This document shows, one piece after another, positions 1 to 64,000 of a DNA stretch of 64,000 bases. Position 1 is the first letter of the stretch. Each line of letters begins with the position of its first letter. The notes under the pieces are model-generated. The model saw nothing but the letters and a program-made list of their open reading frames with translations. It made no database searches and was not told the origin of the DNA. Source of the DNA: Aureimonas ureilytica (GTDB lineage Bacteria; Pseudomonadota; Alphaproteobacteria; Rhizobiales; Rhizobiaceae); NCBI RefSeq assembly GCF_001475935.1, contig NZ_LDQA01000021.1:62001-126000 (forward strand). Direction: 5' to 3'. The position numbers and the translations under genes are program-made.

Positions 1-393
1 ATCATGATCCGCTGGGACTACAACGCCCTGGCCGGCCGCGACACGCTGAACGGTAACCCGCAGGTCGAGGTCATCGTGCCCAAGACGGGCGTCGTCGCCG
101 GCGTCTACGTTCAGGCGATCAGCGCCTTCGCGCCGCATCCGAACGCCGCCAAGCTCTGGATGGAATATATCTATTCCGACGAGGGCCAGCTCAACTACCT
201 CAAGGGCTATTGCCACCCGATCCGCTTCAACGCGATGGCCAAGGCCGGCAAGATCCCGCAGGATCTGCTCGACAAGCTGCCCCCGGCCGCCGACTACGAG
301 AAGGCCAAGTTCCCGACGCTGGCCGATCAGAACGCTGCCAAGGCCGAGATCACCACCAAGTGGGACGAAGTCGTCGGCGCCAAGGTCCAGTAA
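1..393 (+). CDS. ABC transporter substrate-binding protein, C-terminal part (5' end outside window)
   Basis: The reading frame is open from base 1, so the gene starts upstream; 130 C-terminal residues are present. The fragment resembles the last third of family 1 extracellular solute-binding proteins (spermidine/putrescine and iron type): an AKLWMEYIYSDEGQ segment, where the binding protein's last lobe packs, followed by GYCHPIRF. It would bind the substrate in the periplasm and deliver it to the two permeases encoded at 564-2305. A strong terminator follows at 404-434, so expression of the binding protein can exceed that of the membrane genes, a usual layout for these importers. The substrate cannot be read from this fragment. 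Confidence 0.85.
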   Translation: MMIRWDYNALAGRDTLNGNPQVEVIVPKTGVVAGVYVQAISAFAPHPNAAKLWMEYIYSDEGQLNYLKGYCHPIRFNAMAKAGKIPQDLLDKLPPAADYEKAKFPTLADQNAAKAEITTKWDEVVGAKVQ

Positions 394-403
394 GACCGTC
401 TCG

Positions 404-434
404 AAAGGCCGCTCGATCCATGGGCGGCCTTTTC
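404..434 (+). terminator. Intrinsic terminator after the binding-protein gene
   Basis: A 9-bp stem (AAAGGCCGC at 404-412 with GCGGCCTTT from 424) around an 11-base loop ends in a short T run. It begins 10 bases after the TAA stop. It lies between the binding protein and the permease genes and probably lowers read-through into them. Confidence 0.75.
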
Positions 435-563
435 GCATACTCCGTCCGTTCGGTCCCCTCGGGGCGGGCGTGCGACTGAACACGAAAGGGAACGTTACCG
501 CCTCGCTATCTCCTCAGGATGGCGTCCCAGGCGCGAGCGTCTCGGCAGCGCTGTGAGGTGAGC

Positions 564-1484
564 TTGTCGTCAAGCGTCGGAATTCTTCAAGCGAGCGAGA
601 GTGGGGCTGGTACGGCCGGCCCTTTGGCGGAGCGGCGAGCCAAGCTTTCGATGGCGTGGCTCGGCGTCGTGCCGTTTCTCCTGTTCGCGCTTCTGTTTCT
701 GATCGGGCCGACGCTCTACCTCATCATCGGCGCTTTTCAGAACCCGGCAGGCGAGTTCACCTTCGCCAATCTGACCGCCCTGTTTCAGCCGCAGATTCTG
801 GCGGCCTACTGGATCTCGATCCGCATCAGCCTGGCCTCCGCTGGGCTCGGCGCGTTGATCGGCTTCTTCGTCGCCTATGCCATCGTGCATGGCGGACTGC
901 CCTCCTGGGTGCGCTCCAGCACGGTCACCTTTTCGGGCGTCGCCTCCAATTTCGCCGGCATCCCGCTTGCCTTCGCCTTTCTGGCGACGGTCGGCCGGCT
1001 CGGCCTCGTCACCTGGTTCCTGAACGAGGCCTTTGGTCTCAACATCTACCGGATGGGCTTCAATCTCCTGAGTTTCTGGGGACTGACGCTCACCTATCTC
1101 TACTTCCAGATTCCGCTGATGGTGCTCATCATCGCGCCGGCGCTGGATGGTTTGAAGCGCGAATGGCGCGAGGCTTCCTCGATTCTGGGCGCGACCAACT
1201 GGCAATATTGGCGCATGATCGGCCTGCCCGTGCTCTTCCCGAGCCTGCTCGGCTGCTTCCTCCTGCTGTTCGCCAACGCCTTCGGCGCCATCGCCACGGC
1301 CTATGCGCTGACGGGCTCTTCGCTCAACATCGTGCCGATCCTACTCTACGCGCAGATCCGGGGCGACGTGCTCTACAATCCCAATCTCGGCTATGCGCTG
1401 GCTTTCGGCATGATCGTCATCACCGGCTGCTCCAACCTCCTTTACATCTGGCTGCGCTCGCGCGCGGAACGGTGGCTCAAGTGA
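564..1484 (+). CDS. ABC transporter permease (first subunit)
   Basis: Inner-membrane subunit of the importer whose binding protein ends at 393. About six hydrophobic segments surround the cytoplasmic coupling loop; the EAASILGA-type motif is seen as REASSILGATNWQYW (EAA loop), which docks on the ATPase. I start it at TTG 564 because GAGGTG lies 4-5 bases upstream; an in-frame ATG at 519 has no well-spaced ribosome site. The stop overlaps the GTG of the next permease by 4 bases, so the two are translationally coupled. Family is PotB/CysTW-like (polyamine, iron or phosphonate importers); the exact substrate is not decidable here. Confidence 0.88.
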   Translation: MSSSVGILQASESGAGTAGPLAERRAKLSMAWLGVVPFLLFALLFLIGPTLYLIIGAFQNPAGEFTFANLTALFQPQILAAYWISIRISLASAGLGALIGFFVAYAIVHGGLPSWVRSSTVTFSGVASNFAGIPLAFAFLATVGRLGLVTWFLNEAFGLNIYRMGFNLLSFWGLTLTYLYFQIPLMVLIIAPALDGLKREWREASSILGATNWQYWRMIGLPVLFPSLLGCFLLLFANAFGAIATAYALTGSSLNIVPILLYAQIRGDVLYNPNLGYALAFGMIVITGCSNLLYIWLRSRAERWLK

Positions 1485-2305
1485 AACCCCATCGCGTCAC
1501 GGCCACGATCGTCGTTTGTCTGGCGGCGCTCTACTTCCTGCTGCCGCTCTGGGCGACCTTCCAGTTCTCGCTCTCCATGCTGCGCGGCACCTGGAGCTTT
1601 CAGGCCTACAAGGTCGTCTTCGCCGACCAGCGCTTTCAGGAGACGTTCCTTTTCTCGGCCGTGGCGGCGCTTGCCACCATCGTGCTCGGCGCGCTCCTCG
1701 TCGTGCCGACCGCCTATTGGGTTCGCCTGAAACTGCCGCGCTTTCGCCCCGTGGTGGAGTTCATCACGCTCCTGCCGCTGGTGATCCCGCCCATCGTGCT
1801 CGTGTTCGGCTATCTCCGGCTCTACAATTCCTCCTCCTGGCTGCCCTTCACCGATACTGTGGCCGGCACCAATGTGCTGCTCGTCTTCGGCTATACGGTT
1901 CTGGCGCTGCCCTACATGTATCGCGCGGTGGACACGGGGCTTCAGGCCATCGACATCCGCACGCTGACGGAGGCGGCAGAGAGTCTGGGCGCTAAGCGCG
2001 GGGCCATTCTCTGGAACGTCATCCTGCCCAATGTCCGCCCCGCCGTCCTGTCGGGCGCGTTCCTGACCTTCGCCATCGTGATCGGCGAGTTCGTTCTGGC
2101 GAGCCTTCTCAACCGGCCGGCCTTCGGCCCCTATCTCCAGAATGTCGGCGCCAACCGCGCCTATGAGCCGGCGGCGCTCGCCGTCATCTCGTTTGCCGTC
2201 ACCTGGGCCTGCATGGTCCTGTTGCAGATGGCCGGCGGCCGGGCGCCGGGCAAGCCGCGCATGCGCCTTTTCTCCTTTCCCTCTCGCAAGCGAGCGTCCG
2301 CATGA
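1481..2305 (+). CDS. ABC transporter permease (second subunit)
   Basis: Second inner-membrane subunit, 274 residues, PotC-like. It has a first membrane helix at about residues 9-30, several further helices and the coupling-loop motif EAAESLGAKRGAILW in the second half. The GTG start at 1481 lies inside the stop of the first permease (GTGA overlap), and its own stop overlaps the ATG of the ATPase at 2302 (ATGA). This tight coupling shows that permease 1, permease 2 and ATPase form one operon and complex. Confidence 0.88.
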   Translation: MKPHRVTATIVVCLAALYFLLPLWATFQFSLSMLRGTWSFQAYKVVFADQRFQETFLFSAVAALATIVLGALLVVPTAYWVRLKLPRFRPVVEFITLLPLVIPPIVLVFGYLRLYNSSSWLPFTDTVAGTNVLLVFGYTVLALPYMYRAVDTGLQAIDIRTLTEAAESLGAKRGAILWNVILPNVRPAVLSGAFLTFAIVIGEFVLASLLNRPAFGPYLQNVGANRAYEPAALAVISFAVTWACMVLLQMAGGRAPGKPRMRLFSFPSRKRASA

Positions 2306-3426
2306 GTTTTCTGACGATCGAAGGCGTTCGCAAGAGCTTCAACGGCACGCCGGTCCTGCGCGAGTTCGACCTGTCGGTGGAGCGCGGCGAGTTCGTGTCC
2401 TTCCTCGGCCCGTCCGGCTGCGGCAAGACGACCATGTTGCGCATCGTCGCCGGCTTCGAGACCCCGAGCGCGGGCAGGGTGCTGATCGCCGGCGAGGACG
2501 TTACGCTGACCCCGCCCAACGCGCGGCGCATCGGCATGGTGTTTCAGGCCTATGCGCTGTTTCCCAATATGACCGTGGGAGACAATGTCGGCTTCGGCCT
2601 GAAGATCGCCGGCATGGGCAAGGCGGAGATCGGCGCGCGGGTGGACGAGATGCTGCGCCTCATCAAGCTGCCGCATCTGAAAGACCGCTATCCCTACCAG
2701 CTGTCGGGCGGTCAGCAGCAGCGCGTTGCGCTTGCCCGCGCCATCGCGCCCAAGCCGCGCGTGCTTCTGCTCGACGAACCGCTCTCGGCGCTCGACGCCA
2801 AGATCCGCGTGTCGCTTCGCGAGGAAATCCGCGAGCTTCAGCGCGAACTTGGCATCACCACGATCTTCGTCACGCATGACCAGGAGGAAGCCCTGTCCAT
2901 GTCGGATCGGATCGTGGTCATGAGCGAAGGGCGGATGGAGCAGGTCGGCACGCCCTTCGAAATCTACAACCGCCCGCGCACCCGCTTCGTCGCCTCCTTC
3001 GTCGGCACGCTCGGCCTCTTGGAGGGCGAGGCCGCGCAGGGCGACCGCGTGATCGTCGCCGGGCAGGAAGTCCAGGCCGAGACGCCGGGGGCCGCGCCCG
3101 GCAGCCGCGTCACGCTGGCGCTGCGGCCGGAAGCCCTGTCGCTTCAGCCCAATCTCGACCGGCGCAACCGGCTGAACGGCGAAATCGTGGATGTCGCGTT
3201 TCTCGGCTCGGTCGTGCGCATTCGCGCGCGCTTCGGCGAGAACGAACTGTTGATCGACACGTTCAACGACCCCGCCGCGCCGCCGCCGCCGCGCGGCGAC
3301 AAGGTGAGCGTCTATTTCTCGCCCGATGACGTGCAGTGCCTCGATGCGGCGACGGGCGCGAGCCATCGCCCGCTACCCGGCATGGCCGGCGTTTCCGGTA
3401 AGCCGGCGCTGGCCGAGGTGCGCTGA
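2302..3426 (+). CDS. ABC transporter ATP-binding protein (PotA/UgpC class)
   Basis: Energises the importer encoded just upstream. Walker A GPSGCGKTT is at residues 36-44, the Q-loop follows in VFQAYALFPN, signature LSGGQQQR starts at 134 and Walker B VLLLDEP at 154; the switch histidine is in FVTHDQEEA. After the ATPase core (about 235 residues) comes a C-terminal TOBE_2 domain typical of the PotA/MalK/FbpC class. At 374 residues it has the usual length. The ATG overlaps the preceding stop. The C-terminal tail is proline/alanine rich with no recognisable motif. Confidence 0.93.
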   Translation: MSFLTIEGVRKSFNGTPVLREFDLSVERGEFVSFLGPSGCGKTTMLRIVAGFETPSAGRVLIAGEDVTLTPPNARRIGMVFQAYALFPNMTVGDNVGFGLKIAGMGKAEIGARVDEMLRLIKLPHLKDRYPYQLSGGQQQRVALARAIAPKPRVLLLDEPLSALDAKIRVSLREEIRELQRELGITTIFVTHDQEEALSMSDRIVVMSEGRMEQVGTPFEIYNRPRTRFVASFVGTLGLLEGEAAQGDRVIVAGQEVQAETPGAAPGSRVTLALRPEALSLQPNLDRRNRLNGEIVDVAFLGSVVRIRARFGENELLIDTFNDPAAPPPPRGDKVSVYFSPDDVQCLDAATGASHRPLPGMAGVSGKPALAEVR

Positions 3427-3553
3427 GCGGCGAGCCGATCTACGCCGCGATCACAGACTTGAGAGGCCCTTGTAAGCCTTCGGTGTCGCCCGACATGATA
3501 AACCGGCCACTGGATTGGCCCCATGGGCCGGTCGGGCGCGAAGAGGTTTTGCA

Positions 3554-5008
3554 TTGGACGTGTATGACGGAACGGCCGAACTCGCGGCGGGGCCTCTCCT
3601 TTTCGCGCGCGGGGCGGACGAGGCCGTCTGTCGTACGGCCGTGGTTTGCGTCACGCGGTCCGGCGATCCGGCCCCGCGCATTGTGGTGCCGGACGGCAAG
3701 GCCACCGCGCCGCTGCGCCTCGCCACGCTGTTCGAGCATGACGTCTGGCGCGCCGACCTGTCGCTGCCCGCCCGTGCGGGCGCGTCCTATGAGGTGAACG
3801 GTCGGCTCCATCCCGTCGTAACGCGGTTCGAATGCGATACCGCGCTCGCTTTCGTGTCCTGCAACGGGCAGGAGAACGGGGACGAGGCGCGCTCGCACGA
3901 GGATCGCGACGTGATGTGGCGTCGGCTCTGGAGCGAGCACCAGCGCCAGCCCTTCGCCTTGCTGCTGCATGGCGGGGACCAGCTCTATGCCGACGAGGCT
4001 TCGAGCGCGCATCCCGAGGTCGCGCGTTGGGCCGAGCTTGCCCTCGACGAAAGACCATCCGTGGTCTGGACGGACGAGATGGAAGAGGCCGTACGTTTCT
4101 ACTTCTTCCGCCGCTATCTCGACCTTCTGCGCCAGCCCGCCGCCGCCTCGCTCTTTGCCCACGTCCCCTCGCTGATGATCTGGGACGATCACGATATTTT
4201 CGACGGCTGGGGCAGCCATCCGCCGGCCTTACAGGAAAGCCCCGTCGCGCTCGGACTGTTCAAGGCCGCGCGCGAGATGTTTCTTCTGTTCCAGCTGGGC
4301 GCAAACGAAGCGCATCTGCCGAGCATCTGCCCGGATCGCTCGGGGCAGAGCTTCACGCAGGCCGCGCATTTCCCCGGCCTGTCGGTGATCCTGCCCGATC
4401 TGCGCTCCGAGCGCCGACCCGATCGCGTGATGGGCGAGGCCGGCTGGTCCGCCTTCGACGCGGCGCTGGCGCAAGCGCCCGAAGGCGCGCGGCGCGTCGT
4501 CGTGTCCAGCGTGCCAGCGCTCGGGCCGCGCCTCAGCGTCGTGGAGGCGTTGCTCGATTTCTATCCCGGCCAGCAGCAATACGAGGATGATCTGCGCGAC
4601 CAGTGGCAGAGCCGGGCGCACCGGGCGGAATGGCGGCGCTTTCTGGCCGCGCTGGAAGGCGAAGCCGTCTGCCGCCGCTCGCCGGTGACGATCGTGTCGG
4701 GCGAAATCCATCTGGCGACGCGCGGCACGATGGAGTGCCGCGAGGGCGTCCTGATCCATCAGCTCGTCGCGTCCGGCATCACCCATCCCAAACCGCCTCG
4801 CGCGCTGGGCCTAGGGCTTGGCCTTCTCTCGCGCCTGGGCGAGTCGCCGCTCAAGGGCCGCAAGATTCGCCTGCGCCCGCTTCCGGGGCAGAACGCGGTC
4901 TACACGGCCGATCGCAACTATCTCGTGCTGACGCGGGACGAAGGGCGCTGGCACGCCGCGTGGGAACTCGAAGAGCGGGGGCGAACCCCCGCGCTGGCTT
5001 TGGATTAG
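3554..5008 (+). CDS. PhoD-like phosphatase / metallophosphoesterase
   Basis: A 484-residue protein of the alkaline phosphatase D / PhoD-like superfamily. Visible metal-site motifs are SCNGQ (near residue 104), HGGDQLYADE (D142), WDDHDIFDGWG (residues 210-220) and SGEIHLAT in the C-terminal third. It would hydrolyse phosphomono- or diesters using Ca/Fe-type metals. I use TTG 3554 as start because an AAGAGG site sits 7 bases upstream; the first residues then read MDVYDGTAEL. No Tat or Sec signal is visible, unlike classical secreted PhoD, so it is probably cytoplasmic. It follows the ABC ATPase by 127 bases, which hints that the imported substrate may carry phosphate; this is inference. Confidence 0.82.
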   Translation: MDVYDGTAELAAGPLLFARGADEAVCRTAVVCVTRSGDPAPRIVVPDGKATAPLRLATLFEHDVWRADLSLPARAGASYEVNGRLHPVVTRFECDTALAFVSCNGQENGDEARSHEDRDVMWRRLWSEHQRQPFALLLHGGDQLYADEASSAHPEVARWAELALDERPSVVWTDEMEEAVRFYFFRRYLDLLRQPAAASLFAHVPSLMIWDDHDIFDGWGSHPPALQESPVALGLFKAAREMFLLFQLGANEAHLPSICPDRSGQSFTQAAHFPGLSVILPDLRSERRPDRVMGEAGWSAFDAALAQAPEGARRVVVSSVPALGPRLSVVEALLDFYPGQQQYEDDLRDQWQSRAHRAEWRRFLAALEGEAVCRRSPVTIVSGEIHLATRGTMECREGVLIHQLVASGITHPKPPRALGLGLGLLSRLGESPLKGRKIRLRPLPGQNAVYTADRNYLVLTRDEGRWHAAWELEERGRTPALALD

Positions 5009-5094
5009 AAGCATCGCGGCAATGGGTGCGGCTTCTGCCGCCGACGCGACCATGGCGCTGGCTGGAGCCTCAGCCGGTCATCCGTCCGGCGAGT

Positions 5095-5121
5095 GGGGCT
5101 GCTCGGGCGCTCCCCAGCCCC
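5095..5121. terminator. Possible convergent stem-loop
   Basis: A 7-bp GC stem (GGGGCTG / CAGCCCC) lies between the convergent PhoD-like and hydrolase genes and touches the hydrolase stop codon. There is no T run on either strand, so this is weak. Confidence 0.3.
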
Positions 5122-5750
5122 TAGCGCTGGCCTGCCGTGTTGACGCCGAAGGAATAGATCGGCGCATGGGCGACGGCCGAAAGATGGGGCGCGGCCGCCG
5201 CGGGGCCGTTGCGCTCCCAGCCATTGGCGAGGTCGCGCGCCAAGGTCTCGCCCTCGCTCCAGCGCCCATATCCGCTCGCCCGGTTGATATGGCCGGCGTC
5301 GCCCAGATCGATGAAGCCCGAGCCCCAGGCCTGCGCGAAGGAGCGGGCCGTCGGCAGGCTCATATAGGGATCGTTCCGCGAAGCCACCACCACGGAGGGA
5401 AAGGGCAGGGCCTCGCGCGGAATGGGAGCGAAGGACAGGAAGCGCGGGTCGCTGCGCGCCATGCGCGCCGAATCGGCCGGGGCGACGAGCAGCGCGCCCG
5501 CCACATGTTCGGCCGAGGGGCGCGAGGCCAGATGCGCCACCAGAATGGCGCCCAGACTATGGGCGACGAGAACGGCGCCCGGCGCGGCGGCGAGATGGGC
5601 TTCCAGCGTGTGAAGCCATTCGCTGAGGATCGGGTTCTCCCAATCCTCCTGCTCGACCAGAAGGGCGTCCGGGTCGTTTTCGGTGAGATGGCGCTGCCAA
5701 TGTCCGTTTTCCGAGCCGCGCCAGCCGGGAACGACGAGAATGCGAGCCAT
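5121..5750 (-). CDS. RBBP9/YdeN-family alpha/beta hydrolase
   Basis: A 209-residue serine hydrolase of the RBBP9/YdeN family (DUF1234-type). The sequence opens with the family hallmark ILVVPGWRGSENGHWQ. The likely catalytic triad is Ser65 in VAHSLGA, Asp128 in ASRNDPYM and His154 in DAGHIN. There is no signal peptide, so it is cytoplasmic. The family's physiological substrates are poorly defined, so only esterase-type hydrolysis is claimed. It stands alone on the minus strand between the PhoD-like gene and the SLC13 carrier. Confidence 0.85.
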   Translation of the reverse strand: MARILVVPGWRGSENGHWQRHLTENDPDALLVEQEDWENPILSEWLHTLEAHLAAAPGAVLVAHSLGAILVAHLASRPSAEHVAGALLVAPADSARMARSDPRFLSFAPIPREALPFPSVVVASRNDPYMSLPTARSFAQAWGSGFIDLGDAGHINRASGYGRWSEGETLARDLANGWERNGPAAAAPHLSAVAHAPIYSFGVNTAGQR

Positions 5751-5940
5751 GGGTTCGGTTCTCCCTCTGGGGCGCGCGACGATCGCGCCGGTTTCGTAAG
5801 AGACTCTTTCGGGAGCCTGCCGGGCTTTCGAAACAGCGTGTGAGGGACAATCTACCGGCGAGGTCGATCATTTCGAAACAAACCCATGCTGAAATCCGCC
5901 GGGGAGGCGAATGACGGTTCCCCGAAATTCGCCTCCGGCA

Positions 5941-5960
5941 GCATCATCCCCGGATGATGC
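5941..5960 (-). terminator. Stem-loop just after the SLC13 carrier gene
   Basis: GCATCATCC and GGATGATGC form a 9-bp stem with a 2-base loop 6 bases past the stop at 5967. No T run follows on the minus strand, so it may terminate weakly or protect the mRNA end. Confidence 0.35.
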
Positions 5961-5966
5961 GCAGCA

Positions 5967-7742
5967 TCAGCCCGGCATGACCGGCCAGACGAAGGCGATC
6001 AGCGGCACGCCGACGAAGAGCACGATGAGCGACAAAGGCAGGCCGAGCCGCCAGTAATCGCCGAACCGATAGCCGCCGGGCGCCATGACGATCGTGTTGC
6101 ACTGGTGGCCGATGGGGGTGAGGAAATCGCAGGCCGCGCCCAGCGCCACCGCCATCAGGAACGGGTCGGGGTTGAGCCCGAGCCGCACCGCGAGACTTCC
6201 TGCGATGGGTCCGAGCATCAAGACGGTCGCGGCATTGTTGAGAAAGGGCGTCACGCCCATGGCGAGCAGCGTCACCATGAAAAGCGAGGTGAGCGGCGAG
6301 AGTCCGTGCAGCGCGGTGGAGAGCCAGCCGGCGATGAGATCGGTGCCGCCCGTGGTCTGGATGGCCTCCGACAGCGGGATCAGCGCGGCCAGGAGCACGA
6401 TGACCGAGGCTTCCACCGTCTGATAGGCCTCGTGCATGCTCATGACGCGCAGAAGAAGCAGCACGACGGCCGCGCCGAAAAAGGCCGCGACCGCGCTGAC
6501 GAGACCGGTCGCGGTCAGGATCATGGCGGCCGCCAGCACGCCCAGCGGAATAAAGGAGCGCCGGTTGCGCCCGAGCACGATCGAGCGCTCGGCCAGCGGC
6601 AGGATCTTGAGGCTGCCAAGCGCTTCGGGCACCGTCTCGCTCGTGCCCTTGAGCACGAGCACGTCCCCTTCGCGCAGGCGCACGGAGGAAAGGTGCTGGC
6701 GGATTTCGGTGCCCGCGCGGCTGACGGCGAGGATGGTGACGCCGTGCGCGGCTTCCAGCGAGAGCTTGCCGATGCGCGAGCCGACGATGGGCGATTGCGG
6801 CGTGACGACGCCCTCCACCACGCTTTCGCTTTCGATGTCGCCCGCCTGCGTCGTCGGCTCGCCCACCAGCGTGAGGCCGGCGCGCGCCACGGCGCGCTCG
6901 ATCCCCTCGGGCTCGCCGACGAGAAGCAGGTCGTCCTCTTCGCGCAGAAGAAGAGCGGGCGCGGGCTCCAGGCGGCGGAAGCGCTCGCGGATCACGGTGC
7001 GCACGGCGATGTCGCCATCGGCGGCCGCTTCCAGATCGGCCACGGTGCGGCCCGCAAAGCTGGAGCCCTCCGGCACGCGCGCTTCGGCGGTGTAGGCATC
7101 CAGCGCGAAGCTCTCGCCGACCGCGCCGCCCGGCTTGCGCTTGGGGATGAGGTTGGAGGCAAAGCACAGGAACAGGAAGCCGACCGCCACCACGCCGAGA
7201 CCGACCGGCGCATAGTCGAACATGGAGAACGGCTGGCCCGTCATGTCCTGCCGGATCTTGGACACGATGATGTTGGGCGAGGTGCCGACCAGCGTCACGA
7301 GACCGCCGATCAGCGACCCGAACGCCATGGGCATGAGAAGCTGGGAGATCGACGTGCCGCTCTTGCGCGCGACCTGCGAGGCGACAGGCATGAACATGGC
7401 GAGCGCGCCGACATTCTTGGTGAACATGGCCAACAGCGTGACCGCGCCGACCAGCACCATGACCTGCCGCTGCGGCGTCTTCATGAAGGGCATGAACGGT
7501 CGCATGATGTCTTCCACCACGCCCGAGCGCGCAATGGCCGCGCTCACCAGAAGCGCCGCCACGACGATCACCACCACGTCGTCCGCGAAGCCGGAAAAGG
7601 CCGCCTTGACCGGCACGATGCCCGTCGCGACGCCGGCCAGAAGTCCGGCGAGCGCGATCAGATCGTAGGGCAGGCGCCCCCAGACGAACCCGGCCACGGT
7701 CAGGCCGACCAGTCCGAACGCGAGGGCTTGATCAAGGGTCAT
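5967..7742 (-). CDS. SLC13-family (DASS/CitT-like) permease with two RCK_C domains
   Basis: A 591-residue inner-membrane carrier of the divalent anion:Na+ symporter superfamily. Five or so helices come first, then two tandem TrkA-C (RCK_C) domains at roughly residues 205-380, then the second membrane half with ALGAACDFLTPIGHQCNT, the conserved anion/Na+ site motif near the C terminus. RCK_C-containing members are often sulfate or related oxyanion carriers (Sac1/SLT type); the substrate here is inferred only. I use ATG 7742 because longer in-frame starts would place the hairpin at 7759-7785 inside the coding sequence. The gene diverges from the hybrid kinase at 7855. Confidence 0.87.
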   Translation of the reverse strand: MTLDQALAFGLVGLTVAGFVWGRLPYDLIALAGLLAGVATGIVPVKAAFSGFADDVVVIVVAALLVSAAIARSGVVEDIMRPFMPFMKTPQRQVMVLVGAVTLLAMFTKNVGALAMFMPVASQVARKSGTSISQLLMPMAFGSLIGGLVTLVGTSPNIIVSKIRQDMTGQPFSMFDYAPVGLGVVAVGFLFLCFASNLIPKRKPGGAVGESFALDAYTAEARVPEGSSFAGRTVADLEAAADGDIAVRTVIRERFRRLEPAPALLLREEDDLLLVGEPEGIERAVARAGLTLVGEPTTQAGDIESESVVEGVVTPQSPIVGSRIGKLSLEAAHGVTILAVSRAGTEIRQHLSSVRLREGDVLVLKGTSETVPEALGSLKILPLAERSIVLGRNRRSFIPLGVLAAAMILTATGLVSAVAAFFGAAVVLLLLRVMSMHEAYQTVEASVIVLLAALIPLSEAIQTTGGTDLIAGWLSTALHGLSPLTSLFMVTLLAMGVTPFLNNAATVLMLGPIAGSLAVRLGLNPDPFLMAVALGAACDFLTPIGHQCNTIVMAPGGYRFGDYWRLGLPLSLIVLFVGVPLIAFVWPVMPG

Positions 7743-7758
7743 GGAGGGGCTCGTGACG

Positions 7759-7785
7759 AAAAGGCCTCCGGCGTGGGCCGGAGGC
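7759..7785 (-). terminator. Terminator-like hairpin in the leader of the SLC13 gene
   Basis: On the minus strand a 9-bp GC-rich stem (CCTCCGGC/GCCGGAGG core, 4-base loop) is followed by a TTTT run. It lies 17 bases before the ATG at 7742, and no minus-strand gene ends upstream. It therefore looks like a leader attenuator rather than an ordinary gene-end terminator. Confidence 0.5.
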
Positions 7786-7854
7786 TGAACGAAAGGGAGG
7801 CTTGCGCGTTGTTCCGGCCACTGCGCGAGCGACGGCCCGCGCCCTGGGGGACGC

Positions 7855-10800
7855 ATGGTGATGAAGAATGGCGCCGGAAGCGCATCCGACAATGAGTCGG
7901 CGCGCAAAGACAACGGCGGAATGGGGCGCATGGGGCTTCTTGCCGCGCTGCTCCTGGTTCTGGCGATCGCCGCTTTCGGCTGGACGGTCTGGCAGTCGCG
8001 CCAGCGGGACGCGCGCATCGAGGCCAATACCGAGGTCGGCACGCAGACCGAGCGCTTCCTCTCGATGATCGTGACGCTCGAAACCTCGTCGCGCGGCTTC
8101 GTGCTGGGCGGAACGGAAGTCTTTCTGGAGCCCTATCGCTTGGCCGAAGCGGGGCTCGACGCGCAGCTCAACCGCATGTCCCAGAGCTGGGAGGCGGCGG
8201 GTGCGGACCCCGCCCGTCTTCAGCGCCTGCGTGATCTGACGGCGGCCGAACGCGCCTTCGAGGCCGATGTCGTGCGCCTGCGCACCGATGCCGGCTTCGA
8301 GCCGGCGGCCGAACTCGTGCGCTCCAGCCGGGGGCGCGAGCTGATGGACGACATCCGCGCCGAGGTGGCGACCGTGCAGCGCAACGCGCAGATGCGGGTC
8401 GATGCGGCGACGGCGGCCGGGCGGCGCACCGACCTCATTTCCAACCTCGCTTTCCTGCTCGCCGTCGCCGCCGCCGGATCGCTCGCTATTTTGGCTTTCC
8501 GCCGGCAGCTCGAAGGGCGGCGCCATGCCGACCTTCTCAGCTCGGTCATGCGCAACGCGCCGATCGGCACCGCCTTCGTGTCGCGCGATTTGAAGCTTGG
8601 GCGCATGAACGAGGCGTTTCGCGAGGCTTTGGCCGAAGAAGGGCGCAAGCCGCGCGCGGGCGACGATGCGCTCACCTTGTTTCCGAACGACCAGAAGCGC
8701 TTGACCCGCCTGTTCGACGAAACGCTTCGGCGTGGCGCGATCCACAATGACGTCGAGCTTCGCGTCGGCGAAGGAGACGAGGAGCGCGTCTTCCTTGCGA
8801 GCCTCTATCCGCTGCGGGCCGAGGGGCGAAAGACCGCCTCCGAGATCGTGGGCGCGGGCATCGCGCTGATCAACGCTACCAAGCGCGTGCGCGCCGAGGC
8901 GCGGCTCGCCGCCTCGGAGAGCCGCTTCCGCTCCCTGATCGAGGCGACCTCCGCCATCGTCTGGTCGGCGCCGAATTCGGGCCGCTTCAGCGGCGAGCAG
9001 CCCGGCTGGGCACGGTTCACCGGGCAGAGTGAGGAAGAATACAGCGATTTCGGCTGGGTCAACGTGCTCCACCCCGACGATCGCCAACGCTCGGCCGACG
9101 CCTGGAAGGCGGCGGTGGAGGCGAAGGAGGTCTACAAGATCGAGCATCGTATCCGCCGTGCCGATGGCGAATGGCGCGATATGATCGCGCGCGCTGTGCC
9201 CATTCTGGGAGCCGACGGCCAGCTCGTGGAGTGGATCGGCACCCACACCGACATCACCGATCAGAAGCGCACAGCCGCCGAACTCGGCGAAACCAACGAG
9301 CAGTTCCGCGCCATCGCCGACAACATTCCCCAGTTCGCCTGGACCGCCAAGCCGAACGGCGAGATCTATTGGTATAATCAAAGGTGGTTCGACTACACCG
9401 GCTCCACCATGGACGAGATGCGCGGCCACGGCTGGATCAAGGTCCACCATCCCGACCATGTGGAGCGGGTGCGTGAGGGGCTGGTGAAGCGCTTCGCCGA
9501 AGGGCTGCCGTGGGAGGACACGTTCCCGCTCCGCGCGGCCGATGGGTCCTACCGCTGGTTCCTGTCTCAGGCCATCCCGATCCGGGACGAGATGGGCGTG
9601 ATCCGCCGCTGGTTCGGCACCAATACGGATGTCACCAGCCAGCGCGCGGCCGAGGAAGAACTTGCCGCCGCCAAGGAAAGCGCGGAGAACGCCAACCGCG
9701 CCAAGTCGCAGTTCATCGCCAATATGAGCCACGAGCTGCGCACGCCGCTCTCGGCCGTGATCGGCTATGCCGAAATGCTGGAGGAGGAGGTCGAGGATCT
9801 CGGCCAAGCGCATCTTCTCACCGATCTCAAGAAGATCGAGGGCAATGCGCGCCATCTCCTCAGCCTCATCAACGACGTGCTCGATCTCTCCAAGATCGAG
9901 GCCGAGCGCATGGACATCTATGCCGAGAGCTTCGGCGTCGCGGCCGTGATCGACGAGGTGGCCTCGACGGTGGGCTCGCTGGTGGCCAAGAAGTCCAACC
10001 GCTTGGAGTTGAAGCTCGACGGCGATCTCGGCACCATGCACACCGATCAGGTAAAGCTGCGCCAGTGCCTGATCAATCTCTTGTCCAACGCCTCGAAATT
10101 CACCGAAAACGGCACTATCACGCTGCATGCCGTGCGCTCGGAAGGCGACGGGCGCGACTGGATCACCTTCGAGGTTAGCGACACGGGCATCGGCATGACG
10201 CATGAGCAGGTCGGTCGCCTGTTCGAGCGTTTCACGCAGGCCGACAGTTCGACCACACGTAAGTTCGGCGGCACGGGCCTGGGGCTCGCCATCACGCGCG
10301 CCTTCTGCCGCCTGCTCGGCGGCGATATCGGCGTGCGCTCGGAAGAGGGCTCAGGCACGACCTTCACCATCCGCATTCCGGCCGAGGTGGAAACGCCGCC
10401 CGAGGTCGAGAACGGCGCCGACACGGTGATCATCGGCGAGGCGACGCCGCACGGCGCGGTCGGTCTGGTGCTCGCCATCGACGACGATCCTCATGCGCGC
10501 GAACTCATGATGCGGTTCCTGACCAAGGAAGGCTTCTCCGTGCGCACGGCGGCCGACGGTATGAGCGGGCTGGAACTGGCGCGCATGGTGAAGCCGGACG
10601 TGATCCTGCTCGACGTCACCATGCCCAAGATGGACGGCTGGACGGTGCTGACCGAGCTGAAGGCCGACCCGGACCTTTCCGAAATTCCGGTGATCATGAT
10701 CACGATCATCGACGAGCACAGTCTCGGCTTCGCGCTCGGTGCCTCGGACTATCTCCTGAAGCCCGTGGAATGGAGCAAGCTGAAATCCGTCATGGCGCGC

Positions 10801-11238
10801 TACCGCACGCCCGACAATTCGCTGGTTCTGGCTGTCGATGACGACGAGGACGCGCTTCAGCGCACCGCGACGCTTCTGGAGCGCGAGGGGCTGGACGTCG
10901 TGACGGCGGTGAACGGGCAGGAAGGGCTGGAACGCGTCGCGGTTCAGAAGCCCGGCCTCATCCTTCTTGATCTCGTCATGCCCGTGATGGACGGGTTCGG
11001 CTTCCTCAATGCGCTGCGCTCGCGCGAGGAATGGCGCGACATTCCCGTGCTCGTGCTCACCTCCAAGGATCTGACGCGCGAGGAGTTCGAGCGCCTTCAG
11101 GGCCAGACCCAGCGCATTCTCATGAAGGGAGACGTGGACCTCAGGGAGCTTGCGGGCCAGATCCGCGTTATGACACGCAAACAGATGAGCGAAGCGCTGC
11201 CCGACGGGCGGACAAGCGAATTGGAGAATGTCCGATGA
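7855..11238 (+). CDS. Hybrid histidine kinase: CHASE3-PAS-PAS-PAS-HisKA-HATPase-REC-REC
   Basis: Membrane-bound hybrid sensor of 1127 residues. Two membrane helices (about 28-47 and 195-215) bracket a periplasmic CHASE3 domain with the typical LETSSRGFVLGG motif. Three PAS modules follow (about 220-330, 350-475, 480-600), then HisKA with phosphoacceptor His626 in SHELRTPL, an HATPase_c domain (N box LLSNASKFT, G boxes DTGIGM and GGTGLGL), and two receiver domains with phosphoacceptors Asp920 (LLDVTMP) and Asp1039 (LLDLVMP). GGGGGA lies 3 bases before ATG 7855. The stop overlaps the next receiver gene by 4 bases, so phosphate probably passes on to that protein. The signal is unknown. Confidence 0.92.
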   Translation: MVMKNGAGSASDNESARKDNGGMGRMGLLAALLLVLAIAAFGWTVWQSRQRDARIEANTEVGTQTERFLSMIVTLETSSRGFVLGGTEVFLEPYRLAEAGLDAQLNRMSQSWEAAGADPARLQRLRDLTAAERAFEADVVRLRTDAGFEPAAELVRSSRGRELMDDIRAEVATVQRNAQMRVDAATAAGRRTDLISNLAFLLAVAAAGSLAILAFRRQLEGRRHADLLSSVMRNAPIGTAFVSRDLKLGRMNEAFREALAEEGRKPRAGDDALTLFPNDQKRLTRLFDETLRRGAIHNDVELRVGEGDEERVFLASLYPLRAEGRKTASEIVGAGIALINATKRVRAEARLAASESRFRSLIEATSAIVWSAPNSGRFSGEQPGWARFTGQSEEEYSDFGWVNVLHPDDRQRSADAWKAAVEAKEVYKIEHRIRRADGEWRDMIARAVPILGADGQLVEWIGTHTDITDQKRTAAELGETNEQFRAIADNIPQFAWTAKPNGEIYWYNQRWFDYTGSTMDEMRGHGWIKVHHPDHVERVREGLVKRFAEGLPWEDTFPLRAADGSYRWFLSQAIPIRDEMGVIRRWFGTNTDVTSQRAAEEELAAAKESAENANRAKSQFIANMSHELRTPLSAVIGYAEMLEEEVEDLGQAHLLTDLKKIEGNARHLLSLINDVLDLSKIEAERMDIYAESFGVAAVIDEVASTVGSLVAKKSNRLELKLDGDLGTMHTDQVKLRQCLINLLSNASKFTENGTITLHAVRSEGDGRDWITFEVSDTGIGMTHEQVGRLFERFTQADSSTTRKFGGTGLGLAITRAFCRLLGGDIGVRSEEGSGTTFTIRIPAEVETPPEVENGADTVIIGEATPHGAVGLVLAIDDDPHARELMMRFLTKEGFSVRTAADGMSGLELARMVKPDVILLDVTMPKMDGWTVLTELKADPDLSEIPVIMITIIDEHSLGFALGASDYLLKPVEWSKLKSVMARYRTPDNSLVLAVDDDEDALQRTATLLEREGLDVVTAVNGQEGLERVAVQKPGLILLDLVMPVMDGFGFLNALRSREEWRDIPVLVLTSKDLTREEFERLQGQTQRILMKGDVDLRELAGQIRVMTRKQMSEALPDGRTSELENVR

Positions 11239-11621
11239 CCCGTATCCTGCTGGTGGAAGACCACGAAGAAATCTGGGACTTCCTGTCGCGCCGTCTTCAG
11301 CGCCGGGGCTACGAAGTCATCCTCGCCCATGACGGGCAGGACGGCGTGGACAAGACCAAGGTCGCCGCGCCCGACATCGTTCTCCTCGACATGAACCTGC
11401 CCGTGCTCGACGGCTGGACGGCGGCGCGCACCATCCGCGCCGATCCATCCATCCCGCGCATTCCGATCATCGCGCTGACGGCCCATGCCATGTCCGGCGA
11501 CCGGGAAAAGACGCTGGCCGCAGGCTGCGACGACTATCACGCCAAGCCGGTGGATTTCTCGCGCCTGCTCGGCCAGATCGAAGCCCTGCTGCCGGCCGCC
11601 ACCGAGCAGGCCGCCACCTGA
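11235..11621 (+). CDS. Single-domain response regulator (receiver only)
   Basis: A 128-residue stand-alone receiver domain with acidic pocket VEDHEE at the N terminus, phosphoacceptor Asp52 (LLDMNLP), a conserved switch residue in ALTAHAM and Lys in AKPVDF. It has no output domain, so it acts by protein contact or as a shuttle in a phosphorelay. The ATGA overlap with the upstream hybrid kinase makes that kinase its probable phosphodonor, and the downstream uncharacterised gene starts inside its stop codon. It resembles DivK/CheY-type regulators. Confidence 0.9.
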   Translation: MTRILLVEDHEEIWDFLSRRLQRRGYEVILAHDGQDGVDKTKVAAPDIVLLDMNLPVLDGWTAARTIRADPSIPRIPIIALTAHAMSGDREKTLAAGCDDYHAKPVDFSRLLGQIEALLPAATEQAAT

Positions 11622-12211
11622 TGGGAATGGACTGGCTCTGGCGCTTTGCCGGCCGCGCCGCCGGCCCGCGTGACGGGCAGGGGCTGGCGCTGGAGACGCT
11701 CGATCTCACAGCGGCCGTACCGCCGGTCGCGGAGGCCCCGTCCGCCATTATGCGCCGGCAGCGGGACGCGGCGTTGAAGGTTCTGTCCGCCAAGGTGCTG
11801 GGGGCGCATCTCGCCAACCGGCATCAGATTTCCTACCCGCTGACGATCGACTTCCGCTCCATGGCGGAAGACGAGCGGAACTTCCTTCTGGATGCGGCGG
11901 CAGCGGCGGCGCTGTCGGGTGGTGAAAACGAGACCGCGCTGGCGGCCGCTTGCGAGCGGCTGTCGCGGCGCGGGGCGGATGAGGCGGCTTTGGCCCGCCT
12001 GCGCACGACGGTGGCCGGCGCGCCGCCTTCGGTTAACGCCATCGTGGAGCGGGCTCAGGGCATGGACCGCGCGGCCCATGCCTATGCCGTGTCCCTGATC
12101 GCGGCGGGCTCGCGCGCCCCGGCGGCCCAGCTTTACCTCACCTATCTGGCCGCGCGGCTCGGCCTGTCGCAGGAGGTGGTCGGCAGCGTCAACCGACGCT
12201 ACCGCGACTGA
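11621..12211 (+). CDS. Uncharacterised protein, possible DUF533/TerB-like fold
   Basis: A 196-residue soluble protein not recognised with certainty. The C-terminal 130 residues, including SAPSAIMRRQ-like helix starts, MDRAAHAYAVSLIA and YLTYLAARLGL, resemble the DUF533 (YebE, TerB-like) helical domain. No signal peptide or membrane span is visible. The ATG shares one base with the stop of the receiver gene, so it belongs to the same operon and may be a partner or output of the phosphorelay; an ATG at 11627 is an alternative start. Its 3' end overlaps the convergent CBS gene by 23 bases. Confidence 0.7.
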   Translation: MGMDWLWRFAGRAAGPRDGQGLALETLDLTAAVPPVAEAPSAIMRRQRDAALKVLSAKVLGAHLANRHQISYPLTIDFRSMAEDERNFLLDAAAAAALSGGENETALAAACERLSRRGADEAALARLRTTVAGAPPSVNAIVERAQGMDRAAHAYAVSLIAAGSRAPAAQLYLTYLAARLGLSQEVVGSVNRRYRD

Positions 12212-12617
12212 TCTCGGCCAGCCCGTCCTGCACCGTGCGCGAATCCAGAAGCAGCTTGCGCGAGAGGTCGGCCAGCGTCACCCAGCCGACGACCCTGCCG
12301 CCCTCGCTGCGCACCGCCAGCCGGCGAACGTGATTGGCGGCCATCAGGTCCATCGCGGTCTGGAGATCGTCGCTCTCGCGGCAGGCGATGACGGGGGAGG
12401 AGAGAATGTCGCTCGCCTCGACCTGCGCCGGATGCAGGCCGCGCGCCACCACGCGGTAGAGAATGTCGCGGTCGGTCACGACTCCCAGCAATTCCTCGTC
12501 GGAGCCGATCGGTAGGGCGCCGACATCGAGTTCGCCCATCATGACGGCCAGCTCCGACGCGGGGTCGCCGGGCGCGGCATATTCGACATGCCGAGTCATG
12601 ACGGCTTCGATCTTCAT
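12189..12617 (-). CDS. CBS-domain protein
   Basis: A 142-residue protein consisting of two CBS motifs (about residues 8-60 and 72-130), as seen in MTRHVEYAAPGDPASELA, GVVTDRDILYRV and VGWVTLADLSRKLL. Such stand-alone CBS pairs bind adenine nucleotides and sense energy state; the partner is not known. ATG 12617 is chosen because upstream in-frame residues look non-coding and AGGA sits just before it. It converges on the operon at 7855-12211 and diverges from glgX. Confidence 0.85.
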   Translation of the reverse strand: MKIEAVMTRHVEYAAPGDPASELAVMMGELDVGALPIGSDEELLGVVTDRDILYRVVARGLHPAQVEASDILSSPVIACRESDDLQTAMDLMAANHVRRLAVRSEGGRVVGWVTLADLSRKLLLDSRTVQDGLAEISRGSVG

Positions 12618-12874
12618 GGTCCTGTATCCCCTCGTGCAATCCTTGCCGCGCTTGAACGCAGCAGGTCGCGAAGAGTTCGCCGCAGGGTGCGCCCGCTTCA
12701 CCGAACCGTCGAACCTTGCCAAGCGTTGTTACGCACAACCCTCGAGACGTCGGAATGCGTTCCGTTCGTCAGTCGGCAAAATCCTCGTCGGTAATGTCAA
12801 CTCTTCGGGAACCAAACGGGGCTTTCGATGCTTTTCACGCTCGCAGTCTTCCTCCTGACGCGAGAACTCACTCC

Positions 12875-15154
12875 GTGAACATTCAGAACCCAACGGCTTC
12901 GCTGTTGAAGAGCCTCCCCCGTGCGACGCGCAAGGGCACGCGGGTTGAGGCCGGCCGGCCCTTTCCCCGTGGCGCGACATGGGACGGCTTCGGCGTCAAT
13001 TTCGCTCTGTTCTCGGCCCATGCGACGAAAGTCGAGCTTTGCATTTTCGATGAGAAGGGCGAGCGCGAGATCGAGCGCATCGTCCTGCCGGAATACACGA
13101 ACGAGGTGTTTCACGGCTATCTGCCCGACGCGCGTCCCGGCCTGATCTATGGCTACCGCGTCCACGGCCCCTACGAGCCCGACAACGGCCACCGCTTCAA
13201 CCCCAACAAGCTCCTGCTCGATCCCTATGCCAAGCAGCATGTGGGCGAACTGACCTGGGACCACGCGCTGTTCGGCTACACGATCGGCCACAAGGACGGC
13301 GATCTCTCCTTCGACGAGCGCGACTCGGCGGCTTTCGTGCCCAAGAGCCAGGTCATCGACCCCGCTTTCACCTGGGGCACCGAGCGCCGGCCGAACGTGC
13401 CGTGGGAGCGGACGATCTTCTACGAAACCCATGTGAAGGGCTTCACGCAGCGCCATCCCTCCGTGCCGGAGCGCGATCGCGGCAAGTTCGCCGGTCTCGC
13501 CCATCACGACGTGGTTCAGTACATCAAGAGCCTCGGCGTCACCTCGGTCGAGCTTCTGCCGATCCACGCCTTCGTGGACGACAGCTATCTCGTGGAAAAG
13601 GGCCTGCGCAATTACTGGGGCTATAATACGCTCGGCTTCTTCGCCCCCGATCCGCGCTATATGGGCACGCCCTTCGTCAACGAATTCAAGGAGATGGTCT
13701 CGACCTTCCACCATGCCGGGTTGGAAGTGATCCTCGACGTCGTCTACAACCACACGGCCGAAGGCAACGAGAACGGGCCGACGCTCTCCTTCAAGGGCAT
13801 CGACAACGCCTCCTATTATCGCCTCCTGCCCGACAACAAGCGCTACTACATCAACGACACGGGCACGGGTAACACCGTCAACACCTCGCATCCCCGCGTC
13901 ATGCAACTGGTCATGGACAGCTTGCGCTACTGGGCCGGCGAGATGCATGTGGACGGGTTCCGCTTCGACCTCGCCACCATTCTGGCGCGCGAGCCGACCG
14001 GATTCTCGGAAGAGTCCTCGTTCCTCCACGCCACGATGCAGGATCCGCTGCTCAGCCAAATCAAGCTGATCGCCGAGCCCTGGGACTGCGGTCCGGGCGG
14101 CTATCAGGTCGGCCGTTTCCCGCCGGGTTGGGCGGAGTGGAACGATGGCTATCGCGACACGATCCGCGCCTATTGGAAGGGCGATGAGGGCAAGGTTCCG
14201 GCCGTCGCCTCCAAGATCTCGGCCTCGGCCGATCTCTTCGACAAGCGCGGCCGCCGGCCTTGGGCCTCTGTCAACTTCGTGACCGCGCATGATGGTTTCA
14301 CGCTGCACGATACGGTTTGCTACAACGACAAGCACAACGAGGCGAATGGCGAAGACAATCGCGACGGCCATTCGCACAATCTCTCCTACAATCACGGCGT
14401 CGAAGGCCCGACCGACGATCCCGAGATCAACAATGTCCGCTTCCGCCAGCTGCGAAACTTCTTCTCGACGCTGCTCTTCTCGCGCGGCACACCGATGATC
14501 CTGGCGGGCGACGAGTTCGCCCGCACGCAAGGCGGCAACAACAATGCCTATGCGCAGGACAACGAGATCGGCTGGGTCGACTGGAACGTGACGGAGGAGG
14601 GCGTCCAGCTCGTCGAGTTCGTCCAGAAGCTCATCCGCCTGCGTCAGGCGCTGCCCATGCTGCGCCGGGGCCGCTTCCTGCACGGCACGTTCGATGAGGA
14701 GATCGGCGCGAAGGACGTCACCTGGATGTCGCCCTCGGGCGGCGAGATGCAGGATGCCGAGTGGAACGACACGGGCGCGCGTTGCTTCGGCGTGCTGCTC
14801 GATGGCCGCGCGCAGTCGGAAGGCATTCGCCGCGTCGGCTCGGACGCCACCATGCTGCTCGTCCTCAACGCGCATCATGACGTCGTGAACTTCAAGCTGC
14901 CGTCTGCTCCTGGCGGCCGGCGCTGGGCCTGCATCATCGACACCAACATGCCGGACCGCGACGAACTCGTGCCCTTCGAGTTCGAGACGGACTACATGGC
15001 GACGGGCCGTTCCTTCCTCGTCTTCCTGCTCGAGCCGGAAAACGGCACGGACTCGTCCGACGATGCGCATCAGGCCTTCGCACACGTGGCCGAAGCCTTC
15101 CGCCAGGCGGCGATCGATCGCGTTCACATCATGCGCCCGGAGGGCGTGGACTGA
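12875..15154 (+). CDS. glgX: Glycogen debranching enzyme (isoamylase-type, GH13)
   Basis: Hydrolyses alpha-1,6 branch points of phosphorylase-limit glycogen in the cytoplasm. An N-terminal CBM48 domain (PRGATWDGFGVNFALFS region) precedes the GH13 barrel. From GTG 12875 the nucleophile is Asp365 (DGFRFDLA), the acid Glu401 (LIAEPWD) and the third carboxylate Asp473 (TAHDGF). Length is 759 residues, normal for GlgX/TreX. The start is uncertain: GTG 12875 fits family N termini best, while ATG 12794 would add 27 residues; neither has a strong ribosome site. No other glycogen gene is in the window. A strong terminator follows at 15182. Confidence 0.93.
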   Translation: MNIQNPTASLLKSLPRATRKGTRVEAGRPFPRGATWDGFGVNFALFSAHATKVELCIFDEKGEREIERIVLPEYTNEVFHGYLPDARPGLIYGYRVHGPYEPDNGHRFNPNKLLLDPYAKQHVGELTWDHALFGYTIGHKDGDLSFDERDSAAFVPKSQVIDPAFTWGTERRPNVPWERTIFYETHVKGFTQRHPSVPERDRGKFAGLAHHDVVQYIKSLGVTSVELLPIHAFVDDSYLVEKGLRNYWGYNTLGFFAPDPRYMGTPFVNEFKEMVSTFHHAGLEVILDVVYNHTAEGNENGPTLSFKGIDNASYYRLLPDNKRYYINDTGTGNTVNTSHPRVMQLVMDSLRYWAGEMHVDGFRFDLATILAREPTGFSEESSFLHATMQDPLLSQIKLIAEPWDCGPGGYQVGRFPPGWAEWNDGYRDTIRAYWKGDEGKVPAVASKISASADLFDKRGRRPWASVNFVTAHDGFTLHDTVCYNDKHNEANGEDNRDGHSHNLSYNHGVEGPTDDPEINNVRFRQLRNFFSTLLFSRGTPMILAGDEFARTQGGNNNAYAQDNEIGWVDWNVTEEGVQLVEFVQKLIRLRQALPMLRRGRFLHGTFDEEIGAKDVTWMSPSGGEMQDAEWNDTGARCFGVLLDGRAQSEGIRRVGSDATMLLVLNAHHDVVNFKLPSAPGGRRWACIIDTNMPDRDELVPFEFETDYMATGRSFLVFLLEPENGTDSSDDAHQAFAHVAEAFRQAAIDRVHIMRPEGVD

Positions 15155-15181
15155 CCGCATCCGTATCAAGCGAGAATAGAC

Positions 15182-15219
15182 AAAGGGGCCGCGTCGAAGG
15201 ACGCGGCCCCTTTCGTTTT
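15182..15219 (+). terminator. Intrinsic terminator of glgX
   Basis: A 14-bp stem (AAAGGGGCCGCGTC with its complement from 15200) closed by GAAG is followed by TTTCGTTTT. It lies 27 bases past the glgX stop. Confidence 0.9.
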
Positions 15220-15508
15220 GGCAGGCTGCAGGGGGAGGCGGCAAACGGCGCTACGAAAAGGGCAGGCCGCATCGCTCCATCTCGATGCCCGTCACCCTGC
15301 CGCTTGTTCCTTGCCACGCGCCCGCTGGCCGCTTGCCCCTTCTTCAACGTTGGCTCTCGTCTCGACCTCCCGTTCTCGCGAGCGCTCGGTTTCGCTTTGG
15401 CGATCCCCCCGCTCCCTCCAGACGGCACCGCCTGCTGCATGCATCATGAACCTTTGGTTGAGGCGCCGGGAGGGGGCAGGCCTTCGTGCCGCACGCGCCG
15501 CCCAACGC
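15220..15508. other. Non-coding stretch between convergent genes
   Basis: Between the glgX terminator and the AI-2E gene terminator I see no open frame with coding character or ribosome site on either strand, no repeat and no RNA-gene signature. It is treated as spacer. Confidence 0.5.
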
Positions 15509-15534
15509 AAAAGGCCCGCCGTGACGGGCGGGCC
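15509..15534 (-). terminator. Intrinsic terminator of the AI-2E transporter gene
   Basis: On the minus strand an 8-bp stem of GGCCCGCC and GGCGGGCC is followed by TTTT. It lies about 35 bases downstream of the stop at 15569. Confidence 0.85.
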
Positions 15535-15568
15535 TTCGAGACAACGGGCGTGAGCGTAATGGGCTATC

Positions 15569-17542
15569 CTACATCGCGACGGCCGAGGCCTCCGCTTCCA
15601 CCACATTGCCGGGGCGCTCGGGAGACTGTTTCGGGCGGGGCTCGGGTGTCTGGGCCAGCTTCTGGCCGGACATTTCGAGGGCCGCGGCGAGCGCCTTGTT
15701 CAGCGTCGTCACCAACGCGTCGGCGTGAACGCGCCGCTGCAGCTCCTGCAACATGGCGGGGTCGCGCTGGCGCCAAATGCCGATCATAATGCGCGCGCGC
15801 GGTGCCACGCGATGCACCTCGCGCACGGCCTGTCGCAGATGCACGGTCGAAAGCGGCTCGATGAAGGAGAGGCAGACCAGCGCCACGCCTTCGGCATCCT
15901 TGCGCGACGGCGGGTTCTGGCGCAGTTCCGCCAGAGACAGATGCCGCGCGCCGAGCCCATGGCGCTCCAGAACCTGCGTCAGCATGGTCGCCACCGTCTG
16001 GTCCAGCGCGTTACCGCCGGACAGGCAGACGACCGGCGTCGGCCCGCGCCATTCGGGCGCGAGGTCTTCCTTGCGTTGGACGATGCGCGTCACCTCCTGA
16101 TCGGGGCCGACCGCATCCACCGCCGCCGCCGCCTCGGCCGTCAGATGCGTCTTGCGCCGGCGTGAGGGTCTGATAGCGCCGACCTCTTCGGTGAGTTCCA
16201 GCGTCGCCGCGCGCAACACATCGAGCCGCTCTCCCTTTACGGCAAAGCGCGCCACGTCCTCATGCGCGATGCGAAGCCCCTCCAGCGCCACTTCGTCATA
16301 GTAGGTCGCCAGTTCGCGTTCGCGCAGGAATTCGCGCGCCTGATCGGCCGCCTCTTGCGGCGCGCCGGCGAGCATCCGCTGGTAGAAAATCTGCGGCGGC
16401 GAGAGCGCCGGCCGGTCGCCGAACATCACGTCGATAAAGGCGAGGCGCTGCACATGCCGGCCCATGACGACGAGGCAGATGGTGAGCGGCGTCGCCAGGA
16501 TCAGGCCGACCGGCCCCCAGAGCAGCGCCCAGACCGTGGCCGCCAGAAGAATGGCGACGGGCGAGAGCCCGGTGGAATGGCCGTAGAGCACGGGCTCGAC
16601 CACGTTGCTGAGCAACGCCTCCGCCCCGAGATAGAGAACCGCCGTCCAGATCACCATGGACCAGCCGGGATCGACCGCGAAGGCCAGAAGCATCGGCAGG
16701 CCCGCGCCGACGAAGCCGCCGACATAGGGAATGAAGCGCAGGATACCGCCGAGAATACCCCAGAGAATCGGGCTCGGCACGCCGAGCAGCCAGAGACCCA
16801 GCGCCGTCATCGCACCGAAGGCGGCGTTCACGCCAAGCTGAAACAGGAGGAGCTTCGATAGGCGTTTGGCCGCGTCGTCGATTGCGGCGGTGGTCTGTTG
16901 CAGATCGTCCGTGCCGGCCAGTCGGATGAAGCGATTTCGAAGATCCTCGCGCTGGAGCAGGATGAAGATGGCGAAGATGATCACGACGCCGAAGGTCGCG
17001 ATGGGCGAGAGAAGCGGCAGGGCGACCGCGCTGATCGTCTCGAACAGGCTGCCCGAATTCTCCACCGTCACCGGGATGGGCTTGGGCGCGTTGGCGTCCC
17101 CTTCCGCGGGAGCGGCGAGCTTCTGGATGTCGGCGGCCATCTCTTCCAGTGCCACAGCCGCCCGGCTGAACGGCCCGTTGCCTTGCGACTGCGCCGATTC
17201 CGACAGGGAGCGCAGCTTCTGCTCGACCGTCACGCGGTAGGACGGGATTTCGCCGACCAGCCCCGTCACCTGCGTCGCGATCAGGAAGCCAAGCCCGAGG
17301 ATGACGACGGTCGCGACAAGGATCGCACCCGAGATGGCGAAGATGCGGGGGATGCGGTGCCGCTGCAGCTTGATGACGATAGGCGCGAGGATGAAGGACA
17401 GAAGGATGCCGAGCGCGAAGGGAACGAAGATTTCACGCCCGAGATAAAGGATCGAAGACACGGCCAGGATCAGCACCGTTACCGCCAGCGCGGTGAACAG
17501 AGGCAGCGCGCGCCGAAGCATTTGCGAGGTAACGATATCCAA
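15569..17542 (-). CDS. AI-2E family transporter with long C-terminal cytosolic extension
   Basis: The first ~370 residues are a PF01594-type permease: helices at the N terminus, a periplasmic stretch (about 85-165) and a cluster of helices with IPYVGGFVGAGLPM and SNVVEPVLYG, hallmarks of the TqsA/PerM family. Members export varied small molecules or ions; AI-2 export is shown only for some. Residues ~370-657 are an unusual soluble tail. Its last part (from about 500) has an alternating strand/helix pattern starting PVVCLSGGNALDQT that looks like a B12-binding-type Rossmann fold but lacks the DxHxxG cobalamin motif. TTG 17542 is chosen because AAAGGA is 7-8 bases upstream. Confidence 0.85.
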   Translation of the reverse strand: MDIVTSQMLRRALPLFTALAVTVLILAVSSILYLGREIFVPFALGILLSFILAPIVIKLQRHRIPRIFAISGAILVATVVILGLGFLIATQVTGLVGEIPSYRVTVEQKLRSLSESAQSQGNGPFSRAAVALEEMAADIQKLAAPAEGDANAPKPIPVTVENSGSLFETISAVALPLLSPIATFGVVIIFAIFILLQREDLRNRFIRLAGTDDLQQTTAAIDDAAKRLSKLLLFQLGVNAAFGAMTALGLWLLGVPSPILWGILGGILRFIPYVGGFVGAGLPMLLAFAVDPGWSMVIWTAVLYLGAEALLSNVVEPVLYGHSTGLSPVAILLAATVWALLWGPVGLILATPLTICLVVMGRHVQRLAFIDVMFGDRPALSPPQIFYQRMLAGAPQEAADQAREFLRERELATYYDEVALEGLRIAHEDVARFAVKGERLDVLRAATLELTEEVGAIRPSRRRKTHLTAEAAAAVDAVGPDQEVTRIVQRKEDLAPEWRGPTPVVCLSGGNALDQTVATMLTQVLERHGLGARHLSLAELRQNPPSRKDAEGVALVCLSFIEPLSTVHLRQAVREVHRVAPRARIMIGIWRQRDPAMLQELQRRVHADALVTTLNKALAAALEMSGQKLAQTPEPRPKQSPERPGNVVEAEASAVAM

Positions 17543-17866
17543 GGCAGCATCCTTTGGTCGCGCGAAACCGATCGCAGCGTCAACCTCGCCGAATGCTGGA
17601 AACGGAACGAGGTTCCTTGTCCGGTGCAAATTTCGAGCAGGACTCAATAAGGCTCGGGACAAAGGCCCGTTTGCTCCGCGCCCCCGGTAAAACTTTCCTC
17701 TCCGTCTCTTGTTGCCCTGGCTCCCTTGCGGGGCCGACAACGCCGGCCGTAGAGCCGTTTCGATCCTCGCGATCTGTCTCCCGCGTCCCGTGCTGCTTCG
17801 GCCTGGATGGGCAAGAGCGGGGCTGGTCCGCTGGCTTCGGGATTGTCAACCAGGAAGGGTTCGGAC
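17543..17866. other. Divergent intergenic region
   Basis: About 324 bases separate the divergent AI-2E gene and the NlpC/P60-like gene. They should hold both promoters, but no -35/-10 pair is convincing on either strand. An apparent longer N terminus for either gene would run into this region without coding character. Confidence 0.4.
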
Positions 17867-18436
17867 GTGGAAACAGGCGATATTCTCTATTTTCCCAACA
17901 GGCCGTTCCATCACATCGGCATGGCCTACGACGCCAGAACCGTGATCCACGCCAATCACAAGAAGAACTTCCACAAGACATCGGACCAATACGAAACCGG
18001 AAGCCAGAGCTTCTACATGTCGGAAGGGGCCGGAGTGGAGCATTTCCGGCCGCCTTGGGCGAAGTGTTCGAATGCCGACGCGCGCAAGGCGGAGTTGCAG
18101 CGAGTGGCCGACGCGATCGTGGCGGGCGCTGAGTACGGCAAGTACCGCGCTGTCAGGCTTTTTGCCGGGGACTCCGCCTTTGGGCCGGAGGCCTTCACGC
18201 GGCTGATGAAATATCGCGAGCGGTACGAGATGGGGAAGGCGACGCCCGACCGCTTTTCGCAGCCGGGCAACGAGGTGATCAAGACCGTGACCTGCTCCGA
18301 GGCCGTCATCATCGCCTATCAGCTGACGTTCCCGCTGGGAGAGAGGCCCTTCTTCATCAATCTCGACGGGGCTCACGCCATGCCCAATACGCTGAGAACA
18401 TGGCTCAAGGCGAGCGGCTGGCAGAAAACACGATAG
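17867..18436 (+). CDS. Permuted NlpC/P60-like (YiiX/LRAT-type) cysteine hydrolase, putative
   Basis: A 189-residue protein. Near the N terminus GDILYFPNRPFHHIGMAYD supplies a histidine (H15 or H16), and much later KTVTCSEAVIIAY supplies Cys143 at a helix start. His before Cys is the order of circularly permuted papain-fold enzymes (YiiX, LRAT, PPPDE), which cleave or form amide or ester bonds. GTG 17867 is preferred because GGAAGGG lies 7-8 bases upstream; upstream codons look non-coding. No signal peptide is seen. Function is inferred from motif order only; it could be an effector or a housekeeping amidase. Confidence 0.6.
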   Translation: METGDILYFPNRPFHHIGMAYDARTVIHANHKKNFHKTSDQYETGSQSFYMSEGAGVEHFRPPWAKCSNADARKAELQRVADAIVAGAEYGKYRAVRLFAGDSAFGPEAFTRLMKYRERYEMGKATPDRFSQPGNEVIKTVTCSEAVIIAYQLTFPLGERPFFINLDGAHAMPNTLRTWLKASGWQKTR

Positions 18437-18562
18437 GTTCAATCGATTTGATGGTCGCCACTTGCAAGGCTGCGCATTTTTGCATGGCTCCCTCGCCGTG
18501 GCGTCTCTTCTAAGCGGAACCGGAAACGCCCATCTTCCTCTCAACAGATCAAGGAGAAGAAG

Positions 18563-18739
18563 ATGAGCAGCACGTCCCGCATCCGCCAGTTCGGCCACCA
18601 GATCCGCAGCTTCGCCGACACGATGAGCGGTGCAGTCGCTTGCGCCGCTGCCGCCGAGGCCGGCAAGCGCCCGAGCCGTGCAGCGCTGAAATCGGCCGGC
18701 ATCGACCCGGAAGCCTTCTACGGCATCAAGCGCGGCTGA
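18563..18739 (+). CDS. 58-residue small protein, uncharacterised
   Basis: An ATG at 18563 is preceded by AAGGAGAAGA, a near-perfect ribosome site, and opens a 58-codon frame ending at TGA 18737-18739. An intrinsic terminator follows 27 bases later, so this is a complete monocistronic gene. The product is basic, with an N-terminal helix (RIRQFGHQIRSF) and a C terminus SAGIDPEAFYGIKRG resembling the short conserved tail of small alphaproteobacterial proteins of unknown function. No cysteine pair or membrane span is present. Confidence 0.75.
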   Translation: MSSTSRIRQFGHQIRSFADTMSGAVACAAAAEAGKRPSRAALKSAGIDPEAFYGIKRG

Positions 18740-18765
18740 ACGCTCTTATCTCTTCCGTTAACGAC

Positions 18766-18797
18766 AAAGGGCAGCCCCTCGCAGGGCTGCCCTTTTT
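18766..18797. terminator. Bidirectional intrinsic terminator
   Basis: AAAGGGCAGCCC and its complement form a 12-bp stem with a 6-base loop, ending in TTTTT on the plus strand and in TTT on the minus strand. It serves the 58-residue gene (plus) and tctA (minus). Confidence 0.88.
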
Positions 18798-18820
18798 GCA
18801 TGGCGTCTATGGGGAAGCGC

Positions 18821-20431
18821 TCAGTCCTCGTCGGAGGCCATGGCCGAGAGGAGCTTGCCACGGCCCCGAGCGCGCAGGATCATCGGCACGACCAGCGCGA
18901 GGACCGCGAGGGTCAGGAGCGTCACCGCCAGAACCGAGTGAACGAGAATGCTCGGGTCACCCTGGCTGATGGCCAGCGCCCGGCGCAGCTGCTGCTCGGC
19001 CATGGGGCCGAGGATCAGGCCGACCACGACCGGCGCGATCGGATAGCCGAAGCGGCGCAGCATGTAGCCGAGCAGGCCGAACAGAAGCAGCATCCCCAGT
19101 TCCACCGCCGAGGGGTTGGCGCCAATGCAGCCGAGCGTCGCGAAGACGAGGATGCCTGCATAGAGCCAGGGGCGGGGGATCGTGAGCAGCCGGACCCAGA
19201 CGCCGATCAGCGGCAGGTTCAGAACCACCAGCATCAGATTGGCGATCAGAAGGCTGGCGACGAGGCCCCAGACGATCTGCGGTGAGGTGATGAAGAGAAG
19301 CGGGCCGGGCTGAAGACCGAACTGCTGGAAGGCGGCGAGCATGATGGCGGCCGTCGCCGAGGTGGGCAGGCCGAGCGTCAGGAGGGGAACCAGCGTGCCG
19401 GCGGCCGAGGCGTTGTTGGCCGCTTCCGGGCCGGCGACCCCTTCGATCGCGCCATGGCCGAACTCTTCCGGATGCTTGGAAAGGTTCTTTTCCATGGAAT
19501 AAGACAGGAACGTGCCGATCTCGGCGCCGCCCGCCGGCATGGCGCCGATCGGGAAGCCGACCGCCGTGCCGCGCAGCCAGGGCTTCCAGGAGCGCTTCCA
19601 GTCTTCCTTGGTCATCCAGAGCGAGCCCTTCACGGCCTCGATCGTGTCGGGCGTGCGGCTGGCGGCGGCGGCGACCACGAGAGCCTCGCCGATGGCGAAG
19701 AGCGCGACAGCGAGCGTCGTCACTTCGATGCCGTCCAGAAGATTGGCCGAAATGCCGCCGAAGAGCGACGACAGGCTGGCCCAGAGCGCGTGCAGCGGGG
19801 CCGTCGGATCGGCCGCCATCTCACGGAAATATTTGGCGACGGGCGTCAGCGTCAGGCGGGCCTGACCGGTCTGCAGGTCGATGCCGACAAGGCCGAGCGT
19901 CAGGCCGAGCGCGAGGCTGGTGAGCCCGCGCAGCGCCGAGTCGCCGAAGGCCGCCGAGACGGTCACGAAGGCGAGGATCATCAGCGCGAAATATTCGGCC
20001 GGGCCGAAGGACAAGGCGAACGAGACGATGACCGGCGCCAGAAACGCAAGGCCCAGCGTCGCGATCAGGCCGGCAACGAAGGAGCCGATGGCGGCGGTGG
20101 CCAGGGCGGGGCCGCCGCGCCCCTTGCGGGCCATCTTGTTGCCTTCGAGCGCGGTGATGATCGAGGCGCTTTCGCCCGGCGTGTTCAGAAGGATCGAGGT
20201 GGTCGATCCCCCGTACATGCCGCCATAGTAGATGCCGGCGAACATGATCAGCGAGCCGGCGGCGTCGAGCTGGTAGGTGACGGGCAGAAGCAGCGCGACC
20301 GTCAGCGCCGGACCGATGCCCGGAAGCACGCCGACCGCCGTGCCGAGCGTCACGCCGATCAGCGCGTAGAGAAGGTTCATGGGCTGGGAGGCCGTCATGA
20401 GGCCTTGGCCCAGAAGGGCGAATGTATCCAT
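18821..20431 (-). CDS. tctA: Tripartite tricarboxylate transporter, large membrane subunit TctA
   Basis: The large membrane protein of a TTT-family secondary importer (536 residues, about 11-12 helices). Family motifs are clear: [20 protein letters not shown] near the N terminus, [20 protein letters not shown] and, in the second half, [15 protein letters not shown]. It drives uptake of carboxylates delivered by TctC using an ion gradient. ATG 20431 gives the usual N terminus [12 protein letters not shown]; upstream codons are alanine/proline-rich noise. It is the last gene of the tctC-tctB-tctA order, separated from tctB by 239 bases containing a perfect stem-loop. Confidence 0.93.
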
Positions 20432-20639
20432 CGGCAGAACCCATGCGGGAAGGAAGGGGCGAGCCGCAGCGAGGCGGAGCGGATGCGATGCGGTCGGGGC
20501 AGGGGGCGCTGAAGGCGCCGGGGCTCGTCCCGGTCTGCTGTGTTGAAGCGGCTGGCGTCGGCCGGCGAGCCGGGGGAGGCTCAAGGCACTCTCGCCAAAA
20601 GCCTGACTCCAGCGTTGCGTATGCGCTCAAGCGCCGAAT

Positions 20640-20662
20640 GTGAAAGCCGAACCGGCTTTCAC
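20640..20662 (-). repeat. Perfect inverted repeat between tctB and tctA
   Basis: GTGAAAGCCG and CGGCTTTCAC form a 10-bp perfect stem around a 3-base loop, 8 bases after the tctB stop. There is no T run on the minus strand, so mRNA stabilisation or partial attenuation ahead of tctA is more likely than full termination. Confidence 0.6.
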
Positions 20663-20670
20663 GCAAAGCC

Positions 20671-21150
20671 TTAAAAGAACAGGCGTTCCAGCGGACCCGC
20701 CGGCAGCGACAGGCGCAGAACCTGCGAGAACAGAATCCAGATACCAAGGCTCATGAGAATGCCGAGCGGCACCGAGAGATAGAGCTTTCGCTTGCCGAAG
20801 GCGCGGGCCGTCGCGGCGAAGAGCAGGCCCGTCGCGATCGAGAAGCCCGCCGTGTTCAGAAGGATCAACTGCGCCGCGAGGCCGCCGACGATCCAGGCGA
20901 TGGGGCCGAACTCGTCATGGTCGCGCTCGGGAAACTCGCCGCGCCAGGCCTCGACGATGGTCCAGACCGAGAGCGCGAGAAGCACGGCGGCGATCACATA
21001 CGGAAAAGTCGCCGGGCCGATACGGGCATAGTTGCCGCCACCGATCCCACGCGCGTCCAGCCCGACGAGCAGGCCGAGAATGCCGATGCCGATGCCGATG
21101 GCCAGCGCCGCCCGATCGGGGCGGCGCGCGGGGTTGGACAGGTCGGTCAT
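20671..21150 (-). CDS. tctB: Tripartite tricarboxylate transporter, small membrane subunit TctB
   Basis: A 159-residue membrane protein with four predicted helices (about 15-33, 50-68, 85-115 split, 125-145) and the typical small-subunit motif IGPATFPYVIAAVLL. It partners TctA. The ATG shares one base with the TAA of tctC (TAATG), so the two are translationally coupled. Confidence 0.88.
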   Translation of the reverse strand: MTDLSNPARRPDRAALAIGIGIGILGLLVGLDARGIGGGNYARIGPATFPYVIAAVLLALSVWTIVEAWRGEFPERDHDEFGPIAWIVGGLAAQLILLNTAGFSIATGLLFAATARAFGKRKLYLSVPLGILMSLGIWILFSQVLRLSLPAGPLERLFF

Positions 21151-22106
21151 TACTGGACGAGACCGATCGCGGTGAGCACCTGCTTGGTGTCGGCGATGTT
21201 CTTGGCGAGCTCGGTCTTGAACGCGTCACCGGCAAGGAACGTGTTCTGCCAGTTGTTGCGCTCCAGAACCGCCTTCCACTCAGGGCTGGCGACCATCTTC
21301 TCCAGATTGCCGATCAGCGCGGTCTTCTGCTCGTCCGTGATGCCGGGCGCGCCGGCGACCATGCGCCAGTTCTGAAGGGTCATGTCGATGCCCGACTCCT
21401 TCAGGGTCGGGGCTTGCGAGCCCGCGACGCGCTGTGCGCCCGTGGTGGCGAGCAGGCGCAGCGTGCCCGCCTTGACTTGGCTTTCGAACTCGCCATAGCC
21501 CGAGATGCCGGCCGCGACCTGCTGGCCGAGAATGGCCGCCAGAGCTTCGCCGCCGCCCGAGAAGGCGATGTAGTTGATGGCCTTGGGGTCCGCGCCCACG
21601 GCCTGCGCCAGCAGGCCGGCCGCGATATGGTCCGTGCCGCCGGCCGAGCCGCCCGCGATCGCCACCGCGCCGGGGTTCTGCTTCATGGCCGCAGCCAGAT
21701 CGGCGATCGTCTTGTAGGGGGAGGACGCGGGCACGACGATCGCCTCGTCCTCGCCGGTGAGGCGGGCGAGCGGGGTCACTTCGTCCAGCGTGACGGGCGA
21801 ATTGTTGGTCAGGATCGCACCGACCATGACATAGCCGCCGACGAGCAGCGCGTCCGGGTTGCCGGACTTGGTGGAGACGAACTGCGCGAGGCCGATCGTG
21901 CCGCCGGCGCCCGGAACGTTGATCACCTGCACGTTGCGGGCGAGCTTGGTGTCCTGCAGCACGGTCTGCATGGCGCGGGCCGTCTGGTCCCAGCCGCCGC
22001 CCGGCGAGGCCGGGGCCATGATCTCATAGGCCGGCGCGGTCTGCGCCAGGGCCGAGGTGGAGGCGAGGGCGAGCGCGACGAAGGCGCCGACGATCAAGGA
22101 CTTCAT
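21150..22106 (-). CDS. tctC: Tripartite tricarboxylate transporter, periplasmic binding protein TctC
   Basis: The extracytoplasmic receptor of the TctCBA importer (Bug family, 318 residues). A Sec signal ends at about residue 21 (ALA before Q). The ligand-site motif [17 protein letters not shown] follows at about 31-47, and [11 protein letters not shown]-type and [13 protein letters not shown] loops match Bug proteins. A strong site GGGAGGA lies 6 bases before the ATG. It binds a carboxylate such as citrate or tartrate; the actual ligand is not readable. Tandem direct repeats at 22320-22338 are candidate control sites. Confidence 0.92.
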
Positions 22107-22371
22107 GTGGATTCCTCCCGAAACGAATACCGAATGGTTTTTGGCCGTGGACGGTCAAATCGCAGGGGAAGGGACGCAGCTAAAATCGAAATCGGTTGTG
22201 CCGGCGAATGTCCCTCCAGACATTCGGGCGGCGCGAAACGCGGCTGCAAGCGTTTCGCCGGTCTCCCATCGACTGCACGTCCAGCCTCCCCGGCCGTCGC
22301 GTCCAGACTAGACCCGTGGACCTGTCAAAAACCTGTCAGGCGGCTCGGGTGTTTTGGAATTGTTAAAGGTT
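22107..22371. other. tctC upstream region
   Basis: A 265-base spacer between the kinase/solute-binding fusion and tctC on the minus strand. It holds the direct repeats described at 22320-22338 and a TTGACA hexamer inside the second repeat; no convincing -10 and no other gene are seen. Confidence 0.5.
22320..22338 (-). promoter_or_regulatory. Tandem direct repeats upstream of tctC, candidate response-regulator site
   Basis: On the minus strand TGACAGGT occurs twice with an 11-base period (22331-22338 and 22320-22327), the helical spacing used by OmpR/PhoB-type regulators. The downstream copy contains TTGACA, a possible -35. The site lies 214 bases before tctC; the OmpR-type regulator at 24885-25598 is the obvious candidate ligand. 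Confidence 0.45.
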
Positions 22372-24885
22372 TCAATGAGGGGAGACGATTTCCTGCCATG
22401 TGGCGAGGAAGCGCTCGCGCCGCTGCCGGTCGAGGCCGACGAGAAGCGAGGGGCCGAAGCGGATCGGCTGCACCGCGCCTTGACCGAGCGAGGCGATGCG
22501 ATCGGCCGTCCAGCGCCCGTCCGCGCCGGGCAGAAGCGCGCCAAGCGCGGCCGGGCCGGCGAGGATCGCCTGACCGGCGGGCGAAAGGGCGAACTCGATA
22601 AAGGCTTCGGCGAGTTCGGGCTGCGGGGCGTCCTCGGGGATGAGAAGCGAGCGGGAAAACACGAGCACGTAGTCGTCCGGCACGACGATGCCGATCGGCG
22701 CGCCCGCATCGGCCCGCGCGAAGGCATAGGAGCCGATGATATTGTAGCCCATCGCGAGATCCCCCGTCGCGATCCGGTCGAGGATTTCGGGGCTGGAAGC
22801 CGTGAGTTGCACCCGCGCTCGCCCGAAGGCGGCGGCCAGACGCCAGAAATAGGAGGAGATGGCCTGATCCTGCGTCGCCAGGAGATAGCCGACGCCGCTG
22901 CGCGCGACATCATAGGTGCCCACGCGCCCCAGAAAGCGCTGCGGCTCGCGCTCCAGAAGCTCGGCCAGTTCCAGATGGGTGCGCGGCGCTTCCTCGGGCT
23001 TCACGAGGTTGGTGTTGTAGACGATCACGGCCGGCTCGAAGGTGAAGCCGAAGACCTCCGAGCGCCAGCGCGCCCAGTCGGGAATCGCGGCGAGCCGCGT
23101 CGGCGCAAACGGGCGCACCAGCCCTTCGTTGACGAGCTTCACCTGAAGATCGGAGGCCGAACTGACCACGAGATCGGGCGCGGCCTTCTGCCCCGACACC
23201 AGCTGGTCATAGACCGCCCGGCTTTCGTTTTCCTCGTAAGCAACGGCGATGGTCGGATGGGCCGCCTGAAAGGCACGGATGAGATGGGAGAAAAGCCCCG
23301 TGTCGGTCGCGCCCAGAATGTGAAGCGTGGCCGCCGCCGGCTTTTCGCGCGCTGGGAAGTCGGCGGCCGCCTCGGCCGGGCGTGGGGCGGAAAACGCGCC
23401 AGCGAAGGCGGTGAGCAGCGCCAGGAGGGCGAGCACGTGGCGGCGATCCGGCGCTGGCAGCTGTGAAACCGGCGCGGCCTCGGCCGGCAAGCGAAGATGC
23501 ACGGCGAGCCCGCCGCCTTCGCGGTCACGCAGCAGCACCGCGCCGCGATGGGCCTCGGCCACGCGCGCGACGATGGCTAGCCCCAGGCCCGAGCCGCCCC
23601 GGTCGATCCGCGCGCCCGCCTCACCCCGGCGAAAGCGGCCGAAGACGAGAGGCTTCTCATGGTCGGGAATGCCCGGACCCCGGTCGCGCACGGCGATGTC
23701 GAGCGCCGGGCCGTCCCGCGCAATCGAAATCTCCACCTCGCCTTCGCTGTAGCGCAGGGCATTGTCCACGAGGTTGCGGATGGCTTCGCGCAGCACCACG
23801 CGATCGACGCTCAAGTTCGCATCCGCAGCATCGGGCGCAATGGCAAGGATCACCCGGTCGGACAGATCGGGGCTGAGGCGGCGCACCACTTCCTGCGCCA
23901 GTGGGGCGACGGGTGTGGGCTCTGGCTGGTTTTCGAGACGATGGGTCACCGTCGCGTCCATCAGAAGCTGCGAGACGAGCTGGCTCGCCTGCACGGCCCC
24001 CTCGTGAATGCGCTCCACGTCGCGCCGCAGCGCCGCCGGGTCGCGCTCGGCCAGCGCCAGCTCGGCCTGCGCGCGCAGCGAGGCCAAGGGCGTTCGCACC
24101 TCATGGGCGGCCTCGGCCACCAGCGCCTCCAGCCGCTCGCGCGCGAGCTTCAGTCGGGCGGTGAAACCGTTCAGCGCTCCGACGAGCTGCGCGGTCTCGG
24201 ACGGGGCGGGGAGTTCGACGGGCGAGAGATCGTCGGGCGAGCGCTCGCGCAGGTGCTTTTCCAGCGACAGGAGCGGAGCGAAGGCGCGCCCGATCCCGGC
24301 CCAGAGCAGAAGCAGCGCCAGAAGCGTCAGAAGAAGGATCGGCCAGAGCGCGTTGTGGAGGATTTCGCGCGCCAAGGCGTCCCGCTCGCCCCGCGTTTCG
24401 GCGACGCGGATCGTCACCCATCCCGTGCCCTCGGCGGTGGAAACGAGCCGCCCGACGCTCGCCACGCGCACTCGATCGTCGCGGAACGCCTTGTCGGCGA
24501 AAACGGGATCGCCGCCCGTCGCAGGCGCCAAGCCGTCCGACAGGTCGGCTTCGCCCGTGACGTTTTCTCCTTGCGGCGACTCCACGGCGTAGAAAATCCG
24601 ATCCTCGCCCGAGAACATGGCGAAGGAGGCGAGCGGCAGTTCCACCGTCACGCGCCCGGCCTCCAGCTGCACCGCGCCGCCGATCGTCAGCGCGGAGGCG
24701 GCGAGCAGCCGGTCGAAGGCTCGGTCCGAGGCGCGTTCGGCATAATCGCGAACATAGAGAACCAGCGCGAAGGCGGCGGCTAGAAGCAGCGCGCCGCCGA
24801 AGACGAGAATGCGCTTGCGGATCGAGACCGGGCGTTTGGCCCGCGCGGTCTTGCGCCGATCCGCGCGGGCGAAGGTCGGCGGCAT
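22372..24885 (-). CDS. Sensor histidine kinase fused to a C-terminal extracellular solute-binding domain
   Basis: An 837-residue single frame. Part 1 is a TctE/QseC-like kinase: helix at about 28-48, periplasmic N-terminal sensor, second helix near 170-190, HAMP, HisKA with phosphoacceptor near His261 (AHEVRTPLASL), HATPase_c with N box RNLVDNALRYS and G box GSGLGLAIV. It would normally end near residue 470. The frame instead runs on through RRHVLALLALLTAFAG (residues ~482-497), which looks like a signal peptide, into a complete family 1 (iron/AfuA-like) binding protein. As one chain this gives a third membrane span and a periplasmic C terminus. The ATG shares one base with the response-regulator stop. 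A separate start at the internal GTG cannot be excluded. Confidence 0.82.
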   Translation of the reverse strand: MPPTFARADRRKTARAKRPVSIRKRILVFGGALLLAAAFALVLYVRDYAERASDRAFDRLLAASALTIGGAVQLEAGRVTVELPLASFAMFSGEDRIFYAVESPQGENVTGEADLSDGLAPATGGDPVFADKAFRDDRVRVASVGRLVSTAEGTGWVTIRVAETRGERDALAREILHNALWPILLLTLLALLLLWAGIGRAFAPLLSLEKHLRERSPDDLSPVELPAPSETAQLVGALNGFTARLKLARERLEALVAEAAHEVRTPLASLRAQAELALAERDPAALRRDVERIHEGAVQASQLVSQLLMDATVTHRLENQPEPTPVAPLAQEVVRRLSPDLSDRVILAIAPDAADANLSVDRVVLREAIRNLVDNALRYSEGEVEISIARDGPALDIAVRDRGPGIPDHEKPLVFGRFRRGEAGARIDRGGSGLGLAIVARVAEAHRGAVLLRDREGGGLAVHLRLPAEAAPVSQLPAPDRRHVLALLALLTAFAGAFSAPRPAEAAADFPAREKPAAATLHILGATDTGLFSHLIRAFQAAHPTIAVAYEENESRAVYDQLVSGQKAAPDLVVSSASDLQVKLVNEGLVRPFAPTRLAAIPDWARWRSEVFGFTFEPAVIVYNTNLVKPEEAPRTHLELAELLEREPQRFLGRVGTYDVARSGVGYLLATQDQAISSYFWRLAAAFGRARVQLTASSPEILDRIATGDLAMGYNIIGSYAFARADAGAPIGIVVPDDYVLVFSRSLLIPEDAPQPELAEAFIEFALSPAGQAILAGPAALGALLPGADGRWTADRIASLGQGAVQPIRFGPSLLVGLDRQRRERFLATWQEIVSPH

Positions 24886-25598
24886 CAACCGCCCAGCCGC
24901 TCGCCGGTCGCCTTCGGCTTGCCGGCAGGCTCGCCGGCGACGCGCGCGACATAGCCCGCCCCGCGCACGGTGGCGATTTCCACCGAGGCGCCTTCCAGCT
25001 TGCGGCGCAGGCGCGAGACGTAAAGCTCCAGCGCGTTGGTCGAGACCATCTCGTCATAGGAGAAGAGCTGCGCCATCAGCTGCTCCTTCTGCACCACGAC
25101 GCCTGGCTTCGAGAGAAGGATTTCGAGCAGGCGAAACTCGCGCCGGCCAAGATCCACAGCCCGGCCGCCGACGGTGACGAGATGGCCCGCCATGTCCATT
25201 TCCACGTTGCCGACCCGCGCCAGACTGGTGGTCTGCCCGGCCGGGCGGCGCAGGAGGGCGCGCAGCCGCGCTTCCAACTCCCGCAGGTCGAAGGGTTTGA
25301 CGAGATAATCGTCCGCGCCTTGATCCAGAAGGCTGATCTTGTCGTCGATCTCGGCCCGCGCGGTGACAACCAGAACCGGCACGCTGGAGCGCCCGCGCCT
25401 CAGCTCCGCGATCACGGAAAGCCCGTCGCGCCCCGGCAGCGAGAGATCGAGGATCACCGCGTCGAACGGCTCCAGCGCGAAGGCTTCCAGCGCATCCTCG
25501 CCCGAGCGCACCCATTCGACCGAATGGCCGGCATTGCGCAGGTGCCGGTTCACCGCGTCGCCCAGCCCCTCATTGTCTTCCACCAGAAGCATACGCAT
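24885..25598 (-). CDS. OmpR-family response regulator (TctD-like)
   Basis: A 237-residue two-domain regulator: receiver with VEDNEGLG pocket, phosphoacceptor Asp51 (VILDLSLPGRDG) and Lys in VKPFDL, then a winged-helix Trans_reg_C domain (about 130-222) with STNALELYVSRLRRKL and TVRGAGYV. It is coupled to the kinase/binding fusion by a TGATG overlap and precedes tctCBA on the same strand, matching tctDE-tctCBA systems where the pair controls carboxylate uptake. ATG 25598 gives the standard N terminus MRMLLVEDN. A 14-bp palindrome lies 64 bases upstream. Confidence 0.92.
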   Translation of the reverse strand: MRMLLVEDNEGLGDAVNRHLRNAGHSVEWVRSGEDALEAFALEPFDAVILDLSLPGRDGLSVIAELRRGRSSVPVLVVTARAEIDDKISLLDQGADDYLVKPFDLRELEARLRALLRRPAGQTTSLARVGNVEMDMAGHLVTVGGRAVDLGRREFRLLEILLSKPGVVVQKEQLMAQLFSYDEMVSTNALELYVSRLRRKLEGASVEIATVRGAGYVARVAGEPAGKPKATGERLGG

Positions 25599-25661
25599 GG
25601 CGACGGGCTGCCTGTTCCATCCCCGGACATTCGATCGGGTGTCAGCATAGGGAGGCCCCGG

Positions 25662-25675
25662 CGGTTTGCAAACCG
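25662..25675. promoter_or_regulatory. Perfect 14-bp palindrome between divergent genes, candidate operator
   Basis: CGGTTTGCAAACCG reads identically on both strands and lies in the 198-base gap between the response regulator (minus) and the oxidoreductase (plus). The TTTGCAAA core resembles operators of LacI/GntR-type regulators. The cognate protein is not identified. Confidence 0.45.
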
Positions 25676-25796
25676 TCCGGCGTCTCTGTCGCGGTGGCTC
25701 ACGGTGGAAGGTGGTTGATCCCAGGGCGGTACACCCCTTATCCCCCAGACAACGCCGCGCCACTCTGGCGCGCGGGGAACGAGGGGGCCGTCGGCC

Positions 25797-27122
25797 ATGG
25801 ACAAGATCGCGCGCGTGGGCCTTGCGGCCGAACTTCTGGCCTATGCGCAGGAGCGCGGTCCCGTCACGGTCGGCCTTGCCGGTGCGGGCCAGATGGGCAC
25901 CGATCTCATGGTTCAGCTTCTCCTGATGCCGGGCGTCCGGCTGGGCGCGGTCTCGACCTCCAAGGCCGACCGCGCGCGAGAGACGTTGCGCTTTGCCGGC
26001 TACGAGGCGGGCGCGGGCCGCTCGGCCGAAACCCCCGCCACTGTCGATGCCGCGATTGAGGCCGGCGATGTCGCCGTCGTCGAGGATTTTCGCACCTTCT
26101 GCGCGGCGGGGCGGATCGATGTCGTGATCGACGCGACGGGCAGCCCGAGCGCGGGCACGCGCATCGCGCTCGAAGCCTTTCGCAACGGCAAGCATGTGGT
26201 CATGCTGAATGTCGAGGCCGACATCACGATCGGCCGCTATCTCAAGGCCGAGGCCAAGCGCGCGGGCGTCGTCTATACGGGCGCGGCCGGCGACGAGCCG
26301 CAATCGACCATCGAGCTGATCGGCCTTGCCCAGTCGCTCGGGCTCGACATCGTCTGCGCCGGCAAGGGCAAGAACAACGCGCTCGATTTCTCCGCCGTGC
26401 CCGCCGACTACGAGGCGGAAGCGGCGCGGCGCAACATGAATGCGCGCATGTTGGTTGAGTTCGTGGACGGCTCCAAGACCATGGTGGAAATGACCGCCAT
26501 CGCCAATGCGACGGGCCTCAAACCCGACGTGCCGGGCATGCACGGGCCGGACGCCTCGTCCGAGCGGCTGGCGCAGGTTCTCTGCTCGAAGGAGGATGGC
26601 GGCATTCTTTCGCGCCCCGGCTGCGTCGATTACACGATCGGCAAGGGCGTCGCGCCCGGCGTCTTCTGCATCGTGAAGCCCCGGCACCCGCGCATTCTGG
26701 AGCGCATCGCCGATCTCAAGGTCGGCCCCGGCCCCTGCTTCGCCCTCTACCGCCCGTTCCACCTCACCTCGATCGAGGTGCCGCTGTCCGCGATCCATGC
26801 CGTGATGCGCGGCACGCCGCATCTGGAGCCGCTCGATCATCCGGTCGGCGAATGCATCGCCGTCGCCAAGCGTGACCTGGCCGTGGGCGAGACGCTCGGG
26901 CGCATCGGCGAAACCCAGTATCGCGGCTTCGCCATGACCTGGGAGGACGCCCGCGCGGCCGGCGGCCTGCCGCTGGGTCTGGCCGAGGGCGGCGTGGTGA
27001 CGAAAGCGATCAAGGCCGGCGAAAAGCTCACCTACGCCAATTGCGAGCCCGACGCCTCGCTGGAGGTCACGCAGATTCGTAAGCTTCTGGACACGGCGGA
27101 TGCGCGGTTCGTCGGGGCGTGA
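25797..27122 (+). CDS. NAD(P)-dependent oxidoreductase with homoserine-dehydrogenase-like fold and C-terminal SAF domain
   Basis: A 441-residue protein. The N terminus is a Rossmann fold (GLAGAGQMGTDLM, about residues 25-37), followed by GTRIALEAFRNGKHVVMLN and VYTGAAGDEPQS, as in the DRL-like/homoserine-dehydrogenase-related oxidoreductases. The last ~90 residues (AVAKRDLAVGETLGRIG, VVTKAIKAGEKLTYANC) match a SAF domain. Homologues are often annotated vaguely as oxidoreductase or FlgA-like SAF protein; the substrate is unknown. Its divergence from the tct regulator suggests, weakly, a role in handling an imported acid. It ends one base before the next gene. Confidence 0.8.
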   Translation: MDKIARVGLAAELLAYAQERGPVTVGLAGAGQMGTDLMVQLLLMPGVRLGAVSTSKADRARETLRFAGYEAGAGRSAETPATVDAAIEAGDVAVVEDFRTFCAAGRIDVVIDATGSPSAGTRIALEAFRNGKHVVMLNVEADITIGRYLKAEAKRAGVVYTGAAGDEPQSTIELIGLAQSLGLDIVCAGKGKNNALDFSAVPADYEAEAARRNMNARMLVEFVDGSKTMVEMTAIANATGLKPDVPGMHGPDASSERLAQVLCSKEDGGILSRPGCVDYTIGKGVAPGVFCIVKPRHPRILERIADLKVGPGPCFALYRPFHLTSIEVPLSAIHAVMRGTPHLEPLDHPVGECIAVAKRDLAVGETLGRIGETQYRGFAMTWEDARAAGGLPLGLAEGGVVTKAIKAGEKLTYANCEPDASLEVTQIRKLLDTADARFVGA

Positions 27123-27123
27123 G

Positions 27124-27690
27124 ATGAAGTCCACTCGTTTATGCGCTGTGGTTTATGCCCTCGGTCTCACCTTGTCTCATACCCATGCCGTTGGTTTTGC
27201 TCATGCCCAGACGGATGAAAGAGCTTCGAGCGAGGACGTCTCGGCCGACATCAAGGCCGTAAAGGCCTGTGTGAATTCGCTAGGGCGCCAGAAGAAAGGA
27301 CGTTCGGCAAACGAAAAGTCCCATGACGATCAGTACGATTGCATCGGCGTGATCATGAGGCCTTGTATCGATGAGCCGTCGGATGAAAGCTCTTCAGACC
27401 ATTCTTTGATGTGCGCGGAGCGTGAGTTCCAGGCTTGGGATGCCGTCCTGAACGAGAACTATCAAAAGAAGCTCGAGCAGATTCAATCTGGCGATGACGA
27501 CGACGAAGACGTCAAAAGAAGACAGGTCGAAACTCTGCGCGCCGCTCAGCGGCTTTGGGTCCAGTTTCGAGACGCCGAAGTAGAGCGCATGGACGCGGAA
27601 TCCTACGGCGCTGGGGGACATTGGATTGCCTACAACGACGAGTTCGTCAAAATGGATTTGACGGCCAAGCGCGCGATCGATCTCAAGTGA
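27124..27690 (+). CDS. Secreted LprI/DUF1311-family protein
   Basis: A 188-residue protein with a Sec signal (cleavage near residue 28, AHA before Q). The mature part carries the DUF1311/LprI pattern: Cys in KACVNSL, Cys pair in YDCIGVIMRPC, MCAEREFQAWDAVLN and RLWVQFRDAEVERM, where the spaced Trp and Cys residues define the family. Mycobacterial LprI inhibits lysozyme; for proteobacterial relatives the role is unproven. It starts 2 bases after the oxidoreductase stop but has lower GC and ordinary-sounding codon use for a secreted protein, so co-transcription is likely but functional linkage is not implied. Confidence 0.75.
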   Translation: MKSTRLCAVVYALGLTLSHTHAVGFAHAQTDERASSEDVSADIKAVKACVNSLGRQKKGRSANEKSHDDQYDCIGVIMRPCIDEPSDESSSDHSLMCAEREFQAWDAVLNENYQKKLEQIQSGDDDDEDVKRRQVETLRAAQRLWVQFRDAEVERMDAESYGAGGHWIAYNDEFVKMDLTAKRAIDLK

Positions 27691-27718
27691 ACCCAAAGCG
27701 AATGGCTTGATAAACAGC

Positions 27719-27740
27719 GCCGCTCCCTTCGGGAAGCGGC
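27719..27740. terminator. Stem-loop between convergent DUF1311 and tonB genes
   Basis: GCCGCT-CCC pairs with GGG-A-AGCGGC, a 9-bp stem with one bulge and a 3-base loop. No long T run follows; on the minus strand TTT appears 6 bases later. Probable shared weak terminator. Confidence 0.4.
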
Positions 27741-27767
27741 CATTGAATTTCTGAACTCTTGCGTCCG

Positions 27768-28760
27768 TCAACGTGTGTAGTTGATCGGCACGGTGATCGG
27801 CACGTTGCCGCCCGAGGGCGGAGCGGGGAAGGGACTGGCGCGGCGCACGAGATCGAGCGCGGCCTGATCCAGAACCGGGTTTCCGGACGAGCGCGCGAGG
27901 CGGATGCCGGAGGCCGCGCCCGACCCGGTAATGGTGAAGGACACTGTCACCAGCCCCTGGCCGCCGCCGCGCGGCGTGCGCTTGAAGCGGTTGAGACGAG
28001 CCTGGATTTGTCCCTGCCAGCGGGCGGGCGAAACGTCGGATCGCGGCGCGGCCCCTTGCGTCGACTGCGTGTTGGACGCCTGCGAGGCGCGAGAGGGAGG
28101 CGGGGCGGCGCGCGGCTTCTGCGCGCGAGGCTTGGCCTCTTCGCGCGGGCGCTCGCGGCGGGGCTTGGGCGCTGCCTTTCGCTCCGGCACCTTCTCCGCG
28201 ACGCGCGGGCGCTCCGGCGGCGTCGGGCGCGGCAGCGGCACGGGCGCATTCGCCGCCACCTCCGGCGGCGCTTCCATCTTGGGGAGCTCGGGCAGCGGCT
28301 CGGGTTCCACCACCGGCTCGGGCGGCGGCGGTTCGGGCTGGGGCTCCGGCTCCACGACCGGCTCGGGGACGGGCGGCTCCGGCTCGGCCACAGGCTCCGG
28401 CGGCGCGGGCTCCGGGGGCGCGGGTTCCGGCGGAACAGGTTCGGGCGGCGGCGCGATGGGTTCGGGCGTCGGCTCCGGTGTCGGTTCGGGCTGTGGCTCG
28501 GGCGGTGCCTCTTCGGGGGGCGCTTCGCTCGGCGATGCGTCAGCGGCCGGGGCGCTCGGCGGCGGCGCGGGTGGGGCAAGGTCGATCAGAACGGCCGCGT
28601 CCGGCGCGCCCTGCGGAGGCGCGACGGGCGGGGGTATCTGCGAGACGAAGAAGGCCGCGCTGGCATGAACCGCGACCATGGCGATCGCGGCCGTGCTCCA
28701 GCGCAGCGAGTCCAGCCAGCGTCCGCCGCGCTCTCCCGAAGCTGAGATGGGAAGGGTCAT
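27768..28760 (-). CDS. tonB: Energy transducer TonB
   Basis: A 330-residue periplasm-spanning protein. One membrane helix (about 22-40, with STAAIAMVAVHASAAFF) is followed by a long Pro/Glu-rich spacer (about 45-180), a basic stretch and a C-terminal TonB box-binding domain (about 245-330) with GLVTVSFTITGSG and ARSSGNPVLDQAAL. It conveys the proton-motive energy harvested by ExbB/ExbD to outer-membrane receptors for siderophores, haem or B12. It lies 12 bases after exbD in the order exbB-exbD-tonB. The Pro-Glu spacer makes the DNA look repetitive, but this is coding. Confidence 0.92.
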   Translation of the reverse strand: MTLPISASGERGGRWLDSLRWSTAAIAMVAVHASAAFFVSQIPPPVAPPQGAPDAAVLIDLAPPAPPPSAPAADASPSEAPPEEAPPEPQPEPTPEPTPEPIAPPPEPVPPEPAPPEPAPPEPVAEPEPPVPEPVVEPEPQPEPPPPEPVVEPEPLPELPKMEAPPEVAANAPVPLPRPTPPERPRVAEKVPERKAAPKPRRERPREEAKPRAQKPRAAPPPSRASQASNTQSTQGAAPRSDVSPARWQGQIQARLNRFKRTPRGGGQGLVTVSFTITGSGAASGIRLARSSGNPVLDQAALDLVRRASPFPAPPSGGNVPITVPINYTR

Positions 28761-28772
28761 GAGATGGGGCCG

Positions 28773-29234
28773 TCAGGGCTGGGCGGCGGGCGCGGCGGGA
28801 GCCTCCGGGGCAGGGGCCGATTCGAGCCCGACCAGCGCGATCTTGAGATAGCCGGCCGAGCGCAGGAGGTTCATCACCTCCATCAGATCGCCATAGGCGA
28901 CCTTTTCGTCGGCGCGCAGAAAGATGCGCTCGTCGCGCTTGCCCCCTGTCTTGGCGTCGAGCGCGGCTTGGAGCGCGCCGCGATCCAGCGGCTGTTCGCC
29001 CAGGGTCAGGTTCAGATCGTCTGACACGGTGAGGAACAGAGGCTCGTTCGGCCGCTCCTGCGGCTGCGCGTTGGACACGGGCAGGTCCACCGGCACGTCC
29101 ACCGTGGAGAGGGGCGCTGCCACCATGAAGATGATCAGGAGAACCAGCACCACGTCGATAAAGGGCGTGATGTTGATGTCGGCGAGTTCGCTGGTGTCGT
29201 CGTCGTCACCGCTGCTGCGAAGGCTCACTCCCAT
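28773..29234 (-). CDS. exbD: TonB-system proton channel subunit ExbD
   Basis: A 153-residue protein with one N-terminal helix carrying the protonatable Asp27 in [17 protein letters not shown], the defining ExbD/TolR feature, then a periplasmic domain. It works with ExbB and TonB. ATG 29234 gives [13 protein letters not shown], followed 10 residues later by the helix. The gene starts 4 bases after the exbB stop. The C terminus ends in an Ala/Pro-rich tail. Confidence 0.92.
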
Positions 29235-29238
29235 GGTG

Positions 29239-30309
<1,071 letters not shown>

Positions 30310-30602
30310 GGCGGAGCCTTCCGGTTGGTGGGGGCGAGCGTCGCGGGTCTCGGCCCTCTGCCGGCCGTCGCGAGATTGTCGCCAATACATGATTTAACGA
30401 GTCATGTTTTTCATAGGCGAAGCGCCGCTCTCGCATCAAGCCCTCTTTTCCATGCGGATTTATCCATCCACGGCCATCGACGGATGCGCCGGCTGCTCCA
30501 TCTCCGGCCCCGAGACGACGCCGTCCCTTGTTCGGCCATGGAAAAGGCTGCCGCCTTTTCCGCCCTCGACGCATTTCGTCTCGAAGGACGAAGGATTCCG
30601 CC
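30310..30602. other. Divergent exbB/tkt intergenic region
   Basis: About 293 bases hold the promoters of exbB (minus) and transketolase (plus). The only specific signal is the TGA-N9-TCA box at 30390-30404. I see no open frame with coding character. Confidence 0.5.
30390..30404 (-). promoter_or_regulatory. TGA-N9-TCA iron-responsive box upstream of exbB
   Basis: TGATTTAACGAGTCA, flanked to give CATGA...TCATG arms, matches the IRO-box consensus TGA-N9-TCA recognised by RirA in Rhizobiales. It is 80 bases upstream of exbB, whose operon (exbB-exbD-tonB) is a classic iron-repressed target. Confidence 0.6.
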
Positions 30603-32702
30603 ATGAGCGCTCTGCTCAAGACCCCGACCGACGAGAGCACGAGCCAGAAGGGCTCCGCCCAGCTCGCCATCGACACGATCCGCACCCTGTCCATGGACGC
30701 CGTGCTGAAGGCCCATTCGGGCCATGTCGGCGCGCCTCTCGGGCTCGCGCCCACGGCCTATGCGCTCTGGACCGAGTTCATGCGCTACGACCCATCAGCG
30801 CCGGACTGGCCGAACCGCGATCGGTTCGTGCTGTCGGTCGGCCATGGTTCGATGCTGCTCTATTCGGTCCTGCATTTGGCCGGCGTCGAGGAAATCGACG
30901 CGCATGGCAAGAAGACCGGTCAGCCGGCCGTCTCGCTGGACGACATCAAACAGTTTCGCCAACTGTCCTCCAAGACGCCGGGCCACCCGGAATACCGGAT
31001 GACGACGGGCGTCGAGACGACGACGGGTCCGCTCGGACAGGGCTGCGGCAATTCGGTCGGCATGGCGCTGGCCGAGCGCTGGCTCGCCGCGCGCTACAAC
31101 AAGCCCGACGCCCCGCTGTTCGACCATGACGTCTTCGTCCTGTGCGGCGACGGCGACATGATGGAGGGCGTCGCCTCCGAGGCCGCCTCCATGGCGGGCC
31201 ATCTCAAGCTCTCGAACCTCTGCTGGATCTACGACAACAACAAGGTCTCGATCGAAGGCTTCACCAATCTCACCTTTTCCGACGACGTGGCCGAGCGCTT
31301 CCGCGCCTATGGCTGGAAGACGCTGCATGTTGCAGACGGCAACGATCTGGGTGCCATCCGCGAGGCGCTGACCGAATTCCGCGCGACCGACGACCGGCCG
31401 ACCCTGATCGTGGTGGATACCGTGATCGGCTATGGCCTTCAGAAGCAGCAGGGCACGGCTTCCGCTCATGGCGAAGCCTTCGACGCCGACGATGTGAAGG
31501 GCGCCAAGCGCTTCTATGGCTGGCCGGAGGATCAGAGCTTCCTCGTACCGGACGGCGTGGCGGAAGCCTTCCACGCGGCGGTGAGTGAGCGCGGTCGCCC
31601 GCTGCGCGAGACGTGGGAGGCCGATTTCGCGCGCTACGCCAAGGCCTATCCCGAGCTGGCGGCGCAGATCGAGGCCATGCGCGCCGGCCGCCTGCCGGAG
31701 GGCTGGGACAAGGCCCTTCCGAGCTTCGAGCCCGACGCCAAGGGCGTCGCCTCGCGCGATGCCGGCGGCAAGGTGCTGAACGCGATTGCCGAGACCGTGC
31801 CCTATCTCGTCGGCGGTTCGGCCGATCTGGCACCCTCCAACAAGACCAAGCTCGGCTTTGCCGATGCCGGCTCCTTCGGCCCTGACAATTATGCCGGGCG
31901 CAACCTGCATTTCGGCATTCGCGAACACGCGATGGGCGCGATCGCCAATGGCATGGCGCTCTCCTATGTGCGCTCCTACGCTTCCACGTTCCTGGTCTTC
32001 TCGGACTATATGCGCGCGCCCGTGCGCCTGTCTGCCATCATGGAAATTCCGGTGGTCTGGGTCTTCACCCATGATTCCATCGGCGTCGGCGAAGACGGGC
32101 CGACGCATCAGCCGATCGAGCATCTGGCGAACCTGCGCGCCATTCCCGGCCTCAACACGATCCGTCCCTGCGACGCCAACGAGACGGTGGAAGCCTGGCG
32201 CGTCGCCATGGAGCAGACGCATGAGCCGACTGCGCTCGTCCTCTCGCGTCAGCCTCTGCCGACGCTGGACCGCACCAAATACGCGCCGGCGTCCGGCCTG
32301 AAGCGCGGCGGCTATGTGCTCGCTGGCGACCCCAACGAGACGCCGGATGTCATTCTCATCGGCACAGGCTCGGAGATTGCGCTCTGCATCGAGACCTATG
32401 AGAGCCTGCGGGCGGAAGGCATCAAGGCCCGCGTCGTGTCGCTGCCCTCCTGGGAGCTTTACGAGAAGCAGGATCAAGCCTATCGCGACAGCGTCCTGCC
32501 GCCCGAAATCATGGCGCGCGTCGTGGTGGAGCAGGCCGGCTCCATGGGCTGGGACCGCTATGTCGGCGCCAAGGGGGCCAAGGTCACCATGTCCACCTTC
32601 GGCGCGTCCGCGCCTCTCGCCAAGCTCCAGCAGAAGTTCGGCTTCACCGCCGAGGCGGTGCTGGCCAAGGCCAAGGAGCAGATCGCGGCCCGCAAGGGCT
32701 GA
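30603..32702 (+). CDS. tkt: Transketolase
   Basis: Thiamine-diphosphate enzyme of the non-oxidative pentose phosphate pathway, moving two-carbon units between sugar phosphates. At 699 residues it is a full-length bacterial enzyme. Visible are [14 protein letters not shown] near the N terminus, the ThDP motif [13 protein letters not shown] with its closing NN (IYDNNKVSI) about 30 residues on, the pyrimidine-domain [17 protein letters not shown] and the C-terminal fold to AAR-KG. ATG 30603 has AAGGA upstream. 6-Phosphogluconate dehydrogenase follows 107 bases downstream, so both pentose-phosphate enzymes are neighbours. Confidence 0.96.
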
Positions 32703-32809
32703 CACGTCCCCGCCGCCCCTCCGGCCGCGTGCCGGGCGGGCACCGCTGGGTTCGGCCCTTGGGAGGGCGGCCGCACCCGTTCCCATCTGATTGTCGAAGA
32801 GAAGACCCT

Positions 32810-33787
32810 ATGCAGATCGCGATCATCGGCCTTGGCCGAATGGGCGGCAATATCGCCCGACGCCTGATGAACCACCGCCACGAAGCTTTCGTGTTCGACT
32901 GCAACGCGGAGGCCGTCTCGGCGCTCGCGGGCGAGGGGGCCAAGGGCGCGGCCTCGCTGGAAGAGCTGGCCGGCCAGTTCTCGGGCCGCCGCGTGTTCTG
33001 GGTCATGCTGCCGGCCGGCGAGCCGACCGAGGCGACGATCCGCGACCTCACCCCGCTTTGCCGCGAGGGCGACGTCATCATCGACGGCGGCAACACGTTC
33101 TACAAGGACGACATTCGCCGCGCCGCCGAGTTGAGGCCGCATGGCATTCACTATGTCGATGTCGGCACCTCGGGCGGCGTCTGGGGTCTGGAGCGCGGCT
33201 ATTGCATGATGATCGGCGGGCCGGAGGACACGGTGCGCGATCTCGACCCGATCTTCGACGCGCTGGCGCCGGGCTATGGCGACATCGAGCGCACGCGCGG
33301 GCGCAACACGCCGGATGATCGCGCCGAGCGCGGCTATATCCATGCCGGTCCGGCCGGCGCGGGCCATTTCGTCAAGATGGTCCATAACGGCATCGAATAC
33401 GGCCTCATGCAGGCCTATGCCGAAGGCTTCGACATTCTGAAGACGAAGAATTCCGAGCATCTGCCGGAGAACGAGCGCTTCGACTTGAACCTGCCTGACA
33501 TCGCCGAAGTCTGGCGTCGCGGCTCGGTCATCTCCTCCTGGCTGCTCGATCTCACCGCCATCGCGCTGGCGGGCGACAAGGATCTGGCGAAATTCTCCGG
33601 CAATGTCGCCGATTCCGGCGAAGGCCGCTGGACGCTGGAAGCGGCGATGGAAGAGGCCGTGCCGGTCAACGTGCTTTCGGCCGCGCTCTATGCCCGCTAT
33701 CGCTCGCGCCAGGAGGCGACTTTCGGCGACAAGATGCTGTCCGCCATGCGCTTCGGCTTCGGTGGCCATGTCGAAATCCCGCAATAG
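32810..33787 (+). CDS. gnd: Decarboxylating 6-phosphogluconate dehydrogenase (short, NAD-type)
   Basis: Converts 6-phosphogluconate to ribulose 5-phosphate and CO2. The 325-residue length, the N-terminal [13 protein letters not shown] and the substrate motif [13 protein letters not shown] mark the short bacterial class (YqeC/GntZ-like, often NAD-preferring) rather than the ~470-residue E. coli type. The catalytic Lys is in [15 protein letters not shown] 32810 is preceded by GAAGAGAAG. Cofactor preference is inferred from the subfamily only. Confidence 0.93.
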
Positions 33788-33821
33788 GCCTTAAGGCCCA
33801 TCGGGCTCTTGCTCCATCTCG

Positions 33822-33852
33822 ACGGGCGCGGCATTCGTTCCGCGCCCGTTTC
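33822..33852 (+). terminator. Stem-loop after gnd
   Basis: ACGGGCGCGG and CCGCGCCCGT form a 10-bp stem with an 8-base loop, followed by TTCCTGTT. It lies between gnd and the HAD gene and probably ends gnd transcription. Confidence 0.55.
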
Positions 33853-33880
33853 CTGTTCCCGAACCCTCCGCAAGGTCTCG

Positions 33881-34708
33881 ATGTCCCTCGATCCCGCGCT
33901 CGCCGCCTCCATCCGCCTTGTCGTGTCCGATATCGATGGAACACTGGTGCGCAACGACAAAAGCCTGTCGGAGCGCACGCGTCAGGCCGTCGCCCGCGCG
34001 CGTGCGGCGGGCATCGGTTTCACGCTGGTCAGCGCCCGCCCGCCGAGCGGCCTCGGCGAACTGGTGGAGCGGCTGGGGATCGAGGGCGCGGTCGGGGCCT
34101 TCAATGGCGGCACGCTGTTCGAGCCGGGCGGGAGCATCGTGGAGGCGCATCGCCTGAGTGAAGCGGATGCGCGCCGCGCGGTCGAGCTTCTGGACGAGGC
34201 CGGCCTTCCCATCTGGGTCTTCGCCGATGGCCTCTGGATCGCGCGCGACGACAGCACCCAGCATGGCGCGATGGAGCGACGCGCCTCGCGCGTCGAGCCG
34301 ACCATCGCCTCGGACTTTTCGCCTTGGCTGGGGCGGGCCGACAAAATCATGGGCGTTTGCGACGACCATGCTCTGGTCCGCCGGCTGGAAGCCTCGGTCG
34401 GCGCGGCGCTCGGCTCCAGCGCCAATGTCGTGCGCTCGCAGCCCTATTTTCTGGACGTGACGACAGCGGCCGCCAACAAGGGCGCGGGCGTCGAGGCGCT
34501 GGCGCGCGCCGCCGGCATTCCGTTGGAGGCCACCGCCGCGATCGGCGACATGGCGAACGATGTGCCAATGTTCGCCCCGGTCGGCCTGTCGGTCGCCATG
34601 GGTCAGGCCCCCGAGGAGGTGCGCGCACAAGCGCGCCATGTCACCGCCAGCAACGAAGAGGATGGCGTCGCCCAGTTACTGGACCAACTCGTGGCGGCGC
34701 GCAGCTAA
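33881..34708 (+). CDS. Cof-type HAD-IIB phosphatase
   Basis: A 275-residue haloacid-dehalogenase phosphatase of the Cof class. Motif I SDIDGTLV carries nucleophile Asp17 and Asp19; SARPP is motif II; Lys in ANKGAGVEAL is motif III; GDMANDVPMF is motif IV. These dephosphorylate sugar phosphates, PLP, FMN or similar; the substrate is not readable. ATG 33881 follows AAGG at normal distance. The gene sits between pentose-phosphate enzymes and metH, with terminators on both sides, so it is likely its own unit. Confidence 0.88.
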   Translation: MSLDPALAASIRLVVSDIDGTLVRNDKSLSERTRQAVARARAAGIGFTLVSARPPSGLGELVERLGIEGAVGAFNGGTLFEPGGSIVEAHRLSEADARRAVELLDEAGLPIWVFADGLWIARDDSTQHGAMERRASRVEPTIASDFSPWLGRADKIMGVCDDHALVRRLEASVGAALGSSANVVRSQPYFLDVTTAAANKGAGVEALARAAGIPLEATAAIGDMANDVPMFAPVGLSVAMGQAPEEVRAQARHVTASNEEDGVAQLLDQLVAARS

Positions 34709-34717
34709 AAGTTTCAA

Positions 34718-34745
34718 GCGGCGAGGACAAGAGAGCGCTCGCCGC
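34718..34745 (+). terminator. Possible terminator of the HAD gene
   Basis: GCGGCGAG and CTCGCCGC form an 8-bp stem with a 12-base loop, 10 bases after the stop. No T run follows, so confidence is low. Confidence 0.4.
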
Positions 34746-34791
34746 ATTCCCGGCCTCTCGTCCAATGTCCCGCTCGCCAAGCGGTTTCCGT

Positions 34792-34815
34792 TCATATAAA
34801 GCGATCTTTATATGA
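34792..34815. promoter_or_regulatory. Perfect AT-rich inverted repeat upstream of metH, candidate operator
   Basis: Arms TCATATAAAG and CTTTATATGA flank CGAT, giving 10-bp perfect arms 44 bases before the metH ATG, in an otherwise GC-rich stretch. The position suits a repressor operator. ArsR-type SahR regulators control metH in several Proteobacteria and bind AT-rich palindromes, which makes them a plausible but unproven ligand. Confidence 0.55.
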
Positions 34816-34858
34816 TGATGGCGCGCCTGTTCGTGCGCCGATCCTCGGAGCCCGTGCC

Positions 34859-38623
<3,765 letters not shown>

Positions 38624-38692
38624 GCGGGTGGTTTCCGATGGAGTGGTATAAGGGATATCGACATCGAAAAGCTGACGGGATGCGAGGTCGTG

Positions 38693-39814
38693 CTACGCCT
38701 CAAAGGGCACGACCTTTCCTACGAGGCGGACCAGATCGGCTTGGCGATCGATCCCAAGTCGAGCGTATACCCCTTTGATATGGCTGCGAACGGTCTCGTC
38801 GCTCACCGCGAGACGCTCCGCTGCCGTCTTCGTCGTGTGTCCGGCAGCGATCAGAAGAGCGACTCTCGTTTGAGCCTGCGTTAAGCCAAGCCTCAACAGG
38901 ATATTCGACAAATCCGGGTAGGTTCTATTCCCCGGTTTGAGGATCATCAGAAGCGCTCCGTGAACTGGCGCGAAGCTTCCGAGCTGTTCGCACGTTTGCC
39001 CTCGCAACGGCGTCACCCGAACGATCAGCGGTAGAAGACTGTTCGGGCGGGGGACGAAAAGCGCATCTGGCATCTGCTGGGCAGCGAGGCCCGTCGCGAC
39101 GCAGCGAACAAAAGCGTCGAATTTTGTTTGAGCAGCCCCCAATGCCAACTGGACGGAGCCGTTGCGAATATGGACGCCGTCTTCTGATAAGGTGTCGAAG
39201 GCTCTGTTCCAGGTTTTCGCTTGGCCCGCCCGATCCAGTATGGCGACGGCGCAATCGAATTCGGCAAGACGTTGGGATAGGGCGGATCCGACCGCCTGCG
39301 ACGAATCCAATTCCAGCCGCATGACAAGGGCGCGGGACAGATGCCGTGAGATTGTCGCGAAGGCCTGCTGCTCCGCCTCATCAGGCGGCGTTACACCTAA
39401 GCGTCGTTGCACATTGATGGCGAACCTAGTTTTGCCATTCAAGGCACCGATGACCGTAGCAATGCCTCCTATATCGTGAGTCCGCAGGAAGTCTTGAAAG
39501 TAAAAGCTCTTGGCCTTGATTTTGTTTGACAGGAATTGGTGGTCCCAGACAATGCCCGGCCGGATGAGGCCGAGCCTCTGCGCTGTCGATACGACAATAT
39601 CTTCCTGCCACCAATACTCGTTATAGCCAGCTGTTAGGTGCTCCAGGCCAGGCGATACGTAGAGAAGCGGTGAGGCCAAACCTGGCTGCAAAATCACAGT
39701 ACCAGCGCCCTTGAAGGCTTCCGCGCATGACTGAATCGTATCCAACCAAAGCGATGCATCCAACGCCCCATCGTAAATGCTATCAATGAGGAATTCTATA
39801 TTATTGGCATGCAT
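38693..39814 (-). CDS. LuxR-family transcriptional regulator
   Basis: A 373-residue regulator whose last 65 residues form a LuxR-type HTH: LTQAQTRVALLIAAG, KTAAERLAVSDETVRSH and a final KGVYARLG helix. The first 300 residues lack a recognisable receiver, PAS or autoinducer domain, although the overall plan matches a widespread rhizobial group of ~370-residue LuxR regulators of unknown ligand. Codon use differs from neighbours, with frequent ATT, AAT, TAT and TTG codons and lower GC over the whole gene. It faces a truncated pdxY. Together these suggest arrival by horizontal transfer. Confidence 0.82.
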   Translation of the reverse strand: MHANNIEFLIDSIYDGALDASLWLDTIQSCAEAFKGAGTVILQPGLASPLLYVSPGLEHLTAGYNEYWWQEDIVVSTAQRLGLIRPGIVWDHQFLSNKIKAKSFYFQDFLRTHDIGGIATVIGALNGKTRFAINVQRRLGVTPPDEAEQQAFATISRHLSRALVMRLELDSSQAVGSALSQRLAEFDCAVAILDRAGQAKTWNRAFDTLSEDGVHIRNGSVQLALGAAQTKFDAFVRCVATGLAAQQMPDALFVPRPNSLLPLIVRVTPLRGQTCEQLGSFAPVHGALLMILKPGNRTYPDLSNILLRLGLTQAQTRVALLIAAGHTTKTAAERLAVSDETVRSHIKGVYARLGIDRQADLVRLVGKVVPFEA

Positions 39815-39946
39815 TTATTACCCATTATTTTTATATTGATATTATCAATTTTGGCTCTCAAGAATGCATGGTGATGTCGTGGAATTCGATCGATCGTAGC
39901 CAATTCTATGAAGCCTTTGCAATAAGAACATCTTGTGAGGCCCTGC

Positions 39947-40258
39947 CAAGACGGCTTGTCAGGGGAGACGCCGCCGGACGCGATCGATCTTCTGGCCTCC
40001 GGGCCGGACGGGCGCTTCCTTCTGCGCACGCCGCGTCTCGACGTGTCGCTGAACGGGGCGGGGGACGCCATCGCCGCCCTGTTCTTCCTGCATTGGAAGC
40101 GGACGGGCTCGGCCGCTGCCGCGCTTCGGGCGGCCGGTTCCTCGATCTACGGCCTGCTCCGGCGCACGTTCGAGGCCGGCTCACGGGAGTTGCTGCTGGT
40201 GGAGGCGCAGGACGAATTCGTGCAGCCCTCCATCCTGTTCGAGCCGCAAAGGCTTTGA
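39947..40258 (+). pseudogene. pdxY: pdxY remnant: C-terminal third of pyridoxal kinase
   Basis: About 100 codons ending at TGA 40258 match the end of pyridoxal kinase PdxY: ETPPDAIDLL, the ribokinase-family anion-hole motif NGAGDAIAALFFLHW (catalytic Asp included), then AAGSSIYGLLRRTFEAGSRE and VEAQDEFVQPS. The N-terminal ~190 residues, with the substrate and ATP lid, are missing; upstream of about 39947 the sequence turns AT-rich and belongs to the LuxR-gene region. No ribosome site precedes the fragment. It is therefore read as a gene beheaded by insertion or deletion. Whether an intact copy exists elsewhere is unknown. Confidence 0.7.
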
Positions 40259-40386
40259 CATGCGGCAAGGCCAAGCGTCGAACGCCGTGGCCTTGCGAGA
40301 ACGACAGCACACAACCTCCAAACGATCCGTGCTTTGATCGATCAACGCGATTGCCTTTCGCGAGATCAGGCCCTAAGCGCTGAAAG

Positions 40387-40406
40387 GCCGCCTGTGTTGG
40401 GGCGGC
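40387..40406 (+). terminator. Possible terminator after the pdxY remnant
   Basis: GCCGCC and GGCGGC form a 6-bp stem (7 with flanking G-C/T) around TGTGTTGG, followed by TTCGGTGTT. Weak. Confidence 0.35.
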
Positions 40407-40469
40407 TTCGGTGTTGACACTGTGGCGGGCTCGCGGAGTGGCACACGTCCTGAGCGAAGGGGGGGTGGT

Positions 40470-40820
40470 ATGGCGATCTTTCATCGTGGGACCGAGGCGA
40501 TAGTGCTTGTCGGCCTGCTGATGCTCGGCGGCTGCGTCAGCTCGACGCAATATTCGGCCGTGTCGGAAGCGTTGAAGGGCAGCGCCGAGTTGCGGCGCGA
40601 GAGTGTCGAAACCTGTGTGAGCAACAATCGCTCGACGCCTGAGCAGAAGGACATGATGCGCAAGCTCATGAACCTTTCGCCGGGAAGCAACGTGGTTCGG
40701 GTCGGATGCGAACGGGCCACGGCGGGTCTGGCGTCCGGCAAACTCAGCTACGACGATTATCGCGCCATTCAGTTCGGCCAGATCACGCCACAGATCGTCC
40801 GCGTTTTCCAGAACCGCTGA
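40470..40820 (+). CDS. Small lipoprotein (first of a paralogous pair)
   Basis: A 116-residue protein with a lipoprotein signal: hydrophobic core then LMLGGC, lipidated Cys22. The mature part contains two further cysteines (VETCVSN and RVGCERA) that could form a disulfide, and ends KLSYDDYRAIQFG...IVRVFQNR. It is clearly related to the lipoprotein 69 bases downstream (shared STxYxAxxEA, YDD and the C-terminal QxR pattern). No known family was recognised; an outer- or inner-membrane periplasmic location is predicted. A G-rich ribosome site precedes ATG 40470. Confidence 0.78.
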   Translation: MAIFHRGTEAIVLVGLLMLGGCVSSTQYSAVSEALKGSAELRRESVETCVSNNRSTPEQKDMMRKLMNLSPGSNVVRVGCERATAGLASGKLSYDDYRAIQFGQITPQIVRVFQNR

Positions 40821-40889
40821 CACCCGCTCGGCCCCCTAGTCTTGGTCTGATGTTCCGCATCGGCGGAGCGAAAGCTTCTCGAAGGAAAA

Positions 40890-41252
40890 GTGATGATGCG
40901 TTTTCGACTGGTTCTCCCGATCATGGCCACTTGCAGCCTTCTGCTTCTGGGCGGCTGCGTGACATCCACAAGCTACGACGCCACCGCGGAAGCGATGGGC
41001 CATAGCCCCGAACTGCTGGCCGATCGGATCGCCGATTGCACCAAGAGAACGGCGGCCACGCCCGGCGGGCTCAACGAGCTGCGTCAGGAAGCCAAGCTGC
41101 CGGTGGGGACGAGTGATGCGACCGTGGCCGAAACCGTGTGCCGGCGCAGCATGACCGCCATCGCGAAAGGGCGTATGACCTATGACGACCTTTTGTCGGC
41201 CTTCAACGGCACACCGAAGCCGATCGTCTACAAGGTCATCCAAGGGCGCTGA
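40890..41252 (+). CDS. Small lipoprotein (second of a paralogous pair)
   Basis: A 120-residue protein with lipobox LLGGC (lipidated Cys23), paralogue of the gene at 40470. Conserved between the two are CVxSTxYxAxxEAxxxSxEL, two internal cysteines, GKxxYDD-like GRMTYDDLL and a C-terminal IVxKVxQxR. AAGGAAAAG lies just upstream; ATG 40893 is an equivalent start. Function unknown. The pair probably arose by tandem duplication and may be one operon. Confidence 0.78.
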   Translation: MMMRFRLVLPIMATCSLLLLGGCVTSTSYDATAEAMGHSPELLADRIADCTKRTAATPGGLNELRQEAKLPVGTSDATVAETVCRRSMTAIAKGRMTYDDLLSAFNGTPKPIVYKVIQGR

Positions 41253-41396
41253 CGCTCGAGGCGGAGCCGATCGCGGACGAGCCATTCACGTTGGAAGAAC
41301 GCTGTCGTTCCCGCCAGTGAGGCCCGACCGCGCCCGCATTGCCGATAATTCACTTGCGAAAACCCACGTCTGCCCTCGTATGAAAATCAAAACGAT

Positions 41397-41412
41397 CTCA
41401 CGCTAGCGTGAG
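41397..41412. promoter_or_regulatory. Perfect 16-bp palindrome ahead of the RND efflux operon
   Basis: CTCACGCTAGCGTGAG is fully symmetric and lies 34 bases before the adaptor ATG. The size and position suit a TetR/MarR-type operator of an efflux operon. No regulator gene is adjacent in the window. Confidence 0.5.
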
Positions 41413-41445
41413 GCGGCGTGGGGCGATCGCGAGGGGTTTGGTCGG

Positions 41446-42714
41446 ATGGTGCGCTGGTTGGTTCTGATCCTGCTGGTGGCGGGAGCCGTGTCCTATGTGG
41501 AGCGGGACAGGCTGGCCCCGTATGCGCCGCCGGCCATCGCGTCCCTCCTGAAGGGTTCGGGCGGCGAAGCGGCCAAGACCGAGGGCGGTGGCGGCTCCAA
41601 GCGCGGTCGCGGCAATGGCGGTGGGCCGGTGGCCGTGCAACTGGCCGAGGCGACGGGTGGCTCGCTCCCCGTCCTGCGCGACACGATCGGCACGATCATT
41701 CCGGTCGCTTCCACGGTGATGACGAGCCAGACCACCGCCACGGTCGCCTCGATTGCAGTGGCCGATGGGGTCGATGTCAAGCGCGGCGATCTTCTCGTGT
41801 CGCTGGACGACAGTCTGGCGCTCGCGCAGATCGGCAAGGACAAGGCCGCCATCGAGCGCGATCAGGTGACGCTCGATCAGGCCAATCGCAATCTCCAGCG
41901 CACCACGGCTCTGGTGAAGTCCGGCGCCTACACCACGCAGCAGGGCGAGGACGCGCAGAGCGCCGTCAACGCGGCCGCCGCCGTTCTCAATGTCGATCGC
42001 GCCGCGCTCGCCGCCGACACCGTCGCGCTGGACAAGCTCAAGATCACCGCGCCTTTCGACGGTCGCCTGGGCGCCTTCGCCGTTTCGACCGGCGCGCTGG
42101 TGACGCCGGGAACGCCGATCATCACGCTGACCCAAAGCTCGCCCGTCTATGCTGCCTTCACCCTGCCGCAGGAGAATCTGGACCTTCTGCAAAAGAGCAT
42201 GGCGGCCGGCACGCTGTCGGTCTCCTCACGCCCGGCCGGCGATGGCGGCACGGCGATGGAGGGCAAGGTCGCCTTTATCGACAACGCGGTGAACACCATT
42301 TCGGGCACGATCGCGCTGCGCGCCGTCATCGACAATCCGAACGGCACTCTGATCGCTGGCCAATCCATCTCGGCGACCGTCAAGGCCGGTGAAAAGGACG
42401 GGCTGACCATCGTGCCGACCGTCGCCGTGCAGCCGCGCACGGATGGCAGCGTCGTCTATGTCGCCAAGGACGACGATACGGTGACCATCCGCAAGGTGGA
42501 TGTGGCGCTGCGCGTCGGCGACAAGACTGGCCTTTCCTCCGGCCTTCAGCCCGGCGAGCGGGTGGTGACGGAAGGGCAGGGGAACCTGTCCGAGGGCTCC
42601 AAGATCAAGCTCGCGGGCGAAGCGGCGTCGCAGGACGGAAAGTCCAAGACCCGCGGTACGCCCGTCGCGGACGCGGGCACCGGCACGGCCGCAGCGGCGG
42701 AGAGCGTGCGGTGA
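41446..42714 (+). CDS. RND efflux periplasmic adaptor (MdtA-like)
   Basis: A 422-residue membrane-fusion protein. One N-terminal helix (about 3-18), a Gly/Ser/Lys linker with a GGGGSKRGRGNGGGP stretch (about 50-62), then the lipoyl/barrel-sandwich half (TATVASIAVADGVDVKRGD), alpha hairpin (KDKAAIERDQVTLDQANRNL), second lipoyl half (ITAPFDGRLGAFAV) and beta-barrel. It links the pump encoded immediately downstream to an outer-membrane channel that is not in the window. Its stop overlaps the pump's GTG by 4 bases. The basic Gly-rich linker is unusual in adaptors of this class. Confidence 0.92.
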   Translation: MVRWLVLILLVAGAVSYVERDRLAPYAPPAIASLLKGSGGEAAKTEGGGGSKRGRGNGGGPVAVQLAEATGGSLPVLRDTIGTIIPVASTVMTSQTTATVASIAVADGVDVKRGDLLVSLDDSLALAQIGKDKAAIERDQVTLDQANRNLQRTTALVKSGAYTTQQGEDAQSAVNAAAAVLNVDRAALAADTVALDKLKITAPFDGRLGAFAVSTGALVTPGTPIITLTQSSPVYAAFTLPQENLDLLQKSMAAGTLSVSSRPAGDGGTAMEGKVAFIDNAVNTISGTIALRAVIDNPNGTLIAGQSISATVKAGEKDGLTIVPTVAVQPRTDGSVVYVAKDDDTVTIRKVDVALRVGDKTGLSSGLQPGERVVTEGQGNLSEGSKIKLAGEAASQDGKSKTRGTPVADAGTGTAAAAESVR

Positions 42715-45700
42715 ACATCTCCACACTCTTCATCCGTCGCCCGGTCGCGACGCTTCTTCTCTCGCTCGCCGTGCTTCTGGCGGGCATGGCGGCCTTCCGG
42801 CTTCTGCCCGTCGCCGCTCTGCCGCAGGCCGATTATCCGACGATCAGCGTGTCGGCCCAGCTCGCCGGCGCCTCGCCCGATACGATGGCGAGCGCCGTGG
42901 CGACCCCGCTCATCAAGCAGTTCCAGACCATCGACGGCGTCGATACGATCACCGCGCGCTCCTCGCTGGGGAACACGCAGATCACCGTTCAGTTCGTGCT
43001 GTCGCGCGACATCGACGCGGCGGCCGCCGACATTCAGGCCGCCATCGCACGCAGCGCGCGGCAATTGCCCGACAACATGGCCGCGCCGCCGAGCTACCGG
43101 AAGGCCAATCCCGCCGACGCGCCGATCCTGCTCCTCGACCTCGTGTCGGATGGAACGCCGCTGACGCAAGTGGACGATCTTGCCGAAAACGTCATCTCGC
43201 CCGCGCTGTCCACCATTCAGGGCGTCGCCCAGGCGCAGGTCTATGGCGGCAAGACCTATGCCGTGCGCGTTCAGGTGCATCCCGACAAGCTCGCCTCCCG
43301 CTCGCTCTCCATGTCGCAGGTGGCCAATGCGCTCGCGGCTTCCAACAGCCAGACCCCGGTCGGCACCGTGCAGACGGCGGGCCAGGCGCTGACCGTGGAT
43401 ACGCCGACCCAACGCACGAACGCCGAAGAGTTCAAGACACTGGTGATCGCGCGCGCCGGCGGCGTGCCGATCCGCCTTGCCGATGTGGGCGACGTGAAGG
43501 ACAGTGTGTCCAACGTCAATCAGGGCAGCTGGCTCGACGGCAAGCCCTCGATCGTACTCGCCGTGCAACGCCAGCCGGGCGCCAACACGGTCGAGGTCGT
43601 GGACGCCATCAAGGCCAAGCTTCCCGAACTCGAAGCCTCGCTGCCGGCCTCCGTCCATATCGCCGTCGTCAACGACGCCTCCACGGCCATTAGCGCGGCG
43701 ATCGAGGACGTTCAGGAAACGCTGGCCCTCACCATCGGCCTCGTCATCCTCGTCATCTATCTGTTCCTCGGCCGCGTTTCGGCCACCATGGTGCCGGCGC
43801 TCGCCGTGCCGCTCTCGCTGGTCGCGACCTTCGGCGCCATGTATGTGCTCGGCTTCTCCATCGACAATCTGTCGCTTCTGGCGCTGACGCTCTCGGTCGG
43901 CCTCGTGGTGGACGATGCCATCGTCATGCTCGAAAACATCGTGCGCCATGTCGAGGACGGCATGGCCCCGATGGAAGCGGCACTCAAGGGCAGCGGCGAG
44001 GTGGCGGGCACGATCATCTCCATGTCGCTCTCGCTGGTCGCGGTGTTTCTGCCGATCCTCTTGATGGGCGGCGTGGTCGGGCGCGTCCTCAACGAGTTCG
44101 GCATGGTGGTCACGCTGTCGATCCTGGCCTCGGCCGTCGTCTCGCTGACGCTGACGCCCATGCTTTCGGCGCGCCTGCCCTCGACCCATGCCCCGACGCG
44201 CGGCGTGGCGGCTGCCTTCTCGCGCGGCTTCGACAAGACCACCGTTCTGTACGGGCGGATGGTCGATTGGTGCCTGAAGCGCAACGGCTTCATCATGGCC
44301 GTGTTCGTCTTGAGCTTCGCGGCGTCGGTCTACATGTTCGCGACCCTGCCGCGCTCCTTCTTCCCGCAAGAAGACAACGGGCTTCTGACGATCTCGACGC
44401 AGGCCCGGCAGGACATTTCCTTCGAGGCCATGAGCGCGCTGCAGGCCAAGGCCGCCGCCGCCGTGAAGGCCGACCCCGCCGTATCCGCCGTCACTTCGAC
44501 GCTCGGCGGCGGGCCGGGCGGCTCGACCTTCAACTCCGGCTCCATGTTCGTCCAGCTGAAGCCCAAGGACCAGCGCCCGCCGCTGGAGCAGACGCTCTCG
44601 TCGCTGCGCCGGAGCTTGGGCGCCATTGCCGGCCTCAAGAGCTTCGCGACGCCCGTGCAGAGCCTGCGCTTCGGCGGGCGCTCGACGCAGAGCCAGTATC
44701 AGCTCGTGGTTCAGTCGCTCGACGCCAATGCCGCGCGCGAATGGTCCGCCAAGCTTCTCGACGCCATGCGCGCCGATCCCACGCATTTCGTGGATGTCGC
44801 GACCGACCTTCAGGACAACGGCCTGCAGGAGCGTGTGAAGGTGGATCAGGACCGGGCCGACGCGCTCGGCATCTCCTCCAGCAATCTGCGCACGGCGCTG
44901 GAAGCGGGCTTCGGCACGCTGACGGCGACGCAGATCCAGGCCACCGGCAATAGCTACGATGTCATCCTGGAATATGATCCGAGCCTCTCCTGGACGGATG
45001 CGCGCCTCGACTCCATTCGCGTGCCCGCCTCGGACGGAACGCTGGTGCCGCTCTCGGCCTTCGCCAAGCTGAGCCGCGAGGCGGGGCCGGTAACGGTGAA
45101 TCAGACGGGCCAGCTCACCGCCGTCACGCTGTCCTTCAACCTGCCGGCCGGCATGTCGCTCGGCACGTCCACGGCGGCCGTGGACGCGATCAAGGCCCAG
45201 ATCGGCCTGCCGACCAATGTCACGACCTCCTATGCCGGCACGGCGCAGGTGTTCCAGCAGGCGACCGGCAATCTCGGCCTCCTGATCGGCGCGGCCGTGC
45301 TCGTCATCTATATCGTGCTCGGCGTTCTCTATGAGAGCTTCATCCACCCGCTCACCATTCTCTCCGGCCTGCCCTCGGCCGCCTTCGGCGCGCTGGCCGC
45401 CCTGCAATGGTACGGGCTCGATCTCTCGATCATCGCCGTGATCGGCCTTCTCATGCTGATCGGCATCGTGAAGAAGAACGCGATCATGATGATCGACGTC
45501 GCCCTCGAAATGCAGCGCGAGGAGGGGCACACGCCCGTCGTCGCCATTCGCGAGGCCTGCGTGCGCCGCTTCCGGCCGATCATGATGACGACCTTCTGCG
45601 CCCTGCTCGGCGCCTTGCCGATCGCGATGGGCACCGGCGCCTCGTCCGAGCTGCGCCAGCCCCTCGGCATCGCCGTGGTCGGCGGCCTCATGGTCAGTCA

Positions 45701-45827
45701 GGTGCTGACCCTCTTCATCACGCCGGTGATCTTCGTGGAGATCGAGCGGGTCAGGCGCTTCGTGGGGCGTCTTTTTGTGCGACGCACTGTCGCAATGCAC
45801 CACGAAGGCACCGCCACGCACGGTTGA
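42711..45827 (+). CDS. RND efflux transporter, HAE1-type (MdtB/MdtC-like)
   Basis: A 1038-residue inner-membrane multidrug pump. Twelve-helix plan: N-terminal ISTLFIRRPVATLL, porter domains, GLVVDDAIVMLENIVRH in TM4 with the conserved paired Asp residues of the proton relay, the repeat helices, and in the C half GLLMLIGIVKKNAIMM and EACVRRFRPIMMTTFC. It exports hydrophobic drugs, bile salts or metabolites by proton antiport. GTG 42711 overlaps the adaptor stop. A 12-bp-stem terminator ends the operon at 45855. No TolC-like gene follows. Confidence 0.95.
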   Translation: MNISTLFIRRPVATLLLSLAVLLAGMAAFRLLPVAALPQADYPTISVSAQLAGASPDTMASAVATPLIKQFQTIDGVDTITARSSLGNTQITVQFVLSRDIDAAAADIQAAIARSARQLPDNMAAPPSYRKANPADAPILLLDLVSDGTPLTQVDDLAENVISPALSTIQGVAQAQVYGGKTYAVRVQVHPDKLASRSLSMSQVANALAASNSQTPVGTVQTAGQALTVDTPTQRTNAEEFKTLVIARAGGVPIRLADVGDVKDSVSNVNQGSWLDGKPSIVLAVQRQPGANTVEVVDAIKAKLPELEASLPASVHIAVVNDASTAISAAIEDVQETLALTIGLVILVIYLFLGRVSATMVPALAVPLSLVATFGAMYVLGFSIDNLSLLALTLSVGLVVDDAIVMLENIVRHVEDGMAPMEAALKGSGEVAGTIISMSLSLVAVFLPILLMGGVVGRVLNEFGMVVTLSILASAVVSLTLTPMLSARLPSTHAPTRGVAAAFSRGFDKTTVLYGRMVDWCLKRNGFIMAVFVLSFAASVYMFATLPRSFFPQEDNGLLTISTQARQDISFEAMSALQAKAAAAVKADPAVSAVTSTLGGGPGGSTFNSGSMFVQLKPKDQRPPLEQTLSSLRRSLGAIAGLKSFATPVQSLRFGGRSTQSQYQLVVQSLDANAAREWSAKLLDAMRADPTHFVDVATDLQDNGLQERVKVDQDRADALGISSSNLRTALEAGFGTLTATQIQATGNSYDVILEYDPSLSWTDARLDSIRVPASDGTLVPLSAFAKLSREAGPVTVNQTGQLTAVTLSFNLPAGMSLGTSTAAVDAIKAQIGLPTNVTTSYAGTAQVFQQATGNLGLLIGAAVLVIYIVLGVLYESFIHPLTILSGLPSAAFGALAALQWYGLDLSIIAVIGLLMLIGIVKKNAIMMIDVALEMQREEGHTPVVAIREACVRRFRPIMMTTFCALLGALPIAMGTGASSELRQPLGIAVVGGLMVSQVLTLFITPVIFVEIERVRRFVGRLFVRRTVAMHHEGTATHG

Positions 45828-45854
45828 CGGAGCGACGCTTCCGCGCGCAAGACA

Positions 45855-45890
45855 GAGCCTGTGCGGATTTCCGCACAGGCTCCGAGTTTG
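45855..45890 (+). terminator. Intrinsic terminator of the RND operon
   Basis: GAGCCTGTGCGG and CCGCACAGGCTC form a perfect 12-bp stem with an ATTT loop, followed by CGAGTTT. It lies 27 bases past the pump stop and 20 bases before maeB. Confidence 0.85.
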
Positions 45891-45910
45891 ACGCGGCGAA
45901 GGAAGCAGAC

Positions 45911-48190
<2,280 letters not shown>

Positions 48191-48197
48191 AGGAAGA

Positions 48198-48384
48198 GCA
48201 GGGGCGCTGCCCCTGCACCCCGCCAGGGGAAATGATTTCCCCTGGCCCCCTCTCCAGTTGAAGAATGTCCAAAAGCAAAGGAGGCCGCTGGCCCCCTTTG
48301 CTTTTGGAAAGATCATCAAATGAAAAGAAGGGTTCGGGAATTCCTTCCCGAGCGGGGATCGGGGCGGCAGCCCCGCCCATCCCC
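48198..48384. repeat. Cluster of five palindromic hairpins between convergent maeB and yjfF
   Basis: Five stem-loops fill 187 bases: 48198-48216 (8 bp), 48223-48245 (10 bp), 48269-48307 (13 bp), 48334-48351 (7 bp) and 48354-48384 (outer 6 bp plus inner 5 bp), which abuts the yjfF stop. The first two (GCAGGGGC/GCCCCTGC and CCAGGGGAAA/TTTCCCCTGG) look like mobile intergenic palindromes of GC-rich alphaproteobacteria. Together they can also act as a bidirectional terminator. Confidence 0.7.
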
Positions 48385-49347
48385 TCACGCCGTCGCCGCG
48401 AGGCTCGTGCGTTGGGTGAGGAGGCGTTGGAGGGCGATGAAGGCGAAGAGAAGGATGCCGATGGCGATCTTGGTCCACCAGGAGGAGAGGGTTCCGTCGA
48501 AGACGATATAGGTCTGGATCAGGCCCGAGATGAGGACGCCGACGAGCGTGCCGGCGACGAAGCCGACGCCGCCGGTGAGCAGCGTTCCACCGATGACCAC
48601 GGCGGCGATGGCGTCGAGTTCGACGCCGACGGTGGCGAGCGAATAGCCCGAGGAGGTGTAGAGGGCAAAGACGACGCCCGCGACGCCGGCGAGCAGGCTG
48701 GAGAGCGCGTAGATGCCGATGGTGACGCGCGCGACGGGCACGCCCATGAGTTCGGCCGAGTTGCGGTCCCCGCCCAGCGCGTAGACATAGGTGCCGAAGC
48801 GCGTCTTGTGGGCGATGAGAATGCCGAGCGCGAAGACGGCGAGCATGACCATGGCGACGAAGGAAAGACGCCCGCCCGTGGGGATGACCCAGTAGATGCG
48901 CTTGAGGGCGTCGAAGGCGGGATGGTCGATCGGAATGGATTCGGTGGTCAGGAGATAGCAGCCGCCGCGCGCCAGAAACATGCCGGCCAGCGTCACGATG
49001 AAGGGCGGGGTCTGGAGATAATGGATCATCGCGCCCATGGCCGCGCCGAAGAGCGCGGCGATAACGATGATCGCGGGGATCATGAGGTAGGGATGCCAGC
49101 CCGCCTGGATGGTGACGGCGAGGAAGACGCCGGTGAAGGCGATCACCGAGCCGACCGAGAGATCGATGCCGCCCGACAGGATGACGAAGGTCATGCCGAC
49201 CGCGACGATGCCGAGAAAGGCGTTGTCGGTCAGGAGATTGGCGGCGACGCGGGTGGACAGGATCGCCGGGAACTGCAGCGAGGACAGCGCGAAGGCGGCG
49301 ACGAAGACAGCGACGGTGACGAGTAGGGGCAGGAAACGCGCGTTCAT
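48385..49347 (-). CDS. yjfF: Galactofuranose-type sugar ABC permease YjfF
   Basis: A 320-residue permease of the BPD_transp_2 (RbsC/AraH) class. The N terminus (MNARFLPLLVTVAVFVAAF) and NLLTDNAFLGIVAVGMTFVILSGGIDLSVGS, the class hallmark, are followed by about eight helices. It is the second of two non-identical permeases, as in E. coli ytfQRT-yjfF which imports galactofuranose. It overlaps ytfT by 4 bases (ATGA), so the genes are co-translated. The substrate is inferred from family and order. Confidence 0.85.
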   Translation of the reverse strand: MNARFLPLLVTVAVFVAAFALSSLQFPAILSTRVAANLLTDNAFLGIVAVGMTFVILSGGIDLSVGSVIAFTGVFLAVTIQAGWHPYLMIPAIIVIAALFGAAMGAMIHYLQTPPFIVTLAGMFLARGGCYLLTTESIPIDHPAFDALKRIYWVIPTGGRLSFVAMVMLAVFALGILIAHKTRFGTYVYALGGDRNSAELMGVPVARVTIGIYALSSLLAGVAGVVFALYTSSGYSLATVGVELDAIAAVVIGGTLLTGGVGFVAGTLVGVLISGLIQTYIVFDGTLSSWWTKIAIGILLFAFIALQRLLTQRTSLAATA

Positions 49348-50375
49348 CGTCCGGGAACCTCGCGAATGGACGAAACGGAGGGCACAGGTTTAGGGGGCGG
49401 CGGGCGGCGGCGAACGAAGCCCGAGAGGTGCGCCATGGCGGGCGACTGGATCACCAGGATCAGCACGATCAGCGCGGCCTTGAGGATCAGGTTCATTTCC
49501 GGCGGGAAGCCCGACAGAAGAATGCCGGTGTTCATCGCCTGGATGATCAATGCGCCGACCAGCGACAGAAGGATGGAGAAGCGCCCACCCATGAGCGAGG
49601 TGCCGCCGATCACCACGGCGAGGATGGCGTCGAGTTCGAGCCAGAGGCCGGCATTGTTGGCGTCCGCTCCGCGAATGTCGGCGGCCGCGACGATGCCGGC
49701 GACAGAGGCGCAGAGGCCCGAGGTCATATAGGCGGCGAGGATCACGGCGCGCGCGTCGATGCCGGCCAGAGCCGAGGCGCGCCGGTTGATGCCGGTCGCC
49801 TCGATGAGAAGGCCGAGCGCGGTGCGGCGCACGATCAGAATGGCGACGAGCGCGACGACGAGCGCGATGACCACAGGCATGGGCAACCCAAGAAAGGAGC
49901 CGCCGCCGATGAAGAAGAGCACGGGATCGTTGAAGGTGACGATGGTGCCGGAGGTGATGAGCTGGGCCACGCCGCGCCCGGCGACCATCAGGATCAGGGT
50001 GGCGATGATCGGCTGAATGTCGAGAACGGCGACGAGGAAGCCGTTCCACAAGCCGCAGACGAGGCCGACGCCGAGCGAGGCGAGCAGCACGATCGCGAGC
50101 GGATAGCCTTGCACGGTGAGCGTCGCGGCCACCGCGCCGGAAATCGCCATGACCGCGCCGACCGAGAGATCGACGCCCTTGGTGGCGATGACCAGCGTCA
50201 TGCCGACGGCCAGCAGCATGACCGGCGCGCCGCGATTGAGCACGTCGATCAGGGGGCCGTAGGCGCGCCCGTTCTGGAAGGCGAGGTCGAAGAAGCTGGG
50301 AAAGGCCAGCCAGTTGGCGAAGAGAACGAGAGCGAGCGCGCCGATCTGGGGCGCGGCACGGACAAGACGGTTCAC
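49344..50375 (-). CDS. ytfT: Galactofuranose-type sugar ABC permease YtfT
   Basis: A 343-residue BPD_transp_2 permease with NRGAPVMLLAVGMTLVIATKGVDLSVG, the conserved core, and a typical series of helices ending VLILVIQSPAMAHLSG. Overlaps by 4 bases with both the ATPase upstream and yjfF downstream. It pairs with YjfF to make the channel. Confidence 0.87.
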   Translation of the reverse strand: MNRLVRAAPQIGALALVLFANWLAFPSFFDLAFQNGRAYGPLIDVLNRGAPVMLLAVGMTLVIATKGVDLSVGAVMAISGAVAATLTVQGYPLAIVLLASLGVGLVCGLWNGFLVAVLDIQPIIATLILMVAGRGVAQLITSGTIVTFNDPVLFFIGGGSFLGLPMPVVIALVVALVAILIVRRTALGLLIEATGINRRASALAGIDARAVILAAYMTSGLCASVAGIVAAADIRGADANNAGLWLELDAILAVVIGGTSLMGGRFSILLSLVGALIIQAMNTGILLSGFPPEMNLILKAALIVLILVIQSPAMAHLSGFVRRRPPPPKPVPSVSSIREVPGR

Positions 50376-51877
50376 GAACGAGCCTCCTCTGGCGTGGCGG
50401 CAATGGTGCGCATGATGGCGGCGGGCGAGATGTCCGAGCCTTCGAGATCGCCGAGATGGCGGCGGTCGCGCAGCACGCGGATACGGCGCGAATAGGCGGT
50501 CAGCTCTTCCAGCTCGGAGGAGATGACGAGCATGGCCATGCCCTTGGCGCAGAGGTCTTCGATGAGACGCACGATTTCCGCGTGGGCGCCGACATCGATG
50601 CCGCGTGTGGGCTCGTCGAGGATCAGGAAGCTCGGCTCGGTCGCCAGCCAGCGGGCGAGGATCGCTTTCTGCTGGTTGCCGCCCGAGAGAAGCCGGATAG
50701 GCTTTTCGATATCGGTGGTGCGGATGTCCAACGCCTTGACGAAATGCTCGGCGATGCGCGCCTGCTCTCGGATCGACAGGGGCTTGGCCCAGCCGCGCCG
50801 GGCCTGGAGCGCCAGAATGATGTTTTCGCGCACCGAGAGATCGCCGACGATGCCCTCGACCTTTCGCTCTTCCGGGCAGTAGCCGAAGCCCAGGCGAATG
50901 GCGGCGCGCGGCGAGAGAATGCGCGCCACGCGCCCATCCACCCGCGCTTCGCCCGTGTCGGCCTTGTCCGCGCCGAAGACGAGGCGCGCGGTCTCGGTGC
51001 GGCCCGAGCCCAAGAGACCGGCAACGCCGACCGCCTCGCCGGGGCGAATGTCGAGATCGAAGGGCTCCACCATGCGCTTGCGCCCATAGTTGCGAAAGGA
51101 AACGCGTGGCTCGCCCGTGCTGGCAGGGGCGGGAGCGTGGTGCGATACGGCTTCGTCCAGATCGCGGCCGAGCATCATCGAGACGATGTCCATGCGCGAG
51201 GTGTCGGCGATGGCCTTCTCGCCGACGAGCCTGCCATTGCGCAGGACGGTGGCGCGGTCGCAGACGGCGAAGACCTGATCGAGGAAATGAGTAACGAAGA
51301 GAATGGCAAGGCCCTTGTCGCGCAAGGCTCGCATGGCGACGAAAAGCGACTCCACCTCCGCTGCGTCGAGGCTGGCGGTCGGCTCGTCGAGGATCAGCAC
51401 CTTGCCCGACAGGTCCACCGCGCGGATGATGGCGACGAGCTGCTGCACGGCGACCGACAGGCTGCTCAGCGTGGCGCTCGGGTTGACGAAGAGGCCATAG
51501 GCTTGAAGCAGTTCGGCCGAGCGTCGGCGCATCGCGCGCCCGTCCGTCAGCCCGAGAAAGGTCGGCTCGCGACCGAGAAACAGGTTTTCGGCGACCGAGA
51601 GGTTCGGCAGGAGATTGACTTCCTGATAAACCGTGCCGATGCCCAGCCGCTGTGCTTCGCCGCTATCGGCCGGCTCGATCTCGGCCCCGTCCAGAGTAAT
51701 GCGCCCGCCGTCGCGGCGATAGACGCCGGTCAGCGTCTTGATGAGCGTCGATTTGCCGGCACCGTTTTCGCCGAGAAGCGCGTGGATTTCGCCCGCGCGC
51801 AGGTGAAGGTCCACACCATCGAGCGCGGTCATGCCGGCAAAGCTCTTGGTGAGACCCTGAATCAGAAGTCTGGTCAT
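50372..51877 (-). CDS. ytfR: Sugar ABC ATPase YtfR (two nucleotide-binding domains)
   Basis: A 501-residue tandem ATPase of the RbsA/AraG/YtfR class. The first domain has Walker A GENGAGKSTLIK (about 37-48), a signature within the SVAVQQLVAI region and Walker B VLILDEPTASLD; the second has GLLGSGRTET in place of a canonical Walker A and RLLSGGNQQKAILARWL signature with FLILDEPTRGIDV. Two domains in one chain energise the YtfT/YjfF channel. ATG 51877 gives MTRLLIQGLTKSFAG; codons upstream look non-coding and no strong ribosome site is seen. Confidence 0.92.
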   Translation of the reverse strand: MTRLLIQGLTKSFAGMTALDGVDLHLRAGEIHALLGENGAGKSTLIKTLTGVYRRDGGRITLDGAEIEPADSGEAQRLGIGTVYQEVNLLPNLSVAENLFLGREPTFLGLTDGRAMRRRSAELLQAYGLFVNPSATLSSLSVAVQQLVAIIRAVDLSGKVLILDEPTASLDAAEVESLFVAMRALRDKGLAILFVTHFLDQVFAVCDRATVLRNGRLVGEKAIADTSRMDIVSMMLGRDLDEAVSHHAPAPASTGEPRVSFRNYGRKRMVEPFDLDIRPGEAVGVAGLLGSGRTETARLVFGADKADTGEARVDGRVARILSPRAAIRLGFGYCPEERKVEGIVGDLSVRENIILALQARRGWAKPLSIREQARIAEHFVKALDIRTTDIEKPIRLLSGGNQQKAILARWLATEPSFLILDEPTRGIDVGAHAEIVRLIEDLCAKGMAMLVISSELEELTAYSRRIRVLRDRRHLGDLEGSDISPAAIMRTIAATPEEARS

Positions 51878-52070
51878 GAAGGTGGTCCGCCGGTTCGTCG
51901 GGATCGTGTTCGGCAGCATCGGGCCGATGGGCCGGACGCAGAAGCGTTTTGCCGGTTCGTTGCCCGCGCCCGTACGCATCGACCGCGTCATCAGCCGCAG
52001 GATCGGCGAAGCCCGCGAGCGCTCGCCTGGCGAGCACGGTATGCCGAACGGGCCTCAAGGCCCGGAAAGG

Positions 52071-52096
52071 GCGCGGCGCCGAACAGGGCGCCGCGC
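52071..52096 (-). repeat. Stem-loop between ytfQ and ytfR
   Basis: GCGCGGCGCC and GGCGCCGCGC form a perfect 10-bp stem with a 6-base loop 30 bases past the ytfQ stop, followed on the minus strand by CCTTTCC. Such loops commonly keep binding-protein mRNA more abundant than transporter mRNA. Confidence 0.6.
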
Positions 52097-52126
52097 GTCG
52101 AACAGGAAGCTAGAGAGGGTGCCGGC

Positions 52127-53092
52127 TCAGTAGCCGAGGCCCTTCTTGGACTCCATCACGGCCTTCGGATTGTCGGCCTGGGTGTAGAGCTTGGATTCGG
52201 TCTGGATCCACTTCGGCGGCTCCTTGCCGTCCTTCTTGTAGGCTTCCAGCGCGTCGAAGGCGGGGCCGGCCATGTTGGGCGTCAGTTCCACCGTGGCATT
52301 GGCCTCGCCATTGGCCATGGCCTGGAAGATATCCGGCACGGCGTCGATCGAGACGACCATGATGTCCTTGCCGGGCTTCAGGCCGGCTTCCTTGATGGCC
52401 TGGATCGCGCCGACGGCCATGTCGTCATTGTGGGCGTAGACCGCGCAGATGTCCTTGCCGCCGTTCTCGGCCTTGATGAAGCTTTCCATGACTTCCTTAC
52501 CCTTGGTGCGGGTGAAGTCACCGGTCTGCGAGCGGGCGAGCGTGATGTTGCTCTTGCCGGCGATGGCCTCCTCGAAGCCCTTCTTGCGGGAGATGGCGGG
52601 GGAGGAGCCGGTCGTGCCCTGGAGTTCCACGACCTTGCAGGGCTTGGCGCCGACTTCCTTCACGAGGTAGTCGCCGGCCACCTTGCCTTCATGCACCTGA
52701 TCGGAGGTAACGGCGGTGAGGTAGAGGGAGGGGTCCTTGGTGTCGATGTTGCGATCGAGCAGGACGACCGGAATCTTGGCATCCTTGGCCTCTTCCAGCA
52801 CCTCATCCCAGCCCGTCGCGACAACCGGGGCGAGAAGGATCGCGTCCACGCCCTGCGCCACGAAGGAGCGGATGGCCTTGATCTGGTTTTCCTGCTTCTG
52901 CTGCGCGTCGGCGAATTTCAGGTCGATGCCGCGCTTCTGGGCTTCCTGCTTGGTCACGGCGGTCTCGGCCGCGCGCCAGCCCGACTCCGAGCCGACCTGC
53001 GAGAAGCCGACCACCATGTCCTTGGCGAGCACCGGGCTCGCCAGCACGGTTGCCATGGCAAAAGCGGCGGCAAGGCTACGTCTGATCGTCAT
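52127..53092 (-). CDS. ytfQ: Sugar ABC substrate-binding protein YtfQ
   Basis: A 321-residue periplasmic binding protein of the RbsB/YtfQ class. Sec signal with cleavage near residue 23 (VLA before KD). VGFSQVGSESGWRAAET is the YtfQ N-terminal signature (family members read VGFSQVGSESGWR), and APVVATGWDEVLEEAK with LLDRNI follow. YtfQ of E. coli binds galactofuranose; assignment rests on this close signature. GGGAGGA sits 8 bases before ATG 53092. It heads the operon and is separated from ytfR by 249 bases with a stem-loop. Confidence 0.92.
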   Translation of the reverse strand: MTIRRSLAAAFAMATVLASPVLAKDMVVGFSQVGSESGWRAAETAVTKQEAQKRGIDLKFADAQQKQENQIKAIRSFVAQGVDAILLAPVVATGWDEVLEEAKDAKIPVVLLDRNIDTKDPSLYLTAVTSDQVHEGKVAGDYLVKEVGAKPCKVVELQGTTGSSPAISRKKGFEEAIAGKSNITLARSQTGDFTRTKGKEVMESFIKAENGGKDICAVYAHNDDMAVGAIQAIKEAGLKPGKDIMVVSIDAVPDIFQAMANGEANATVELTPNMAGPAFDALEAYKKDGKEPPKWIQTESKLYTQADNPKAVMESKKGLGY

Positions 53093-53352
53093 GTCGAATT
53101 CCTCCCATAGGGCGGCCGTGCCGCCAAAACCGAACCGGGCTCCCATCCGGCCGAATGCAACGGACCCCCGCGGCCCGCGCCTTCGTCCCGCAACCTGACG
53201 GCTGCGAATAACTCATACAAAAGCATCATCAAGCTTTCGTCAATCCGATTCTTGAAACCGCGCGTTGTGCGCTGCAGCAGGGCCGGTACGGCGGGTCGAG
53301 ATAGGCCGATGGGATGCGCGCCCTAGCTCCATCGCCAGCGACGGGAGGCGGA
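53093..53352. other. Divergent ytfQ/amylase intergenic region
   Basis: About 260 bases without a gene. It holds the candidate ytfQ promoter at 53215-53243, an AAAGC-N7-8-GCTTT inverted repeat inside it that could be an operator, and the GGAGG ribosome site of the amylase gene near 53344. Confidence 0.5.
53215..53243 (-). promoter_or_regulatory. Candidate promoter of the ytfQ operon
   Basis: On the minus strand TTGACG (-35) and TTGTAT (-10) are separated by 17 bases, in a locally AT-richer stretch about 123 bases upstream of ytfQ. The spacer contains AAAGCTTGATGATGCTTT-like symmetry, which suggests a regulator site overlapping the promoter. Confidence 0.4.
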
Positions 53353-54996
53353 ATGCTCAATCTTTGGTACAAGAACGCGGTGATCTACTGCGTCGATGTC
53401 GAGACGTTTCAGGATTCGGACGGCGATGGGATCGGCGACTTCAAGGGGCTGACCGGCCGGCTCGATCATATCGAAGCGCTCGGCGCGACCTGCATCTGGC
53501 TTCTGCCCTTCTATCCCAGCCCCAATCGCGACAATGGCTACGACGTCGCGGATTATTACAATGTCGATCCGCGCTACGGCACGCTGGGCGACTTCGTCGA
53601 GTTCACCCACGCGGCCCACGAGCGGGGCCTGCGCGTTTTGGTCGACCTCGTGGTCAATCATTCCTCGATCGACCATCCGTGGTTTCAGGCCAGCCGGGCG
53701 GGCGATCCGAAATATCGCGACTGGTATGTCTGGCGGAAGGACAAACCCGAGGATGCCGAGAAGGGCGTGATCTTTCCCGGTGTCCAGAAGACTACCTGGA
53801 CGCGCGACACTAAACGGAAGGAATATTACTTCCACCGCTTCTACGAACATCAGGCCGATCTCAACATCGCCAGCCCGGAGGTGCGCGAGGAGATCGAGCG
53901 CATCATGGGCTTCTGGCTGGCGCTCGGCGTCTCGGGCTTCCGGATGGACGCCGTGCCCTTCATGCTGGAGGACCTGTCATCGGCTCACTCGGGCTGGGAG
54001 CCGCATCGCTACCTGTCGCAGCTTCAGACCTTCCTGTCCTGGCGGCGGGCGGAGGCGATCCTTCTGGCCGAAGCCAATATCCCGATGGACGAAGCCGGCG
54101 ATTATTTCGGAACGGGGGACCGGCTGCATGTGATCTTCAACTTCCCGCTGAACCAGCAGATGTTTCTCGCCTTCGCGCGCGGGGAAGCGGGGCCGGTCTC
54201 GGACTTCCTCAAGGCGCTGCCAGAGATTCCCGCCATCGCGCAATGGGCGACCTTCCTGCGCAATCACGACGAGATCGATCTCGGCCGGCTGGAGACGCAG
54301 GAGAAGGAAGAGGTCTTCGCCGCCTTCGGGCCGGACGAGGACATGCAGCTTTACGACCGGGGCCTGCGCCGCCGGCTCGCCCCGATGCTCGGCGGCGACG
54401 AGCGCCGGCTCGCCATGGCCTTCTCTGTCATGCTGGCCCTGCCGGGGACGCCCGTCATCTGGTATGGCGACGAGATCGGCATGGGCGAGGATTTGAGCCT
54501 GCCCGAGCGCCATTCCGTGCGCACGCCCATGCAATGGAGCGCGGCCGAGAACGGCGCCTTCTCGTCGGCCAGGGCGAAGGATTGCGTGCGGCCGGTCGTG
54601 GCAAAAGGGCCCTTCGCCTTCCCTCATGTGAATGTCGCCCGGCAGAAGCTCGACCCGCTCTCGCTTCTGTCGCAGGTGCGCCGCCTGATCCGCGCCCGGC
54701 GCGAAGCGCGCGAGATCGGCTGGGCTCGGCCAGAGGTGCTGAAGGCCGGCGACGGTTCGGTGCTCGCGCTCGTGTCGCGCTGGCGCGGCGGCGGGGTTCT
54801 GACGCTGCACAATCTTGCCGACCGGCCGGCGCTGGCGCATCTTCCTGAAGGCCTGCCCTTTGCGGCGATGAGCCCGCTCCTGCGCCAGGGCGTGCATATC
54901 GACGCCAAGGAGCGGACGCTGCGTCTCGATGCCTATGGTTTCGAGTGGTTCCGCTTCGAGGATGGTTCGGGGACCCGGGACGAGGACGAGGGGTGA
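53353..54996 (+). CDS. GH13 alpha-glucosidase / trehalose synthase-like enzyme
   Basis: A 547-residue GH13 enzyme. Catalytic residues are visible: nucleophile Asp199 (GFRMDAVPF), acid Glu240 (LLAEANIPMDE) and Asp306 (LRNHDEID). The start WYKNAVIYCVDVETFQDSDGDGIGDF and PFYPSPNRDNGYDVADYY match trehalose synthase (TreS) and related isomaltase-like enzymes; it is shorter than TreS-maltokinase fusions. It could isomerise maltose and trehalose or hydrolyse alpha-glucosides; family alone cannot decide. GGGAGGCGGA precedes ATG 53353. It diverges from the ytfQ operon and converges on uvsE. Confidence 0.85.
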   Translation: MLNLWYKNAVIYCVDVETFQDSDGDGIGDFKGLTGRLDHIEALGATCIWLLPFYPSPNRDNGYDVADYYNVDPRYGTLGDFVEFTHAAHERGLRVLVDLVVNHSSIDHPWFQASRAGDPKYRDWYVWRKDKPEDAEKGVIFPGVQKTTWTRDTKRKEYYFHRFYEHQADLNIASPEVREEIERIMGFWLALGVSGFRMDAVPFMLEDLSSAHSGWEPHRYLSQLQTFLSWRRAEAILLAEANIPMDEAGDYFGTGDRLHVIFNFPLNQQMFLAFARGEAGPVSDFLKALPEIPAIAQWATFLRNHDEIDLGRLETQEKEEVFAAFGPDEDMQLYDRGLRRRLAPMLGGDERRLAMAFSVMLALPGTPVIWYGDEIGMGEDLSLPERHSVRTPMQWSAAENGAFSSARAKDCVRPVVAKGPFAFPHVNVARQKLDPLSLLSQVRRLIRARREAREIGWARPEVLKAGDGSVLALVSRWRGGGVLTLHNLADRPALAHLPEGLPFAAMSPLLRQGVHIDAKERTLRLDAYGFEWFRFEDGSGTRDEDEG

Positions 54997-55010
54997 TGGC
55001 CTGGAACCGG

Positions 55011-55050
55011 GGACAGAACCCTGCGGCGGAGGACCTGCCGGGTTCTGTCC
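55011..55050. terminator. Convergent stem-loop between GH13 gene and uvsE
   Basis: GGACAGAACCC and GGGTTCTGTCC form an 11-bp stem with an 18-base loop; GAACC at 55004 and GGTTC at 55053 extend it. It lies in the 61-base gap between convergent stops, without a T run. Confidence 0.55.
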
Positions 55051-55057
55051 TCGGTTC

Positions 55058-56107
55058 TCAGGCCCCGCCGGCCACTTCCACCTCTTCCAGCACCTCGTCT
55101 TCCTGCGCCTCCAGTTCGGGCGCTTCGGAAGGCTCCAGGCCGAAGCGGGCGGCGACGTCGGGCGCGTAGCGAAGGAGGTCCGGGCGCAGGCGCAGAAGGG
55201 CCAAGTCCTTGGCCTTGGCCTCCAGCATGATGTCGAAGTCGAGCCCGTCCAGCGTGCGCATCAGCGTCGCGAATTCGAACGGATTGACGAAATCGGCGTG
55301 TCCCGTGAACACAGGCGCAACATGGACAGTGGTCTTCTTCTTCGTCTTCTTGTCGACGCGCACCTGCTCGCGAAGCTCGGTGCGCGGGCAGGAGAAATGC
55401 ATCTTCGGCTGCTGTCCCTCGGGCCAGGATGCCAGAATGCGCTCCACCGTCTGGCGCAGATCGGCGCGCTCGGGGTTGAGGCACCAGAAATGCTGGTAGT
55501 CGAAGATCAGCCGCACGCCCGTGTGCTCGTGAATCCAGAGAACGTCCCCGGCCGAGAAGCGCAGGTCGTCATGCTCCAGCACCAGCCGCCGCTGCACGGG
55601 CTCGGGCAGCGTCTTCCAGGTTTCGACCCAGCGCTGGCGCGAGGCGGGAATGTCGCCATAGGTGCCGCCGACATGAATCACGAGAACGGCCTCGGGCGGC
55701 AGGCCCATCAGATCCAGCATCTCGGCCTGGGACACGAGATCGGCGATGCTCTTCTTCACCAGCGCCGGATCGGGGCTGTTGAGGACGATATATTGCGAAG
55801 GGTGGAAGGACAGGCGAATGCCGAGGTCCATCGCCTTCCTGCCGATTGCCTCCAACTCGCTGCGGCTTTCCGAAACCATGGCGTGGAACTGCGGCATATC
55901 CGGATGCGTCGCATAGGGCGCGAGATCCGACGACATGCGGTACATGCGGATATCGTGCTTCACCAGATGGTCGAGGATCGCGTCGATATAGGTGAGCGAG
56001 ACCTTCAGATGCGGATTGCTGGCGGCGCGGCGGGCGTCGTTGCTCTTCAGATCGTCGCGCGCCATCACCTTGACGGGAAAGCCGAGCTTGGAAATTCGCG
56101 TCTGCAT
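55058..56107 (-). CDS. uvsE: UV damage endonuclease
   Basis: TIM-barrel endonuclease that nicks DNA 5' of UV photoproducts, an alternative to UvrABC. A 349-residue protein whose candidate metal ligands line up with known UVDE enzymes: His102 (SFHPSQYIVLNS), His145 (VIHVGGTYGD), Glu178 (LEHDD), Asp203 and His206 (IFDYQHFWC). A C-terminal lysine-rich stretch (KKTKKKTTV) and an acidic tail (EAQEDEVLEEVEV) are present. ATG 56107 shares a base with the stop of the DHH gene upstream, so the two are co-translated. Confidence 0.9.
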   Translation of the reverse strand: MQTRISKLGFPVKVMARDDLKSNDARRAASNPHLKVSLTYIDAILDHLVKHDIRMYRMSSDLAPYATHPDMPQFHAMVSESRSELEAIGRKAMDLGIRLSFHPSQYIVLNSPDPALVKKSIADLVSQAEMLDLMGLPPEAVLVIHVGGTYGDIPASRQRWVETWKTLPEPVQRRLVLEHDDLRFSAGDVLWIHEHTGVRLIFDYQHFWCLNPERADLRQTVERILASWPEGQQPKMHFSCPRTELREQVRVDKKTKKKTTVHVAPVFTGHADFVNPFEFATLMRTLDGLDFDIMLEAKAKDLALLRLRPDLLRYAPDVAARFGLEPSEAPELEAQEDEVLEEVEVAGGA

Positions 56108-57177
56108 CAGGCGGCCTTCTCAGGGGAAATCTGTGCCTCAAGCCCGAAGCCGAGCGAGGCGATGAACTGGTTCCAGTCGGGAATGGTGAGCGCTCCGCCG
56201 GACGCCAAGCGGTGGCCATTGCCATATTGCTCGGTCGCGCCGGGCGGCCGGTGCTCGGCCAGAAAGGCGAGCAGATCGCGATCCGCCGCCGTGCGCGCGG
56301 CGAAGTGGACATAGCCGTCGCGATAGCCGGCATTCGCCGCAATCACGATTCGATCCTTGATCCGCCCGCGCCAGGCTTGCGCGACCAGCGGGTGGATTTG
56401 CGTCGGCGAAGAAAACAGGACCAGCGCGACCTCGCCTACCACTTTCGGCCCGATCTTGCGCGCTTCGTTTAACTCGCGCTTCACCTCGTCCTTGGCCGCC
56501 AGAAGCTGCGCCGTCTCCTCATGCTCGCCCGAGAGAACCGCTTTCGGTCCCTCGGCTTTCAGGAGAAGGTCGAGCGCCGGGCTTGCATCGCCCGAGGCCG
56601 TGCGGCGCGGCGCGTTGACCAGCGAGGCGGCCTTGCGCAGCGCGGTGATGCCGAGCCTGCGCGCCTCGTCCATTTCGGGAAAGCCGTCATTTTCCGCCAA
56701 ATCGCCGATCAGTCCGATCGCCGCCAGCCAGAGAAGCCCGTCCGCCAGACCCGCTGCCCGCGCGCAGCGATAAGCCAGAAGCGAGGAGGTCGGGATCGGG
56801 CTGTCGTGGATGCCGCTGACGATCAGCGCGCCCTCCGGCAGCCCGGTCGGCACGTGATGGTCGATCAGGATCGTGGGCAGGTCGGGCCGGGGCAGGGCGG
56901 GCGCGACGCCGAGATCGGCGATGATCATCCCCTCGACCTCGCTCCCAGCTATCTCCTGCGCGAACTCGCGGGAGTAGGCGTTCTCACCCTTGCCGATGAT
57001 CCGAACCTCCGGCTCGCGCCCGCTGCGCCGCAGGGTGTGAAGCAGGATCGCCCCCGCGCTGAGCCCGTCCGCGTCGTTGTGGCAGACGACGAGCGGCTTG
57101 CGCCCGAGGGCGCTCAGCCCAGCGGAGAAGGCTTCCGGCGACTGAAGGCCGGTCGGGAAGGCGGCGGGCAGGGGCAA
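56107..57177 (-). CDS. DHH-family phosphoesterase
   Basis: A 356-residue protein with the DHH motifs: VCHNDADGLSAG (His33-Asp37), IADLGVA, and LIDHHVP (Asp106-His108), and a later GDLAENDGF acidic cluster and a C-terminal DHHA1-like GNGHRLASGG. Such proteins are RecJ-like exonucleases, nanoRNases or c-di-AMP phosphodiesterases. The one-base overlap with uvsE suggests a role in DNA or nucleotide turnover after UV damage; that link is inference. No signal peptide is present. Confidence 0.85.
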   Translation of the reverse strand: MPLPAAFPTGLQSPEAFSAGLSALGRKPLVVCHNDADGLSAGAILLHTLRRSGREPEVRIIGKGENAYSREFAQEIAGSEVEGMIIADLGVAPALPRPDLPTILIDHHVPTGLPEGALIVSGIHDSPIPTSSLLAYRCARAAGLADGLLWLAAIGLIGDLAENDGFPEMDEARRLGITALRKAASLVNAPRRTASGDASPALDLLLKAEGPKAVLSGEHEETAQLLAAKDEVKRELNEARKIGPKVVGEVALVLFSSPTQIHPLVAQAWRGRIKDRIVIAANAGYRDGYVHFAARTAADRDLLAFLAEHRPPGATEQYGNGHRLASGGALTIPDWNQFIASLGFGLEAQISPEKAA

Positions 57178-57205
57178 GGGAGGGTCCGGGGCAGGAAAAG
57201 GGCGG

Positions 57206-57364
57206 TCAGCGCGGCTCGGGCGCTTCGTCCTGTGGGGGAATCTTGGCGAGCGCCTCGTTCAACTCGTCCTGCTGCGACTGCTGCGCGGCCTGATCGGCGT
57301 CCCGGTCCTGAACGTCCGGCTGGTCCTGCTGGTTGTCGAAACGGTCCTTGGGAATATGGCTCAT
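57206..57364 (-). CDS. 52-residue hydrophilic protein, uncharacterised
   Basis: A small highly charged, Gln/Asp-rich protein (MSHIPKDRFDNQ...; PQDEAPEPR at the end) with no cysteine, helix-forming hydrophobic stretch or known motif; probably disordered. AAAGGA lies 7-8 bases before ATG 57364. It sits 28 bases upstream of the DHH gene on the same strand and is likely the first gene of the small protein-DHH-uvsE operon. Confidence 0.7.
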   Translation of the reverse strand: MSHIPKDRFDNQQDQPDVQDRDADQAAQQSQQDELNEALAKIPPQDEAPEPR

Positions 57365-57540
57365 GGCGCTGTCCTTTCTGTTGAAAGGGCAACGCGGCAA
57401 GGCTCCATCGGTTCGATCGTCGCGCCTGTGTCGGGACGGCGCAGGCGCGCACCAGAGCCTCGCGCGGCGGATAACGGGCGCTCAGGTACGTCTCCCCGCG
57501 GACGCGTTCGCCAACAACAAAGGCGTTGGGAGGATCGGCG

Positions 57541-58509
57541 TCAGTTCGCGCCCGCGCCGAGCCCGAGGAGAGCCGCGCCGACGAGCCCGGCCTCCGGGCC
57601 GAGTTCGGCGGGCTTCACGATCGGCGCGTCGCTGCGGCGCAGAATGCTCGCGCGAAGGCGTGCGTCGAGCGCGGCGAGGAGATCGACAGCGTTGGACAGG
57701 CCGCCGCCGACCGGCACGACGCCGGCCCCCGTCGTGTTCAGAACGAGCGCCAGCGGCCCGGCCAGCGTGTCGAGCCACGTGTCGACGGTGAGGCTCGCCT
57801 CTGCCTCGCCCGCGCGCCAGGCGTCCACGATGGCGCGGCTGTCGCGCGCGGCGTGTTCGGGGTGAAGGGCGAGATCGATGCGCTCCAGCCCGCGCGCGCT
57901 GCCGCTGGCATCGACACAGCCGGTCTGGCCGCAGCCGCAGGCAAAAGCAGGCACGATGCGCCCCGCGACCATCCGGTCCTTCAGGACAGGCCCGTGGCCC
58001 CATTCGCCCGATACGCCGCCCGCGCCCTCCAGAATATGGCCGTTCCAGATGAGCCCGCCGCCGACGCCGGTGCCGAGGATGACGCCGAACACGGTGCGAT
58101 GGCCCCGCCCGGCCCCGCGCAGCGCCTCGGCCAGCGCGAAACAGTCGGCATCATTGGCCGCTTCCACGGGGCGGCCGAGCGCCTGCGTCAACTCTCGCTT
58201 CAGCGAGCGGCCCGTGATGCAGGAAATATTGGCCGCGAGCGATGCGCCCGTGTCCGGGTCGATCGTGCCGGCCACCGACAGGGCCAGGGTCAGCGCGCGG
58301 TCGGGGTCGGCGGCGTCGGCGAGGCTGCGCAGGGTTTCCACGAAATCGGGCCAGGAACCCGAGGGATTGGGCAGCGACGCGCGCGCCAGCGGCAGCCCGC
58401 TCGCATCCGCGCCGGCGAGCTTGATGAAGCTGCCGCCGATATCGGCGGCCAGAACATGGGCGCCCCCGGTCCGGGCAAGGTCGCGAAGCGGCAGAAGCGG
58501 GTCGGTCAT
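57541..58509 (-). CDS. ROK-family sugar kinase
   Basis: A 322-residue ROK kinase. ATP site ADIGGSFIKLAG near the N terminus (residues 22-33), catalytic Asp120 in AANDAD, GVILGTGVGGGLI, and a zinc site His172 (GEWGHGP) with CGCGQTGCVD (Cys191, Cys193, Cys198). No N-terminal HTH, so it is an enzyme rather than an NagC-type repressor. It phosphorylates a hexose or N-acetylglucosamine-type sugar; no sugar operon is adjacent, so the substrate is open. Confidence 0.9.
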   Translation of the reverse strand: MTDPLLPLRDLARTGGAHVLAADIGGSFIKLAGADASGLPLARASLPNPSGSWPDFVETLRSLADAADPDRALTLALSVAGTIDPDTGASLAANISCITGRSLKRELTQALGRPVEAANDADCFALAEALRGAGRGHRTVFGVILGTGVGGGLIWNGHILEGAGGVSGEWGHGPVLKDRMVAGRIVPAFACGCGQTGCVDASGSARGLERIDLALHPEHAARDSRAIVDAWRAGEAEASLTVDTWLDTLAGPLALVLNTTGAGVVPVGGGLSNAVDLLAALDARLRASILRRSDAPIVKPAELGPEAGLVGAALLGLGAGAN

Positions 58510-58662
58510 CTCGGCTCAGGTCCAGAGGGGCGGGCGATCCATCGAGACGGCCGAACGAAGGGAAAGGCGAGGTTAGCCCATCTTCGGTTCACCCTCGGCC
58601 GCGCGCGAACAGGTCGAAGCGCTCTTACGGCCTGCGGTGCGGCTTGACCAGCATGGGGCGCG

Positions 58663-58989
58663 TCAGGTGAGCTGACTCAGAAAGATCACGTCCGCGATCG
58701 GCCGGCGCACCATGCCCCAATGGCCGAAGCTGACCCGCTCGATCGGCTTGCGCTCGATCTGGATGACATCGCAATGGCGCGGGTCCCGGGCGATGGTCTC
58801 GAACAGACGCTCGACGTTCTCGACCGGCCCTTCCAGCACCTGCATGATGCGACGGTTCTCGAAGGCGATGCAGCCGGTGATCCCGAGCGACAGATTGCGC
58901 TCCCGGAACCTTCCGAGGTCATGCACGAGATCGGCCAGCGACTGACCTTCGGCAAGAGTGCTGATGTAGCTGAGATGCAGAAGGGCCAT
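58663..58989 (-). CDS. BLUF-domain blue-light receptor
   Basis: A 108-residue stand-alone BLUF protein. All flavin-site residues are in place: Tyr8, Asn32 (RNLSLGITG), Gln50 (MQVLEGP), Trp91 and Met93. Their offsets are identical to the AppA reference spacing (Tyr21/Asn45/Gln63/Trp104/Met106, each 13 higher). It binds FAD and senses blue light; with almost no extension it signals by protein contact. ATG 58989 is chosen to start just before the first strand; a TTG at 59034 would add 15 residues. No obvious partner gene is adjacent. Confidence 0.9.
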   Translation of the reverse strand: MALLHLSYISTLAEGQSLADLVHDLGRFRERNLSLGITGCIAFENRRIMQVLEGPVENVERLFETIARDPRHCDVIQIERKPIERVSFGHWGMVRRPIADVIFLSQLT

Positions 58990-59185
58990 CGTGGACTGTA
59001 GCTGTTCCGGCCTGAGCCTCGAATGCCGGGGCAACAGTGTGTCTCTGGGCTGAGATCGATCCGCCTCTTCGTTGAGGCGAACCGATCCTTCGTTGCACTA
59101 TTATGGAGAGCGCTCGCTCCTCGACCAGTCCATAACATGGCGGTCGATTAGCTGGCTACGGATCGTGCTACGCGAGCGTCCGATA

Positions 59186-60658
59186 TCAGCGCCGAGCGCC
59201 GGACAGATAGTCCTCCATCGCCTGCCGCGTGCCCTTCTCCCAGATCGCACGCAAGTGTCGCGAGAAAATCTCGGCATAGGCTTCGCTATCGGCCACATCG
59301 CCGAAGATGCCGCGCTGTTGGAGGAACCGGCGCGGCTCGTCCTTGGCGGCGCGGGCGGCCTCGCGCAGCGCGTCCCAGTTCGGGTCGTTGGGCTCGATCT
59401 GCGTTCCATCCTCCAACTCGCCATAGCAATAGCGGCACCAGAGCGCCTGAAGCATCGCGAGGCCCGACACTTCGCGCCCCTCGGCCAGGAACTCGCGCAG
59501 GGCGGGAATGACGAATTTCGGCTGACGGTTCGAGCCGTCGAGGCAGAGACGCCGGATCGTGTCGGCGATGGCGGGATTGGCGAAGCGCTCGGTGACCTTG
59601 GCGAGATAGCTTTCGCGGCTGACGCCCTCGATTTCCGGCGAGGCGGGCAGGAGGTAGGTCCGCTCGACATCGTCGAAGAAGCGCAGGACGAGATCGTCGC
59701 GCATGGCCTCGTGCGCATAGGTGAGGCCGAGCAGCGCCGATGGGTAGGCGATCGTCGCGTGGCCGGCATTCAGGATGCGCAGCTTCATCAGCTCATAGGG
59801 CGTGACGTCCTCCACGAAGGTGACGCCGACATGCTCCAGAGCCGGGCGACCGGCCGAGAAACGATCCTCGATCACCCATTGAATGAAGGGCTCGCAGAAA
59901 ACGGGACGCTTGTCCTCGACGCCTTTTTCTCGGGCGAGCGTGTCGATCTGCGTCTGGTTGGTGGCTGGCGTGATGCGGTCCACCATCGAGTTCGGGAAGG
60001 CGATCTCGCGCCGCACGAAATCGGCGAGCTCTCCGTCCACGCGCTCGGCGAGACCCGTCACGATGCCGCGCGTCAGATCGCCATTGTGGGGGAGATTGTC
60101 GCAGGAGAGGACCGTGAAAGGCGGCGCGCCGGCTTCGCGCCGGATGCGGATGGCCGACAGGATCAAACCGAACACGGTGCGCGCGGCGGAGAGATCACCC
60201 GTATCGGCCACGAGATCGGGGTGCTGGAGGTCGGGCCTGTCGCCCGCGATGTAATAGCCACCTTCCGTCACCGTCAGCGTGACGATGCGGATTTCGGGCG
60301 CTGTCAGCGTGGTGAGGATCGCCTCGCGGTCACCCGGCTCCACCAGTTGGACGATCGAGCCGACCGCACGCGGGCGGAACAACCCGTCATCGACCTCGGT
60401 AACGGTGAAAAGCCCGTCCTGTGCGCGCATATCGGCAAAAGCCGGCTTGTCTTCCGTGCGGACGCTGAGGCCGACCACGGCGAAATCCTGGTCCCGCCCC
60501 GTCGCGAAGAGATCGTCGAGATAGACGCATTGATGGGCGCGATGGAAATTGCCGACGCCGAAATGGGCGATGCCGGGCGAGAGTTTCGCGCGGTCATAGC
60601 CGGGCACGGCGATACGCTGGCCGATCTCCGGCAGGTTCTGGTTGGTCAGGCTGGTCAT
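59186..60658 (-). CDS. Mannitol dehydrogenase family protein
   Basis: A 490-residue NAD-dependent polyol or hexuronate dehydrogenase (MtlK/UxuB family). The N-terminal GIAHFGVGNFHRAHQ is the nucleotide site; the family signature KLRILNAGHATIAY lies mid-protein; the C-terminal domain follows. Could be mannitol 2-dehydrogenase or D-mannonate/tagaturonate reductase; the lack of a polyol operon nearby prevents choosing. GGAGGAGG lies 9 bases before ATG 60658. Confidence 0.88.
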   Translation of the reverse strand: MTSLTNQNLPEIGQRIAVPGYDRAKLSPGIAHFGVGNFHRAHQCVYLDDLFATGRDQDFAVVGLSVRTEDKPAFADMRAQDGLFTVTEVDDGLFRPRAVGSIVQLVEPGDREAILTTLTAPEIRIVTLTVTEGGYYIAGDRPDLQHPDLVADTGDLSAARTVFGLILSAIRIRREAGAPPFTVLSCDNLPHNGDLTRGIVTGLAERVDGELADFVRREIAFPNSMVDRITPATNQTQIDTLAREKGVEDKRPVFCEPFIQWVIEDRFSAGRPALEHVGVTFVEDVTPYELMKLRILNAGHATIAYPSALLGLTYAHEAMRDDLVLRFFDDVERTYLLPASPEIEGVSRESYLAKVTERFANPAIADTIRRLCLDGSNRQPKFVIPALREFLAEGREVSGLAMLQALWCRYCYGELEDGTQIEPNDPNWDALREAARAAKDEPRRFLQQRGIFGDVADSEAYAEIFSRHLRAIWEKGTRQAMEDYLSGARR

Positions 60659-60769
60659 GTGTCTGGGCCTCCTCCCCAGGGGCGAAGCACCGCGAAAGGC
60701 GCTCTCACCCTTGTCGGAGGCGGGGTCTAGCGCATCTGCGGCGCGCACGCACGGGTTTTGATCGTGGGA

Positions 60770-61216
60770 TCAGGGCAGGTTCGACGCCTGAAGCGCGTCG
60801 CGCACGCGCAGGATCGAGCGACGCAGACGCTCCAGCTCGGCATCCGTCTCGCCGGTGGCGGCGCGAATTTCCGGGGGAACGCTGCGCGCTTCCTCCGCCA
60901 GGGCGCGGCCCCTCGGGGTGAGGGCGATGTCCACCACGCGTTCGTCGCGCGTCGAGCGGGTGCGCGTCACGAAGCCGCTCGCCTCCAGACGCTTGAGAAG
61001 CGGCGTCAGGGTGGAGGAATCGAGAAGCAACCGCTCCCCCAGGCTACCCACCGTCTGCGGCTCGTCTTGCCAGAGCACCATCATGACGAGATATTGCGGA
61101 TATGTGATGCCGAGCGCGTCCAGCCGTGGCTTATAAAGCCGGTTGAAGGCATGGGCGGTGGAGTAGACGGCGAAGCAAAGCTGTTCGTCGAGCTGAAGAT
61201 AGGTGTCCACGGTCAT
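60770..61216 (-). CDS. OhrR-like MarR-family transcriptional regulator
   Basis: A 148-residue winged-helix repressor. The N terminus LDEQLCFAVYSTAHAFNRLY carries Cys14, matching the peroxide-sensing cysteine of OhrR (typical LCFALYS motif), and the DNA-binding part GERLLLDSSTLTPLLKRLE with wing TRSTRDERVVDIALT is classic MarR. OhrR represses organic hydroperoxide resistance genes (ohr), which are not present in this window. ATG 61216 gives MTVDTYLQLDEQLC. Confidence 0.85.
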   Translation of the reverse strand: MTVDTYLQLDEQLCFAVYSTAHAFNRLYKPRLDALGITYPQYLVMMVLWQDEPQTVGSLGERLLLDSSTLTPLLKRLEASGFVTRTRSTRDERVVDIALTPRGRALAEEARSVPPEIRAATGETDAELERLRRSILRVRDALQASNLP

Positions 61217-61386
61217 GAGGCCGCTCCCGTCGCAATCGGTCGGCCGCCTTGACGCGGGCCAGCTGCAGGCATCGCATTCGTCATCCTTGGGATGTTTCGC
61301 ACGATTCCTGGATTCATGTCTAACATATGTCGCTGCGGTGAAAAGAAGCTGAGTTTGGGGGACATGTTTTGGCGCGGATCGCGCGC

Positions 61387-62451
61387 TTATGGCGAGGCGC
61401 AGGCCGGAAGGCTGGCCCCGCGCCCGCACCCTTCGGCCGCCCGAATGCGCACGCGATAGCCCGAAGCGTCGTTCTCGTGCTGGATGTCGGCGCCCAGGCT
61501 GCTGGCCATGGCGCGCACGAGCTTGGTGCCCGTGCCCGTACCCTTGGGCGGCGCGCCGGGGGTGAAGCCCTGTCCCTCGTCCTCGACGCGCAGGACGAAG
61601 CCGGGCCCGTCCGCGCGCAGATCGACCCGAATTTCACCCGCAACGCCCGGCGGATAAGCATATTTGAAACTGTTGCTCACCAGCTCCGCCACGAGCACGC
61701 CCATGGACACCGCCTTATCGGTCGCGAGGCGGATCGGCTCGGCCGACAGGCGCAGGCGATGCGGCGCGAGCGGCGTCGACCATGTGGCCTCCACCTCGGC
61801 GAGAAGCGTCGCCAGATAGTCGGACATTTCCACGAGGTCGAGATCGTCGGAATTGTAGAGGCGGCGATGAACCTGCGCGATGGCCGTGATGCGCTGCTGC
61901 GTGTCGCGTAGCGCCGAGCGCGCTTCCTCGCTGGTGGCCGCCGAGGCCTGAAGCCGCACGAAAGCCGAGACGATCTGCAACGAGTTGGCGACGCGGTGGT
62001 TCGCCTCTTTCAGAAGTGCTTCCACCCGCTCGTAGGAGGCGCGCAACTTGGCCTCGGCTTCGGCCTTTTCCGCTTCGAGCCGGCGACGGTCGAGAACCTG
62101 CGCGAAGGTGGATTGGAGAAGGTCGAAGAAGTCGTCGCCGATCGTCTTGACGATGTAGTCGGCCGCCCCCGCCTTGAGGGCGGCGACCGCCACGCGCCCT
62201 TCCTCGGAGCCGGTGACATAGACGACGGGAGGCGGATGGGGCAGTCGGGCCATGGCGGCCAGCGTTTCCAGCCCGTCCATGCCCGGCATGTAATGATCCA
62301 CGGCGACGAGATCGAACGCGCCCTCGCGGAGCCGTTCTAGGCCTTCCGTCCCGCCCGAGGCCGTTTCGATCGTATGGCCACGCCGTTCCATGGCGCGCCG
62401 GACCAGACGGCACAGGCCCTCGTCGTCGTCGATATAAAGAACCCGTGCCAT
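61387..62451 (-). CDS. Receiver-HisKA_2 histidine kinase
   Basis: A 354-residue soluble kinase. The N-terminal receiver (MARVLYIDDDEG; phosphoacceptor Asp52 in LVAVDHYMPGMDG) is joined by a coiled linker (EAEKAEAEAKL) to a HisKA_2 domain with His in LLKEANHRVANSLQIV and an HATPase with N box ELVSNSFKYAYPPG. This is the family of Rhizobiales light and general-stress kinases. It begins 5 bases after the Rcp1-like regulator, completing a three-gene cassette with the CHASE3 kinase upstream. Confidence 0.9.
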   Translation of the reverse strand: MARVLYIDDDEGLCRLVRRAMERRGHTIETASGGTEGLERLREGAFDLVAVDHYMPGMDGLETLAAMARLPHPPPVVYVTGSEEGRVAVAALKAGAADYIVKTIGDDFFDLLQSTFAQVLDRRRLEAEKAEAEAKLRASYERVEALLKEANHRVANSLQIVSAFVRLQASAATSEEARSALRDTQQRITAIAQVHRRLYNSDDLDLVEMSDYLATLLAEVEATWSTPLAPHRLRLSAEPIRLATDKAVSMGVLVAELVSNSFKYAYPPGVAGEIRVDLRADGPGFVLRVEDEGQGFTPGAPPKGTGTGTKLVRAMASSLGADIQHENDASGYRVRIRAAEGCGRGASLPACASP

Positions 62452-62456
62452 GCTGG

Positions 62457-62912
62457 TCAGATGCTTTCGCTGGTCGCTTCCGGGATCTGGATCACGGACA
62501 GGAAAAGGCCGAGCTGCCGGATGGCCTGGGCGAAGCTTTCGTAATTCACGGGCTTGGTGATGTAGACATTGGCGCCCAGATCGTAGCAGCGCTGAATCTC
62601 GACCTTATCGTCCGTCGTGGTCAGCACCACCACCGGCGTGCGGCGCAGCGGGCCGGCGGCATTCTCCTTCATGCGCACCAGAATGTCGGTGCCGCTCATG
62701 TCGGGCAGGTTGAGGTCCAGAAGCACGAGCGCGGGATGGCCTCCCGAAGGCCCGTCGGCATCTCCCAGCAGGAAGTTCAGGGCGCTGGTTCCATCGGTGA
62801 AATGGCGAATCGGATTGTGGACGCCCGCCCGGCGGATGTTCTTTTCGATGAGGCGCGCATGGCCTTCATCGTCCTCGACCATGACGATCGTAACGCTACG
62901 CGGCGAGTTCAA
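62457..62912 (-). CDS. Rcp1-type single-domain response regulator
   Basis: A 151-residue receiver of the Rcp1 class, which differs from CheY by the larger alpha4 insert: VEDDEGHARLIEKNIRRAG, phosphoacceptor Asp66 (ALVLLDLNLPDMSG) and KPVNYESFAQAI at the C-terminal helix. Rcp1 proteins are the usual partners of CHASE3/phytochrome-type kinases. The ATG overlaps the stop of the CHASE3 kinase by 4 bases, so the two are co-translated. Confidence 0.9.
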   Translation of the reverse strand: MNSPRSVTIVMVEDDEGHARLIEKNIRRAGVHNPIRHFTDGTSALNFLLGDADGPSGGHPALVLLDLNLPDMSGTDILVRMKENAAGPLRRTPVVVLTTTDDKVEIQRCYDLGANVYITKPVNYESFAQAIRQLGLFLSVIQIPEATSESI

Positions 62913-64000
62913 GACGCTCTAGCTCCTTCGTCCGAAAGGTCGGCCCGCATGGAAAGGCAAAATGTCGCACCGGCGTCAAGAGTTGATTCGCAAGATATTA
63001 TGCCTCCCAAACGATAAACCATCGCGCGCACATGAGCCAGCCCGATGCCTTCACCCGGCTGATCCTGCGCGCCGGAGCGGCGAAACAGGTCGAACACCCG
63101 GTCATGGTCCTTCGGGTCGATCCCGCGCCCATTGTCGGCCACCTCGAACAGGGCGCGCTCGCCTTCGCGCCGGCCGCGAATCTCGATCACCGGCGGGCGC
63201 CCGGGCTTGCGATATTTGATGGCGTTCTCGATGAGATTGGAGAAAATCTGCTCCAGACCCACCCGGTCGCTCACGAGGCTGGGCAGGGGGGACACGCGCA
63301 CTTCGCCGCCCACATCCTGCAACTTGTGCTGGGAACTGCCCACGATTCCGGCGACCAGGGCGTTCATGTCGATCGGCTCGGGCGCGAGGTTGCGCCGCCC
63401 TTCGCGCGACAGGCGCAGGATGGCGTTGATAAGGCGGTCCATCTTCTCGGTGGACGCACGGATGAAGCGGATCGACTCCGGCAGGTCCTCGCGCACGGCG
63501 AGCTTGGCGTCCTCCGATACGGGGAAGCCTTCGGTCTCCGCCCGCTCCACGAGCTCGCTCAGGGGGCGGATCGTGGCCTCCATCTCGCTCGTGAAGCCCA
63601 TCACGTTTACGAGAGGTGAGCGCAAATCGTGGCTGACGATATAGGCGAAGCGCTGGATTTCGTCGTTGGCACGCTGAAGATCGACCGTGCGCGCCTGCAC
63701 GGCTCCTTCCAGATCGTCGTTCAGCCGGGCCAACTCGCCGCTGGTGCGATGGAGCGCGCGAAGGGTGCTGCGCGTCACCCAGATCGTGCCCGCTGCCACC
63801 AGCATGAGAAGAACGGCCGCGAGAGCGATGACGCCATAGGCGATGCGCTGGCTGGCCTGCTGACGCTCGATGCGCTCTTCCAAGAGCTGACGTTCTTCCT
63901 CGGTCAGGATGCCGGCGAGTTCGCGAACCTGCTGGATCAACTGGGTCGAGCGGTCCCAGGAGAAGTCGAAACCGCTGGGCGAGGTTTCCTCGCGGCGCTG
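62909..64000 (-). CDS. CHASE3-type sensor histidine kinase (5' end outside window)
   Basis: The frame is open to the window edge at 64000, so the N terminus is missing; 363 codons are present. Visible: end of a periplasmic CHASE3-like helix (VRELAGILTEEERQLLEERI), membrane helix VIALAAVLLMLVAAGTIW, coiled linker, HisKA with IVSHDLRSPLVNVMGF and HATPase with NLIENAIKYR, DNGRGIDP and GEGIGLAHVR. This phytochrome-like kinase class phosphorylates Rcp1-type regulators, and the next gene is exactly that. Confidence 0.9.
   Translation of the reverse strand, partial: QRREETSPSGFDFSWDRSTQLIQQVRELAGILTEEERQLLEERIERQQASQRIAYGVIALAAVLLMLVAAGTIWVTRSTLRALHRTSGELARLNDDLEGAVQARTVDLQRANDEIQRFAYIVSHDLRSPLVNVMGFTSEMEATIRPLSELVERAETEGFPVSEDAKLAVREDLPESIRFIRASTEKMDRLINAILRLSREGRRNLAPEPIDMNALVAGIVGSSQHKLQDVGGEVRVSPLPSLVSDRVGLEQIFSNLIENAIKYRKPGRPPVIEIRGRREGERALFEVADNGRGIDPKDHDRVFDLFRRSGAQDQPGEGIGLAHVRAMVYRLGGIISCESTLDAGATFCLSMRADLSDEGARAS

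Follow-up and report, generated by a model that had tools for sequence, protein, structure and literature searches.

In Bordetella pertussis, the citrate-loaded solute-binding protein (SBP) BctC is reported, in passages of PMC5812351 and PMC9602780, to stimulate the kinase BctE of the BctDE-BctC system. Kinases known to be stimulated by an SBP are few, as only about ten characterised cases are counted in the consulted part of PMC9602780. An SBP-like fold and a kinase also share one chain in BvgS and EvgS, which an excerpt of PMC8534201 describes as kinases with periplasmic flytrap domains; going by this excerpt, these domains precede the kinase core and act as its sensor. Here we describe a locus of Aureimonas ureilytica, located in a stretch of 64,000 nucleotides (the window), which can be compared to both. 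As in BctDE-BctC, a TctE-family kinase adjoins a tripartite tricarboxylate transporter. However, BctC is the transporter's own TctC-family SBP and is encoded by a separate gene, whereas the SBP fused behind the kinase here is a second one, of MctA type. As in the excerpted accounts of BvgS and EvgS, an SBP-like fold and a kinase are found in one chain, but a signal peptide separates the SBP from the ATPase domain that it follows, and, unlike BvgS and EvgS as described there, the fused kinase keeps its own 2CSK_N sensor. Open-literature searches found no study of such a kinase-SBP fusion. Its parts are known, and RefSeq-derived records list the fusion without any remark. Five plasmid records were opened, and in each the fused frame is a single CDS named 'extracellular solute-binding protein' for the whole protein, so the kinase was missed in annotation. 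Moreover, the relevant section of an Azospirillum survey lists SBP_bac_1 among the domains of classic histidine kinases (PMC4618731), so that, as far as this section goes, the architecture has already been counted, probably including this protein.

The fused gene is a single open reading frame on the minus strand (22372-24885) in which a TctE-type histidine kinase runs on into a complete SBP. A first-pass annotation of the same DNA had reported one unbroken frame at these coordinates, which we can confirm once the strand is corrected to minus, since the plus-strand reading of the interval is broken by stops. Translation starts either at ATG 24885, giving 837 residues, or at TTG 24888, giving 838, and ends with the stop at 22374-22372; residues are numbered here on the 838-residue version, and the ATG version is obtained by subtracting one. 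Pfam assigns 2CSK_N, a periplasmic sensor domain (PF08521), to residues 36-176 (24361-24783), HisKA to residues 254-312 (23953-24129, with the phospho-acceptor His262 in AHEVRTPL), HATPase_c to residues 362-470 (23479-23805) and SBP_bac families to positions within 530-786, all on the minus strand. In NCBIfam searches, the matches listed for the fused protein were to kinase families, all of them under the curated cut-offs. The H, N, G1 and G2 boxes are all intact, and in the predicted structure model the helices that bear TM1 and TM2 comprise residues 23-71 and 167-214. The first 470 residues are thus a complete TctE-type kinase with 2CSK_N, HisKA and HATPase_c domains, and residues 508-838 (22375-23367, minus strand) a complete SBP, which structure comparison assigns to a predicted MctA-type citrate-binding domain. 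Between the two lies an internal signal peptide (residues 481-507, DRRHVLALLALLTAFAGAFSAPRPAEA; 23368-23448, minus strand), whose predicted signal peptidase I cut falls after Ala507, between bases 23368 and 23367; the first pass had noticed a signal-peptide-like stretch at residues 482-505.

The neighbouring genes on the minus strand complete the picture of a TctE-type system. Upstream, a tctD-like regulator of the OmpR family (237 residues, 24885-25598), for which the open reading frame and the start were located, overlaps by its stop the ATG of the fused gene in the sequence TGATG. Downstream follow tctC, the SBP gene of the tripartite tricarboxylate transporter (21150-22106, PF03401), tctB (20671-21150, PF07331) and tctA (18821-20584, PF01970 at residues 71-520 of the frame), whose true start, judged from the translation, is probably the ATG at about 20431. 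The fused gene therefore sits between tctD and tctCBA, the latter being genes that the first pass had thought it could control, and the window contains the three kinase domains with their boxes, an OmpR-type regulator partner and an adjoining tctCBA. The divergent neighbour of tctD (25797-27122) encodes a DRL_cat oxidoreductase whose NAD domain resembles that of homoserine dehydrogenase. Between 21900 and 25900 Rfam gave no match at gathering scores, and neither promoter nor terminator was found in a scan of 22050-22420.

The fusion is not restricted to the window. Within the genus Aureimonas the SBP was found in 20 of 21 genomes (genome G401 had no match); apart from the window's own locus there are 19, each an in-frame fusion with a kinase. 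The fusion recurs in Devosia, Alsobacter, Alcaligenaceae, Azospirillum and Rhodobacterales, and in other lineages a separate SBP gene lies directly 3' of the kinase gene. In total we examined 117 loci, consisting of the best 80 of 194 matches, 21 loci from the genus search and 16 further regions, of which 15 were picked for long frames or high identity and one, L126, served as a control. This sample, fetched by means of the SBP, is biased to close relatives and long frames, and within it 81 loci are fused, 33 have a separate SBP right after the kinase, as the first pass had expected of related systems, and three are different. In all, the kinase has an SBP behind it, whether fused or as its own gene, in 114 of the 117 loci, a count that reflects retrieval by SBP and the partial choice of long frames. 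A tctD homologue is found upstream in 58 of the 81 fused loci, and in the other 23 the stored DNA is too short on this side. The separate tctD-tctE-SBP loci of Hyphomicrobiales and other Pseudomonadota (L066-L067, L069-L088 and others) share the kinase and SBP families and their order with the fused ones and often adjoin tct genes, but differ in having two genes and an SBP with an N-terminal signal peptide.

A less biased sample of the order gave an SBP relative in 111 of 397 genomes. Its 18 matches at 54% identity or more, the window's own included, all lie in frames of at least 819 residues, and most matches below 54% lie in frames of ordinary SBP length. Among these 18, the kinase was confirmed directly in the window and in L122, L123 and L124, as it was in the more distant L112 and L114. 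A long open frame was rejected as a sign of fusion, since among the 15 picked regions five are fused and ten are separate genes with a frame that is long by chance. Around genome G596, 200 sampled genomes of the family gave no match above 45% identity, and among 87 genomes around G254 the long frame occurs in G254 only, so the lineage of L129 is small. Two more fusions, L148 and L152, were found in 385 genomes of the class. One Aureimonas genome (G402) has, in addition to the usual fused gene, a second, divergent one (L110:117-3873) that adjoins another SBP gene.

The history of the fusion was traced on a tree of 84 SBP sequences, from which 32 near-duplicates and the long-branched L110 were left out; the fused L148 and L152 lie outside it. 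On this tree the fused state changes four times, and at least three of the changes are forced by well-supported branches, although change counts on the tree alone cannot tell gain from loss. There is one large fused clade, which includes Aureimonas, Devosia, Alsobacter, Alcaligenaceae and others, and a second, distant fused group (L114, L129, L130) beside the separate relative L116. Nested in the fused Devosia clade with support 99/96 are two loci, L048 (5952-8468) and L053 (5900-8428), with the gene order tctD, SBP, kinase and an SBP that is free and has a signal peptide of its own. Compared by eye, the ends of their kinases (VVGRSAVNKLLADAGKRLS, VVGRSVINKLLQDADQKHSA) resemble the start and n-region of the fused junction (VGRNPKVEQLRKALGSLS and similar), which is what would be expected if a fusion had been taken apart. 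In these two loci the sequences thus suggest an apparent reversal of the fusion, in which the SBP was freed again.

The SBP model (pLDDT 95.6) is nearest to MctA, with a Z score of 45.4 and an rmsd of 1.5 over 318 aligned residues, followed by the Agrobacterium protein 3c9h (Z 44.9). It is like MctA (PDB 7f6e and others) and 3c9h over the whole fold (Z 45), at 33-38% identity and in most site residues. The solved structures of both are of single SBPs that take their name from an ABC transporter, and no kinase appears in the entry names. The AfuA or iron-type label that the first pass had given to this half does not stand: AfuA reaches Z 30.7 and ferric-binding (FbpA-type) proteins 29.3 and below, against 45 for the metal-citrate protein MctA; all of them have the general fold in common. 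According to the titles of the MctA entries, the variants S79A, S164A, T199A and Y221A/F are apo, D28A holds citrate and S26A holds Mg-citrate. The positions S79, S164, T199, Y221, D28 and S26 correspond to S577, S664, S699, Y721, D529 and A527 of the fused protein, four of the six being identical, with Ser in place of T199 and Ala in place of S26; at the last of these, Ala527, the MctA variant S26A still held Mg-citrate by its title. Across 82 fused sequences, the equivalents of S79, S164, T199, Y221 and D28 are Ser in 81, Ser in 79, Ser in 70 and Thr in 11, Tyr in 81 and Asp in 80, respectively. We infer from this that the SBP half is of the citrate type and that its ligand is citrate.

Gene context was surveyed in the 56 fused loci among the best 80 of the 194 matches: tct genes lie downstream in 33, and none were seen in the stored downstream flank of the other 23. 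On a plasmid of Azospirillum thermophilum (L131, 3492-10978) the fused gene is followed by genes for malic enzyme and a fumarylacetoacetate hydrolase family protein and by the citrate lyase genes citC and citD, and a CitG gene adjoins L112. The scanned neighbours of L042, L026 and L060 are unrelated and include no citrate genes; the Devosia riboflavina locus has a gene that matches the aminoglycoside/hydroxyurea phosphotransferase family (L042:782-1750). In two Alcaligenaceae loci (L058:7205-11273, L056:7137-8291) a second MctA-type SBP gene comes after the fused kinase. The one of Achromobacter pulmonis (L058) encodes a protein 32% identical to the window's SBP and is followed by an ABC permease and an ATPase, and the three together may form an ABC transporter for citrate that the fused sensor controls.

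The gap between the fused gene and tctC contains a perfect copy of the repeat TGACAG-N5-TGACAG, read towards tctC (22322-22338, minus strand; CTGTCAAAAACCTGTCA on the plus strand). Of 83 distinct regions upstream of tctC, many of them from close relatives, 74 contain the repeat with at most two mismatches (mean 0.75 mismatches, compared to 4.05 in shuffles), and it precedes tctC in fused and separate systems alike. Nine of the 83 regions (L063, L070-L074, L077, L088, L124) lack it at this threshold. The repeat is not enriched genome-wide, with 11 sites at one mismatch or fewer versus nine for the reversed pattern, or in the 64-kb window, with one site versus 2.47 expected, so what speaks for an operator is its conserved position only. 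Judged by this, TGACAG-N5-TGACAG before tctC is probably a TctD operator. For Pseudomonas aeruginosa, the consulted part of PMC4513871 places a TctD motif before opdH-tctCBA. The 11-base phase of the repeat resembles the PhoB box, in which two GTCAT-type boxes lie 5 bases apart. The only other exact copies of CTGTCA-N5-CTGTCA in the window's genome (G000:C98:19763-19779 and G000:C106:9881-9897) may be PhoB-type sites.

We then turn to the joint between kinase and SBP, which was analysed in 74 fused proteins of the main clade, 72 of them measurable. The maximal 19-residue hydropathy of the junction averages 1.96 (sd 0.29); TM1 and TM2 reach 3.02 and 2.54, and the signal peptides of 35 free SBPs 1.82. 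As a control we used TM1, which has the same orientation as the junction and must not be cut. A strict Ala-x-Ala motif follows the hydrophobic core in 60 of the 72 junctions, against 11 of the 72 TM1 segments of the same proteins. When the sequences are aligned on the mature N-terminus (69 of 74; five have no anchor), the Ala frequencies at positions -3, -2 and -1 are 0.64, 0.14 and 0.77. Compared with shuffles of the same residues, the motif occurs in 63 of 77 fused proteins, where 45.6 ± 3.5 (largest 56) are obtained by shuffling; for the separate SBPs the values are 23 of 33 and 19.2 ± 2.3, which is not significant. Since these SBPs, although surely exported, do not beat their shuffles, the strict test is weak by itself, and a looser motif is uninformative (77 of 77 fused proteins, 76.0 in shuffles). 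The strict motif is missing in about one sixth of the fused proteins. The smaller fusion lineages keep it, as PAAA-Q, PAQA-E and RAEA-D and, in the search that yielded L148 and L152, as AGA-Q and AFA-F. The linker from the ATPase domain to the signal peptide varies freely in length, and residues 471-505 of the model have a pLDDT below 50. As expected of a polyprotein, an internal hydrophobic segment with a conserved signal peptidase I motif thus precedes the mature domain. By these sequence features the joint looks like an ordinary cleavable Sec signal peptide, unlike the true membrane anchors of the kinase. The first pass had envisaged a third membrane span and a binding domain outside the cell; the hydrophobic segment exists, but its features are those of a cleavable signal peptide, and the SBP should indeed lie beyond the membrane.

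From these results we propose the following mechanism. One chain would be translated that consists of a TctE-type kinase, anchored by two membrane helices and bearing 2CSK_N, and an MctA-type SBP with its own signal peptide. The internal signal peptide behind the ATPase domain would enter the Sec translocon and bring the SBP to the periplasm, where signal peptidase I would most likely cut after Ala-Glu-Ala (residues 505-507) and free it. The citrate-loaded SBP would then dock on the 2CSK_N domain, and the kinase would phosphorylate TctD, which in turn would bind the TGACAG-N5-TGACAG repeat and turn on tctCBA; transport itself would be served by the TctC of that operon. What was observed directly is the fusion with its recurrence, the fold and site residues of the SBP, the gene context and the conservation of both signal peptide and repeat; that citrate is the ligand, that the chain is cut, that the SBP docks and that regulation follows are steps we infer. 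On balance we consider the whole picture probable: signal peptidase would split a polyprotein into a kinase and the periplasmic citrate receptor by which this kinase is stimulated. The likelihoods that we attach to it and to the smaller rivals are judgement values and overlap. A membrane protein that shares one translated chain with an exported protein, and is separated from it by cleavage at an internal signal peptide, is known from FbcH, the cytochrome b/c1 precursor of Bradyrhizobium; FbcH is a respiratory enzyme, whereas the fused kinase-SBP is a sensor.

The main alternative is that the chain stays uncut, the junction forming a permanent third helix that keeps the SBP on the kinase as a built-in receptor at a ratio of 1:1. 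This would explain why the fusion persists, and it fits the single stop-free polypeptide of the 81 fused loci (of 117) as well as the freely varying linker length, which a tether may allow; a hydropathy of 1.96 also suffices for a membrane helix. However, a permanent anchor has no need of a fixed Ala-x-Ala with a free middle residue, which is kept down to 47% identity, TM1 and TM2 in the same chains are more hydrophobic than the junction, and the two nested Devosia loci manage without a tether. The full-length model also has no confident third helix (pLDDT below 50 at residues 471-505), which is weak evidence. An uncut sensor is thus possible, if somewhat doubtful, and cleavage seems the likelier fate of the chain because of the conserved Ala-x-Ala and a hydropathy that resembles that of free SBPs and lies below that of TM1 and TM2. 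A separate SBP could also arise if ribosomes initiated anew at an in-frame GTG or TTG upstream of the signal peptide. By raw counts, 68 of 74 fused genes have a start codon in the 30 codons that precede the hydrophobic core, and the window has a GTG and a TTG upstream of the core and a GTG at the core, but an ATG is found there in just 27 of the 74, and Shine-Dalgarno matches of five or more bases in six and of four bases in 22, again as raw counts. None of the window's three candidates reaches a four-base match. An internal start with a ribosome site, which the first pass had named as a possible objection to the fusion, is therefore not conserved among the 74 genes; as a general mechanism we reject it, ribosome-site matches being rare, and we hold it to be very improbable.

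Another reading takes the SBP mainly for a scavenging transport protein that is co-made with the kinase without being its receptor. Close relatives of the SBP are indeed named as transport proteins (MctA), and in the Achromobacter locus the 32%-identical paralogue has an ABC permease and an ATPase just downstream. Yet that ABC system has its own SBP, the transporter adjoining the fused gene in the window is tripartite with its own TctC, and the SBP tracks the kinase in 114 of 117 loci, albeit loci fetched by the SBP and partly picked for long frames. We regard a mainly scavenging role as improbable. Finally, the stop between two genes might have been deleted by an assembly or sequencing error; nothing found speaks for this in the window's genome, a draft of 183 contigs. 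The same open frame is common to 19 other genomes of the genus and to further genera, in some cases in annotated plasmid records, which makes such an error practically negligible. The first pass had proposed to look for the fusion in relatives, and it recurs in frame across species and genera; this excludes an indel that removed a stop, and, with 81 of 117 loci fused, homologues are not always two proteins either.

Returning to the polyprotein cut by signal peptidase, our analysis leans towards a bacterial signalling polyprotein, in which a sensor kinase and a diffusible ligand receptor would be made from one gene and separated by signal peptidase I, and which would have arisen more than once, with the cut site kept each time, and been undone in some Devosia. 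Made from one gene and then cut, kinase and receptor would always be produced at 1:1. If the junction is cut, this is a bacterial signalling polyprotein; if it is not, it is a kinase with its receptor behind the catalytic domain. The balance between receptor and kinase is hard to study in SBP-stimulated kinases, and one and the same citrate system occurs here fused, separate and separated again, which makes the value of the link directly testable.
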